From Ignavibacteriales bacterium (GTDB lineage Bacteria; Bacteroidota; Ignavibacteria; UBA10030): DNA of 43,952 nt. A program made the translations under genes and the position numbers. Under the pieces are notes generated by a model that saw nothing but the letters and a program-made list of their open reading frames with translations, searched no databases and was not told the origin of the DNA. The first letter of the stretch is position 1, and each line of letters opens with the position of its first letter. Of this stretch, positions 1-43,952 are shown in pieces. The stretch lies in the NCBI GenBank assembly GCA_016194505.1, contig JACQBK010000048.1, forward strand, positions 1 to 43,952, read 5' to 3'.

Positions 1-141
1 AGCAAAGTGGAACAGGCGATGGAATGCGACTTGATGGAAAATGAGATAGGGAAATTAAAGACTGCAAAATCGAAACTTCTGCTGAAGTTTTCCTCTTTTG
101 AGATTAAAACAATTAAGCTGAAGTTTAAAACGAAGAGATAA
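1..141 (+). CDS. C-terminal fragment of GH38-type alpha-mannosidase (cut by window edge)
   Basis: Frame 1 is open from the first base and gives 46 residues before a TAA at 139-141. The pattern of an acidic DLMENE patch, a hydrophobic strand, then SFEIKTIKLKF close to the end resembles the C-terminal beta-sandwich of glycoside hydrolase family 38 alpha-mannosidases, which often finish with a PFEIKT-like strand. The catalytic part lies outside the window, so only the tail is seen. The neighbouring convergent gene is also a probable glycosidase, which fits a carbohydrate-degradation locus. The family call is tentative because only 46 residues are available. Confidence 0.55.
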   Translation, partial: SKVEQAMECDLMENEIGKLKTAKSKLLLKFSSFEIKTIKLKFKTKR

Positions 142-166
142 CAACCGCACAACAACATTCCACGAG

Positions 167-192
167 AACCCTTCCTCTGGAAGGGTTTTTTA
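167..192. terminator. Bidirectional intrinsic terminator
   Basis: A 9-bp stem (aacccttcc / ggaagggtt, 167-175 and 179-187) with a 3-nt loop is followed by a T-rich run on the plus strand and preceded by a weaker A-containing flank. It sits between the convergent mannosidase tail and the minus-strand glycosidase and can serve both. Confidence 0.75.
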
Positions 193-194
193 TT

Positions 195-2960
195 TCACTC
201 CTCCAACTTCACATACTTACTGTACCCGGGGTAGATAAAACTACTCTCAACCGTTTGCGGAGCGAGCGACTCCCTCCCGTACAAATATCTTGTCATTTTC
301 AGGCTTTGCCGCGGCTGGTCAGGCAAAAGATCGAAACGAATATTCGGCGTATCGCAGTAAAGCTCATACTGTTTGGCGTTCAAATCAAAAACGATTTCCC
401 ACGTCCCGTTTTGCAAATACACATCTACTAATTTTTTACCATTGAGCCATAGCGAAGTCGGCTTCTCTATTGCAATACCTTTCGTAACAACGGGAAAATC
501 CCCTTTCGAACGGACAACAACCCTCTTCCCAATGGCGGGCACAGCAATAGTGTCTAACGCTTGATCAAGATTTTCTGCCGCTGTGACCATCTTTACCATG
601 AATAATGATGATTCTCCCAGTGGCTTGTTATCCAACGATGTTGCGGCTATAACAGCAATGGGAGATCGTGACATAACCGAAAATACTCCCGCCTCATATT
701 TTTTTCCCGTGGTAAGAGCACCTTGAACGGCGCAAAAATTCTTCGCGCTGATAATCATGTACCCAAGAGCGGAATTCCTCGTCAGCTCGCGCGTATCCGT
801 CTGATAAATCATTTGTTCAAACATTTCAGGCACCATAGGCGTTTTATACGTCTCATTCAGCATCCTTACGGCAAAGGGCAAAACTTCCGATTCGGGAACG
901 CCTCCAAGCGCAAGAACATTCCTTACCGTATCACGAAAACCCGCTGAAAATGTCTTTGTTCTGTTGCTTCCGATTGGAAGAAAGCCGCGATTTTGAATAT
1001 CGCTCATCTTGAAACCCCATCGCGCCGGTATCTGCGACTGGAAACCGCCGAACGATGAAAAGATCGTGTCGTTCTTCAAAATCACCATTGAGAGCGGGTA
1101 ACCGGAGCGAGCGTAGAGGCTATTGCGTTCATTCCCAATCTGTTGCCTTTGCGTGCCAACATACGCCGTCAAGGCATAGACCAGTCCGTTATCCCCTTGG
1201 AATTGCGTTCTGTGGCTTCGCCCTGAGGTAATGGAAAAATCGAGCGGCTTTTCTTTCGCGTCTTCATCCGTGATATTGATGACTCGGTGCATCCACGCCA
1301 GTTGATACAAAGTGCTTTCATAGGTCGAATAGGTGCTTAAATCCTCTTCCGAAAAAACAATGCCAACGGTTCGTTGCGCCTGTTGAACATCGCCAGAAAG
1401 AAACATCTTCGCCGCAAGACTGAATATTCCCCAACGAACGGGGTCAGCTTGCATGCCAAAGGTGCTTATACTTGTAACATTCCCGGCGGCCGCGTAATCG
1501 GAATAGGTTACGATATCAATCCCCTGGAAAAGACTGTACGCAGCAGTTTCCAATATACTCGAGCCACGGAATACATTGGGCCAACTTGTTGACCACTCCC
1601 GCACGGCGGCGGGACGGTCGCTCCAGTGGTACTGTGCAACAGCAGGAGCAAAGCTCGTAGGACCGTTTTCCGTTAAGTAATTTTTGTTCGAGAAGTATTC
1701 CGAGCTTATTCCATCTTTCTCCGGCAAAAAGGTTGGATAGTCAAAATAGGTGTTGCCTGACGTCATGTCTAAATTCTTTGCAACGGTTACTGTCATCGGC
1801 CGAAGATCGGCTCGGACAACGGCATTCAGTGGAACCCGGATGCCGCGCTCCCTGCAATGCTCGCTCAATTGCTTGAAATACTTTTCTTGCAAACTCATCG
1901 TAAACCGAACAGCGTCCATCCTCCTTGCGGGTGAGCGCAGCGGATCATAATACGGCGCAAGCATTGCTTGTTCGAAGGAGAGATTTTCCATGCTGGGTAG
2001 GCGGATGTTTTTCTTCTCTAAGGATTCCGAAGAGGATAAAGCGGTAGTGCCTGCAGAATTTGTCCAAGCGGCTTTTAATCCCGTAGTGGATTTATAACGC
2101 TCACGGAGCCAATTATTCCAAAGCATATTAAATTCGTTCCAGTATGGTTGGAGCATCTTTGACCATACTTCGGGTCGTGACAATATATCGTCTTCATTCG
2201 ACAACTCAAATGATATAATCGTTGGATCTTGGGCATACGACAAACCTGTGTATGGGTTGACGTGGTAGATTGCCAATGAATCAATATATTCTTTTTGCAA
2301 TTCGATAAGCCGTTGGTTAAAAATCGCATACGTTCTTCCACCTCGATCCAGTGAATCTGCATTGGCAACCCCTTCCCTTTCTCTAAATGTCCGATAACTT
2401 CGAAATCCTACATAAGCATACATCCCCCTCTTTTTTGCGGCACCGATCCAATAATCTACCCTATCTCGAAAGTCGGCATCGAAATAACGGGAAGTGGTTC
2501 GGTTGGAAGCACCTTCATCAAATACGTTCTGCCGAATGAGACCGGGCTTCTCGCTCGTCCTGCTATCAAGCGAACGCAAGCGGATCATATTCACTCCCGC
2601 GCGCGCAAGCGCCTCAAGGACAATATCAATCATATATTTGGGAATGTTCATGCTCTGCTGATCAATAACCACACCCCAAAACCGCGCGGGTCTGCCATTT
2701 TCAAATTGAAGCCTACCGTCCGTACCGACTTTCACAAATCCGTGCTTGCCGGCTGGTGGATCGAGCAAATAGCTAAAATCAACCAAGGAAGCATCGGGAA
2801 AAATATCATACGCCGGATTGAGAGATTTTACTGTCAACGGATCATCCGCATAACGACCGGATTTTTGTCTATCAACCGTCACAAATCCACGCGGCTGGGC
2901 GAAAATCGTTGTGCAACCAAACCATAAAATTAAGCTTACGAGAGAAAATGAATATTTCAT
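195..2960 (-). CDS. Secreted clan GH-A (GH5-like) glycoside hydrolase
   Basis: This 921-residue protein starts with a signal peptide ending near FAQ (residues 1-22). Residues about 85-460 look like a (beta/alpha)8 glycosidase barrel: FWGVVID opens the barrel, LARAGVNMIRLR is the second strand, FELSNEDD places a conserved Asn255-Glu256 pair at the end of strand 4 (acid/base), and AVREWSTSW offers Glu455 as nucleophile at strand 7. The C-terminal half has beta-rich segments typical of accessory sandwich domains. Its substrate cannot be read from the sequence. It converges on the GH38-like gene, with a shared terminator between them, and is divergent from the sulfur operon across about 230 bp. 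An exported or periplasmic polysaccharide-degrading role is inferred. Confidence 0.7.
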   Translation of the reverse strand: MKYSFSLVSLILWFGCTTIFAQPRGFVTVDRQKSGRYADDPLTVKSLNPAYDIFPDASLVDFSYLLDPPAGKHGFVKVGTDGRLQFENGRPARFWGVVIDQQSMNIPKYMIDIVLEALARAGVNMIRLRSLDSRTSEKPGLIRQNVFDEGASNRTTSRYFDADFRDRVDYWIGAAKKRGMYAYVGFRSYRTFREREGVANADSLDRGGRTYAIFNQRLIELQKEYIDSLAIYHVNPYTGLSYAQDPTIISFELSNEDDILSRPEVWSKMLQPYWNEFNMLWNNWLRERYKSTTGLKAAWTNSAGTTALSSSESLEKKNIRLPSMENLSFEQAMLAPYYDPLRSPARRMDAVRFTMSLQEKYFKQLSEHCRERGIRVPLNAVVRADLRPMTVTVAKNLDMTSGNTYFDYPTFLPEKDGISSEYFSNKNYLTENGPTSFAPAVAQYHWSDRPAAVREWSTSWPNVFRGSSILETAAYSLFQGIDIVTYSDYAAAGNVTSISTFGMQADPVRWGIFSLAAKMFLSGDVQQAQRTVGIVFSEEDLSTYSTYESTLYQLAWMHRVINITDEDAKEKPLDFSITSGRSHRTQFQGDNGLVYALTAYVGTQRQQIGNERNSLYARSGYPLSMVILKNDTIFSSFGGFQSQIPARWGFKMSDIQNRGFLPIGSNRTKTFSAGFRDTVRNVLALGGVPESEVLPFAVRMLNETYKTPMVPEMFEQMIYQTDTRELTRNSALGYMIISAKNFCAVQGALTTGKKYEAGVFSVMSRSPIAVIAATSLDNKPLGESSLFMVKMVTAAENLDQALDTIAVPAIGKRVVVRSKGDFPVVTKGIAIEKPTSLWLNGKKLVDVYLQNGTWEIVFDLNAKQYELYCDTPNIRFDLLPDQPRQSLKMTRYLYGRESLAPQTVESSFIYPGYSKYVKLEE

Positions 2961-3196
2961 AGGACCCGTTCGAACGTAAAATTGATTTCTTTGCTCTGAA
3001 CCAGATTAAAATAAGTAATAATTCTTAGAGAACAATATTGCTTTTCTCACTAATGAAATACCTAAATCTTAAAAATAAAATGACATTTCTGAGAATTGGG
3101 ATTTTTTTGCAGTTAATTCCTCGTTTTGATTGAATTTTCGATGATTCATGGCTGGCACATTCTTTGACATTCATAGATGTAAGGAATGCGACACTT

Positions 3197-3670
3197 ATGG
3201 CTATGACAGAACCAGCAAACGAATATTACGAACCGTATCTCTCCATTGGCACTGCTGCACGAATGCTGGGGATTTCCGTTTTTACGTTACGAATGTACGA
3301 ACGGGAAGGAATATTTATCCCCTATAAAGCAGATTCACACCAGCGAAGATACTCTCAAGCTGATATTGACCGATTGAAGTGCATTCGTAAAGCAATCAAT
3401 GAGTATAAAATGAGTATTCAGGGAATTAAGCGGGTTCAAGCGCTCATCCCCTGTTGGCAAATTATCGGTTGCTCGGAAGAAGATCGTGCCAATTGCGAAG
3501 CATATAAAAGTCCCAAAGGCGGCTGCTGGACTTATCAACACGTTAACAATACCTGTGCTACACGCGACTGTCGCCTCTGTGAAGTCTATCGTGTGGCAGT
3601 TGATTGCGAACGAATTAAAGAAACAATTATTCAAGTAACAAACAAGTCCATAAGCGAGATCGAACAATGA
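3197..3670 (+). CDS. MerR-family regulator with cysteine-rich C-terminal domain
   Basis: From the ATG at 3197 the product has 157 residues. A TTG at 3164 would add 11, but aagga at 3181-3185 lies ahead of the ATG. Residues 14-43 (YLSIGTAARMLGISVFTLRMYE) form a MerR winged helix-turn-helix, and the wing and coupling helix follow to about residue 80. Eight cysteines then fall between residues 86 and 137, including a PCWQIIGC segment, a GGCW segment and a CATRDCRLC cluster. This suggests a metal site or a thiol/persulfide sensor in place of the usual short effector tail. Its TGA overlaps the ATG of the following flavoprotein gene (ATGA), so the regulator is translationally coupled to the operon it probably controls. 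The sensing ligand is inference. Confidence 0.85.
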   Translation: MAMTEPANEYYEPYLSIGTAARMLGISVFTLRMYEREGIFIPYKADSHQRRYSQADIDRLKCIRKAINEYKMSIQGIKRVQALIPCWQIIGCSEEDRANCEAYKSPKGGCWTYQHVNNTCATRDCRLCEVYRVAVDCERIKETIIQVTNKSISEIEQ

Positions 3671-4896
3671 AAAAACTTCTCATACTTGGAGCAGGAACTG
3701 CAGGCACGATGATGCTCAATAAACTGCATGGAATGCTTGACAAAAATGAGTGGCAAATAACTATCGTTGATCAATGCGAAACTCATTATTATCAGCCAGG
3801 ATTTCTGTTTATCCCCTTCGGCATTTACACAAAGAAAGACGTGGTAAAACCGAAGCGGGATTTTTTCCCTTCCGACGTTGATGTTATCATTTCCGAAATT
3901 GATAAAATTGAGCCGGAACAAAATCGAGTGCTGCTAAAGAATAATGTCGTTCTGACATACGATTATCTCATCATTGCAACGGGTGCAAAAATCAATCCCG
4001 CACAAACGGAAGGAATGAAAGACGGTCAATGGCACAAAAGCATATTTGATTTTTACACAATCGAAGGCGCATGCGCGCTTGGAAATTTTTTCAAGCATTG
4101 GAAAGGCGGCAAGCTGGTTGTCAATATCACTGAAATGCCGATTAAATGCCCCGTCGCGCCACTGGAATTTGTTTTTTTGGCGGACTGGTACTTTACTGAG
4201 CGAGGCATACGCGATAACGTAGACATTCATTTTGTTACCCCGCTTCCCGGAGCATTCACGAAACCGCGAGCGTCATCAATTCTTGGAGACTTTCTCAATA
4301 AAAAGAATATTCTCCTCACAACCGAATTTAACATCGCCCGCGTGGATAATGAAAAGAAAGCAATTGTATCGTGGGATGAGACAGAGATACCGTTCGATGT
4401 GCTTGTCACCATCCCAACGAATATGGGTGATGAAATCATTGCGCGAAGCGGCATGGGTGATGAGCTTAATTTCGTCCCAACGGATAAAGGCACGCTCCGT
4501 TCGCTGAACTACAACAATGTTTTCGTTCTTGGCGATGCAACCAATTTGCCAAGCTCGAAAGCCGGATCGGTAGCGCATTTTCAAGCGGATATTTTGACGG
4601 AGAATTTCATGAACGTCATCGAAGGCCGCGAGCCATCAGAAAAGTTTGACGGGCACGCAAACTGCTTTATCGAATCCGGATTTGGCAAGGGCATTCTTAT
4701 TGACTTTAATTACGAAACAGAACCTCTCCCCGGAAAATTTCCGTTGCCCGGCGTTGGACCTTTTTCACTGTTAGAAGAAACGAAAATGAATCACTACGGC
4801 AAAGTAATGTTCCGTTGGATGTATTGGAATTTTTTGTTGAAGGGGCTGGAGATGCCGATTGAATCCCACATGTCAATGGCTGGGAAAAGGATGTAA
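3667..4896 (+). CDS. Sulfide:quinone oxidoreductase-like FAD-dependent oxidoreductase
   Basis: This 409-residue flavoprotein has an N-terminal FAD dinucleotide fold (LILGAGTAG, residues 5-13), an ATGA segment (104-107), and a second FAD-contacting motif VFVLGDATN (286-294). Cys161 in PIKCPVAP and Cys333 in GHANCFIE sit where the two redox-active cysteines of sulfide:quinone reductases lie, which argues for sulfide or persulfide chemistry and against a plain NADH dehydrogenase. The C-terminal aromatic, amphipathic stretch (MFRWMYWNFLLKG) is typical of monotopic membrane binding near the quinone pool. It overlaps the MerR gene by 4 bp and is followed 3 bp later by the DUF1641 gene. The exact SQR subtype is unclear. 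A distant SQR-like protein that hands sulfur to the downstream relay proteins is the inferred role. Confidence 0.82.
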   Translation: MKKLLILGAGTAGTMMLNKLHGMLDKNEWQITIVDQCETHYYQPGFLFIPFGIYTKKDVVKPKRDFFPSDVDVIISEIDKIEPEQNRVLLKNNVVLTYDYLIIATGAKINPAQTEGMKDGQWHKSIFDFYTIEGACALGNFFKHWKGGKLVVNITEMPIKCPVAPLEFVFLADWYFTERGIRDNVDIHFVTPLPGAFTKPRASSILGDFLNKKNILLTTEFNIARVDNEKKAIVSWDETEIPFDVLVTIPTNMGDEIIARSGMGDELNFVPTDKGTLRSLNYNNVFVLGDATNLPSSKAGSVAHFQADILTENFMNVIEGREPSEKFDGHANCFIESGFGKGILIDFNYETEPLPGKFPLPGVGPFSLLEETKMNHYGKVMFRWMYWNFLLKGLEMPIESHMSMAGKRM

Positions 4897-4899
4897 CCT

Positions 4900-5607
4900 A
4901 TGGATACTACTTATCTGCAAGAACAAATTGACGGAATCAATCGGAAGCTCGATGTGATTCTCGAAGAGATCGAACTCCAACAACGGCACCGTCGGGAAAT
5001 GGATGACCTTAAAGATGACCTGATGCGCGTTGGCAAGGACGTTTATCAATCTGCAGTCGTGGAATTAGAAGAAGTACACGATTACATCCAGACAGGTGAT
5101 ATCCTGTACCTCTTCAAAAAGCTGTTGAGAAACATCAAAAATCTTACTGCAATGTTCGAAACACTTGAAAATACGAGAGATTTCGTACAAGACTTTACGC
5201 CGATCTCACGCGAATTGTTCATTGATTTTATGAACAAGTTGGACGAATTCGACCGTAAAGGATACTTCGCATTTATCAAAGAATTGAATAAGGTAGGAGA
5301 CAAAGTCGTTACCTCGTTCAGCGTGGAGGATGTAAAAAATCTCGGCGATAACATCGTTACTATTTTAAATACAGTTAAAAATCTAACACAGCCGGACATG
5401 CTTCATGTAATCAACAACGCACTCGCCGTTTACAAAAAATTGGACATCGAAATTGAGAAAGATGTATCGCTCATCTCGCTTCTTAAGGAACTGAATACCC
5501 CCGAAATGAAGCGCGGCTTGGCATTTGCGATTAAATTTCTCAAAAGCGTAGCAGAACAACAAACAACAAATAGAATAACAGCGGTTACAGCGGTACAAAC
5601 AAACTAA
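4900..5607 (+). CDS. DUF1641-family helical protein
   Basis: The 235-residue product is predicted to be almost entirely helical, contains no cysteine, and begins with a charged heptad-rich segment (about 5-55) that could form a coiled coil. The C-terminal block TPEMKRGLAFAIKFLKSVAE (near 200-218) is the signature I recognise for DUF1641, a family often found next to SQR-like flavoproteins and DsrE/TusA-type sulfur carriers. There is no signal peptide and no clear transmembrane helix, although the FAIKFLKSVA helix is amphipathic. The gene starts 3 bp after the flavoprotein stop and is 14 bp from tusE, so co-translation is likely. A scaffold or adaptor role between the membrane-bound flavoprotein and soluble carriers is inference. 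Confidence 0.72.
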   Translation: MDTTYLQEQIDGINRKLDVILEEIELQQRHRREMDDLKDDLMRVGKDVYQSAVVELEEVHDYIQTGDILYLFKKLLRNIKNLTAMFETLENTRDFVQDFTPISRELFIDFMNKLDEFDRKGYFAFIKELNKVGDKVVTSFSVEDVKNLGDNIVTILNTVKNLTQPDMLHVINNALAVYKKLDIEIEKDVSLISLLKELNTPEMKRGLAFAIKFLKSVAEQQTTNRITAVTAVQTN

Positions 5608-5621
5608 GCAAGGAGTCAACC

Positions 5622-5939
5622 ATGACAACGGTAGCAACAGAAACGAAAACTCTTGAACGCGATGCGGATGGACATATAAAAAACATATCCGATTGGAATG
5701 AGCAAATCGCGAACGCGCTTGCGCTGGAAGAAGGAATTCCGGTCTTAACGGAGCGGCACTGGGCGGTCATCAATTTTATGCGGAAGGAGTTCCAAGAAAA
5801 GGGAGATGCGCCGTCAATTCGTAGGCTTACAAAAGAGAGCGGTGTAGAGACGAAAGAACTATACGCTCTTTTCCCAAAAGGTCCTGCAAAAAAAGCCGCC
5901 AAGATTGCAGGGTTGCCGAAACCCAAGGGCTGCATCTAA
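5622..5939 (+). CDS. tusE: TusE/DsrC-family sulfur relay protein with one C-terminal cysteine
   Basis: The 105-residue product shows the DsrC/TusE fold signature, including LTERHWAVINFMR and the swinging C-terminal arm GLPKPKGCI. The penultimate Cys104 is the carrier cysteine of the family. The second cysteine found in DsrC of dissimilatory sulfur metabolism, eleven residues upstream, is replaced here by Ala93 in the KKAAKIAGLP segment. This makes it TusE-like: a single-thiol persulfide carrier that cannot form the DsrC intramolecular trisulfide. A strong AAGGAG ribosome site precedes the ATG. It lies between the DUF1641 and DsrE2 genes. The substrate RNA or enzyme partner is not evident. Confidence 0.85.
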   Translation: MTTVATETKTLERDADGHIKNISDWNEQIANALALEEGIPVLTERHWAVINFMRKEFQEKGDAPSIRRLTKESGVETKELYALFPKGPAKKAAKIAGLPKPKGCI

Positions 5940-5957
5940 TATAAAAGGAAAACAACA

Positions 5958-6437
5958 ATGAATACAAATGGTCATGAACCGATAAAAAAAGTTTCTATCA
6001 TTGTCTCACGCGGATCATTGGATGGAGTGTATCCCGCTCTTATTATGGCAAACGGCGCACGAATGGAAGGAATCGAGGCTACGCTTTTTTTTACCTTCTT
6101 CGGACTTGATGCTATCATTGACAAGCGCATGGACAATATCAAAGTTGCAACCGTCGGCAATCCCGGTATGCACCTTCCGACGTTACTTGGTATTATTCCC
6201 GGCATGTCAGCGTTCGCAACGAGCAAAATGAAAAAAGAGATGGAGAAACTGGATATTCCACCTGTGCGAGAGTTTATCACGATGATTCACGATGCCGGTT
6301 GCGACATCTACGCCTGCAAAGCGTCGGTGGATATGTTCCACTTAAAGAAGAATGATTTTTGCAAAGAAGTGGATGATATTATTCCCGTGGGACAGTTCTA
6401 CGAGAAATCAGCCGGCGCGGAAATACTATTTACATAA
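5958..6437 (+). CDS. DsrE2-type DsrE/DsrF-like sulfurtransferase
   Basis: This 159-residue protein begins KKVSIIVSRGSLDGVYPALIMANGA and continues with a hydrophobic FFTFFGLDAI strand, the typical nucleotide-like fold of the DsrE2 branch of the DsrE/F/H superfamily. Cys120 in DIYACKASVDMF is the expected persulfide-carrying residue; Cys115 and Cys135 are additional. Hydrophobic stretches about 42-50 and 75-84 could support membrane association, as reported for DsrE2 relatives. It is the last gene of the operon, 18 bp after tusE with an AAAGGAAA ribosome site. A convergent gene ends only 5 bp beyond its stop. The donor and acceptor proteins in the relay are inferred from gene order only. Confidence 0.85.
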   Translation: MNTNGHEPIKKVSIIVSRGSLDGVYPALIMANGARMEGIEATLFFTFFGLDAIIDKRMDNIKVATVGNPGMHLPTLLGIIPGMSAFATSKMKKEMEKLDIPPVREFITMIHDAGCDIYACKASVDMFHLKKNDFCKEVDDIIPVGQFYEKSAGAEILFT

Positions 6438-6442
6438 CGCCG

Positions 6443-7822
6443 TTACGTTATAGAAAAACAGTAATACGGTTCTCCTTGAGCCATGCGCATGATAAGCAAT
6501 GCCAATTCGCGCGCATGATAATCGCCCCACATGGATGATTCACCCTGAGGAATGTTCTTGCCGGGAGGAATATGGTCCCAACCATTTGGTCGGTGATAGA
6601 CGGCATGCAAAATCAAACCTTGATGTTTTGAATCAACGGAGAGATACGGCTCTGCGAAAACGTGAGACGCAACCGTCAAGCCGGCTTGAAGATAACGCTC
6701 GCCTTTATCGTGGCTCCGGTGGATTTTCAAAAAATTGCCAAGTCGTAGTAACCCCTGCGCGGCAATAACGGCGGCAGAGCTATCAACAGGCTCATATTCA
6801 TTAAACGGGTCGGCGGCACGGTTGAGATAATCGCCCAGTTTAGAAAGCCCCGGTGCGCCGGTATCCCAATAAGGAATGCCATCTGTTGGGGTCTCGCGGA
6901 TGTAAAAATCCGCAACCGCCTGAACAACGTACAAAAATCCATCAATAATTTTTTGTTTGCCGCCGAACTCTGCAAGCTCGCTTTCTTCAAGGGCATGTAA
7001 AAACTCCAATTGCTCAGCATAGCCGCAGAGAATCCACGCTAATCCGCGAGTCCATGTGGAAAACGGCGAGTAACCCTGTTGGCTGCTCGGACAGCGATAG
7101 GAGCCGTCATTGACGTTAAAGATTGACTCGTGAGCCACTCTTCCACGAACATCGTACGCATCGCGCCCGTCGCCATAATACACATTGAATCGCGCAGTTG
7201 TTTCAGCGTGCTGGAGCAACCGTTGTAGTAGGCTGATTTTTTTATCCTTCTCCCCCATCAGAACATGACCAAGTTGGTGTGCGACCGCAAGCGACCTTAG
7301 GGAGCGAATCGTATCGGCAAACAGAGAGTGAGGACCGTTGAACGAATAAATATATCCTTGATCGTTTTTAATATCAGTCCAGCGCGACGCCTGCACAGCG
7401 CCGCTTACCCTCAATGCCAACTCATAGAAATTCTTTTCCCACTCATCTTCATCAATCTTCCGCTCCCGCATCAAACGGTGCAAATTGCCATACGTGCTGA
7501 TATTGTTAAATCCATGGTCGTGCACACCGACATGACTCACATGCGGAGCCATATATTGGAGCGTGCCCTGCCTGCCGATTTCGAGAAACTGCCTATTGCC
7601 TGTTGCATCAAATTGAAGAATGGCAGAGCCGAATTGGAACCCCTGCGTCCATTCCGTCCAGCCACGCGAAGTATATTCGCCATCCACGGTAAAGACAGGA
7701 GCGCCACGCTCGGGATTCCAGCCCCGTTGGAGCGATATAATCTTTTCAGCGGAAAGCTCAAACAGCCTATTGATTTGAGGAAGTAACGATTTAATTTCTA
7801 TCATAGAAGAGGAAATGATCAT
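6443..7822 (-). CDS. GH88-like unsaturated glucuronyl hydrolase family protein
   Basis: The 459-residue product matches the (alpha/alpha)6 barrel of GH88: an early aromatic GWTEWTQGF segment, VHDHGFNN with Asp102, SLFADTIRSL with Asp170, a FSTWTRGLAWILCGYAEQ helix, a PYWDTG segment, DSSAAVIAAQGLL, and a final WGDYHARELALLI. Asp102 and Asp170 align with the two catalytic aspartates of the family. No signal peptide is seen, so it is probably cytoplasmic and acts on unsaturated uronic-acid oligosaccharides made by lyases. A second ATG at 7804 is also possible, and neither start has a good ribosome site. It follows an SDR gene by 6 bp, suggesting co-transcription in uronate catabolism. Confidence 0.72.
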   Translation of the reverse strand: MIISSSMIEIKSLLPQINRLFELSAEKIISLQRGWNPERGAPVFTVDGEYTSRGWTEWTQGFQFGSAILQFDATGNRQFLEIGRQGTLQYMAPHVSHVGVHDHGFNNISTYGNLHRLMRERKIDEDEWEKNFYELALRVSGAVQASRWTDIKNDQGYIYSFNGPHSLFADTIRSLRSLAVAHQLGHVLMGEKDKKISLLQRLLQHAETTARFNVYYGDGRDAYDVRGRVAHESIFNVNDGSYRCPSSQQGYSPFSTWTRGLAWILCGYAEQLEFLHALEESELAEFGGKQKIIDGFLYVVQAVADFYIRETPTDGIPYWDTGAPGLSKLGDYLNRAADPFNEYEPVDSSAAVIAAQGLLRLGNFLKIHRSHDKGERYLQAGLTVASHVFAEPYLSVDSKHQGLILHAVYHRPNGWDHIPPGKNIPQGESSMWGDYHARELALLIMRMAQGEPYYCFSIT

Positions 7823-7828
7823 GAAATT

Positions 7829-8623
7829 TTAAAGTCTGCGCAAATGAAATCCGCCATCTATATGAATCACCTCACCCGTTGTAAAAGGAAACTTCCCTGA
7901 AAGTATCGCACCGACGGCAAGCCCGACATCTTCCGCTGTCCCCCAACGATGCTGCGGGACAAGCCCCTCCGCCAAAAGTTTATCATATTTTTCTTTTGCA
8001 CCGTGCGTCATATCGGTAGCCATGATGCCGGGTCTTAACTCAAGCACCTGAGCGCCGATTTCTGCAAGCCGCGCCGCCCATAACTGGTTGACCATCGTTA
8101 GCCCCGCTTTTGAGATACAATACTCCGCTCGATTTAACGAAACTGTATCCGCCGAGATGGATGAAATAAATATCACTTTAAATCCTGATGGAATTGCGGG
8201 CGATATTTTGTTTTGAATCCAATACTTTGCAACGCTCTGCGTAAGGAAAAAGGATCCGCGAAGGTTTACGTTAAGAACCTCATCGAAGGATTCTTCGGTT
8301 GTTTCTGTTATATCAACTCGCGCACGAGGTCCCATGCCGGCATTATTGATTAACGCATCTATGCGCCCAAATTCTTTAAGGGTTTGGTCAAGCAGTCGGG
8401 CACGATCTTGTTGTATTCCCACATTCGCCTGGATTGCCACAAAGCGCTGTTGCGTGTTGCTCGCTTGGCTTTTGCACAAAGCGACCGTCTCATTCGCCGC
8501 TTCAGCATTACCGGCATAATTGATAACAGCAGAATATCCTACCCTGGCTGTTTCGAGCGCTATGCCGCGACCTAAGCCTCTGCTTGCTCCAGTGATAAGA
8601 ACTACGGGATTGACGGCTGACAT
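7829..8623 (-). CDS. Short-chain dehydrogenase/reductase (3-oxoacyl-ACP reductase-like)
   Basis: This 264-residue SDR has the cofactor motif TGASRGLGRG (11-20), NNAG (93-96), a catalytic serine in FISSIS (about 154), and the classical YxxxK pair Tyr168/Lys172 in YCISKAG. It ends with GEVIHIDGGFHL, the usual SDR C-terminal signature. The family is broad, so the substrate cannot be stated. Being 6 bp upstream of the GH88-like gene in the same direction, it may act as a sugar or uronate oxidoreductase rather than in fatty-acid synthesis. No other fatty-acid gene adjoins it. Confidence 0.8.
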   Translation of the reverse strand: MSAVNPVVLITGASRGLGRGIALETARVGYSAVINYAGNAEAANETVALCKSQASNTQQRFVAIQANVGIQQDRARLLDQTLKEFGRIDALINNAGMGPRARVDITETTEESFDEVLNVNLRGSFFLTQSVAKYWIQNKISPAIPSGFKVIFISSISADTVSLNRAEYCISKAGLTMVNQLWAARLAEIGAQVLELRPGIMATDMTHGAKEKYDKLLAEGLVPQHRWGTAEDVGLAVGAILSGKFPFTTGEVIHIDGGFHLRRL

Positions 8624-8769
8624 GATTTACGAGAATTTAATAAGGATGGAATTCGGTGTACGAGTATTATATATAGTTCCATTGATAAAACTTGTGTTCA
8701 CACATAAAAGTATCAAACTAATCGGCAAAAGACAAGAAAAGAATGAAGCGGGCGGGCAAAAGCATTTCG

Positions 8770-9432
8770 CTACAAATTTTCATCCAGAGGTTTTGAATCC
8801 AGTATTTTGGCTGGGATTCTTACTGTTTGCACTTTTGAAGCAGGCTTGAGGAAAGAATAAACCGACCATGCGATACCTGCAACAATTGACCCGACACAAA
8901 TAACAGCACCCAAATAATACATACTATCGGCAACGGTTTCTGCCGAATCCATCATATCCCACATTCGAAAAAGATTATACCAATCGTGACCTGATTTATG
9001 TCCGCCTAAAAGCGGCAGCCTTCTCAACGGCGCATCCCGCATGTAAAGGCTTACATCGAGCATATTTTCTCCCACCCAAAAAAGGGCAAACGGCGCCATC
9101 TGGGAACGCTGCCTCAACGCAATAAGGAATGAAAGCAATGGGAACACTATCTGCCAAAACGAGCCACCAAGAATATGGAGCATTCTTCCGAAAAAGAAAA
9201 ACAGCATGTGACCGCCTTCGTGAATAAAAAGGAAAATCCCATTGCGGACAAGTCTTAACAACAGGGGCCAGGGGGTCATAAACCATCTTACTTCGGAAAA
9301 CGTCTCGATGGCTTGAAAGAAAATAACAGTAAGAAATATATACACGCTAAGCTTTAACGCTATCGGCGTGTAGCGCTCAATCGGTTCGAGCGGCGGTTGG
9401 ACGACTTCAGGCGGTAGCTTGGGCGACATCAT
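8770..9432 (-). CDS. Membrane protein with HEGGH zinc-protease-like motif
   Basis: The 220-residue protein has about five hydrophobic helices (near 26-42, 57-74, 86-104, 112-122 and 168-192). HEGGH at 71-75 lies inside a hydrophobic helix (IFLFIHEGGHMLFFFF), as in intramembrane metalloproteases of the M50/site-2 type. ENMLD at 122-126 in a later segment and GHKSGHDW at 144-151 could supply further ligands. The standard NPDG motif of M50 is not visible, so it is a distant relative or a convergent family. Its start is the ATGATG at 9430-9432. It follows a small membrane protein gene by 21 bp. Protease activity is inference. Confidence 0.55.
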   Translation of the reverse strand: MMSPKLPPEVVQPPLEPIERYTPIALKLSVYIFLTVIFFQAIETFSEVRWFMTPWPLLLRLVRNGIFLFIHEGGHMLFFFFGRMLHILGGSFWQIVFPLLSFLIALRQRSQMAPFALFWVGENMLDVSLYMRDAPLRRLPLLGGHKSGHDWYNLFRMWDMMDSAETVADSMYYLGAVICVGSIVAGIAWSVYSFLKPASKVQTVRIPAKILDSKPLDENL

Positions 9433-9453
9433 AAGCTGGAGTGCTATTTCTCA

Positions 9454-9867
9454 TCACAATAACATTGCTACAACGAGGGCGGCAGTCAACACTTTAAGGG
9501 CCGAGTTAACACAAATTCCTAACGAAGTCATCGGGTGCCAGTTGGTTGATGTGCCGGTAGAAAGTATCACCGGTAATGTAAAAACCGTCCAGCATATAAT
9601 GCCGATACCGAGGGAAGATAAAATTCCAATATGACCAGGAGTCAACGAGGGTTGAGCTATGATCATAGAGTAGAACCACGTCATTGCAATACCAAAATAT
9701 AGTGAAACCAAAATTCTGGCAACATTATCTTTTGTATCCCCTTTTCGCCACGCATCGGGCGTTAGTGCCTGATATTTGCGGAAAAGCAATCCCATAACCA
9801 ACCAATCCCAAACTATGCTCGCGCTCCCGATGATAAAACCTGCTAAAAGGATTTTTAGACTTATCAT
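9454..9867 (-). CDS. Small integral membrane protein, unknown function
   Basis: The product has 137 residues with four hydrophobic segments (about 4-28, 49-68, 80-101 and 117-136) and short charged loops, such as AWRKGDTKDN. An AAGG ribosome site lies just ahead of the ATG at 9867. The topology resembles small four-helix families such as DUF1761, but I do not recognise a decisive motif. It precedes the HEGGH membrane protein in the same orientation, so the two may be made together. Confidence 0.5.
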   Translation of the reverse strand: MISLKILLAGFIIGSASIVWDWLVMGLLFRKYQALTPDAWRKGDTKDNVARILVSLYFGIAMTWFYSMIIAQPSLTPGHIGILSSLGIGIICWTVFTLPVILSTGTSTNWHPMTSLGICVNSALKVLTAALVVAMLL

Positions 9868-10027
9868 ACTTGACCTTTATGTAATTTAGAGAACAATGAT
9901 GGGCAATGGTAAGAAGTATTTCGGTGTTTGTCAATCGAATTGCTCACAGAGGTAAGTCACATAAAATAGACTATAAAGGAACCTTCCGTTCCGACCCATC
10001 CTCCGTTAATTGAAATATTTCGGGACA

Positions 10028-12199
10028 TTAGCTTCTCCAGAGATACGACATTTTGAAAAATATGCCGCGATACGTTTCAAGATATGAGTCGGAAGGGACG
10101 TATGCAGTTTGATCCCACGCCGTGCGCTGGAAAAGAGAGCCGTAACCGAGATGCACAACCGTTCCGGGAATGTAAGTAAAGGACGCTAAAAAATCATCCG
10201 TGATAGTTTTCCGATAACCGTTGTATTCCGTTATAGCACGAATAAACCAGTAACGATTTACTTGATATGTGAGCCGGAACCTGCCAATGGGATAATCATA
10301 GACGCGCGAATCGTCTGATGTGCGGAAAAGATTTGCATAGATTACGCTTACCGTAAGATCAAAATGCTCCCATGGTTGGATATTTAGATTAGTGGTAATA
10401 ACAGTGCTCTTTCCCTGCTCAGGCGAAGCAGAATAAATGACCGCGTTATCAAAACGATATGTCACAGTGAAATTAACCTCTTTGGAAAACTGGCCGCCAC
10501 CATTAAGCTGAACGCCGCTCGCCAAAAATCGCTGACCCCCAAACACCTCCGTCGAATAGTTATAACGGGCACTGGCGGACAAGCTCCCAAGGATAACGGC
10601 GGAAAGCGTAACACGGTTGCTCGTTTCCCATAATCCGCTTGGATCATCGCGCAGCGTTGAACCAAACATAGCTAGATCAATGCGGTTAATGAAGCGAGAC
10701 GATGGATAAAATTTGGGAATGAAATAGGCGTCAAAAGAAAGAAGTCCCGTTCGAGTAAGATATCCTGCGTCAAGTTGAAAATCTTCCGACACTTTATTTC
10801 CTTGTACTCCCCAGTCCATATCGCGGGAATTGTGCCGATATATTATTGACATTGCAAGGCCTTTGTTCGCATTTGTCGAGTCGGTTGAGCGCGATGACGA
10901 GCCAAGGAAGTGATACTCCAAAGTGCCGCCGGCTGTTACCCGTTGCACCCCATCAACGCCTCCGACACGATTGAATGTCGTTCCCCACTCACGACCCATA
11001 TAAACACCACCGATGTAGCTATCTCCATTCAATGCCTGTTTGTAGCGAAAAATCGGGAACACTGCTCTCTTTCCGTAATCCGTAGCACGGCCGTCCGTCA
11101 AATCATCAATGGCAACGATTGAAGCCAGAGAACCATCGCGGCTCACTTTTCCGCTGAGCTTAAGACCGACAAGCGGATGAACAATGGTGCGAGTGTACAC
11201 GCCATACAGGATGCCCTGTTGCCGTCCCTGATCAACACCGCCGAGCGTAAGAATATCCGTCCCTTCAAGAAAAAACGGGCGTTTCTCGGAAAAAAATAGA
11301 TTCGACCGTAAGTTGATATCCACTTGACCGGCATCTGCTTCCACCTGGCTAAAATCCGGATTGTATGTTCCATCAAGAATCAGTTGAGGAGTAATACCGT
11401 ATTTGGCAGTAAAGCTCGTCTCTCCCTGATTTTTAAACTGCGTAAGCTCCCCTTGGTCGTGATGGTACCGATTACTATAGGTAAACGCCGGCAACAACTC
11501 CCAAAATGCGTAATGCTTCAATCCTGTATATTCTAAAGGCTGCATCTGTGTAAGAAACTGATACCCTTTCTGTGGATCAAGAGATGGGTACGAGACGTGT
11601 TCTAAACGCCGCCCTATCTGCCGTTCAAAAAAAATCGACATGAACGTAGGATCAGCATCCGAGTAGCGAATACTTTTCAGCGGAATACTTACTTCCACCG
11701 TATATCCCTGCTCATCAATCTGCCCTGCGCTGTACCAGACAAAATCAACGCTAAAATCTTCCGATGTATTTGTCCCGCGGCTATCCATTTGAATTCCATG
11801 CGGATTCGCATAAAACGCAAACAGCGCTTGTTGATCATTAAACGTATCTATGTTTAAGCAAATCCAATCATCTCTCCGAATGTTGTCCCTTTGACCAATC
11901 GTAGCTTTAATTGCGCTGGGATCGGGATCGAAACACCGGAAGGCAAAATATAAATTCTCGTCATCATAAGCCGCATAAGCAACTGTGGACTCCGGTATGA
12001 CCTTTCCAAAATCGGGTATAAATGTTTTGAAATTCGTTACCGACAGCGCTTTTGACCAAACCGGATCATCAAGCTTACCGTCAATATTGGGCGGCACAAG
12101 TGTTCGCACCGGCTTTAGTGATTCACCAGTCTGCGGTCTACAAATAGCAAATGTATAGACAACTGCCAAAAGCGAAATCAAACAAACAAAACGGTACAT
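10028..12199 (-). CDS. CBM9-like plus DUF5916 outer-membrane barrel protein
   Basis: The 723-residue protein has an N-terminal export signal (1-20). Residues about 30-215 form a family-9 carbohydrate-binding-like sandwich: PPNIDGKLDDPVW opening, YDDENLYFAFRCFD and VEVSIPLKSIRYS. The rest is the DUF5916 region, with SQVEADAGQVDINLR and SEKRPFFLEGTDI, ending in alternating hydrophobic strands and a final FFKMSYLWRS expected for an outer-membrane beta-barrel. Such proteins are common in Bacteroidota and Gemmatimonadota, with unknown substrate. It follows the M61 peptidase gene by 54 bp in the same direction. Confidence 0.8.
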   Translation of the reverse strand: MYRFVCLISLLAVVYTFAICRPQTGESLKPVRTLVPPNIDGKLDDPVWSKALSVTNFKTFIPDFGKVIPESTVAYAAYDDENLYFAFRCFDPDPSAIKATIGQRDNIRRDDWICLNIDTFNDQQALFAFYANPHGIQMDSRGTNTSEDFSVDFVWYSAGQIDEQGYTVEVSIPLKSIRYSDADPTFMSIFFERQIGRRLEHVSYPSLDPQKGYQFLTQMQPLEYTGLKHYAFWELLPAFTYSNRYHHDQGELTQFKNQGETSFTAKYGITPQLILDGTYNPDFSQVEADAGQVDINLRSNLFFSEKRPFFLEGTDILTLGGVDQGRQQGILYGVYTRTIVHPLVGLKLSGKVSRDGSLASIVAIDDLTDGRATDYGKRAVFPIFRYKQALNGDSYIGGVYMGREWGTTFNRVGGVDGVQRVTAGGTLEYHFLGSSSRSTDSTNANKGLAMSIIYRHNSRDMDWGVQGNKVSEDFQLDAGYLTRTGLLSFDAYFIPKFYPSSRFINRIDLAMFGSTLRDDPSGLWETSNRVTLSAVILGSLSASARYNYSTEVFGGQRFLASGVQLNGGGQFSKEVNFTVTYRFDNAVIYSASPEQGKSTVITTNLNIQPWEHFDLTVSVIYANLFRTSDDSRVYDYPIGRFRLTYQVNRYWFIRAITEYNGYRKTITDDFLASFTYIPGTVVHLGYGSLFQRTAWDQTAYVPSDSYLETYRGIFFKMSYLWRS

Positions 12200-12253
12200 G
12201 GCATCCTTTCTTGATAAATGACGAATTGGAACTCGAACATAACTCCTTTAATG

Positions 12254-14191
12254 CTATTTTGGTTGAACGATTTGAAGCGCTTCGCCATCGAATGAGCAAA
12301 ATTCCATTGTAAATGCGTATGGCCTCTTACACTTACCACACCATTTATTCAATACCGGAAGCTGACCTTCAGCTTTGCTCTTAAGCCACTGTTCCCGGAA
12401 TGCGATTATTTCTTTCGACAGGGGACGCGGGATTTGCTCGACTGGAACTATTCCAAGCTCACGTGCCTCCTCGAAAGTAATTGATGCTGTTCGCGTCACA
12501 CCGCGTTGTTCAAACTCGATCGGCACGGTATCTCCCGGCTTATGTCTCTGCACCAGCGAATCGAGATCTTTCGCGCTTGTAAGAGGAACAGAATCAATCT
12601 TAATAATGCGATCACCTCGATCAAGACCCGCTTTGTATAGTGGACTTCCTACAATCGTCCCATAGTTGATTATTGCTTTTCCCCCATCATACGTTATCCC
12701 TGCAAACCCAAGAGAGGCTTTATTGGGTTTTTCCTTTCGGAGCGTTAAACCGGCAGAAGAAAGCAATTTTTCGTAATCAACAATCTCATGTCCATTAATG
12801 TAGCGGCGGAAAAAATCATCTGCGAACGCTTGGTCTTTGGTAACCGTTCCAAGAATGAGCCGAAGGTCTTCAACCGTATAAGGCTTTTCAGTTTTACCAT
12901 GAAGCTCCCAAATTTTCTGCATAAAATTATCGAGCGTGATGCCTGAAAATTTTGAGCGCAACGTCAAATCCAACCCGAGAGCGATGACCTCACCATAAGC
13001 ATAGTAGGAAATAAATGTATTCGAGCGATTGTTGCGGTCAATGGCAACGGCAGCATCTGCAAACGGAGCCTGTTGGCTCATCTCTATCGGTGTAAAGAAT
13101 GAGCGACCCGGTGAATTCATTACATAATTAACTGCACCCGCAATTGCCTTCACATAACGGTCAAGGCTAACAATACCGGCACGCACAAGCGCCAACTCAC
13201 CATAATAACTTGTAAAGCCTTCAGCAAGCCACAACTCTCCCGACATATTCGCCTCTTCAAAATTGAACGGCTCAAGCGACTTGGGGCGCATGCGCTCAAC
13301 ATTCCACGAATGAAAGAACTCGTGTGATAGCGTTCCCGCTAATCCAATCGCATTTCCTTTGAGCGATTGAGTTGAAGAGATGAATGTTGAATTCCTATGC
13401 TCCATCCCGTCTCCCTGCGCGTACGGAAGGTAATCCGCGATGAAAACATACTGACCATAATCATATTTCGGCAATTCTCCGAAAAAAGCCTTCTCTTCAA
13501 GCACGATCGCCTTTGCCACTGCAGCGTAGGCGCTGGCATAGTCTTCACTTCCATCATGATGAAGGGCTAATTTGAAAGTATATGTTTTATCACCCGAGTG
13601 AACCTCCCACGAACGAATCGTATGCGCGCTTAACTCCGTGGGACAATCCATAAAATATTGCAGATTCGGCGCAGTGAACGTGGTTGAGTCACTGGTTGGT
13701 GCAAGTTGCGTTGCAATTTTCCAATTGCTTCCTTTGGGAAGGTTGAATTTTACTGTCATCGGCGATCCATCAAGACCCCTTGCCCACATAAACGTTGCTG
13801 GAATATTTAAGTGCGCATGCGTCGGATCAATGCCGGCGTACGTCCCATCCGGATAATCACCAAAAAGTGTATAAGAAACCGAGACAGTCCCATCATGGTT
13901 TACTATATCCCATTGATAAGGGTTGGGACGGGAAATTATAAGCTGTTTCCCCTTACTGTCAAACGCTTTCACGTTATACACATTCTTTGCAAATTCGTGA
14001 ACGGCATACCGGCCGGGAGAAGACCTGCTCATGCGCACCTCTAAAGGCTTCGATGGCACACTGATAAATTTTGCTGTGATCTCCGCTTCATGGTGAACTG
14101 CATTCGGAAACGAAACTTCATACTCCACTCGTTGCGCCATAGCAACAACGCAACACAGTATCCAACAACCCACAGCTATAAAAATTCTCAT
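12254..14191 (-). CDS. M61-family peptidase with PDZ domain and CxxC tail
   Basis: This 645-residue exported protein (signal peptide 1-20) has an N-terminal beta domain to about 200, then the zinc-protease domain: HEFFH at 290-294 with Glu324 in ELWLAEG as third ligand, the hallmark of M61 glycyl-aminopeptidase-like enzymes. A PDZ domain covers about 495-580 (AGLDRGDRIIKIDSVPL). Unusually, the C terminus carries a small possible zinc site with Cys618, Cys621 and Cys632 followed by Asp635. An AAGGAG ribosome site precedes the ATG. It probably acts in the periplasm, cutting short peptides with N-terminal small residues. Confidence 0.85.
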   Translation of the reverse strand: MRIFIAVGCWILCCVVAMAQRVEYEVSFPNAVHHEAEITAKFISVPSKPLEVRMSRSSPGRYAVHEFAKNVYNVKAFDSKGKQLIISRPNPYQWDIVNHDGTVSVSYTLFGDYPDGTYAGIDPTHAHLNIPATFMWARGLDGSPMTVKFNLPKGSNWKIATQLAPTSDSTTFTAPNLQYFMDCPTELSAHTIRSWEVHSGDKTYTFKLALHHDGSEDYASAYAAVAKAIVLEEKAFFGELPKYDYGQYVFIADYLPYAQGDGMEHRNSTFISSTQSLKGNAIGLAGTLSHEFFHSWNVERMRPKSLEPFNFEEANMSGELWLAEGFTSYYGELALVRAGIVSLDRYVKAIAGAVNYVMNSPGRSFFTPIEMSQQAPFADAAVAIDRNNRSNTFISYYAYGEVIALGLDLTLRSKFSGITLDNFMQKIWELHGKTEKPYTVEDLRLILGTVTKDQAFADDFFRRYINGHEIVDYEKLLSSAGLTLRKEKPNKASLGFAGITYDGGKAIINYGTIVGSPLYKAGLDRGDRIIKIDSVPLTSAKDLDSLVQRHKPGDTVPIEFEQRGVTRTASITFEEARELGIVPVEQIPRPLSKEIIAFREQWLKSKAEGQLPVLNKWCGKCKRPYAFTMEFCSFDGEALQIVQPK

Positions 14192-14433
14192 AAATAGCGT
14201 CTCCTTCTATTTTTTTTGTGAAATTACTTTCGCGGAAGTTTTTCATCTCTCATTGCCGCGTTGTAAGCAAACGCCGCCATAACCATGAAAATTATGATAT
14301 ACAGCTTTTATGTGTAAATCAAACCTTTTTAATAATTATTAAACGATAGCAGGAAAAAGAAGTTACAGCAACCCATTAATATTTATTAAACGTAGGTAAT
14401 GATATTCGGTTAAACAAGTTTTGGGATTAAATC
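14192..14433. other. Intergenic region upstream of the M61 gene
   Basis: This AT-rich stretch precedes the minus-strand M61 gene and ends where a small plus-strand reading frame begins. It must hold the M61 promoter, but I see no convincing promoter pair or operator, and no repeats. Confidence 0.4.
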
Positions 14434-14580
14434 GTGCCTAAAAAGGACTTAACAGTCAAAAAATGGGGGCTATATATAGTGTGTAAGCGAGTCTACCATG
14501 GAATTTGGCACACGGTCAATGAAAGCAAAGCGTGGAAATGGGATTTGAAAGGCTCAAAAACCTTTCATAAAAAAACCTGA
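14434..14580 (+). CDS. Possible small tryptophan-rich basic protein
   Basis: A GTG-started frame encodes 48 residues with four tryptophans and many lysines (VKKWGLYIVCK, GIWHTVN, KAWKWDLKG) and stops inside the left arm of an intrinsic terminator. The terminator placement at the end of the frame supports a transcript here. No good ribosome site is present and I recognise no family, so it may equally be chance. Confidence 0.22.
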   Translation: MPKKDLTVKKWGLYIVCKRVYHGIWHTVNESKAWKWDLKGSKTFHKKT

Positions 14581-14607
14581 CTACATAGTTTGTAGCCAGG
14601 CTTTTTT
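14576..14607. terminator. Bidirectional intrinsic terminator
   Basis: Stem arms at 14576-14585 and 14591-14600 enclose a 5-nt loop. On the minus strand all ten pairs form, with one G-U; on the plus strand one pair is a mismatch. T-runs follow on both sides, so it can stop the symporter remnant transcript and any plus-strand transcript. Confidence 0.75.
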
Positions 14608-14635
14608 ATGCTGGAAAAAATCTCAGCCCCTGCTA

Positions 14636-14833
14636 TCAGCCTGTAAAGTATATATATGCCCCAAGGATGAGAATCATCACAACAATGGATAGCAAGACAT
14701 CGGTCACGTTCCAGCTTGCTCTCGAAACTTTTTTATCTTCCTCGGTTTTCGTCGCGTACGTAAGTTCGCTGATCTTGTCGTATGCCGGAGCTTCCGAGGC
14801 ATAGCTCACAGCAATCATAACGATAGCTGATAC
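14636..14833 (-). pseudogene. C-terminal remnant of a sodium/solute symporter (SSS family)
   Basis: Translation of this frame gives about 65 residues: a hydrophobic start (VSAIVMIAVSYASEAP), then YDKISELTYATKTEEDKKVSRASWN, then a membrane helix ending GAYIYFTG. That order, a helix then a K-I-x-x-L-T-x-x-T linker, an arginine/serine/tryptophan motif and a last helix, is what SSS transporters show at their extreme C terminus. Nothing upstream in any minus frame continues the transporter; the frame there opens into unrelated residues (HVSHVHAVE). The proper terminator is still present just downstream. I read it as the 3' stub of a deleted transporter gene. Confidence 0.6.
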
Positions 14834-15021
14834 AAATCGCGTTGATTCTACTGCGTGCACGTGAGACACATGTATTTGTATGATAAGCAAATATGCGTGA
14901 ACGTACACACAAGAGCAAGTATTTTTTTGATAAATGCTTTATTAGGGACGGAAGATGTTTACCTCGAAATCCATACGGCGCAAACGCCTTTGGGTAAGGC
15001 GACGAGAAAGGACTTCTCTTA

Positions 15022-15054
15022 AAAACAAAAAAGTGTCAGCAATGGCTAACACTT
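15022..15054 (-). terminator. Intrinsic terminator of tRNA-Phe
   Basis: On the minus strand a 10-bp stem (arms 15045-15054 and 15031-15040, one G-U pair, CAUU loop) is followed by TTTTTTGTTTTT. It lies about 20 bp past the tRNA 3' end. Confidence 0.8.
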
Positions 15055-15072
15055 GGGGGAGGTAAAAAGGAG

Positions 15073-15145
15073 TGGACAGGGCCAGAATCGAACTGGCGAC
15101 ACACGGCTTTTCAGGCCGTTGCTCTACCGACTGAGCTACCTGTCC
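15073..15145 (-). tRNA. tRNA-Phe (GAA)
   Basis: A full cloverleaf reads on the minus strand: acceptor GGACAGG/CCTGTCC, D-arm TAGCTCAGTCGGTAGAGC, anticodon loop CTGAAAA with GAA at 15110-15112, T-loop GTTCGATTC, and discriminator A. The 3' CCA is not encoded. The first bases of the gene and its 5' flank occur again at 15230-15251. Confidence 0.95.
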
Positions 15146-15251
15146 AACAAAACTGTATTTGAAAACAATATGCTAAATAACACGCTGTGGTAGTTTCTTG
15201 ACAACTTGTCCCGCCGTTGTTGGGCGGGAAGCTACCTGTCCAACAAAACTG
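15134..15251. repeat. Direct repeat of tRNA-Phe 5' end flanking a palindrome
   Basis: A perfect 22-bp direct repeat occupies 15134-15155 and 15230-15251. The first copy contains the first 12 bases of tRNA-Phe plus 10 bp of its 5' flank; the second copy has no tRNA body attached. The palindrome tcccgcc / ggcggga (15209-15230) abuts the second copy. The spacing between copies is 96 bp. Confidence 0.85.
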
Positions 15252-15337
15252 AGAAAGAACAAAAACGGTGCGGATATGTTTCCCGCACCATTGTAAATGT
15301 ATCAAAGTTTTGCCCGAAAGTCAACACGAGCGATAAT

Positions 15338-16183
15338 TCACTCCAGCTCCCTCGCATTTTTCTGTCCGATATAACTTACGGTCTCTTCACCGCCGTCAAC
15401 TCCGATAACATTACCCGCAAGAAAATCCGCATACTCATGAGTAAACAGCACTATTGACTTGGCAATATCTTCGGGCGTTGTAATGCGCATCATTGGATTT
15501 TTTGCTTTTGCTATCTGCAACATTCTATCGGCCCCGGGAATTTTTTGTTGCGCGGGCGTGCGTGTCGCTCCAGCCATGACGGAATTTGCAGTGATGCCAA
15601 ACTCACCCAATTCCATATTTAACTGACGAATGTGCGATTCAAGTGTCGCTTTGGCGGCGGAGACAGCGCCGTAGTGCGGAATTTGCGTGCGCCCTCCTGA
15701 GCTTGTCATTGCGTAGATTCGCGATCCCTTCTTCAGTAATCCGGTTGAGTATGCACTCTGCACCCAATAGACCAGTGAATTTGCCATCACATCTAACGTC
15801 ATTTCCATTTGCGCTTGCGTTACCATGTCCGCAGGATTTTCTGCGATGTACGGTTTAAGCGTTCCGAACGCCAACGAATGCATCAACACGCGAACGGAGG
15901 AGCCTTCTTGTTGTCCAAATTCCTTTTTAAGCGTATCAAGGACTTCTTTTCGGTTATTTGCGTCAGCAGCATTAACATTAAAAAAGATAGACTTTACATT
16001 GGTCTTGGCAATTTCTTTTTTGACATGTTCAACCAAATGCATTGTTGTTGATCTGTCAAAATGTACACCACAGATATTCATGCCATGGCGAGCAAGCTCT
16101 ATGGCAGTCGCGCCGCCAAATCCGCTTGATGCGCCAAGGATTAAAGCCCAATCAGTTGATTTAAAGCGTAAGTCCGTATTCAC
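15338..16183 (-). CDS. Enoyl-ACP reductase, FabI/FabL-like SDR
   Basis: The 281-residue protein has a cofactor site LILGASSGFGGA, the HSLAFG segment (102-107) typical of FabI-type enoyl reductases, and Tyr171 with Lys178 in YGAVSAAK. The six-residue spacing between Tyr and Lys is the enoyl-reductase pattern, not the three-residue spacing of classical SDRs; the YxxVxxxK form recalls FabL. GNVIGVDGGEE closes the fold. The start is GTG at 16183 with AGGGAG ahead. It should reduce trans-2-enoyl-ACP in the last step of fatty-acid elongation. It is a single-gene unit between tRNA-Phe and glmS. Confidence 0.72.
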   Translation of the reverse strand: MNTDLRFKSTDWALILGASSGFGGATAIELARHGMNICGVHFDRSTTMHLVEHVKKEIAKTNVKSIFFNVNAADANNRKEVLDTLKKEFGQQEGSSVRVLMHSLAFGTLKPYIAENPADMVTQAQMEMTLDVMANSLVYWVQSAYSTGLLKKGSRIYAMTSSGGRTQIPHYGAVSAAKATLESHIRQLNMELGEFGITANSVMAGATRTPAQQKIPGADRMLQIAKAKNPMMRITTPEDIAKSIVLFTHEYADFLAGNVIGVDGGEETVSYIGQKNARELE

Positions 16184-16257
16184 TAAAGCTCCCTTTTCTA
16201 ATATTCAAAGATAAATGTCATGCAAGATAGCAAGTTTTGGTTGAAAATCAAGAAAAG

Positions 16258-18099
16258 TTATTCTACCGTAACACTTTTAGCTAAATTCCTCGGCTGGTCT
16301 ACGTTTGTTCCACGCGCTACAGCAATATAGTATGAAAGAAGCTGCAACGGAATGACATTGATGATGGGACCAAAGAAGCCGTATGTTCGTGGAACACGAA
16401 CAACAAATTCAGTCATTTTCGCTATCTCCGTATCATCTTCATTGGCGATGGCGATAATACGACCGCGCCGCGCCCGAACCTCTTGCACATTACTGATAAC
16501 CTTCTCGTAGATCGCATCTTTGGGAACAATACACACAACCGGCATGTTTTCGTCTATCAGTGCAATGGGACCATGCTTCATCTCTGCGGCAGGATACCCT
16601 TCCGCATGGATATAGGATATTTCTTTGAGCTTCAACGCTCCCTCCAACGCAACAGGAAAGTTTGCGCCTCTGCCGAGGTAAAGAAAATTCCTCGCATCTT
16701 TAAATTCTTGCGCCAACTTCTTAAGCAAATGACTATCCTGAAGCACCCTTGCGACTTTTTGCGGCAGGCTATCCAATTCTTTGGTCAGCACTTTGGCGTC
16801 GGTTTCTGTCATTCCTTTTGCTCGCGCAGCCATCACTGCAATTTGCGCCAACACAGTAACTTGCGAAGTAAATGCTTTTGTGGAAGCGACTCCAATCTCA
16901 GGTCCAGCATGGATGTACACGCCACCCTGCGACTCCCGGGCAATGGTACTGCCAACGACATTGACAATCCCCAACACCGTTGCTCCTTTTGACTTTGCTT
17001 CGCGTAATGCGGCAAGGGTATCAGCCGTTTCGCCGCTTTGACTGAGAAGAAATACTACGTCGTCTTTTGTAATAATCGGATTTCGATAACGGAACTCGGA
17101 GGCATATTCTACTTCCGTTGGAACCTTTGCAATATGCTCGAGCATATACTCGCCCACCAACCCCGCATGCCATGACGTTCCGCAGCCGACAAGAATAATT
17201 CGCTTCGCGTTAAAAATTTTATCTTTGACATGCTCCAATCCGCCCAACTTGATGTTCCCCTGTTCCACCAATAGCCTGCCCCGCATTGCGTTTCTGATTG
17301 TCTCCGGCTGTTCGTTAATCTCCTTCATCATAAAATGGTCGTAACCGCCGCGCTCGATCTGAGAAAGCTCAAATGTGATTTCGTGTACGCGCTTATCTTT
17401 GACCTTGGCGCCGTGAATAGTACTGGTCCGAAATCCTTCCCTCGTGATTTCCGCAACCTCGCCATCTTCGAGATACACCACTTGCCGCGTGTGTTGAATA
17501 ATCGCCGAGGCGTCTGCGGCAACGATATTTTCGCCATCCCCAACTCCGAGAATAAGCGGGCTACCCATTCTTGCGGCGATGATTTTATCAGGCTCGTGCG
17601 TTGAGACCACGACCAGCCCGTACGTTCCCGTCACTTCTTGAAGCGCAAGCTGGACAGCTTCGAAAAGATCATGGGTTTGTTTGTAAAGATCTTCAATTAA
17701 GTGAGCAACGGCTTCCGTATCGGTTTCGCTTGAGAAATGATGACCTTCACGTTGTAGTTTTGTTTTAATGGCGAGATAATTTTCGATGATGCCGTTATGA
17801 ATAACCGCAATCTCGTTTTTGCAATCTGTGTGAGGATGGGCATTAACATCGTTCGGTTCTCCATGCGTTGCCCATCTGGTATGCCCCATACCGACATGAC
17901 ACTCGGGCAACTGACCATCTCCCTGAATTTTTTTCGCAAGGTCGGCAACTTTCCCGGCGCGCTTCCGGACAAGCAACGTCCCGTTACTGATAAGAGCAAC
18001 ACCGGCAGAATCATAGCCGCGATACTCCATTCTGCTTAACCCTTCCAATAATATTGGCAGGGTATTCTTAGGACCGATGTAGCCGACAATCCCACACAT
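16258..18099 (-). CDS. glmS: Glutamine--fructose-6-phosphate aminotransferase (isomerizing)
   Basis: The 613-residue protein starts MCGIVGYIG, giving the N-terminal nucleophile Cys2 of a class II glutaminase. HTRWATHGEPN and the NGIIENY motif complete that domain. Two sugar-isomerase (SIS) domains follow, with CGTSWHAG, SQSGETADTLAAL, GVASTKAFTSQ and GRGANFPVALEGALKLKE, and the protein ends DQPRNLAKSVTVE as expected. It makes glucosamine-6-phosphate for peptidoglycan and lipopolysaccharide. It is the last gene of a minus-strand run after pgeF. No room exists upstream for a glmS ribozyme, since pgeF ends 18 bp away. Confidence 0.97.
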   Translation of the reverse strand: MCGIVGYIGPKNTLPILLEGLSRMEYRGYDSAGVALISNGTLLVRKRAGKVADLAKKIQGDGQLPECHVGMGHTRWATHGEPNDVNAHPHTDCKNEIAVIHNGIIENYLAIKTKLQREGHHFSSETDTEAVAHLIEDLYKQTHDLFEAVQLALQEVTGTYGLVVVSTHEPDKIIAARMGSPLILGVGDGENIVAADASAIIQHTRQVVYLEDGEVAEITREGFRTSTIHGAKVKDKRVHEITFELSQIERGGYDHFMMKEINEQPETIRNAMRGRLLVEQGNIKLGGLEHVKDKIFNAKRIILVGCGTSWHAGLVGEYMLEHIAKVPTEVEYASEFRYRNPIITKDDVVFLLSQSGETADTLAALREAKSKGATVLGIVNVVGSTIARESQGGVYIHAGPEIGVASTKAFTSQVTVLAQIAVMAARAKGMTETDAKVLTKELDSLPQKVARVLQDSHLLKKLAQEFKDARNFLYLGRGANFPVALEGALKLKEISYIHAEGYPAAEMKHGPIALIDENMPVVCIVPKDAIYEKVISNVQEVRARRGRIIAIANEDDTEIAKMTEFVVRVPRTYGFFGPIINVIPLQLLSYYIAVARGTNVDQPRNLAKSVTVE

Positions 18100-18117
18100 A
18101 AATAGTCTTGCCTCTCG

Positions 18118-18858
18118 TTAATGAATCATAATAACACCCATCATCCTGCCGGATGCGTTTCTATCTCTTCGATAGGAATGGAATAATTCCGGAGAACAAA
18201 TAGTGCAATACGATGAAACTTCAATATTATTTTCTACAACACCCATTTCTGTCAAATGGTTTTTATTGGCGTGCTTCAGGTTAACGAACGTTTTTCCATC
18301 CTTATTCTGCACTACGCTTGGATCCATCTGCATCGCAACTTCGCTTCCTACTTCGTAGCAACAAACGCCGGCTGAAGGTCCTATGAACGCTACAAGATCA
18401 GTCGGTTGCGAACCGTATTCCCCAATCATCCTGCCTATGGCGTTCGTGACTATGCGACGGACAGTTCCTTTCCAACCGCTATGCACAGCGGCTACGACGC
18501 TTTTATGGGGATCAAAAATGAAAATTGGAACGCAATCAGCAACGGAAATCGCCAACGCAACTTGAGGCACACTGGTCAAAAGCCCGTCGCATTCTGTATA
18601 TTCTCCCGGCTGACTCGCTATGTGGACGGTTGCCGAGTGACATTGCAACGGAACGGCAACCTGCTGGGATGAAATTCCCAATGCTCCAAAAAATAAGCGC
18701 CTATTGTGAACAACGTTCACTTTGTCGTCACCCACGTTAAAACTAAGATTCATCCCCAGAGGAACCGGGCTGACTCCTCCATTGCGAGTGCTGAAACCGA
18801 ATTTAATTGAAGTAAAGTGAGAAAGTTTTTCGGACGTTGGGACTGATCTCTCGGCCAT
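18118..18858 (-). CDS. pgeF: Purine nucleoside phosphorylase/laccase-domain protein (YfiH)
   Basis: This 246-residue YfiH/DUF152 protein shows the family signatures FSTRNGGVS, PLQCHSATVH, CDGLLTSVPQVALAISVADCVPI, AAVHSGWKGTVRRI and IGPSAGVCCYEVG. The histidine and cysteine residues in HSATVH, ADC and HSGW form the metal or catalytic site. Homologues act as purine nucleoside phosphorylase and as a peptidoglycan-editing enzyme. Its ATG lies 1 bp after the histidine-kinase stop, so the two are translationally coupled. Adjacent glmS gives a cell-wall theme. Confidence 0.92.
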   Translation of the reverse strand: MAERSVPTSEKLSHFTSIKFGFSTRNGGVSPVPLGMNLSFNVGDDKVNVVHNRRLFFGALGISSQQVAVPLQCHSATVHIASQPGEYTECDGLLTSVPQVALAISVADCVPIFIFDPHKSVVAAVHSGWKGTVRRIVTNAIGRMIGEYGSQPTDLVAFIGPSAGVCCYEVGSEVAMQMDPSVVQNKDGKTFVNLKHANKNHLTEMGVVENNIEVSSYCTICSPELFHSYRRDRNASGRMMGVIMIH

Positions 18859-18859
18859 T

Positions 18860-21800
18860 TCAGCTCAGCGTAATTGGAATCTTCATTTCGACGGTCGTTC
18901 CCCTGCCAACTTCGCTGAAAAGCTCAATCGTGCCATTGAGGTCTTGAATAATTTTTTGAGAAATGGCTAACCCTAACCCCATACCATCCGTCTTTGTAGA
19001 AAAATTAGGCTGAAAAACTTTTGCGCGAATCTCTTCCGGAATTCCTGCACCTGTGTCACTTATCCTCATCGTACAAAGGTGTTCGCTCACATCTGACTCA
19101 ATGGTGATAAGCCCCCCTGTATCCATTGCCTGAAGGCTATTGCGGATAACATTGATAAAAACCCGGCGAAGCTCATCCCTATCGGCAACAACGATAGCAG
19201 GAGTATCGGAAATTTTTGCCCTAAATTCAATTCCGCGTACACCTCCGAACAACCTCATCGTTTCGCCTAATAGTTGTTGGAGATTAACTTTCTCGAACTT
19301 TCGCTCGGGCATGCGGGCAAAATTTGAAAACTCCGAGGCAATACGCGATAGCACATCAATTTGCTCAATAACGGTTTGTGCGACTTTCGTAAGCATCGCC
19401 TCGAAATCCTGAACGCCATCTTTATACGCCTGTTGCAAGTGCTGGATGGAAAGCTTTATAGGAGTTAAAGGATTTTTAATCTCATGCGCTACCTGCTTCG
19501 CCATTTCTTTCCACGCAAGTTCTCGTTCTGCCTGCGCGAGGCTTTCGCGTCCTGCTTTAAGCTCCTTTGTCATTTCATTGAATGAGCGCACAAGCTCCCC
19601 TACCTCATCATCAGAGGTTGCTGTGAGTTGGATATCAAGATTTCCATGCCCGACGACTTTAGCCGCCTGTGAAAGATCGCGCAACGGTTTCGATAAACGA
19701 TTTGCGAGAATAAGCCCAACTGTCACCACAAACAATAAGACAACCGCATACGCTCCAAGAGTAAACGCATTACGTTGTGCAAGTTCCTCATCAATCTCGC
19801 TTTGTTTGTACAACGCCGGAACTGAGAGCACACCGACGAATTGATTATTAATGAAGAGAGGGTGATATCCAACGACATACTCTACTTCACCGATGCGTTC
19901 CGAATCTTTAAAAAAGTTTTTGCCGAGAATGACCGAGTTGAGGTACGCCTTCGCCGACAAACGATTGTCCAAAATTGCTGTTCTGTAAAGTTCGGGTCGG
20001 CTGCTTGCCAGAAGGCTTGACTGACCATAGACACTGAAATCAGCGCCTAGTTCGGATGCGACCACTTCGCAATAGTCGTTATTGACGCCTGTGAAAAAAT
20101 CTTTTTCATCAACAACCGTATTCGATATCCGCTGCTGAATCAAATCAAGGTCTTTGGAGAGATCGCGCGCAACAATTTCTTCAACCCGCTCAATCGCCAG
20201 TTCCCGGTTATAATATGCCATCAGCAGCAGCGGCAGCACGGCTAACACGGCAAACGAAGTGATGAGTTTTTCCCGGAAACCGAAAATCAATTTCTGCTTC
20301 AAGAGCACTACGCGAAGCATGAGGAACATCAATGTTGCGCCAAAAAATAACACGTACACCATGAACATCTTAACGAGGTTAAACAAATGCCAGCGGATAT
20401 CCAGGGCTTCTACACTAAGAGCTATAACACGATTGGTGTCGAATTCATCTTGAATATAAAGAACATCGAAAGCCTTAGCGCCAACTTGTTGCTCCGACCA
20501 CACGAAGCGTTTATGAGGCATTTGGAGCTCGGCGAGGACGTGCGACGGAACACCCATGCCCTTAAAAAATTCTTCCTCCGTCGTACTAACAAGCTCCCCG
20601 TGCTGGTATTCCGAAATTGTAACCTTGCGAAAATTCTTTTCAAAGCGCTCGCGTGAAGGCGTTCGTATCACCTCTGGCGCTTCCCCCCTAAACAGGTTTC
20701 TTTGGTTCGCAGAAAGCATAACCGCCACTGTGCCGAGAGGATGGCCTTCGTCATCTCGTATCGTTGTCCATCCGCCGTAATATTTGGTTGTACCCCCTGC
20801 TATTTTACGTTCGACAATGTGAAGCACTTCTTCTTCCGTATTAAAAATTTTTGAGAGAAGCTCGAACTGTTCATACGAAGTCAATCCGACGGTAAAACGG
20901 CTTACCTCTTTTCCGAGAGTGTTGTATACTACTACTGCTGAGTTATAGCCTTCCCTACCCATTAGACTCTGAGACCATAAAATAAACGCAAGATTGAAAT
21001 TGCCTGCGGAGTCAGAGTCCATCTCCGGTGCACGGTCGGCTGCTATGCTCGCCATCGAATGCAGTCCTTCATTGACGACAAATGAAAGCCAGTTATCCGT
21101 CGGACGTAGTAACTCTTCGGCAAGAACTTGGATACGTTGTTTTTCTTTTTCGTGGAGCTTAGAATCCAACAACAATGCTGAAATAATGAACGCACAACAT
21201 CCTCCAAGCACAATAAAACGTCCCACGTTGAAGCTTCGCTGTGGCTCCTTCTGTAAACCGCGTCGCAACCACTTCGCGCACACAAGACCGAGCAGAAAAA
21301 CAAGAATTTGATAATAGACAGGAACCTGAGGAACTTGGTTAATAAAGGAAAACACCCAGAATGCTGCCACTGCAATAAGAAATAGCGCTCCCCACACTTT
21401 TGTTCTTCCTTCGTGCAATGCAAGCGCCTGCGATAGTAATCTCCCCATCAGAAGAAAAACTGCAACCACTACGGCAAGAAATGACAAGGCAAGAAAGAGA
21501 ATATTCAAATGCATCAACACAACGGGAACATCAGGAATAAATTTCGTCGGATCTTGATAATGCAATGTGGAATCGAACACGAAGCTCCTCATCGCCGCCC
21601 CAAATCCCCGAATAAACCACTGCAACCCAAGCGCGAGCATAATGATTATGAACCAGCAAATGATCTTCTTCGATAATGATAAAGGATTTCTTCCATGCTC
21701 AGTATTCCTATACCAACGGAGACCGTAATTCAAAATGACTAACACGTTAGCAGATACGATAAGAACGGAAAGGGATAATTCCCCTAACGATGTCGTCAAA

Positions 21801-22750
21801 CCGTAAAACGGAGAAGCAAATAACGCCGGGTCAAATAAAAATCCGCCAATAAACGAAGATGGGAAATGCACAGAGAGCCAAAGGTATCTCACACCCCAAA
21901 GAGCGATTGATAGAACGACTACTCGCAGCCACTCGATTCGCAGAGCGTATGATTTGATAACAACGACCACGAGAAAGAACATCGAACAGATGCCAACGAC
22001 GATACTGATATATCTACCAAATTTTGTTTCAAGGGATTGCAATTCGGATGACAATGACGGTCTCGCTAACTCCGCAAACGCAATCGGTTGACCTCTGAAA
22101 TTCTTAAGAGGAATAAATAAAGACTTATCATTGTTCGGATGACTTGTGCTGGCATCGAAGAGCAAAACAACCGTCATCCCAAGTTGATTCGATAACTCTT
22201 CGCTGAAACTCGTGCGGCTGATAAAACGACTGGAGAGGGGATAATTAGACTCGAGCGGGCGGCTCACGACCACTGAGAGCATGCCGTTCGGCACAAAAAC
22301 CCTCACAGAGAGATACGTATGCAAGCTGGCTTGCGATATAATAACCGCCGAATCAATCGGTTGGCTGGGAAGAATCTTTTTATAATCCGGTAGAACACTG
22401 TGACCAGACCAGGCAAGTATGAATCCGTTGGAATCTACAATGTCAATTGTTACGTCATCAGGTCGGTTACGTTCGAGAAGCTCGAACGCCAATGCCGTGC
22501 TCGACTGGGAACGTTCTTTAACAAGTCTGGAGAGCGCGGTGTTCTCGGCAACGATTTTTGCCCGCAAGAGAAGCTCTCGGGTTTTTTCCTGAAAACTCCT
22601 TTCGACCTTACTGATAATTTCTCCCTCGTACCCCGGATTCTTTTCATTCCATTGTTTCCCAGCAATTGCATCACAACCGCTCCTCGTTACAAGTAACACG
22701 AGGAGGGAGAGAAAAGAAATAAAAAAGCCCCAGATAAAGGGGCGAGCCAT
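18860..22750 (-). CDS. Very large membrane sensor histidine kinase (NtrY-like)
   Basis: I choose the ATG at 22750 because AAAGGA sits six bases ahead. An ATG at 22780 lacks a ribosome site. The product is about 1,296 residues. After an N-terminal helix (MARPFIWGFFISFL) comes an extracytoplasmic domain, then several membrane helices, a second sensory region, another helix pair near 780-800 and 975-990, a HAMP domain (about 1000-1050), the H-box AHEIKNPLTP with His1089, the N-box NVIRNSLQAM with Asn1204, and DTGAGIPEE plus GMGLGLA for ATP binding. No response regulator gene is adjacent. It overlaps nothing but is nearly contiguous with the DUF4783 gene and pgeF. Two extracellular sensory modules separated by a helix bundle make it unusually long. 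The signal is unknown. Confidence 0.88.
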   Translation of the reverse strand: MARPFIWGFFISFLSLLVLLVTRSGCDAIAGKQWNEKNPGYEGEIISKVERSFQEKTRELLLRAKIVAENTALSRLVKERSQSSTALAFELLERNRPDDVTIDIVDSNGFILAWSGHSVLPDYKKILPSQPIDSAVIISQASLHTYLSVRVFVPNGMLSVVVSRPLESNYPLSSRFISRTSFSEELSNQLGMTVVLLFDASTSHPNNDKSLFIPLKNFRGQPIAFAELARPSLSSELQSLETKFGRYISIVVGICSMFFLVVVVIKSYALRIEWLRVVVLSIALWGVRYLWLSVHFPSSFIGGFLFDPALFASPFYGLTTSLGELSLSVLIVSANVLVILNYGLRWYRNTEHGRNPLSLSKKIICWFIIIMLALGLQWFIRGFGAAMRSFVFDSTLHYQDPTKFIPDVPVVLMHLNILFLALSFLAVVVAVFLLMGRLLSQALALHEGRTKVWGALFLIAVAAFWVFSFINQVPQVPVYYQILVFLLGLVCAKWLRRGLQKEPQRSFNVGRFIVLGGCCAFIISALLLDSKLHEKEKQRIQVLAEELLRPTDNWLSFVVNEGLHSMASIAADRAPEMDSDSAGNFNLAFILWSQSLMGREGYNSAVVVYNTLGKEVSRFTVGLTSYEQFELLSKIFNTEEEVLHIVERKIAGGTTKYYGGWTTIRDDEGHPLGTVAVMLSANQRNLFRGEAPEVIRTPSRERFEKNFRKVTISEYQHGELVSTTEEEFFKGMGVPSHVLAELQMPHKRFVWSEQQVGAKAFDVLYIQDEFDTNRVIALSVEALDIRWHLFNLVKMFMVYVLFFGATLMFLMLRVVLLKQKLIFGFREKLITSFAVLAVLPLLLMAYYNRELAIERVEEIVARDLSKDLDLIQQRISNTVVDEKDFFTGVNNDYCEVVASELGADFSVYGQSSLLASSRPELYRTAILDNRLSAKAYLNSVILGKNFFKDSERIGEVEYVVGYHPLFINNQFVGVLSVPALYKQSEIDEELAQRNAFTLGAYAVVLLFVVTVGLILANRLSKPLRDLSQAAKVVGHGNLDIQLTATSDDEVGELVRSFNEMTKELKAGRESLAQAERELAWKEMAKQVAHEIKNPLTPIKLSIQHLQQAYKDGVQDFEAMLTKVAQTVIEQIDVLSRIASEFSNFARMPERKFEKVNLQQLLGETMRLFGGVRGIEFRAKISDTPAIVVADRDELRRVFINVIRNSLQAMDTGGLITIESDVSEHLCTMRISDTGAGIPEEIRAKVFQPNFSTKTDGMGLGLAISQKIIQDLNGTIELFSEVGRGTTVEMKIPITLS

Positions 22751-22787
22751 TTTTTCCTTTTGAATCAGCACGATTGGCATACGGGCG

Positions 22788-23264
22788 TTAGTAAATATTA
22801 AATTGGCTAACCACCCACTTCGATTCCTGCATGGTCAACGAAACATAAATCTGCACCGATTCCCTATTGCCCTTCGATATAAATGTAAACCTTCCGGTAG
22901 CGTACGGAGTGGAGCCTTTATCACTCAATCTCGAAAAAGAAAACGAAACAGGTTTCCGCGAGGAAAAATAATTTTGCAATACAGAGGTAACTTGATTGGC
23001 AGAAAAATACCCGCTTTCTCCCTCTGTGATGTTAACATAGACTTGACTTGCGAAAAAAGCGGGAGAAGCGGTGAGCGTTGATTTCAAAATTCCTGCTTCG
23101 AGTTTCTCGAAAACGCCCTTCACGTCCACTTGCCTGTAATCCGGCGGTTCTACCGTTTGCCCAACGATGGAATCGCCTTTCATTTTTCGCTGCTGGACAG
23201 AACTTACTTGAGCGGACGCTTCGCTCAGCACCAACAGCACCAACAATGGAATAAGAGTCTTCAT
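22788..23264 (-). CDS. DUF4783-family exported protein
   Basis: The 158-residue product has a signal peptide (1-18, ending ASAQ) and a fold pattern of FASQVYVNITEGESGYFSANQVTSVLQNYF and SRLSDKGSTPYATGRFTF, which I recognise as DUF4783, a Bacteroidota family with a small cystatin/NTF2-like fold. It lies 7 bp upstream of the kinase stretch in the same direction, so it heads the DUF4783-kinase-pgeF-glmS run. A role as periplasmic partner of the kinase is possible but unsupported. Confidence 0.72.
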   Translation of the reverse strand: MKTLIPLLVLLVLSEASAQVSSVQQRKMKGDSIVGQTVEPPDYRQVDVKGVFEKLEAGILKSTLTASPAFFASQVYVNITEGESGYFSANQVTSVLQNYFSSRKPVSFSFSRLSDKGSTPYATGRFTFISKGNRESVQIYVSLTMQESKWVVSQFNIY

Positions 23265-23413
23265 AGCAAAATCAAAGTATCAGAAAAGCCGAAAAAAGTC
23301 AACCGTTGAATTTCCCACAATAAACAGGCGACACCGCCCTTTCGCCTCACTCAACCGCATTCTTTCCGGGGCAGCGTCGCTGTTTTCTCTCTCCCACCAC
23401 GAAGAGGAGTTTC

Positions 23414-24220
23414 TTATTCTTTACGAAGCGCTACAGCCTTTTCCGTGTTACGATCCCGCATTCCACCACCCGAATTATCCCTTTTGAGCTGAGGCTCTTT
23501 CGCTACTAACTGGTATGCCCAATCGAACGTTATGCGCGATGGCGTTACTTCCTTAACCCGCATTTTGGCATAGTGATCATCCGCCGTCCAGATCACGTAT
23601 GTATGGCCGACAATTGCTTCGGCGGATTTCGATGGCGCCCATCCTGCCGAAGGGGCATAGGCGATGTCATCCAACGTGGACGTGTAGCCCATATCCTGAA
23701 TATCGGTGTCGTTCCAGACATCTAAATAGTACCGCCCGCTGTAATTCTCAAAAAAGACATCGGTGAAATTATCATTATACTTCCCGATGGAATATGTCGA
23801 AAAATCGTACCCTGCCGAATTCGGCAATACGCGATAATCATCAATGCGCGTTCCATATCCCTCCGGTCTCGGCGTAGCGTAAACAACATCGGTGCTTAAA
23901 TCACTTTCATTGTCAGTGTAATCGAATGCTGTGACAGCATAATAATACCGCACGCCGTTTTTCGCTCCGTAATCAACGAAATTATTCTTCAGAACGGTGC
24001 TAACGTACGTGTACTTCCCGTCATATCTATCACTCACCCAGATTTTATAACCGGCGAGATCGGGTTCGGTATTGGAAACCCATGAAAGTTCCGCGGCTTT
24101 ATCCACAGCAAGAACCCGTAACCCCTGCGGTGGCGCAGGAGGAGTCGTATCAATGTTGAAATTCTCTTTGCATCCGATAAGAAAAATGCTTGCGACGATG
24201 AACAGATATGAGGCTTTCAT
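23414..24220 (-). CDS. Lipoprotein with fibronectin type III domain
   Basis: I start at the ATG at 24220, where AGGAG lies five bases ahead and the product begins MKASYLFIVASIFLIGC, a lipoprotein signal with the acylated Cys17. This gives 268 residues. Residues about 25-115 form an FnIII-like sandwich (PPAPPQGLRVLAVDKAAELSW, YKIWVSD, YYYAVTAFDYTDNES). The rest (YDFSTYSIGKY, TYVIWTADDHYAKMRV, ITFDWAYQLV) is beta-rich and unassigned. It should be anchored in the outer membrane or periplasm. Its upstream region abuts a MITE-like element. Confidence 0.75.
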   Translation of the reverse strand: MKASYLFIVASIFLIGCKENFNIDTTPPAPPQGLRVLAVDKAAELSWVSNTEPDLAGYKIWVSDRYDGKYTYVSTVLKNNFVDYGAKNGVRYYYAVTAFDYTDNESDLSTDVVYATPRPEGYGTRIDDYRVLPNSAGYDFSTYSIGKYNDNFTDVFFENYSGRYYLDVWNDTDIQDMGYTSTLDDIAYAPSAGWAPSKSAEAIVGHTYVIWTADDHYAKMRVKEVTPSRITFDWAYQLVAKEPQLKRDNSGGGMRDRNTEKAVALRKE

Positions 24221-24445
24221 AATAACTCCTACGTTGGAATGTTCTCTTGGAAGGATAAATCTCAAAGTTCGTGCCAAAACCATTGGCTGATTTCTGCTCA
24301 ATTCAAGCGATTGTGGCGGGAGGGGTGTACGGTTCTATATTTTTTCGTTCAGAATTGTGAACGAAAATACTAAAAGGCAATCTCAAAAACTCTTTCCGTT
24401 GCAGAGTCAGGGCTGAAGCCCTGTATGGTCTTGTTGTTATTCTAT

Positions 24446-24515
24446 CCCCGACCTGTCCCGCCATGCCTGCGGCAGGCAGGTTGTACGGGATGCCGAAAAA
24501 CGGCAAAGGTCGGGG
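24446..24515. repeat. Nested palindrome
   Basis: Outer arms ccccgacct (24446-24454) and aggtcgggg (24507-24515) enclose cctgcggcagg-type and gccgaaaaacggc hairpins. The tag-like cctgtcccgcc follows the left arm. Confidence 0.8.
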
Positions 24516-24520
24516 TTATA

Positions 24521-24542
24521 ACCACGTCCTTTAGGACGTGGT
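24521..24542. repeat. Hairpin accacgtcc/ggacgtggt
   Basis: Nine-base arms with a 4-nt loop, followed by aaaa on the plus strand. It is inside MITE-like element 1. Confidence 0.8.
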
Positions 24543-24572
24543 AAAATGCTCATTACAATTTTGTGGGGTTTT

Positions 24573-24602
24573 TCCGCCGAAGGCGGATGCGCCTCTGGCG
24601 CA
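24573..24602. repeat. 30-bp double palindrome, copy 1
   Basis: Two abutting 15-nt palindromes, tccgccgaaggcgga and tgcgcctctggcgca, each with a 6-3-6 arrangement. Flanks ggggttt and aaacccc are themselves inverted repeats. Confidence 0.9.
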
Positions 24603-24647
24603 AACCCCTTTCAAACCTTCATTAGTATATCATTTTTGAGATAGCTT

Positions 24648-25853
24648 CTACGCAAGCATCACTTTGCCGTTGTTAATAATGCCAATTGCCCGACCCTTAA
24701 GTTTGTAACCATGGAAGGGCGAGTTCTTGGATTTCGATTTGAACAGTTGAGTATCTACGGTCCAAGTAACCGACGGATCAAGCAACGTGAGATTAGCAAC
24801 TTCCCCTTCTTGAATTCTGATCGGAGGAAGTGAAAGAATGCGCCGCGGGTTTGTCGAAAATTTCTCGATGAGCTGATACAGCGAAAGAATTTCCTTTTCG
24901 ACTAACTCCGTTATGGAAAGTCCGATGGCAGTTTCCAGTCCCACGATGCCGAAGGGAGCCTGCGTGTATTCGACCTCTTTCTCGTCAATTGTGTGCGGTG
25001 CGTGGTCAGTGGCAATGACATCAATCGTACCATCGCGCAAGCCTTCCTTCATCGCTTCCACGTCCTCCCGTGTCCGTAGAGGCGGATTCATTTTTGTGTT
25101 CGTATCGAAACTCATCACCACTTCATCGGTGAGAGCAAAATGATGCGGCGTTACTTCGGTCGTGACGCTGAGTTTTTCTTTCTTTGCCCGGCGAACATAC
25201 TCCACCGCTCCCGCAGTGCTGATGTGCGCCACGTGATAGCGCGCTTTGGGGACATATTGCAGGAGCAAAATATCGCGCGCAATCATAAGCTCCTCTGCAA
25301 CCGGCGGAATACCCGGCATGCCAAGCCTTGTTGATGTCGCTCCCTCATTCATACAACCGTTATGAGTCATCGAAGATTCTTCGGCATGCTGAATGATGGG
25401 GATGCCATACATCGAAGAATATTCCAACGCCCTGCGCATAATTTCTGCGCTCGTTATGGGACTGCCGTCGTCGGTAAAGCCCACCGCTCCGGCCTGAGCC
25501 AACTCCGCCATCGGTGCAAGCTCTTCCCCTTTGCGGCCCTTCGTCGCCGCGGCAATGGGATAGACTTCAACGATTCCCTCGCATACGGCTGTAAATCCGC
25601 CTGCCGCCGCGGACGCGCATCCCGTTTCGATTGTTTCCTTGTGCTCAAACCCCGGCTCGCGCAGGTGAACATGCATATCAATGAATCCCGGCGCTATAAT
25701 TTTGCCAGCAAGCTCAATTGTTTGAAATGATTTATCCGCTGAAACATTTTTGCCGATTTTTTCGATTCGCCCGTCAACGATGAGCATATCGAGCGATTCG
25801 TCTTTCCCCGCAACGGGGTCAATCAGCCTACCGCCTTTGAGATGCAGCTTCAT
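24648..25853 (-). CDS. pyrC: Dihydroorotase lacking the MPNT segment
   Basis: The 401-residue product is a type I dihydroorotase. Metal ligands appear intact: His61 and His63 in DMHVHLREPG, Asp129 in FTDDGSP, His156 in IIQHAEE, His210 in VAHIST, Asp283 in ATDHAPH. The family normally continues GG(F/Y)T.V..MPNT.PV.D for some 25 residues before the next strand; here GGFTAVC (ending Cys91) runs straight into EGIVEVYPIAA at about 25577-25583. The missing piece holds the substrate-binding Asn of MPNT. The frame is kept. The length is accordingly about 25 short of the usual 425-430. It would normally convert carbamoyl aspartate to dihydroorotate. Activity is doubtful if the deletion is genuine. Confidence 0.9.
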   Translation of the reverse strand: MKLHLKGGRLIDPVAGKDESLDMLIVDGRIEKIGKNVSADKSFQTIELAGKIIAPGFIDMHVHLREPGFEHKETIETGCASAAAGGFTAVCEGIVEVYPIAAATKGRKGEELAPMAELAQAGAVGFTDDGSPITSAEIMRRALEYSSMYGIPIIQHAEESSMTHNGCMNEGATSTRLGMPGIPPVAEELMIARDILLLQYVPKARYHVAHISTAGAVEYVRRAKKEKLSVTTEVTPHHFALTDEVVMSFDTNTKMNPPLRTREDVEAMKEGLRDGTIDVIATDHAPHTIDEKEVEYTQAPFGIVGLETAIGLSITELVEKEILSLYQLIEKFSTNPRRILSLPPIRIQEGEVANLTLLDPSVTWTVDTQLFKSKSKNSPFHGYKLKGRAIGIINNGKVMLA

Positions 25854-25895
25854 AGAATTTCCTTTTCCTAAAAAGTAATTTTATTTTCTACTTGG

Positions 25896-25990
25896 CGGTC
25901 ACGAACCATTTCGTGACCGAAACTAAAGCCTGTTGTCCGAGAGTTAAACTCTCGGACAAGAATTTCTTCGACAGTTAAACTGTCGAAGAA
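25896..25990. repeat. Three tandem palindromes between pyrB and pyrC
   Basis: Arms cggtcacga/tcgtgaccg (25896-25919), then two 27-nt palindromes at 25933-25959 and 25964-25990 that share the centre agttaaact. A fourth small hairpin cccc-agat-gggg follows at about 26000-26012. Confidence 0.85.
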
Positions 25991-26029
25991 CGATATTTTC
26001 CCCCAGATGGGGCCATTTTTGCTTTTGCA

Positions 26030-26994
26030 TTAATTTGCCGTCCCCAACAGGTACAACACTGCCATGCGAATGGCGACGCCGTTGGTTACTTGTTCGAGAA
26101 TAACTGAGTGCTCGCTATCCGCCAGATCCGCCGAAAGCTCCACGTCCCGATTGATGGGACCGGGGTGCATAATGGTAATCGGCTTGGGCGCGCGCGCGAC
26201 TTTTTCTTTCGTAACGCCGAAGAAGCGATGATACTCCCGCAACGAGGGGAACAATCCGCTTTTCTGCCGCTCAAGCTGAATGCGCAGAACGTTCAACGCA
26301 TCCACTTTGGGAATAACATCTTCGAGGCGGTGATAGACTTTGACTCCGAGCTTCTCAATATCGCGCGGTATGAGCGTTGCAGGACCGCACACGGATACTT
26401 CCGCACCCATTGTTGTTAAGCCGTAGATGTTCGAGCGGGCGACTCTACTATGCAAAATATCGCCGACGATGCAGACGCGCAAGCCTTCCAGCGAGCCGTA
26501 TTTTTGTTTCAGCGTGTACATATCGAGAAGCCCTTGGGTCGGATGCTCGTGCGCGCCATCCCCGGCATTGATGACGTTTGCGGCAACAACCCGACTTAAA
26601 AAATGCGCCGCCCCCGGCGCCGCGTGGCGGATAACAACCATATCAATTTTCATCGCTTCGATATTGCGCGCGGTGTCTTTCAACGTCTCGCCTTTCGTAA
26701 CACTGCTTGTCGCCGTCGTGAAGCTCACCACATCGGCGGAAAGGCGTCGCTCGGCAAGCTCGAACGAGATGCGCGTGCGCGTGGAGCCTTCGAAGAAAAG
26801 GTTCACTACGGTTTTTCCTTGCAGGGGCGGGACCTTCTTAATCGGCCGGTCGAGAATTTCCCGAAACGAAACTGCCGTATCCTAATCGGCCGGTCGAGAA
26901 TTTCCCGAAACGAAACTGCCGTATCCAGAATGAGCGCAATTTCTTCCTTCGAGACTCCGTCTAATCCTAACAAATGTCTGCTTTTGAGATTCAT
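26030..26994 (-). pseudogene. pyrB: Aspartate carbamoyltransferase, frameshifted by 44-bp tandem duplication
   Basis: The N-terminal part starts at 26994 (MNLKSRHLLGLDGVSKEE) and reaches LDRPI. The main part (NLFFEGSTRTRISFELAE, HPTQGLLDMYTL, MHPGPINRDVE) is in another frame. Between them, 26839-26882 and 26883-26926 are identical 44-bp copies. Removing one copy joins the halves as DRPIKKVPPLQGKTVVNLF and gives 921 bases (306 codons plus stop), the usual ATCase catalytic-chain length. FEGSTRTR (carbamoyl-phosphate loop) and the aspartate-binding HPGPINR are intact. The gene overlaps pyrR by 4 bp (ATGA). As printed it cannot make a full enzyme. It may be a true mutation, a phase-variable state or an assembly fault. 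Confidence 0.92.
26839..26926. repeat. 44-bp perfect tandem duplication inside pyrB
   Basis: Two identical head-to-tail copies, 26839-26882 and 26883-26926, no spacer. Forty-four is not a multiple of three, so the duplication changes the frame. Confidence 0.97.
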
Positions 26995-27551
26995 GATTTG
27001 CCCTCCTTCCCTTGCTCTTCGGCATCGACAACGTTCACTGCGTCCTCGCTGTCTATTTCTGTCATATACACTTTGATTTCTTGTTTCAGTGAGGTGGGAA
27101 TATTTTTGCCGATAAAATCCGCTTTGATGGGAAGCTCGCGATGTCCGCGGTCAACGAGCACGAGAAGCTCGATGAGCGCGGGTCTGCCGAGATCCATCAG
27201 GGCGTTGAGCGCGGCACGGATTGTTCTGCCGGTGAAGAGCACATCATCCACAAGGATGATGACTTTGCCGGTGATGTCGAATAAAATCTCCGTGCTCTTA
27301 AGCTGAGGCTGATCCAAGCGGCCGCGCAGGTCATCGCGGTACATTGTGATGTCGAGTGTGCCGACCTGAACGCTCTTGCCCTCGATCTCTTCGATCTTCT
27401 TTGCAACACGGCGGGCGAGGTAATCGCCGCGCGTGCGGATGCCGACGATGGCGAGATTATCCGCGCCTTTATTTTTTTCCACCACCTCATGCGCCAAGCG
27501 ATTAACCGTGCGCTTAAAGCCTGCATCATCTATGACTTTTGTTTTTTTCAT
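26991..27551 (-). CDS. pyrR: PyrR bifunctional regulator/uracil phosphoribosyltransferase
   Basis: The 186-residue product carries the phosphoribosyltransferase fold: VGIRTRGDYLARR, ITMYRDDL, and the PRPP loop KVIILVDDVLFTGRT (96-110). These match PyrR, which binds pyr mRNA leaders when UMP is high and causes transcription to end. Its tail VNVVDAEEQGKEGKS is extended and charged. It is the first gene of pyrR-pyrB-pyrC. A terminator hairpin just upstream of its start fits PyrR attenuation of its own operon. Confidence 0.93.
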   Translation of the reverse strand: MKKTKVIDDAGFKRTVNRLAHEVVEKNKGADNLAIVGIRTRGDYLARRVAKKIEEIEGKSVQVGTLDITMYRDDLRGRLDQPQLKSTEILFDITGKVIILVDDVLFTGRTIRAALNALMDLGRPALIELLVLVDRGHRELPIKADFIGKNIPTSLKQEIKVYMTEIDSEDAVNVVDAEEQGKEGKS

Positions 27552-27567
27552 GAGTGCTCCATAAAAC

Positions 27568-27602
27568 GAAAAAACCTCCAGTTCCGGATTCGGAAAGGAG
27601 GT
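27568..27602 (-). promoter_or_regulatory. Leader terminator/attenuator of the pyr operon
   Basis: On the minus strand acctcc (27602-27597) pairs with ggaggt (27579-27574), with an inner ttccg/cggaa stem, and TTTTTTCG follows. It ends about 20 bp before the pyrR start. The loop side reads AAUCCGG...GGAGGUU, which partly resembles the PyrR-binding loop consensus ARUCCNGNGAGGYU with a longer middle. Role as PyrR attenuator is inference. Confidence 0.6.
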
Positions 27603-27640
27603 CGCTCAATTCAAAATGCAAAATTAAAAAGGAAAAAGTA

Positions 27641-27670
27641 TCCGCCAAAGGCGGATCAGCCTACGGCTGA
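27641..27670. repeat. 30-bp double palindrome, copy 2
   Basis: tccgccaaaggcgga joined to tcagcctacggctga. Both halves are perfect 6-3-6 palindromes. Confidence 0.9.
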
Positions 27671-27788
27671 AAAATTGTTTTTGCCTTTACTTTTTATTTT
27701 TTACTTTTGAACTTTTACTTGCACGCTTCCTTCCCTACCTCGCTGGATAGGATTTAAAGGATACTGTAAAGAACAGGTAATACATTTG

Positions 27789-27818
27789 TGCCGTTTTTTG
27801 GCATCCCGCAAAGCGGGA
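27789..27818. repeat. Diverged 15+15 palindrome pair
   Basis: tgccgttttttggca followed directly by tcccgcaaagcggga. The same length and abutting geometry as the 30-bp family, with a different stem sequence and an imperfect first half. Confidence 0.6.
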
Positions 27819-27915
27819 CGATTGACAATTTTAGGTCAACAATTCACGATAGTTAAATTTTTGACAATCGAAAATCCGCTAAAAGCACAACTTTTATTTT
27901 ACTTTTTTACAAATT

Positions 27916-27970
27916 TCCTGTCCGGCAGGAATTTTTCCTGTTTCACAGGACTTTTTCCTGTCGCGCAGGA
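27916..27970. repeat. 20-bp-period array of three hairpins
   Basis: TCCTG at 27916, 27936 and 27956 and CAGGA at 27926, 27946 and 27966. The stem is constant and the 5-nt loop differs (tccgg, tttca, tcgcg). Spacers are attttt/ctttt-like. Confidence 0.9.
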
Positions 27971-28134
27971 GTGCAAATTTCATAAAACAATAATTTTTAC
28001 TTCTTCACAGCACTGATTGAGATTGTCAATCACCAATCATTTAAATTAATATACGAAAAAACAAGTTAGAATTCAAGAGTAAATTTGGGCGATCAGTTAT
28101 GGACCGCTCCGCGACCATTTGAGGGATGTTTTAT

Positions 28135-28183
28135 GCTGTCAAGGTGCGCCTGCCCCGTGTTTTTTACGGGAAACCGTGACAGC
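28135..28183. repeat. Palindrome with GCCTGCC tag, copy A
   Basis: Outer arms gctgtcaaggt and accgtgacagc (one bulge-like mismatch) enclose GCCTGCC (28148-28154) and a cccgt/acggg hairpin. A close relative is at 29116-29168. Confidence 0.75.
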
Positions 28184-28239
28184 TAAGAGCTATCAAGTAA
28201 ATTGGTTTGACTTTCGCAACCGTAGTTTCTAACTTAAAG

Positions 28240-28267
28240 CCAGTTTCTAATTGAGACTGGTTTTTTT
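28240..28267 (+). terminator. Intrinsic terminator with no gene upstream on the plus strand
   Basis: ccagtttc / gagactgg (one U-G pair) with a 5-nt loop and seven T. It stands about 65 bp ahead of the gene at 28334 and no plus-strand gene precedes it, so it ends either a small RNA or a leader transcript. Confidence 0.75.
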
Positions 28268-28333
28268 GTTTCGTCTTGGCAGGGTTCACTTTGTTTCTAA
28301 GAATTCTTTCTTCATTCTTTCTGGGAGAATATT

Positions 28334-29035
28334 ATGACTAATTTGATATTAGCAGTAATCGGAATTGTAGTTCTGACAAACTTCATATACAGCATAAGGT
28401 CACACTTATTCCTAAAACGCACCATAGATCAGTTTGATGTTAGAAAAATTGATGATAAATTCATTCTTGAAAACATTGTCCATTTGCGAACAAGTCAGAA
28501 TGTACTCTATGCTAGCATAGCTATCATGACATTTGTTATAGCATTTCTTGGTATGAATCTAGAAAGAAATGTCACTCAAGAAATAAGAGGCGAAATCATG
28601 CGGGCATCTCGTGTAAACCTTGATACACTGAAAATAAAAGTTGACAACATTCTTTCACTGGATTCGTCTTCTCAGCAAAGCTATTCAGAGATTCAGACCA
28701 TTAAAGGCAAGATTTCATTGATCTATGATAGAATCAGACACACACCGCAGAAACTTTATGTTGTTCAGGGTCTGCAAATCAGCAAGAGTAAGAATAAATT
28801 TCTCTTTTCTGAACTCAAGCCAATAGATGGTTCAAGTATCCCTCAATTTTCACAACCTCCGTTTATCAATTACCATGCGTATATAGCTGATAGTTCCATG
28901 GTCGGAGATGCAAAGATTGGCACTGACATTTTTACCAACATCAAGGTGACTGCTCAAGGTATTGAAGCTTTAGTGGGTCCCAGCTGGCCGGGAGATGGAC
29001 ATTATCTCGTTGACTTGTGGATTTATATACGATGA
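28334..29035 (+). CDS. Hypothetical membrane-anchored protein
   Basis: The 233-residue product has two hydrophobic segments, 3-20 (LILAVIGIVVLTNFIYSI) and about 56-74 (VLYASIAIMTFVIAFLGM), then a hydrophilic part of about 155 residues with a coiled-coil-like section (80-130) and a beta-rich end (PSWPGDGHYLVDLWIYIR). I recognise no family. A ggga-containing ribosome site precedes the ATG at 28334. It sits alone between repeats and is AT-richer than the flanking core genes, which fits an accessory region. Confidence 0.6.
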   Translation: MTNLILAVIGIVVLTNFIYSIRSHLFLKRTIDQFDVRKIDDKFILENIVHLRTSQNVLYASIAIMTFVIAFLGMNLERNVTQEIRGEIMRASRVNLDTLKIKVDNILSLDSSSQQSYSEIQTIKGKISLIYDRIRHTPQKLYVVQGLQISKSKNKFLFSELKPIDGSSIPQFSQPPFINYHAYIADSSMVGDAKIGTDIFTNIKVTAQGIEALVGPSWPGDGHYLVDLWIYIR

Positions 29036-29115
29036 TTCATCTGACGGCGAGAAAATAATGAGCGATATTTAGAATATGATACTTTTCAGAATACATTGAA
29101 AACAGATTTTTTTCT

Positions 29116-29168
29116 GGGCGGTCACGGTATGCCTGCCCCGTGCTTTTTACGGGGGACCGTGACTGCCC
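29116..29168. repeat. Palindrome with GCCTGCC tag, copy B
   Basis: Arms gggcggtcacggt (29116-29128) and accgtgactgccc (29156-29168) enclose GCCTGCC and a cccgt-gcttttt-acggg hairpin. It shares the interior with 28135-28183. Confidence 0.85.
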
Positions 29169-29264
29169 AAGCATGGAGTATTGTAATTTATGTTATTATA
29201 AGCCGCTTGCGAAAACGATACAGAAGTTTGAAAGACAAACCATCCTTTGACGTCCTTGGCTCAT

Positions 29265-29597
29265 TCATACTTTTCCTTGCAAGTATTTACTCAGAGCTTG
29301 GATAATATTGTCAAAGTTCTTTTGGTGGCGATGTGTGCCGGCAATATTCGCCCCAAGCTTCAGGCTTGATTCAATTCCTACTAACGTTGAATTCTCATCA
29401 ACCTTTTCGATTATTATTGTAAGATTCTCGCCCCAAGAGAACAAGGACATACCAGCACTGGCTGTTATTCTACCGATCACCTTGTCTTCAGACTTCAGAG
29501 TCAAACCGGTTTGTGGTATAACTCGAACCAAGCCATCGAAGACTTGATCATACTTGAACGGAAATTTCTGCTGTGTTGCTTGACTTGCAATGCTCAT
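29265..29597 (-). CDS. Small cytoplasmic protein of unknown function
   Basis: This 110-residue product has no signal or membrane helix. Its pattern, a KFPFKYDQVFDGLVRVIPQTG helix, strands TLKSEDKVIGRITAS and NLTIIIEKVDENSTLVGIESSL, then a last helix FDNIIQALSKYL, suggests a small alpha/beta sandwich of the START/DUF type often annotated as hypothetical in Bacteroidota. AAGGAAG precedes the ATG. Its leader contains a copy of an 80-bp repeat also found ahead of the gene at 30341. Confidence 0.6.
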   Translation of the reverse strand: MSIASQATQQKFPFKYDQVFDGLVRVIPQTGLTLKSEDKVIGRITASAGMSLFSWGENLTIIIEKVDENSTLVGIESSLKLGANIAGTHRHQKNFDNIIQALSKYLQGKV

Positions 29598-29721
29598 AGG
29601 TCTTCCTTTCTACGTAGAAAAAATGACTAACGACTTAATGATTCTTCGCAATTGCCGCCTAACTACTTGGGTAATGTGTTCGTCTACACACCTATTATAG
29701 TTTGGTTAGCGAATTACTGCA

Positions 29722-29807
29722 TTTGTTCTTGTCTCTTCGTCTCATCATTAAACTCACAGCACAAAGATGCTTTAAGAGGAAAACTCGAAAGGAAACGGTG
29801 ATGAAAT
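29722..29807. repeat. Dispersed direct repeat, copy A
   Basis: About 80 bp closely matching 30437-30520, including an uninterrupted shared block ttcgtctcatcattaaactc and gctttaagaggaaaa. Differences are mostly single bases and one small indel. Confidence 0.85.
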
Positions 29808-29910
29808 CTACAACAATACGGTAAAAGAAGCAACGAGCTTACAAGCCGCATAGCCATTGTTGCTCCATCTACTTGCTAATACTATTCCTAAAAAATAATC
29901 TTGTATTTTC

Positions 29911-30088
29911 ATGACCCCCTCTTTAATTCTCCCCCTGGAGGGGGAGAAAATTCCTTCCCCTCGCGTTTTTTGTTCCGCTTTTTGAATCCCGCTGGGGCGG
30001 AATCCCGAGAAGCGGGACGTCCCGCCGTTTTTTGGCGGGATCAGGGGAAGGTCAGTGCCAAAGGCATCCCTTCGGGAGATGGGGTCAT
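29911..30088. repeat. Nested palindrome of about 178 bp
   Basis: Outer arms atgacccc and ggggtcat are perfect. Inside lie ttctccccc/gggggagaa, ttcccct/aggggaa, ttccgc/gcggaa, tcccg/cggga and tcccgcc/ggcggga hairpins, set within each other. Confidence 0.8.
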
Positions 30089-30146
30089 TTTTCGCTTTTG
30101 GTACATAAAAAAATACATTATTACTTTTTTGGAACGGCACTACTCC

Positions 30147-30341
30147 CTACTTTCGAAAAAGGAGCCAGACCGCCCAGATAGAGTACCCGAGCGAAACAGG
30201 GAAACCAATATATGACAGCGCCTGCGGAATTACTGTGGTACCTACAATGATATGCCAAAGGTATATAAGCCTCAAGAGATGAAAGATGCTGACAAAAAAG
30301 AAAATGGCACCTGAAACGATAAGGTATAGCTTCAAGGACAT
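30147..30341 (-). CDS. Small two-helix membrane protein
   Basis: From the ATG at 30341 (GGAG eight bases ahead) it has 64 residues: helix 5-26 (LYLIVSGAIFFFVSIFHLLRL), a short loop with WHIIVGTTVIPQ, then helix 39-60 (SYIGFPVSLGYSIWAVWLLF). I recognise the general plan of a small family found in several phyla but with no known function. A TTG at 30353 would add four residues but is weaker. Confidence 0.6.
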   Translation of the reverse strand: MSLKLYLIVSGAIFFFVSIFHLLRLIYLWHIIVGTTVIPQALSYIGFPVSLGYSIWAVWLLFRK

Positions 30342-30436
30342 CTTGTGCTCCAATCTGCCGCCTTAATCGCGAAAAGGCTGTGTGGCGTATGAGTTAGTGG
30401 ATTAATGAACGTCCATTGAGTCCCGCAAAAGAAAGG

Positions 30437-30520
30437 TTTGTTTTTGTCTGTTCGTCTCATCATTAAACTCACAGCACAAAGACGCTTTAAGAGGAAAAAA
30501 GAAGAAACGGTGACGAAACT
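30437..30520. repeat. Dispersed direct repeat, copy B
   Basis: Partner of 29722-29807. It lies between hicA and the 64-residue membrane protein gene. Confidence 0.85.
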
Positions 30521-30594
30521 AGTGCCGCTTTACGCATGCCGTACAACTTGCCTGCCGCAGGCATGGCGGCAACGACATTCTACTATACTATGTA

Positions 30595-30822
30595 TTATAA
30601 CTGTTTCAGAAATTCTTCTGGGTCCACTTTTGCTTGTTTAAGAATGCCTCGAAGAGTCCCAATTTTTAATTCATCGTGAAACGGAACCACACATCCGACG
30701 GCTCCTCCCTGCGTTTCTTTTTTCATAACGACATGACTGCCTCGCTGACGTACTCTTCGAAAACCCAGCCGCTCTAACGCTTTAATAGTCTCTTCAGCAG
30801 AAAGCGTCTTGAGATTAGGCAT
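30595..30822 (-). CDS. hicA: HicA-type mRNA interferase toxin
   Basis: The 75-residue product has the double-stranded-RNA-binding-like fold of HicA/YcfA: SAEETIKALERLGFRRVRQRGSH with the catalytic His30, then VVMKKE, VVPFHDELKIGTLRGILKQA. Such toxins cut mRNA and block growth. It overlaps the upstream hicB by 8 bp. The order antitoxin first, toxin second is one of the two known arrangements. Confidence 0.9.
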   Translation of the reverse strand: MPNLKTLSAEETIKALERLGFRRVRQRGSHVVMKKETQGGAVGCVVPFHDELKIGTLRGILKQAKVDPEEFLKQL

Positions 30823-31027
30823 TGACGGCGGCTTCGAATGTCGTCATCAAAGGCTTCTCTATGTGCGGCATCGGAAATTCTTCCAGGTATAGCTCCGTCG
30901 CCTCTTTTAAATTTGCCAACGCGTCATCAATCGTTTTACCCTGACTCACTGTTCCAACCTCAGGGCATTCTGCAACGTACATGTCATCTTCTCTATGCAA
31001 AACAGCAGTAAGGGTTTTAAGAGTCAT
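30815..31027 (-). CDS. hicB: HicB-type antitoxin (short form)
   Basis: The 70-residue product has the partial RNase-H-like fold of HicB: TAVLHREDDMYVAECPEVGTVSQGKTIDDALANLKEATELYLEE. It ends soon after, without the helix-turn-helix or ribbon-helix-helix domain of longer HicB proteins, so direct operator binding by this protein alone is doubtful. It should neutralise HicA by direct contact. Confidence 0.9.
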   Translation of the reverse strand: MTLKTLTAVLHREDDMYVAECPEVGTVSQGKTIDDALANLKEATELYLEEFPMPHIEKPLMTTFEAAVNA

Positions 31028-31104
31028 ATAGGAACCTTTATAGGCTAAGACAAAAAATCGGTAGGGGAATAAATTATATTTATTTTTCTTTACAAAGTGG
31101 GGTC

Positions 31105-31164
31105 TCCCGCATAGCGGGATCCGCCAATCTTACTCGTCCGCCATCTTTGTGGCGGAATGGCGGA
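31105..31164. repeat. Palindrome pair with a palindrome nested in the second loop
   Basis: tcccgcatagcggga (31105-31119) is followed directly by tccgcc (31120-31125) and ggcgga (31159-31164), and between the last two lies another tccgcc...ggcgga (31137-31156). Confidence 0.75.
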
Positions 31165-31220
31165 GAACCAAAGCTGCGGCCTTTTTGACAATTAACAATC
31201 CGCAATTCGCAATCGAAGTG

Positions 31221-31235
31221 CCCCGTCATACGGGG
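31221..31235. repeat. 15-nt palindrome next to tRNA-Val
   Basis: ccccgtcatacgggg, a 6-3-6 palindrome just 3' of tRNA-Val on the minus strand. No T-run follows, so it is not a typical terminator. Confidence 0.6.
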
Positions 31236-31240
31236 TAAAG

Positions 31241-31315
31241 TGGGCGCTGCTGGGGTCGAACCAGCGACCTTACGCGTGTGAGGCGTACGCTCTGAACCAA
31301 CTGAGCTAAGCGCCC
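31241..31315 (-). tRNA. tRNA-Val (CAC)
   Basis: A cloverleaf on the minus strand: acceptor GGGCGCT/AGCGCCC, D-arm TAGCTCAGTTGGTTCAGAGC, anticodon loop CTCACAC with CAC at 31278-31280, T-loop GTTCGACC, discriminator A, no encoded CCA. Part of its 5' end recurs at 31419-31437. Confidence 0.95.
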
Positions 31316-31437
31316 AGAAAAACAACTTTACAAAATAACAGTGAGCTTTGAACCAAGTGCCTGCCCGCCATGCGGTACCTTTTGGTGGGCCTGCCCGCCA
31401 TGCTTTACCATTAGGCGGGAGCTAAGCGCCCAGAAAA
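31303..31437. repeat. Direct repeat of tRNA-Val 5' end flanking palindromes
   Basis: A perfect 19-bp repeat, gagctaagcgcccagaaaa, at 31303-31321 and 31419-31437. The first holds the first 13 bases of the tRNA; the second has no tRNA attached. Two tandem GCCTGCCCGCC-started hairpins fill 31359-31419, the last ending in ggcggg right against copy two. Confidence 0.9.
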
Positions 31438-31478
31438 CCTTGAATAATTTAGTTAAAACAAGTTAGAATATCAACCAC

Positions 31479-31611
31479 AATAGGACGCCGTAAAAGCAGA
31501 AAAAGCGTGCGCCAAAGGCGCATCCGCCTCTGGCGGAGAAAAAGCGCGGATAAAGATTTTAAATATTTAATCGGCTTTTATTAGCCTCATCGGTTTTTTC
31601 GGCGTCCTATT
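31479..31611. repeat. Inverted repeat overlapping the uvrC stop codon
   Basis: aataggacgccg (31479-31490) and cggcgtcctatt (31600-31611) are perfect 12-bp arms. The right arm contains the uvrC stop codon. The 30-bp double palindrome lies inside. Confidence 0.85.
31508..31537. repeat. 30-bp double palindrome, copy 3
   Basis: tgcgccaaaggcgca joined to tccgcctctggcgga, both perfect. Confidence 0.9.
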
Positions 31612-33490
31612 TAACACTCTCCTCCTCCCCAAAATACTCCTTAATCTTCGCTGAAACTTTCGCTCCGACAATCTCGGCAATTTGCTCTTCGGTTGCGAAC
31701 TTAACGCCCTGCACCGAGCCAAAGGACTCCAGCAGCTCCGTGGCGCGCTTCTTTCCAACTCCTTTGATAAGATCAAGCTCCGTCTGCAAAATGCGCTTGG
31801 AGCGAAGCGAGCGATGGAATGTGATCGCAAAGCGGTGCGCCTCGTTGCGGATTTGCTGTAACAGCTTTATGCCCGATGAAGTCCGCGGGATCATCAGCGC
31901 CTCGCTTTCTCCCGGCACGAATACTTCCTCCAGCCGCTTCGCAAGTCCGATGACGGGGATGGAGGAAAGCCCAAGTTTATTCAGTATCTCCACCGCGCTG
32001 GAAAGCTGTCCCTTGCCGCCATCAACCATGATGAGGTCGGGCAGAGAGCTTTCCTCTTCAAGCAAGCGCGAGAAGCGGCGCTTCACCACTTCCTGCATGC
32101 TGGCAAAATCATCGGGACCCGAAACGGTGCGGATTTTGAATTTCCTGTATTCGCTTTTCTTCGGCTTCGCATCCACAAACACCACCAGCGAAGCGACGGA
32201 ATCGCTTCCTTGCGTATTCGATATATCGAAACATTCTATGCGGCGCGGAGGAGCTTTGAGCCGTAAATCCCGCTCCAACGACTTAACGGAATTGGGGACG
32301 AAATCACCGCGCTTCATGCGCTGTAACTCCAACTCGCCAAGTAAAAACTCAGCGTTATTCCTCACCATCGCAACGAGCTTCGCTTTATCGCCAGCTTTCG
32401 GGACTTCCAGCGTTACGGATCCGCCAAGGCGTTCTTCAAGCCACGCGCGAATAATTTCTCCGGAAATGATCGGCGCGGAAAGGATAATTTCATTCGGTAT
32501 ATCTTCATTCTCCAAATAGTATCGCTCGATGAGGCTCTCCAGCGCCTCGCCTTCTTCCTTACTCTCAACGTTGCTCATATAATAGTGCCGGCTGCCGAGA
32601 ACCTTACCATCCCGCACCTTGAAAATCACTCCGCACGCATCATCGGCTTTCATCGCAACGGCGATAATGTCGCGGTCAACTTGCTTCGCATCCACCACCC
32701 GCTGTTTTTCGTTGTAAATTGAAAGCGCTTTCAGCTTGTCCCGTGTTTTTGCCGCTTCTTCAAACTTCAGTCCGCCGGATAAACGCTCCATTTCCTGCTG
32801 TAACGAATGAACTGCGCTTTCCGTTTTGCCTTTCAACACTTGAGCAACTTGCGCAATCATAGAGCTGTAATGCTCCTGCGAGACCAAAGCTTCGCAAGGT
32901 CCCTCACATTTCTTGATATGATAGTCCAGGCAAATCTTGAATTTGCCTTTGTTGATTGCTTCCGGCGTTAAATCGTAGTTACAGCTTCGGATCATAAAAA
33001 TATCGCGCACCGTCTTCAGCGCAAAGCGCATGGTGCGGACATCGGTGTAGGGTCCAAAATACCGCGAGCCGTCTTTGATGATTCTGCGGGTGACAAACAC
33101 GCGCGGGAACGGCTCGTTGGTAATAACGATGTACGGATAGCTCTTGTCGTCTTTCAAAACGACATTATAGCGCGGATTGAATTTTTTGATGAGATTGGCT
33201 TCGAGAATGAGAGCCTCGACCTCGGAGCCGGTTACGATAAGCTGAACATCGGAGATTTTGGAGACGAGCGCATCAAGCTTGGCATCGGATGCGCGGGATT
33301 GTTGTCCGCCAGAGGCGGATCTGCCTTTGGCAGAAAAGTACTGCCGAACGCGGGAGCGGAGGCTTTGCGCCTTGCCTACATAGATGACCTTCCCCTCGGA
33401 GTTTTTGAATTGATATACTCCGGGATCGGTGGGAAGAGAACTAAGCTTCTCTTCAAGGGAGAGATCGTTTGTTGTGATCTGAATATCCAT
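31607..33490 (-). CDS. uvrC: UvrABC nuclease subunit C
   Basis: I take the ATG at 33490 (MDIQITTNDLSLEEKL), giving 627 residues; an upstream ATG would read through a repeat hairpin. The GIY-YIG domain starts PGVYQFKNSEGKVIYVGKA. A UVR motif region (SGGLKFEEAAKTRDKLKAL), the RNase-H-like C nuclease domain (ECFDISNTQGSDSVASLVVF, IMVDGGKGQLSSA) and a helix-hairpin-helix end (DLIKGVGKKRATELLESFGSV) follow. It makes both incisions in nucleotide excision repair. Residues 53-62 (SAKGRSASGG) are encoded exactly by a 30-bp palindromic repeat and sit in the loop after the GIY-YIG helix. Confidence 0.95.
   Translation of the reverse strand: MDIQITTNDLSLEEKLSSLPTDPGVYQFKNSEGKVIYVGKAQSLRSRVRQYFSAKGRSASGGQQSRASDAKLDALVSKISDVQLIVTGSEVEALILEANLIKKFNPRYNVVLKDDKSYPYIVITNEPFPRVFVTRRIIKDGSRYFGPYTDVRTMRFALKTVRDIFMIRSCNYDLTPEAINKGKFKICLDYHIKKCEGPCEALVSQEHYSSMIAQVAQVLKGKTESAVHSLQQEMERLSGGLKFEEAAKTRDKLKALSIYNEKQRVVDAKQVDRDIIAVAMKADDACGVIFKVRDGKVLGSRHYYMSNVESKEEGEALESLIERYYLENEDIPNEIILSAPIISGEIIRAWLEERLGGSVTLEVPKAGDKAKLVAMVRNNAEFLLGELELQRMKRGDFVPNSVKSLERDLRLKAPPRRIECFDISNTQGSDSVASLVVFVDAKPKKSEYRKFKIRTVSGPDDFASMQEVVKRRFSRLLEEESSLPDLIMVDGGKGQLSSAVEILNKLGLSSIPVIGLAKRLEEVFVPGESEALMIPRTSSGIKLLQQIRNEAHRFAITFHRSLRSKRILQTELDLIKGVGKKRATELLESFGSVQGVKFATEEQIAEIVGAKVSAKIKEYFGEEESVK
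33305..33334. repeat. 30-bp double palindrome, copy 4, inside uvrC
   Basis: tccgccagaggcgga joined to tctgcctttggcaga. It replaces no codon boundary: on the minus strand it reads as ten whole codons in frame. Confidence 0.93.
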
Positions 33491-33510
33491 ACCGCCCGCA
33501 CTATAAAACG

Positions 33511-33600
33511 TCACCCCGAGCGGAGTCGAGGGGTGACAATCAGATGGGAACAAAATCGAGCCCGCCGTATGGTTCGACTCCGCTCACCATGACGGCGGGA
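33511..33600. repeat. Two hairpins between mce and uvrC
   Basis: gtcacccc/ggggtgac (33510-33537) with the loop gagcggagtcga, and cccgccgt/acggcggg (about 33561-33598) whose loop holds the complementary cgactccgctca. The loops could pair with each other. The uvrC leader must run through both. Confidence 0.75.
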
Positions 33601-33640
33601 CTCAGACTGAAAATCTCTTTCGATGTTTTTAAAAAAACTT

Positions 33641-34045
33641 CTATGCTTTCTTCTGGCTGATCTCGACCAGCACGCCGTTTGTAGATTTCGGATGAAGGAA
33701 CGCAACGTAGTAATTATCCGCACCCAACCGAGGCTTGTCGTCAATCATTTGAAAACCCTGTTGCTTCAGCCGCGCAATTTCTTTCTCGATGTCATCCACA
33801 ACAAACGAAACGTGATGCACGCCTTCTCCCCGCTTCTCAATGAAGCGGGCAATGGGAGATTCGGCGTCGGTGGCTTCCGTTAATTCAATGCTACTGTGCC
33901 CGATCTCGAACATCACCGTATGCACTTTGTATTCAGGCAGGCTTTCGGTATGGTCGGGAGCTTTCCCGAAAAGCTTTCGAAAAAGCTTCGTCGAAGCCTT
34001 AATATCTTTTACCGCAACGCCAATGTGAGCGATTTTCTCGAACAT
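33641..34045 (-). CDS. mce: Methylmalonyl-CoA epimerase
   Basis: The 134-residue vicinal-oxygen-chelate protein shows KIAHIGVAVKD with metal ligand His7, GHSSIELTEATD, GEGVHHVSFVVDD with His78, and GVLVEIS with Glu128. These match methylmalonyl-CoA epimerase, which interconverts the 2S and 2R forms in propionate or succinate metabolism. Its partner mutase is not in the window. The left end of a MITE-like element lies only 6 bp upstream of its ATG, so its promoter and ribosome site may be inside that element. Confidence 0.92.
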   Translation of the reverse strand: MFEKIAHIGVAVKDIKASTKLFRKLFGKAPDHTESLPEYKVHTVMFEIGHSSIELTEATDAESPIARFIEKRGEGVHHVSFVVDDIEKEIARLKQQGFQMIDDKPRLGADNYYVAFLHPKSTNGVLVEISQKKA

Positions 34046-34051
34046 GGTTAG

Positions 34052-34195
34052 AGGTCACCTCAAAAATGTTACCATGAAATATTTGTGTATTTGAATGCTA
34101 AGAGCATAACTCCCTGTCCCGCTCATCATGATGAGCGGGACGGGGTGGTTATTCTACTTTGATTTGCTGCACTATCAGTACTTTTGAAATAGCTT
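34052..34195. mobile_element. MITE-like element 2
   Basis: Left end aggtcacctcaaaaatg and right end cttttgaaatagctttt are imperfect inverted repeats related to elements 1 and 3. The left flank matches element 3 over about 39 bases (ctcaaaaatgtta.catnaaata.ttgtgt.tttgaatg). A gtcccgctcat/atgagcgggac palindrome fills the middle. The right end runs into the stop codon of the DUF1015 gene. Confidence 0.45.
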
Positions 34196-35476
34196 TTATT
34201 CCGACAATACATTCAGAACAAGACCGGAAAGAAGTTTCGGATAAAAGTACGTTGACTTTTGCGGCATGGTATAGCCCGCTTTTGCCACACTGCGAATCTC
34301 TTCAATCTTCGTCGCGTTCATCAGAAATGCCATCTGGGCTTTCTTTGATCGCACGGCTTGAAACGCGTCCTTTGCCAATCTTACATAATCTATGTTAAGT
34401 TTTTGCTCTTGCGCTTCCGGGGAGATGTGAAGAATATCCCGTAAAATAACGCTGTGCAACAACGAGACATCAAGCTCCTTCACTTCAACAGGGATCGGGT
34501 CTTTTATGATTTTTTGCAAGACGCTCGTGGGCTTTAAGGTAAGAAGAAAGTGCGACTGTTCCCCATCCACCGCAAGTCCAAAGGAGCGAACCGGACTCGA
34601 AGACAGCGCCTGCATGAGCACCTCCTCATCTTTGATTTCGCGAAGAAGAAAATGCTGTTGAATATCCTGCAGAAATTGCTTTGAATCAAAATTGTTCAAC
34701 GAGTGGACAATCCGATGAGTCGGATAAATAACCAGGCTATCATCGTCAATGTTGGTGAAAAACATCATCACATAGTTGTAAAGCTCTTTGCCTGTATGTT
34801 TTGAGTTTTGCGAACGCATGAGATCGCGATAGGCTAAAGCGGTCTCATACCGATGATGCCCGTCGGCAATGAGCACCTGTTTTGTATGGAAAAAATTTTG
34901 AATGTGCTTGATCGCTTGAGCATCTTGAAGTTTCCACATTTGATTCTGGACATCTTCAAATATAACATCAACGACGGGCTGTGTTTTAGAGAACCCGTTC
35001 ACGATGCGATCAATTTGCTGTTCAGAGTCGGAATAGAGCGAAAATATTTGGCTGAAATTTGCGCCCGTTGCCTTGAAGAGTTTAAGGCGGTCTTCCCTCG
35101 GCTTAGCAAGAGTTTTTTCATGAGGCAGGACTATTTTCTTGTCAAATTCTTCGAGGCGGCACAGCGCTATGAAGCCTTTGCGGGTAACCGATTGACCATT
35201 CGTTGCTGTAAACGTCTGGCAAACGATATACAGAGCAGGTTTTGGATCACGAGCAAGAATGGATTGCTGCATCCATTCTTGAAAATGTTGAGCCGCCGAG
35301 GCGTAGCGATCCTCTTCTCGGCCAAGGATAAGGCGAACGACGTTGTAAAGATTCCGCTCGTATAGTTTTTGCTGCTGTTCATGGGAGATAACATCGTACG
35401 GCGGAGCAACGACATCATCAATATTTACTTTCGTTTGATTATACAGTAATCCTTTGAATGGTAAAATTTCCGGCAT
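34196..35476 (-). CDS. DUF1015-family protein
   Basis: The 426-residue protein opens PFKGLLYNQTKVNIDDVVAPPYDVIS and contains YNVVRLILG, LPHEKTLAKPREDRLKL, IADGHHRYETALAYRD and MMFFTNIDDDSLVIYPTHRI, all hallmarks of DUF1015 (a large family linked in some genomes to serine metabolism). Histidines in ADGHHRYE may form an active site, but no reaction is proven to my knowledge. The gene is monocistronic, downstream of era in the same direction. Confidence 0.9.
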   Translation of the reverse strand: MPEILPFKGLLYNQTKVNIDDVVAPPYDVISHEQQQKLYERNLYNVVRLILGREEDRYASAAQHFQEWMQQSILARDPKPALYIVCQTFTATNGQSVTRKGFIALCRLEEFDKKIVLPHEKTLAKPREDRLKLFKATGANFSQIFSLYSDSEQQIDRIVNGFSKTQPVVDVIFEDVQNQMWKLQDAQAIKHIQNFFHTKQVLIADGHHRYETALAYRDLMRSQNSKHTGKELYNYVMMFFTNIDDDSLVIYPTHRIVHSLNNFDSKQFLQDIQQHFLLREIKDEEVLMQALSSSPVRSFGLAVDGEQSHFLLTLKPTSVLQKIIKDPIPVEVKELDVSLLHSVILRDILHISPEAQEQKLNIDYVRLAKDAFQAVRSKKAQMAFLMNATKIEEIRSVAKAGYTMPQKSTYFYPKLLSGLVLNVLSE

Positions 35477-35639
35477 AGTCTAATGTTAGTGTGTTATTTG
35501 ATTATTCCGATATTTGACTGCTCAGATTCCGCTTATGATTTTTCAGATTGCGCTGATTTATCGCAGATGTTTATATAGATAATTTAGTTTACAACCTCAA
35601 ATCTGCGCATCTGCGTCCCAATCTGCGAAATCGACAAAA
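35477..35639. repeat. Spacer with degenerate cagatt/ctgcg repeats
   Basis: Several copies of cagat/atctgcg in both orientations (aaatctgcgcatctgcg, tcgcagatg, cagattgcgctgat) resemble a scattered repeat common in Bacteroidota spacers. No gene. Confidence 0.5.
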
Positions 35640-36548
35640 TCAGTTTTCAGTGGTGTAACCTAATTTTTTAAGCAAACTTTCTTTTTCCCGCCAATTCTCC
35701 CTCACTTTCACATGAAGATCAAGGTATACTTGGGAACCTATGAACGATTCGATCTCAACACGCGCTCGCTGACCTACTCTTTTTAACGCCGTCCCGCCCC
35801 TGCCGATGATAATTCCTTTTTGCGAATCGCGCTCCACAATGACATCAGCATTGATGTACGTCTTCCCCGCTTCACGCTCTTTATATTCAATAATTTCTAC
35901 TGCGGTGGAATACGGAATTTCTTCATGAAATTGTTCGAAAATCCTTTCCCGGATCAACTCCGCCACAAAGAATTTTTCGGGCTGTTCGCTGGCAATATCG
36001 AGGGGATAAAACGGCGGATGAACGGGAAGTTTATCAATAATAATGCGAAGCAACCCTTCGAGATTTTCATTTTTTAACGCCGATATGGGGATAATGTTTT
36101 GAAAAATTCTTCTCTGAGCAAATGCCTCGATGATCGGCAACGCTTCATTTCTATCAACAGTATCCACTTTGTTGATAACAAGGAAAATATGCTTTGTCTT
36201 GGAGAATTTCTCTAGCCGTTGTTCGACTACCTGCGGCAAGTCGGCCCCGCTGGAAATCTCTATCAGCACTAAGATGACGTCCGCATCTTCCAGAGCCATC
36301 TCCGCGGACTGAACCATTTTTTCATGGAGCAAATATTTCGGCTTTAACAAGCCGGGCGTATCCAAAAAAATAATTTGAGCATCATCTCTGCTGAGGATGC
36401 CCAGTACGCGCTGACGGGTTGTTTGCGGCTTACTCGTAACGATTGAGATTTTTTGCTGTAACAGGGCGTTCATCAACGTGGATTTCCCGACGTTCGGCTC
36501 GCCGACAATTGCTACATACCCTGCTTTATATGTTGACTGATTTTCCAT
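35640..36548 (-). CDS. era: GTPase Era
   Basis: The 302-residue product has the G1 motif GEPNVGKSTL (16-25), switch and G3 DTPGLLKPK, G4 NKVD, G5 SALK, and a C-terminal KH domain with GIIIGRGGTALKRVG. Era helps mature 16S rRNA and assemble the 30S subunit. The start at 36548 (MENQSTYKAGYVAIVG) gives the normal length. Confidence 0.97.
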   Translation of the reverse strand: MENQSTYKAGYVAIVGEPNVGKSTLMNALLQQKISIVTSKPQTTRQRVLGILSRDDAQIIFLDTPGLLKPKYLLHEKMVQSAEMALEDADVILVLIEISSGADLPQVVEQRLEKFSKTKHIFLVINKVDTVDRNEALPIIEAFAQRRIFQNIIPISALKNENLEGLLRIIIDKLPVHPPFYPLDIASEQPEKFFVAELIRERIFEQFHEEIPYSTAVEIIEYKEREAGKTYINADVIVERDSQKGIIIGRGGTALKRVGQRARVEIESFIGSQVYLDLHVKVRENWREKESLLKKLGYTTEN

Positions 36549-36555
36549 AAACCTT

Positions 36556-36592
36556 AAAATAAAAAACGTTCCGAGGATACCCTACGGAACGC
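36556..36592 (-). terminator. Intrinsic terminator after the P-II gene
   Basis: On the minus strand cgttccg (36591-36585) pairs with cggaacg (36573-36567), and TTTTTTATTTT follows. It separates the P-II gene from era. Confidence 0.8.
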
Positions 36593-36619
36593 TACAATCC
36601 TCATGTTACTCCAAAAGCT

Positions 36620-36973
<354 letters not shown>

Positions 36974-36993
36974 TTATCGAACAATGGAAATTT

Positions 36994-37180
36994 AAAGCTA
37001 TCTCAAAAATGTTAGCATCAAATAGTTGTGTGTTTGAATGTTCAAAACTTGGCCCCCTCTCCCGATGCCACCCGGCGGCATCGGGAGGTCCCCTTCCGAA
37101 GGGATCCCTTTGGGAGGGGGACGCGACGATTCACACCGTTTTTAGGAGTGAATCGGAGCAGGGAGTTTTTGAGACAGCTT
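36994..37180. mobile_element. MITE-like element 3
   Basis: Ends aaagctatctcaaaaa (36994-37009) and tttttgagacagctt (37166-37180) are inverted repeats bounding about 187 bp without a gene. The interior has tcccgatgcc/ggcatcggga, cccctt/aaggg-type and cccct/aggggg hairpins. It lies between the P-II gene and the 3' end of secA. Confidence 0.55.
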
Positions 37181-37209
37181 CTAAAAACTTTTTCAACCTT
37201 TTACAGCGC

Positions 37210-40200
37210 TCACGCGCCGTGACAATTTTTATACTTTTTTCCACTGCCACAAGGACAAGGATCGTTTCTTCCAGTTTTTTCCTCAACACGAATAGGCTGT
37301 TGTTTTTGCTGACCCTTAGCCGCTTGGGCATGTTCTGCTGAACCGGCTGGAACAGGCTCGCGGTTCGCTTTGAACCCTGCTCCTAACGCCGATTCGTGCG
37401 TCATCACCATGTCTTCTCTGCGCATCGGGCGACGAGCGCGCTGTACGGGAAGTTGTTCCGGTCGTTCCGGGAAAAATTTGAAAACAATGTCAATAACCTC
37501 ATCGGCAATCAAATCCATCAACTCCATAAACATTTTGAACGCCTCGGTCTTATACTCAACCAACGGATCTTTTTGCCCATACCCGCGCAAATGAATGCCT
37601 TCTTTCAAATCGTCCATCTCCCGCAAATGATCGCGCCACTTGTTATCAATCACCTGGAGCACAGCCATGCGCTCCAGCATCCTCATCATCTCCGGCGAAA
37701 TTTTGTCTTCTTTTCTTCGATAAAACTCCTCCGCAGCTTTGACAACGTGTTCGGCAACACCATCTTCGCCGAATTTCTGAAATTCCTCCGGGGTTAGTTG
37801 CAAATCCACAAGGAATTTTGTGCGGACCTGATCCTTTAATCCTTCTACATCCCCTTCGGAATAAATTCCCTGAACCATCTTCGCAGCAGCATCACGAACC
37901 ATATCAAAAATATCGTCCTTCAGATGTTCGCCTAACAACGCATGGCGGCGGCGCGAATAAATGACCTCCCGCTGTTGATTCATCACGTTGTCATATTCCA
38001 ATAATCGCTTACGGATGCCGAAGTTATTCTCTTCGACTTTTTTCTGTGCGCGCTCAACCGACTTCGTGATCATCGGATGTTGAATTACTTCCCCCTCTTC
38101 CAATCCCATGCGTTCCATAATACGCGCTATGCGCTCACTGCCGAACAGGCGCATCAGATCATCTTCTAATGAAAGAAAGAAGAGGGTCGAACCCGGATCA
38201 CCCTGGCGGCCTGAGCGACCCCGCAACTGCCGATCAATGCGACGAGCTTCGTGGCGCTCCGTGCCAATGATGTGCAACCCGCCGACATCTTTCACGCCGG
38301 GACCTAATTTAATATCCGTTCCGCGACCCGCCATGTTGGTTGCGATGGTCACCGCGCCGGGCAACCCTGCATGCGCTATAATTTCCGCTTCGCGTTGATG
38401 CTGTTTGGCATTCAACACATTGTGCGGAACGCCTTTTCGCTTCAACATGCGGCTTATGGTTTCAGAGACTTCCACGCTTGTGGTACCCACAAGCACCGGA
38501 CGTTTGATCTCCCGCATTTTATCAATCTCTTGGATGACTGCGTTGTATTTCTCGCGGATCGTTTTATACACTTGGTCATCGGAATCCTGCCGAATCATTG
38601 GTCGGTTGGTCGGAATAACGACAACGTCCAATTTGTAAATTTCAAAAAACTCAGCGGCTTCGGTTTCTGCCGTGCCGGTCATGCCTGCCAATTTTTTGTA
38701 GAGGCGAAAATAATTTTGGAGCGTAACGGTGGCGAGTGTTTGAGTATCGCGTTCCACCTTCACGCCTTCCTTCGCTTCAATCGCTTGGTGGAGACCTTCC
38801 GAATAGCGGCGTCCTGAAAGCAAGCGGCCTGTGAACTCATCAACAATCATCACCTTGCCATCGTCGGAGACAACGTACTCATCATCCTTCTCGTAAAGGC
38901 TATAGGCTTTCAGCAGTTGGAGAATGGTATGAATGCGGTCACTGCGCTCTGCGAAGAGAGCGTTCTTCTCATCCTTCTTGAGCTGTTTTTGCTCGGGAGT
39001 TAAGGAGCTATCTCCTTCGAGAAGACTGAACTCTGTCGCAACATCCGGAATGACAAACAACTCCTTTTCGTGCCCGGGGTACACCTGAGCAAGAAATTCT
39101 CTTCCCTTCTCGGTTAAATCAATCGTATGCGATTTCTCGTCAATGCTAAAATACAGCTCATCGTCAATTTCATGCATGCGCGCCGATTGATCCTGCATAT
39201 AGTCCCGCTCGGTTTTCTGAGCAAGCATTTTATTGGATGGCTCTGAAAAAAGCTTCAGGAGTTTTTTGTTTTTTGGCAAGCCTCGTTGCGCCCTAAGGAG
39301 GAGCACGCCCGCCTCTTCAGTTTTTCCTTGAGCGAGGAGAGTCTCGGCATCGGTGGTATTTTTTGCCACAAAATTCCGTTGCGCGTTGACCAATCGCTCA
39401 ACGAACGGTTTCATTTCGTTAAACTTATGATCCTCAACCGCAACGGGACCGCTAATAATGAGCGGGGTCCTCGCTTCGTCAACAAGCACAGAGTCAACTT
39501 CATCAACGACTGCATAATTATGACCTCGCTGTACCATCTCCTCGGCGTTCACCACCATATTATCGCGCAGATAATCAAACCCGAATTCGTTGTTCGTGCC
39601 ATACGTAATATCGGCGGCATATTGCACTCGGCGCTGCGTCGAGTCCATATTTTGCAGAATGCAGCCCACCTTTAATCCATGATACTCAAATATTTTCCCC
39701 ATCCACTGGCTATCACGCAGAGCGAGATAATCGTTTACTGTCACAAGGTGTACACCGCGCCCCGGCAAGGCATTAAGATATAACGGCAATGTTGCGACAA
39801 GCGTTTTGCCTTCCCCGGTCGCCATCTCGGAAATCTTTCCTTGATGCAGAACGATGCCACCGATAAGCTGGACATCAAAAGGAACCATGTCCCACACGAT
39901 CTTATTCCCTGCAACATCCCATGATTGGCCGACCAAGCGACGGCAAGTTTCTTTCACAACGGCAAAGGCTTCAGGCAAAATCTCGTTCAATGTCTCTTGA
40001 ATCTTCGCATCAAGTTCTTTATTCGCTTCATCGAGCCGAGAATACACTCCCTCGCGCTCGCTGAATGGCATCTCCTCCTTTAATGACTCTTGCAGGTTTG
40101 CAATTTCAGATTCAATTTCGGCTGTTGCGGCTTTTACCCGTTCACGAAATTCACCCGTCTTGGCACGAAGTTGGTCATCCGTAAGGCTTTGCAGCTCATC

Positions 40201-40233
40201 AACATGCTTATTGATTTGCTCTATAATGGGCAA
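37210..40233 (-). CDS. secA: Preprotein translocase ATPase SecA
   Basis: The 1,007-residue frame is SecA: EMATGEGKTLVATLPLYLNAL (Walker A), VDEVDSVLVDEARTPLIISG, MTGTAETEAAEFFEIY, TNMAGRGTDIKLG, GRSGRQGDPG, and a zinc-binding tail GRNDPCPCGSGKKYKNCHG. An insertion (about 270-340) is typical of Bacteroidota/Chlorobi SecA. The start is uncertain: TTG at 40233 gives MPIIEQINKH, but SecA-like residues ERDVKTVL continue upstream in frame until a TAA at 40263-40261, and no ATG or GTG occurs in between. The divergent gene is a TonB receptor. Confidence 0.95.
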   Translation of the reverse strand: MPIIEQINKHVDELQSLTDDQLRAKTGEFRERVKAATAEIESEIANLQESLKEEMPFSEREGVYSRLDEANKELDAKIQETLNEILPEAFAVVKETCRRLVGQSWDVAGNKIVWDMVPFDVQLIGGIVLHQGKISEMATGEGKTLVATLPLYLNALPGRGVHLVTVNDYLALRDSQWMGKIFEYHGLKVGCILQNMDSTQRRVQYAADITYGTNNEFGFDYLRDNMVVNAEEMVQRGHNYAVVDEVDSVLVDEARTPLIISGPVAVEDHKFNEMKPFVERLVNAQRNFVAKNTTDAETLLAQGKTEEAGVLLLRAQRGLPKNKKLLKLFSEPSNKMLAQKTERDYMQDQSARMHEIDDELYFSIDEKSHTIDLTEKGREFLAQVYPGHEKELFVIPDVATEFSLLEGDSSLTPEQKQLKKDEKNALFAERSDRIHTILQLLKAYSLYEKDDEYVVSDDGKVMIVDEFTGRLLSGRRYSEGLHQAIEAKEGVKVERDTQTLATVTLQNYFRLYKKLAGMTGTAETEAAEFFEIYKLDVVVIPTNRPMIRQDSDDQVYKTIREKYNAVIQEIDKMREIKRPVLVGTTSVEVSETISRMLKRKGVPHNVLNAKQHQREAEIIAHAGLPGAVTIATNMAGRGTDIKLGPGVKDVGGLHIIGTERHEARRIDRQLRGRSGRQGDPGSTLFFLSLEDDLMRLFGSERIARIMERMGLEEGEVIQHPMITKSVERAQKKVEENNFGIRKRLLEYDNVMNQQREVIYSRRRHALLGEHLKDDIFDMVRDAAAKMVQGIYSEGDVEGLKDQVRTKFLVDLQLTPEEFQKFGEDGVAEHVVKAAEEFYRRKEDKISPEMMRMLERMAVLQVIDNKWRDHLREMDDLKEGIHLRGYGQKDPLVEYKTEAFKMFMELMDLIADEVIDIVFKFFPERPEQLPVQRARRPMRREDMVMTHESALGAGFKANREPVPAGSAEHAQAAKGQQKQQPIRVEEKTGRNDPCPCGSGKKYKNCHGA

Positions 40234-40345
40234 TACAGTTTTTACATCCCGTTCAAATTCTTATTTCTCTGTATATACGTTAGCAAAATCCCTGAAAATA
40301 TAGCCTTTTTTTAATGTTGAAGCAACAAACGAAATCTCAAATCAA

Positions 40346-40374
40346 TTGCAGATTTCTCAGGAATTCGTTATACT
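40346..40374 (+). promoter_or_regulatory. Sigma-70-like promoter of the TonB receptor gene
   Basis: TTGCAG (40346-40351) and TATACT (40369-40374) are separated by exactly 17 bp. The start point would be near 40381, leaving a leader of about 108 nt. Confidence 0.6.
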
Positions 40375-40488
40375 ATACGAGCCTACTCAACGCTCTGAAC
40401 TTAAACCACTATGAAAGTACAGATGCACACTTCTTCAACTCCACCTATTCACTCACCCCAACCACCACAAAGTAGGAGGGAACACCAT

Positions 40489-43197
40489 ATGCACAACCGT
40501 TTCCGTACAATTTGTTTTTCATGTCTGTTGCTGATGATGCCATTGTGTGTATCATCTCAGACATTGACCGGGAAAGTTACAAGCGAGGGAGCGCCGGTTG
40601 TCGGTGCAACAGTGATGACCAAAGCCCTCAACAAAGGGACGGCATCTGATGCAGATGGAAACTATCGCCTGCAATTGCCGGTAGGCACACACCAAATTAC
40701 AATTTCGGCAGTTGGTTACGCAACAAGAACCGAGACTGTAACTCTTAGAGAAAATGAAGAAAAAGTCTTAAACATTGAGTTGCGGTCGAAGCCAGTTGAG
40801 TTTGGAGAAGTTGTCGTTGTCGTTGGAGCAAGGGCAACTTCGAGAACCGTTACAGATTCTCCATTACCAATTGATGTCATCTCAGCTCAAGAATTGTCAT
40901 ATACTGGGCAAAACTCATTCGATAAAATTCTTCAATATCGCGTTCCTTCCTTTAACGTTTCTCAAACCCCGGTCAATGATGCCACTGCCTTGTTGGATCC
41001 GTGGGAAATCAGGAATATGGGGGTAAGCAGAACATTGATTCTCATAAATGGTAAACGAAAAAACCTAAGTGCGTTGGTCTATACACAAACTTCCCCAAGT
41101 CGGGGTGAAACAGGCGTAGACATATCTGCAATTCCATTAGATGCAATCAAGAGAGTAGAAATATTAAGAGACGGCGCATCAGCCCAATATGGATCAGACG
41201 CTATCGCTGGAGTTGTAAACGTTATTCTCAAAGATAATACAGAGGAAGGGTACGTTTCCATAAATAGCGGTGTAACGAATGAAGGGGATGGCGCCCGGCT
41301 GGGTATTTCCTTGAACAACGGCAGTTCCATTTTCGACAATAAGGGATTTGCGAACTACACTGTGGAATTATCAAAAGTCAATGAAGCAAGGCGGTCAGGA
41401 ATCGTTGATGCTGATGGTGAATTTGCAGACTTTGGGGATCCTGCAAGAGGTTACAATCTCAACTACATCAGGAATTTTCTCGCATCTGATAAATACGCAG
41501 GAAACAGAAATTCCTCCCCCGCAACGTCTGCCGCAAAATTTTTGCTGAATACCGGCGTGAATGTTTCTGAGCATACGGAATTATACGCAAATGTAGCGTA
41601 CGTTTATAAGAAAGTGAATTCATACGCGAACTATCGAGTTCCCTATTGGAGAACTTACACCGATTTCCCATATCTGGCAAAGTTCTTTGCTAACGGAGAT
41701 TCGGCCTCGTACAAAGGATATGTTCCGACATTTGACGGCGATTTAATTGATTACAATGCTACTTTTGGCTTCCGGACAAAAAAGAATGAATGGAATTTTG
41801 ATGCCAGTTTTACTCTTGGCTTTAACAGCCAGGATTATGCGGTACTCAATTCTCATAATAGGTCCGGTTTTAAGGATACTACCGGCACAAACATCTATAG
41901 AGAGAACAGTCCGATCAATTTCAAGCCCGGCGGAACGAAATTCTCACATCAAGTTTGGAATCTCGATATTGCCAGAGCGCTCACAGACAAATTGAGTATC
42001 GGTTTCGGATCAGAGTTTAGAAGTGAAACGTTTGAAATTGTCACTGGCGATAAAGCTTCGTGGGACGGTATTGGAGCAGATTCCTTCGCAGGAAATAGAC
42101 CCGAAAATTCCGGCGTTTTCAATCGGTATAATTTTGGCGGCTACGTTGACGTTGGTTATGACGTAACAAGCAACTTCTTACTCTCTGTCACGTTAAGGAA
42201 CGAACACTACAGCGATTTTGGTAACGCATTTGTATATAAAGTAAGCTCGCGTTACAAAACTTTAGATGACCGCATTACGTTGAGAGGTTCCTACTCTACC
42301 GGATTTAAGGCTCCCACATTGCATCAAATCTATACGCAACGAGTGCAATATAGTTTTGTCCCAGGTGCGGGCATTCAATCAATTGGGTTAATAAACAATG
42401 TTTCGCCGCAAGCAAGAGTATTAGGAGTTCAGCCGCTCAAACCAGAAGAATCAAAAAATCTCACGCTGGGCATAGGCGCAAGGCCGATGGAAAATGTCAA
42501 TATTACGTTCGACTATTATGACATCTTTATCTCTAATAGGATCATTATCAGCAATAGAGTGCCATTCGGCACCGGTGGTGAAGTTGAATTCTTTACGAAT
42601 TCCATAGACACGAAAACTACCGGCGTTGACATTGTTGTAGATTACGAACATATTCCTTTTGGTTCGGGTAACCTCGGATTTTCAGCAGCCGGAAATCTTA
42701 ATCTCAAAAACGAACGAGATGGAGCTATCCCAAAGGTGAGAGGAACCAATGTCATTGATGCTACGCAGGAAGCCTTGTTCTTTACGTCGAGACCCAAACA
42801 GAAATTTGTTGTCGGTGCAACGTATGAAACGGGGAAAGTACAGTTGTTTCTCAACGGTACCTATTTTGGCACAACGGAGTTCAGACAAAGTGGACTAAGC
42901 TCCGATCTCAAAACTGTGTTCGAGCCAAAAGTGGTTACTGACATTGGCGTTACGTATGCTCTCGCTTCTAAAGTGACCATTGCCGCTAACATCAATAATG
43001 TTTTTGATGTGACGCCAAAATGGAAATTTGAAGCGTTAAATGCCGCCGGTACGGCAATCTTGAATGATCCTGCTCAAACGAAAGGTCAGTCGAACCTTGT
43101 TACATTTAATGGACGTTACTCGATGATGACGTATGATGGCTTTCATTTTAGCCAATTGGGCAGGATTTACAATGTAACACTCACGTACGGATTTTAG
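40489..43197 (+). CDS. TonB-dependent outer-membrane receptor
   Basis: The ATG at 40489 follows AGGAGGG and gives 902 residues with a signal peptide (MHNRFRTICFSCLLLMMPLCVSS). An in-frame ATG 78 bp upstream lacks these features. Residues about 25-95 are a carboxypeptidase-regulatory-like domain (GKVTSEGAPVVGATV, LPVGTHQITISAVGY). The plug follows (PIDVISAQEL, TLILINGKRKN, IPLDAIKRVEILRDGASAQYG, VINVILK-like VVNVILK), then the 22-strand barrel ending in FSQLGRIYNVTLTYGF. It imports a ligand (siderophore, cobalamin or oligosaccharide) with TonB energy. No SusD partner adjoins. Confidence 0.93.
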   Translation: MHNRFRTICFSCLLLMMPLCVSSQTLTGKVTSEGAPVVGATVMTKALNKGTASDADGNYRLQLPVGTHQITISAVGYATRTETVTLRENEEKVLNIELRSKPVEFGEVVVVVGARATSRTVTDSPLPIDVISAQELSYTGQNSFDKILQYRVPSFNVSQTPVNDATALLDPWEIRNMGVSRTLILINGKRKNLSALVYTQTSPSRGETGVDISAIPLDAIKRVEILRDGASAQYGSDAIAGVVNVILKDNTEEGYVSINSGVTNEGDGARLGISLNNGSSIFDNKGFANYTVELSKVNEARRSGIVDADGEFADFGDPARGYNLNYIRNFLASDKYAGNRNSSPATSAAKFLLNTGVNVSEHTELYANVAYVYKKVNSYANYRVPYWRTYTDFPYLAKFFANGDSASYKGYVPTFDGDLIDYNATFGFRTKKNEWNFDASFTLGFNSQDYAVLNSHNRSGFKDTTGTNIYRENSPINFKPGGTKFSHQVWNLDIARALTDKLSIGFGSEFRSETFEIVTGDKASWDGIGADSFAGNRPENSGVFNRYNFGGYVDVGYDVTSNFLLSVTLRNEHYSDFGNAFVYKVSSRYKTLDDRITLRGSYSTGFKAPTLHQIYTQRVQYSFVPGAGIQSIGLINNVSPQARVLGVQPLKPEESKNLTLGIGARPMENVNITFDYYDIFISNRIIISNRVPFGTGGEVEFFTNSIDTKTTGVDIVVDYEHIPFGSGNLGFSAAGNLNLKNERDGAIPKVRGTNVIDATQEALFFTSRPKQKFVVGATYETGKVQLFLNGTYFGTTEFRQSGLSSDLKTVFEPKVVTDIGVTYALASKVTIAANINNVFDVTPKWKFEALNAAGTAILNDPAQTKGQSNLVTFNGRYSMMTYDGFHFSQLGRIYNVTLTYGF

Positions 43198-43593
43198 TCT
43201 AAAATCATAACTGCTCCTTCACTCACGCCTGCCCACCTATCGCGGGCAGGCGTGTCATTTATGTTCCAATTCTTTTGGCAATCTGAGTAGCTACGAAATT
43301 TGCGAGACAGGTTGAGTGTGAATTCTTAGCGCTTCATAAAATCCAACAAAATCTCTTTTGAGGGATACCGAAAAAGAATTGGGGGATTTTCTCTGGCATC
43401 CGACTTCTTCAAGAGGTTACCAAAAAGGAAGTCGGATGTTCTTTTCTGCCAACCCTTCCAATACTGCATAAAAGAAATATCGCTTTTCGTTCCTTTTCTT
43501 CCAACCTTCAATCTGACTTAGTTTAAAATGATAGGTCTTGCATTTGACGCATCTTGGATATACATTTTGCTCGATTCTTAAGGAGGAACAACC
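43198..43593. other. Spacer between TonB receptor and PBP4 gene
   Basis: No gene. It holds the palindrome cacgcctgccc/gggcaggcgtg (43224-43254), which lacks a T-run, and an inverted repeat catccgacttc/gaagtcggatg (43397-43407, 43428-43438) in what would be the PBP4 leader. Confidence 0.6.
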
Positions 43594-43952
43594 ATGTTTT
43601 TCGGCATCAAAAGCATTAAACATTTTTCCCTTTTCGCTTTCGCATGCTCTCTAGCGATATTCTCGCTCACTGGATGTGCGGCATTCAAGGCAATAGGAGT
43701 TTACGCTGACCCGGTTTTACAATTGCAGGATGATATTGATGCAGTACTTTCAGATTCGATCTTCATTCCGGGACGGGCAAGCGTAAAAGTCGCTTCGCTA
43801 GACCGAAAAGAAGTTCTCTACGAACGCGACAGCAAAATGCTTATGCGTCCGGCATCGAATATGAAGCTTCTCACGTCTTCTACTGCAATAGGACTTCTTG
43901 GAAAAGATTATCAGTTCAAGACAAGTATTTTGGCAGATACATCGTTGAGCGA
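43594..43952 (+). CDS. dacB: PBP4-type D-alanyl-D-alanine carboxypeptidase (cut by window end)
   Basis: The ATG at 43594 has AGGAGG seven bases ahead. The 119 visible residues start with a lipoprotein signal (LAIFSLTGC, acylated Cys28), then LQLQDDIDAVLSDSIF, ASVKVASLDRKEVLYERDS and RPASNMKLLTSSTA, where Ser88-x-x-Lys91 is the SxxK catalytic pair of peptidase family S13. It hydrolyses D-Ala-D-Ala cross-links in peptidoglycan. The rest lies beyond the window. Confidence 0.88.
   Translation, partial: MFFGIKSIKHFSLFAFACSLAIFSLTGCAAFKAIGVYADPVLQLQDDIDAVLSDSIFIPGRASVKVASLDRKEVLYERDSKMLMRPASNMKLLTSSTAIGLLGKDYQFKTSILADTSLS

Follow-up and report, generated by a model that had tools for sequence, protein, structure and literature searches.

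Several described systems share features with the locus reported here. In fungal mitochondria, mobile endonuclease ORFs replace the end of the gene they enter, as in atp6 of Allomyces and atp6, atp9, cox2 and nad3 of Glomus; the resulting hybrid is functional, and the native end, now displaced, lies on the far side of the endonuclease gene (PMC3630166). In T4-like phages, SegB is a free-standing GIY-YIG homing endonuclease that adjoins tRNA genes, and it is reported to cut inside them and to drive the tandem amplification of a tRNA-segB unit (PMC13096335). Elements that integrate at tRNA genes are usually marked by partial tRNA copies (PMC9897764). Here, we analyze a repeat at the tRNA-Val gene of an Ignavibacteria MAG, in a window of 43,952 nucleotides (the whole stretch of DNA under analysis, to which the positions refer), together with similar repeats in the rest of the host genome and in other Bacteroidota. 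The repeat probably derives from an older tRNA-Val, as its displaced 5' part, and small GIY-YIG elements of the homing type probably invade tRNA genes bringing a replacement part with them.

Displaced tRNA parts in the window

Two tRNA loci of the window, tRNA-Phe and tRNA-Val, include the following features.

15072..15145, minus strand: intact tRNA-Phe, anticodon GAA (ARAGORN and Rfam RF00005)
15209..15229, no strand: hairpin TCCCGCCGTTGTTGGGCGGGA in the displaced tRNA-Phe part (from the sequence)
15230..15251, minus strand: displaced tRNA-Phe 5' part, 10 nt of leader plus positions 1-12 (exact 22-bp repeat)
31240..31315, minus strand: intact tRNA-Val, anticodon CAC (ARAGORN and Rfam RF00005)
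31316..31340, minus strand: leader now in front of the intact tRNA-Val (from the sequence)
31341..31358, minus strand: continuation of the displaced tRNA-Val 5' part, positions 14 to ~27 followed by CTCAC, whose end falls on the anticodon; decayed (gap-tolerant alignment q13-27 and sequence)
31359..31418, no strand: insertion of two imperfect 30-bp hairpin copies, at the D-loop position within the displaced tRNA-Val part (repeat family D1)
31419..31437, minus strand: displaced tRNA-Val 5' part, 6 nt of leader plus positions 1-13 (exact 19-bp repeat)
31607..33553, minus strand: uvrC, marker neighbour of the uvrC - tRNA-Val - pyrR locus conserved in relatives

The sequence GAGCTAAGCGCCCAGAAAA occurs at 31303-31321 and again at 31419-31437, with 19/19 bases identical and a spacing of 116, and it consists of the first 13 nt of tRNA-Val(CAC) plus 6 nt of its leader. 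The initial annotation had described a perfect 19-bp copy of the tRNA-Val 5' end 116 bp away and set directly against a palindrome, and on both points it was right: the identity is 100%, and the GC-rich hairpin region 31359-31418 abuts the distant copy at 31419-31437. What it missed is the renewed similarity to the tRNA on the far side of the hairpins, where 31358-31341 reads ACTTGGTTCAAAGCTCAC against AGTTGGTTCAGAGC... in tRNA-Val, and stops on the anticodon CAC. In a gap-tolerant alignment, the displaced tRNA-Val copy scores 35.8, while 20 shuffled versions of that flank reach 24.0 at most. A candidate 3' relic of the same gene at ~31098-31141 scores 23.6, which is within noise, and we do not claim it. 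At tRNA-Phe, 15134-15155 and 15230-15251 agree in 22/22 bases, with the hairpin at 15209-15229; the second part of this relic has a marginal score of 26.7. Two unrelated tRNA genes had been said to have one layout, and the tRNA-Phe arrangement is indeed real and matches that of tRNA-Val.

Two other features were observed around tRNA-Val. At 31479-31611 there is a ~130-bp element with 22-nt terminal inverted repeats (AATAGGACGCCG...CGGCGTCCTATT). By eye, sequence resembling it is found near tRNA genes at L010, L012 and L022, so that it probably represents a separate repeat family. Downstream of tRNA-Val, positions 30601-31030 hold two adjoining short frames that look HicA/HicB toxin-antitoxin-like by eye.

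Partial tRNA copies and small GIY-YIG genes

The host set consists of 23 ARAGORN-confirmed tRNA genes of the Ignavibacteria MAG, with flanks of 400-450 bp. A partial copy is called at a gap-tolerant alignment score of at least 36; the best shuffled flank of the host genome reaches 32.4. Partial copies are found beside 14/23 host tRNA genes, a count that does not include the window tRNA-Val, which falls narrowly below the cut-off. In five related nuclease-free genomes used as controls, the number is 1/56 tRNA genes (Fisher p 9e-9 for host versus controls). Upstream copies are tRNA 5' parts and downstream copies are tRNA 3' parts, with the division often near the anticodon. The layout is therefore not limited to two cases, which would have been a coincidence had it been absent from all other tRNA genes, as the initial annotation put it. 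Its idea of one mechanism acting on tRNA genes gains from the recurrence of the layout at these 14 host genes and phylum-wide, but its restriction of that mechanism to 5' ends has to be dropped, since 3' parts are copied too, on the downstream side. The sole control copy belongs to a tRNA-Thr and scores 62 (L309, control set G273/G201). Some 350-500 bp downstream of tRNA-Ala(CGC) in L018, the 3' end of an SRP RNA-like gene recurs downstream of that gene behind a hairpin, a case in which the process may reach past tRNA genes.

The recurrent partner of the partial tRNA copies is a GIY-YIG nuclease gene. In the flanks of the host tRNA-Asn, tRNA-Pro, tRNA-Leu and tRNA-Arg there are adjoining small GIY-YIG nuclease genes, and 4/5 of the small GIY-YIG genes in the host genome lie <300 bp from a tRNA. 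For the host and 40 relatives together, 51/99 small GIY-YIG genes are within 460 bp of a tRNA, always on the same strand (51/51); the other 48/99 have no tRNA in the inspected stretch of up to ~2.5 kb. Most tRNA-linked loci have a partial copy beyond the nuclease gene, with scores up to ~155 compared to a null maximum of 34.8. There are two mirror layouts: a 5' part followed by the gene and the intact tRNA, or the intact tRNA followed by the gene and a 3' part. Some of the nuclease reading frames extend into the tRNA, as in the case of ...RGVAQPG, which runs across the start of tRNA-Pro.

By their domain and by their conserved Tyr, Tyr, Arg, His and Glu, the tRNA-linked proteins are members of the GIY-YIG superfamily, with a predicted nuclease activity. 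PF01541 matches 36/36 family members, and the putative active-site residues Y5, Y16, R26, H30 and E62 are invariant in the family. An AlphaFold2 model (pLDDT 94.7) resembles the UPF0213, Slx1 and I-TevI domains. The nearest solved relatives by sequence, also among the best by fold, are the UPF0213/YhbQ-like single-domain GIY-YIG proteins (1YWL, 1ZG2). Unlike the tRNA-linked family, the UPF0213-like genes of this order form separate clades and do not adjoin tRNAs.

In a maximum-likelihood tree of the domain, sequences from six families of the order group by tRNA isotype, and the side on which the gene lies is largely irrelevant. The isotype label changes 33 times on the order tree and 29 times on the phylum-wide tree, compared to 50.6 and 83.7 after shuffling, on short alignments in which many forks are unresolved and near-copies aid the clustering. 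Some forks remaining unresolved, the trees suggest a fixed target with one site per lineage, as in a homing endonuclease element. The profile built from the 36 tRNA-linked proteins matches 187/297 Bacteroidota genomes, and most of the 49 phylum-wide loci that we read have a same-strand tRNA alongside. A search of phage proteins gave two weak matches only, to Staphylococcus phage. In a closed genome, tRNA-Asp is followed by five 315-bp units, each with a nuclease gene and a tRNA-Asp 3' part; finding tandem arrays in closed genomes makes assembly error an unlikely cause. The tandem arrays in L239-L242 and L251 comprise three to five nuclease units together with tRNA parts, and they recall the SegB-driven amplification of the tRNA-segB unit.

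Origin of the displaced parts

For tRNA-Ser(GCT), we have one pair of congeners in which G039 is filled (L188) and G034 is empty on that side (L368), with matching flanks. In G039, the nuclease gene and then the displaced 3' part come before the flank that in G034 directly adjoins the intact tRNA-Ser. In this one pair, the nuclease gene is present in the filled allele and absent from the orthologous empty allele. Two other candidate pairs were rejected: L206 versus G024/G020, where the tRNA is missing or the contig ends, and L197 versus G021, which carries a group I intron.

The uvrC - tRNA-Val - pyrR order is conserved, with a bare tRNA-Val in several relatives and displaced parts in others. 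In L042, the displaced 5' part shares 90% identity with tRNA-Val from the relative L041, compared to 78% with the intact gene of L042 itself. All three of L042, L072 and L049 follow this pattern, with native-type halves around a different tRNA-Val, and L049 has three tRNA-Val versions nested. The nuclease ORF is absent from all three loci. The intact gene in L042, L072 and L049 is no local duplicate of the relic.

The mirror layouts, the same-strand genes, the isotype-sorted tree, the one filled/empty pair and the three tRNA-Val loci with native-type halves are the observed basis of the explanation that we propose, in which very small, single-domain GIY-YIG nucleases would invade tRNA genes as homing endonucleases do. 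The nuclease would cut the tRNA gene near the anticodon, and repair would copy the nuclease gene together with a tRNA part into the cut site. The inserted unit would bring a fresh tRNA 5' part when the nuclease gene lies upstream of the tRNA, and a fresh 3' part when it lies downstream. Insertion would thus restore an intact tRNA and strand the native part beyond the nuclease gene, which may be transcribed from the tRNA promoter. The window loci would be late-stage relics after loss of the nuclease gene; this reading draws an analogy to those host loci that still bear a nuclease gene, because none remains beside the window tRNA-Val or tRNA-Phe. Hairpins would then accumulate in the dead halves. 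Several points count against the homing model: the lack of a nuclease gene at both window loci, the frequent overlap of 5' and 3' parts, the multi-copy host relics that must stem from local duplication, the intact tRNA of a filled allele, which would somehow have to avoid cleavage by the nuclease beside it, and the one partial copy in a nuclease-free genome.

A wider proposal, to which we give slightly less than an even chance, is that these minimal GIY-YIG elements act across the phylum as tRNA-gene replacement drives. They would be isotype-specialised and reside inside the tRNA transcription unit, and the stranded half and the working tRNA would serve them as homology arms for spreading. They would swap essential tRNA genes for foreign ones, repeatedly at single loci, as with the three nested tRNA-Val genes in L049.

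The break points form a loose cluster around the anticodon arm. Relative to the first anticodon base, the median end of the 5' parts lies 6 nt to its 3' side, and the median start of the 3' parts lies 12 nt to its 5' side. The break falls in the anticodon loop for 16/38 of the 5' parts and 8/47 of the 3' parts, and the two parts often overlap, which goes against a clean division. Some of the loci, among them L241, L222, L239 and L049, do show a clean split; elsewhere, the overlap could result from staggered breaks, co-conversion or several events.

An ordinary partial tandem duplication would have slippage or unequal recombination copy a tRNA end, selection keep one of the two intact, hairpins enter the spare and nuclease genes merely settle nearby. 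Local duplication must have occurred in the host, where the tRNA-Met, tRNA-Arg and tRNA-Pro relics are clearly tandem, in multiple copies with shared inserts and leaders; both window loci are without a nuclease gene, and one case lies in a nuclease-free genome. As an account of the whole, duplication is nevertheless unlikely, given that nuclease-free genomes have just that one case in 56, that in either mirror layout the nuclease gene stands between the intact tRNA and the copy, that the relic was not copied from the intact gene in L042, L049 and L072, and that tRNA-Ser(GCT) has an empty/filled pair. The presence of at most small nuclease genes between the copies and the intact gene, where read, at distances of ~100-700 bp, also bears on a remnant attachment site of an integrase-driven island, for which partial tRNA copies are usual (PMC9897764); with copies on both sides of the tRNA, and in arrays, this origin is hardly credible.

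Both repeats of the window have hairpins next to them, and the 43 insertions found in relics are hairpin-like (median folding z -2.5), as they would be if a mobile palindromic element entered at tRNA 5' ends and duplicated them on insertion. That reading is very improbable: 3' ends are copied as well, tRNA similarity resumes past the hairpin, the L042 relic has no hairpin, and GC-rich hairpins are also found away from tRNAs (22 in the window versus 3-6 in shuffles). The initial annotation had suggested a palindromic element using tRNA starts as entry sites, but a targeting role finds no support, as the hairpins lie inside the displaced copies and mostly at loops (15 in the D-loop, 8 in the T-loop, 6 in the anticodon loop, 1 in the variable loop and 13 in other positions, n=43). 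They look like secondary insertions in dead, unconstrained halves, and not like elements aimed at tRNA 5' ends. In the tRNA-Pro(GGG) relics of five genomes (L016, L131, L151, L186 and L198) there is a 22-bp double mini-hairpin at ~31/32 (41/42 in some). Changes in its first stem preserve pairing, so that some hairpins possibly have a function.

Relation to known systems

If true, homing-type invasion of tRNA genes would explain what a large class of small, uncharacterised GIY-YIG proteins does, account for puzzling tRNA fragments in Bacteroidota genomes and name a mechanism that replaces essential tRNA genes by foreign ones. Many natural pairs of a nuclease and its target, one for each tRNA isotype, would also become available for studying DNA reading by a single small domain. 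In the open-access papers searched, we found no report of bacterial chromosomal tRNA-linked GIY-YIG elements with displaced tRNA halves. The parts are known in kind, from the fungal ORFs that replace gene ends and from phage SegB, and a bacterial isotype-specific family with displaced halves is apparently undescribed in that literature.

Group I introns in tRNA anticodon loops have the same kind of target but are spliced out, whereas the GIY elements have no intron RNA and restore the tRNA by a replacement part. No group I intron RNA is present between the tRNA halves of the window, L188 and L197, where Rfam gives tRNAs only. The tRNA-Asn gene has a group I intron in its anticodon loop in G021 and a GIY element in the congener G009. 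The intron (L371 4609-4871, RF00028, 87 bits) has an apparent HNH endonuclease frame.

SegB shares with the family described here a GIY-YIG domain, a free-standing gene and a position adjoining tRNAs. It differs in being phage-borne, with no isotype preference reported and no displaced tRNA halves described, and we liken the two by features, not by kinship. In Allomyces-type ORFs, as here, an endonuclease gene brings with it a new end for the gene that it invades, and the native end is displaced beyond. By sequence, the displaced native end beyond the ORF and a working gene partly or wholly foreign both appear to be present in the tRNA-linked family, with the ORF itself lacking at the foreign-gene loci L042, L049 and L072. 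The Allomyces-type targets are mitochondrial protein genes, entered at their C-terminal end, and those described here are bacterial chromosomal tRNA genes, entered at either end by isotype-sorted lineages. Because of this difference in targets, we regard the tRNA-linked elements as similar in their working to the Allomyces-type ORFs but do not class them as members of that type.
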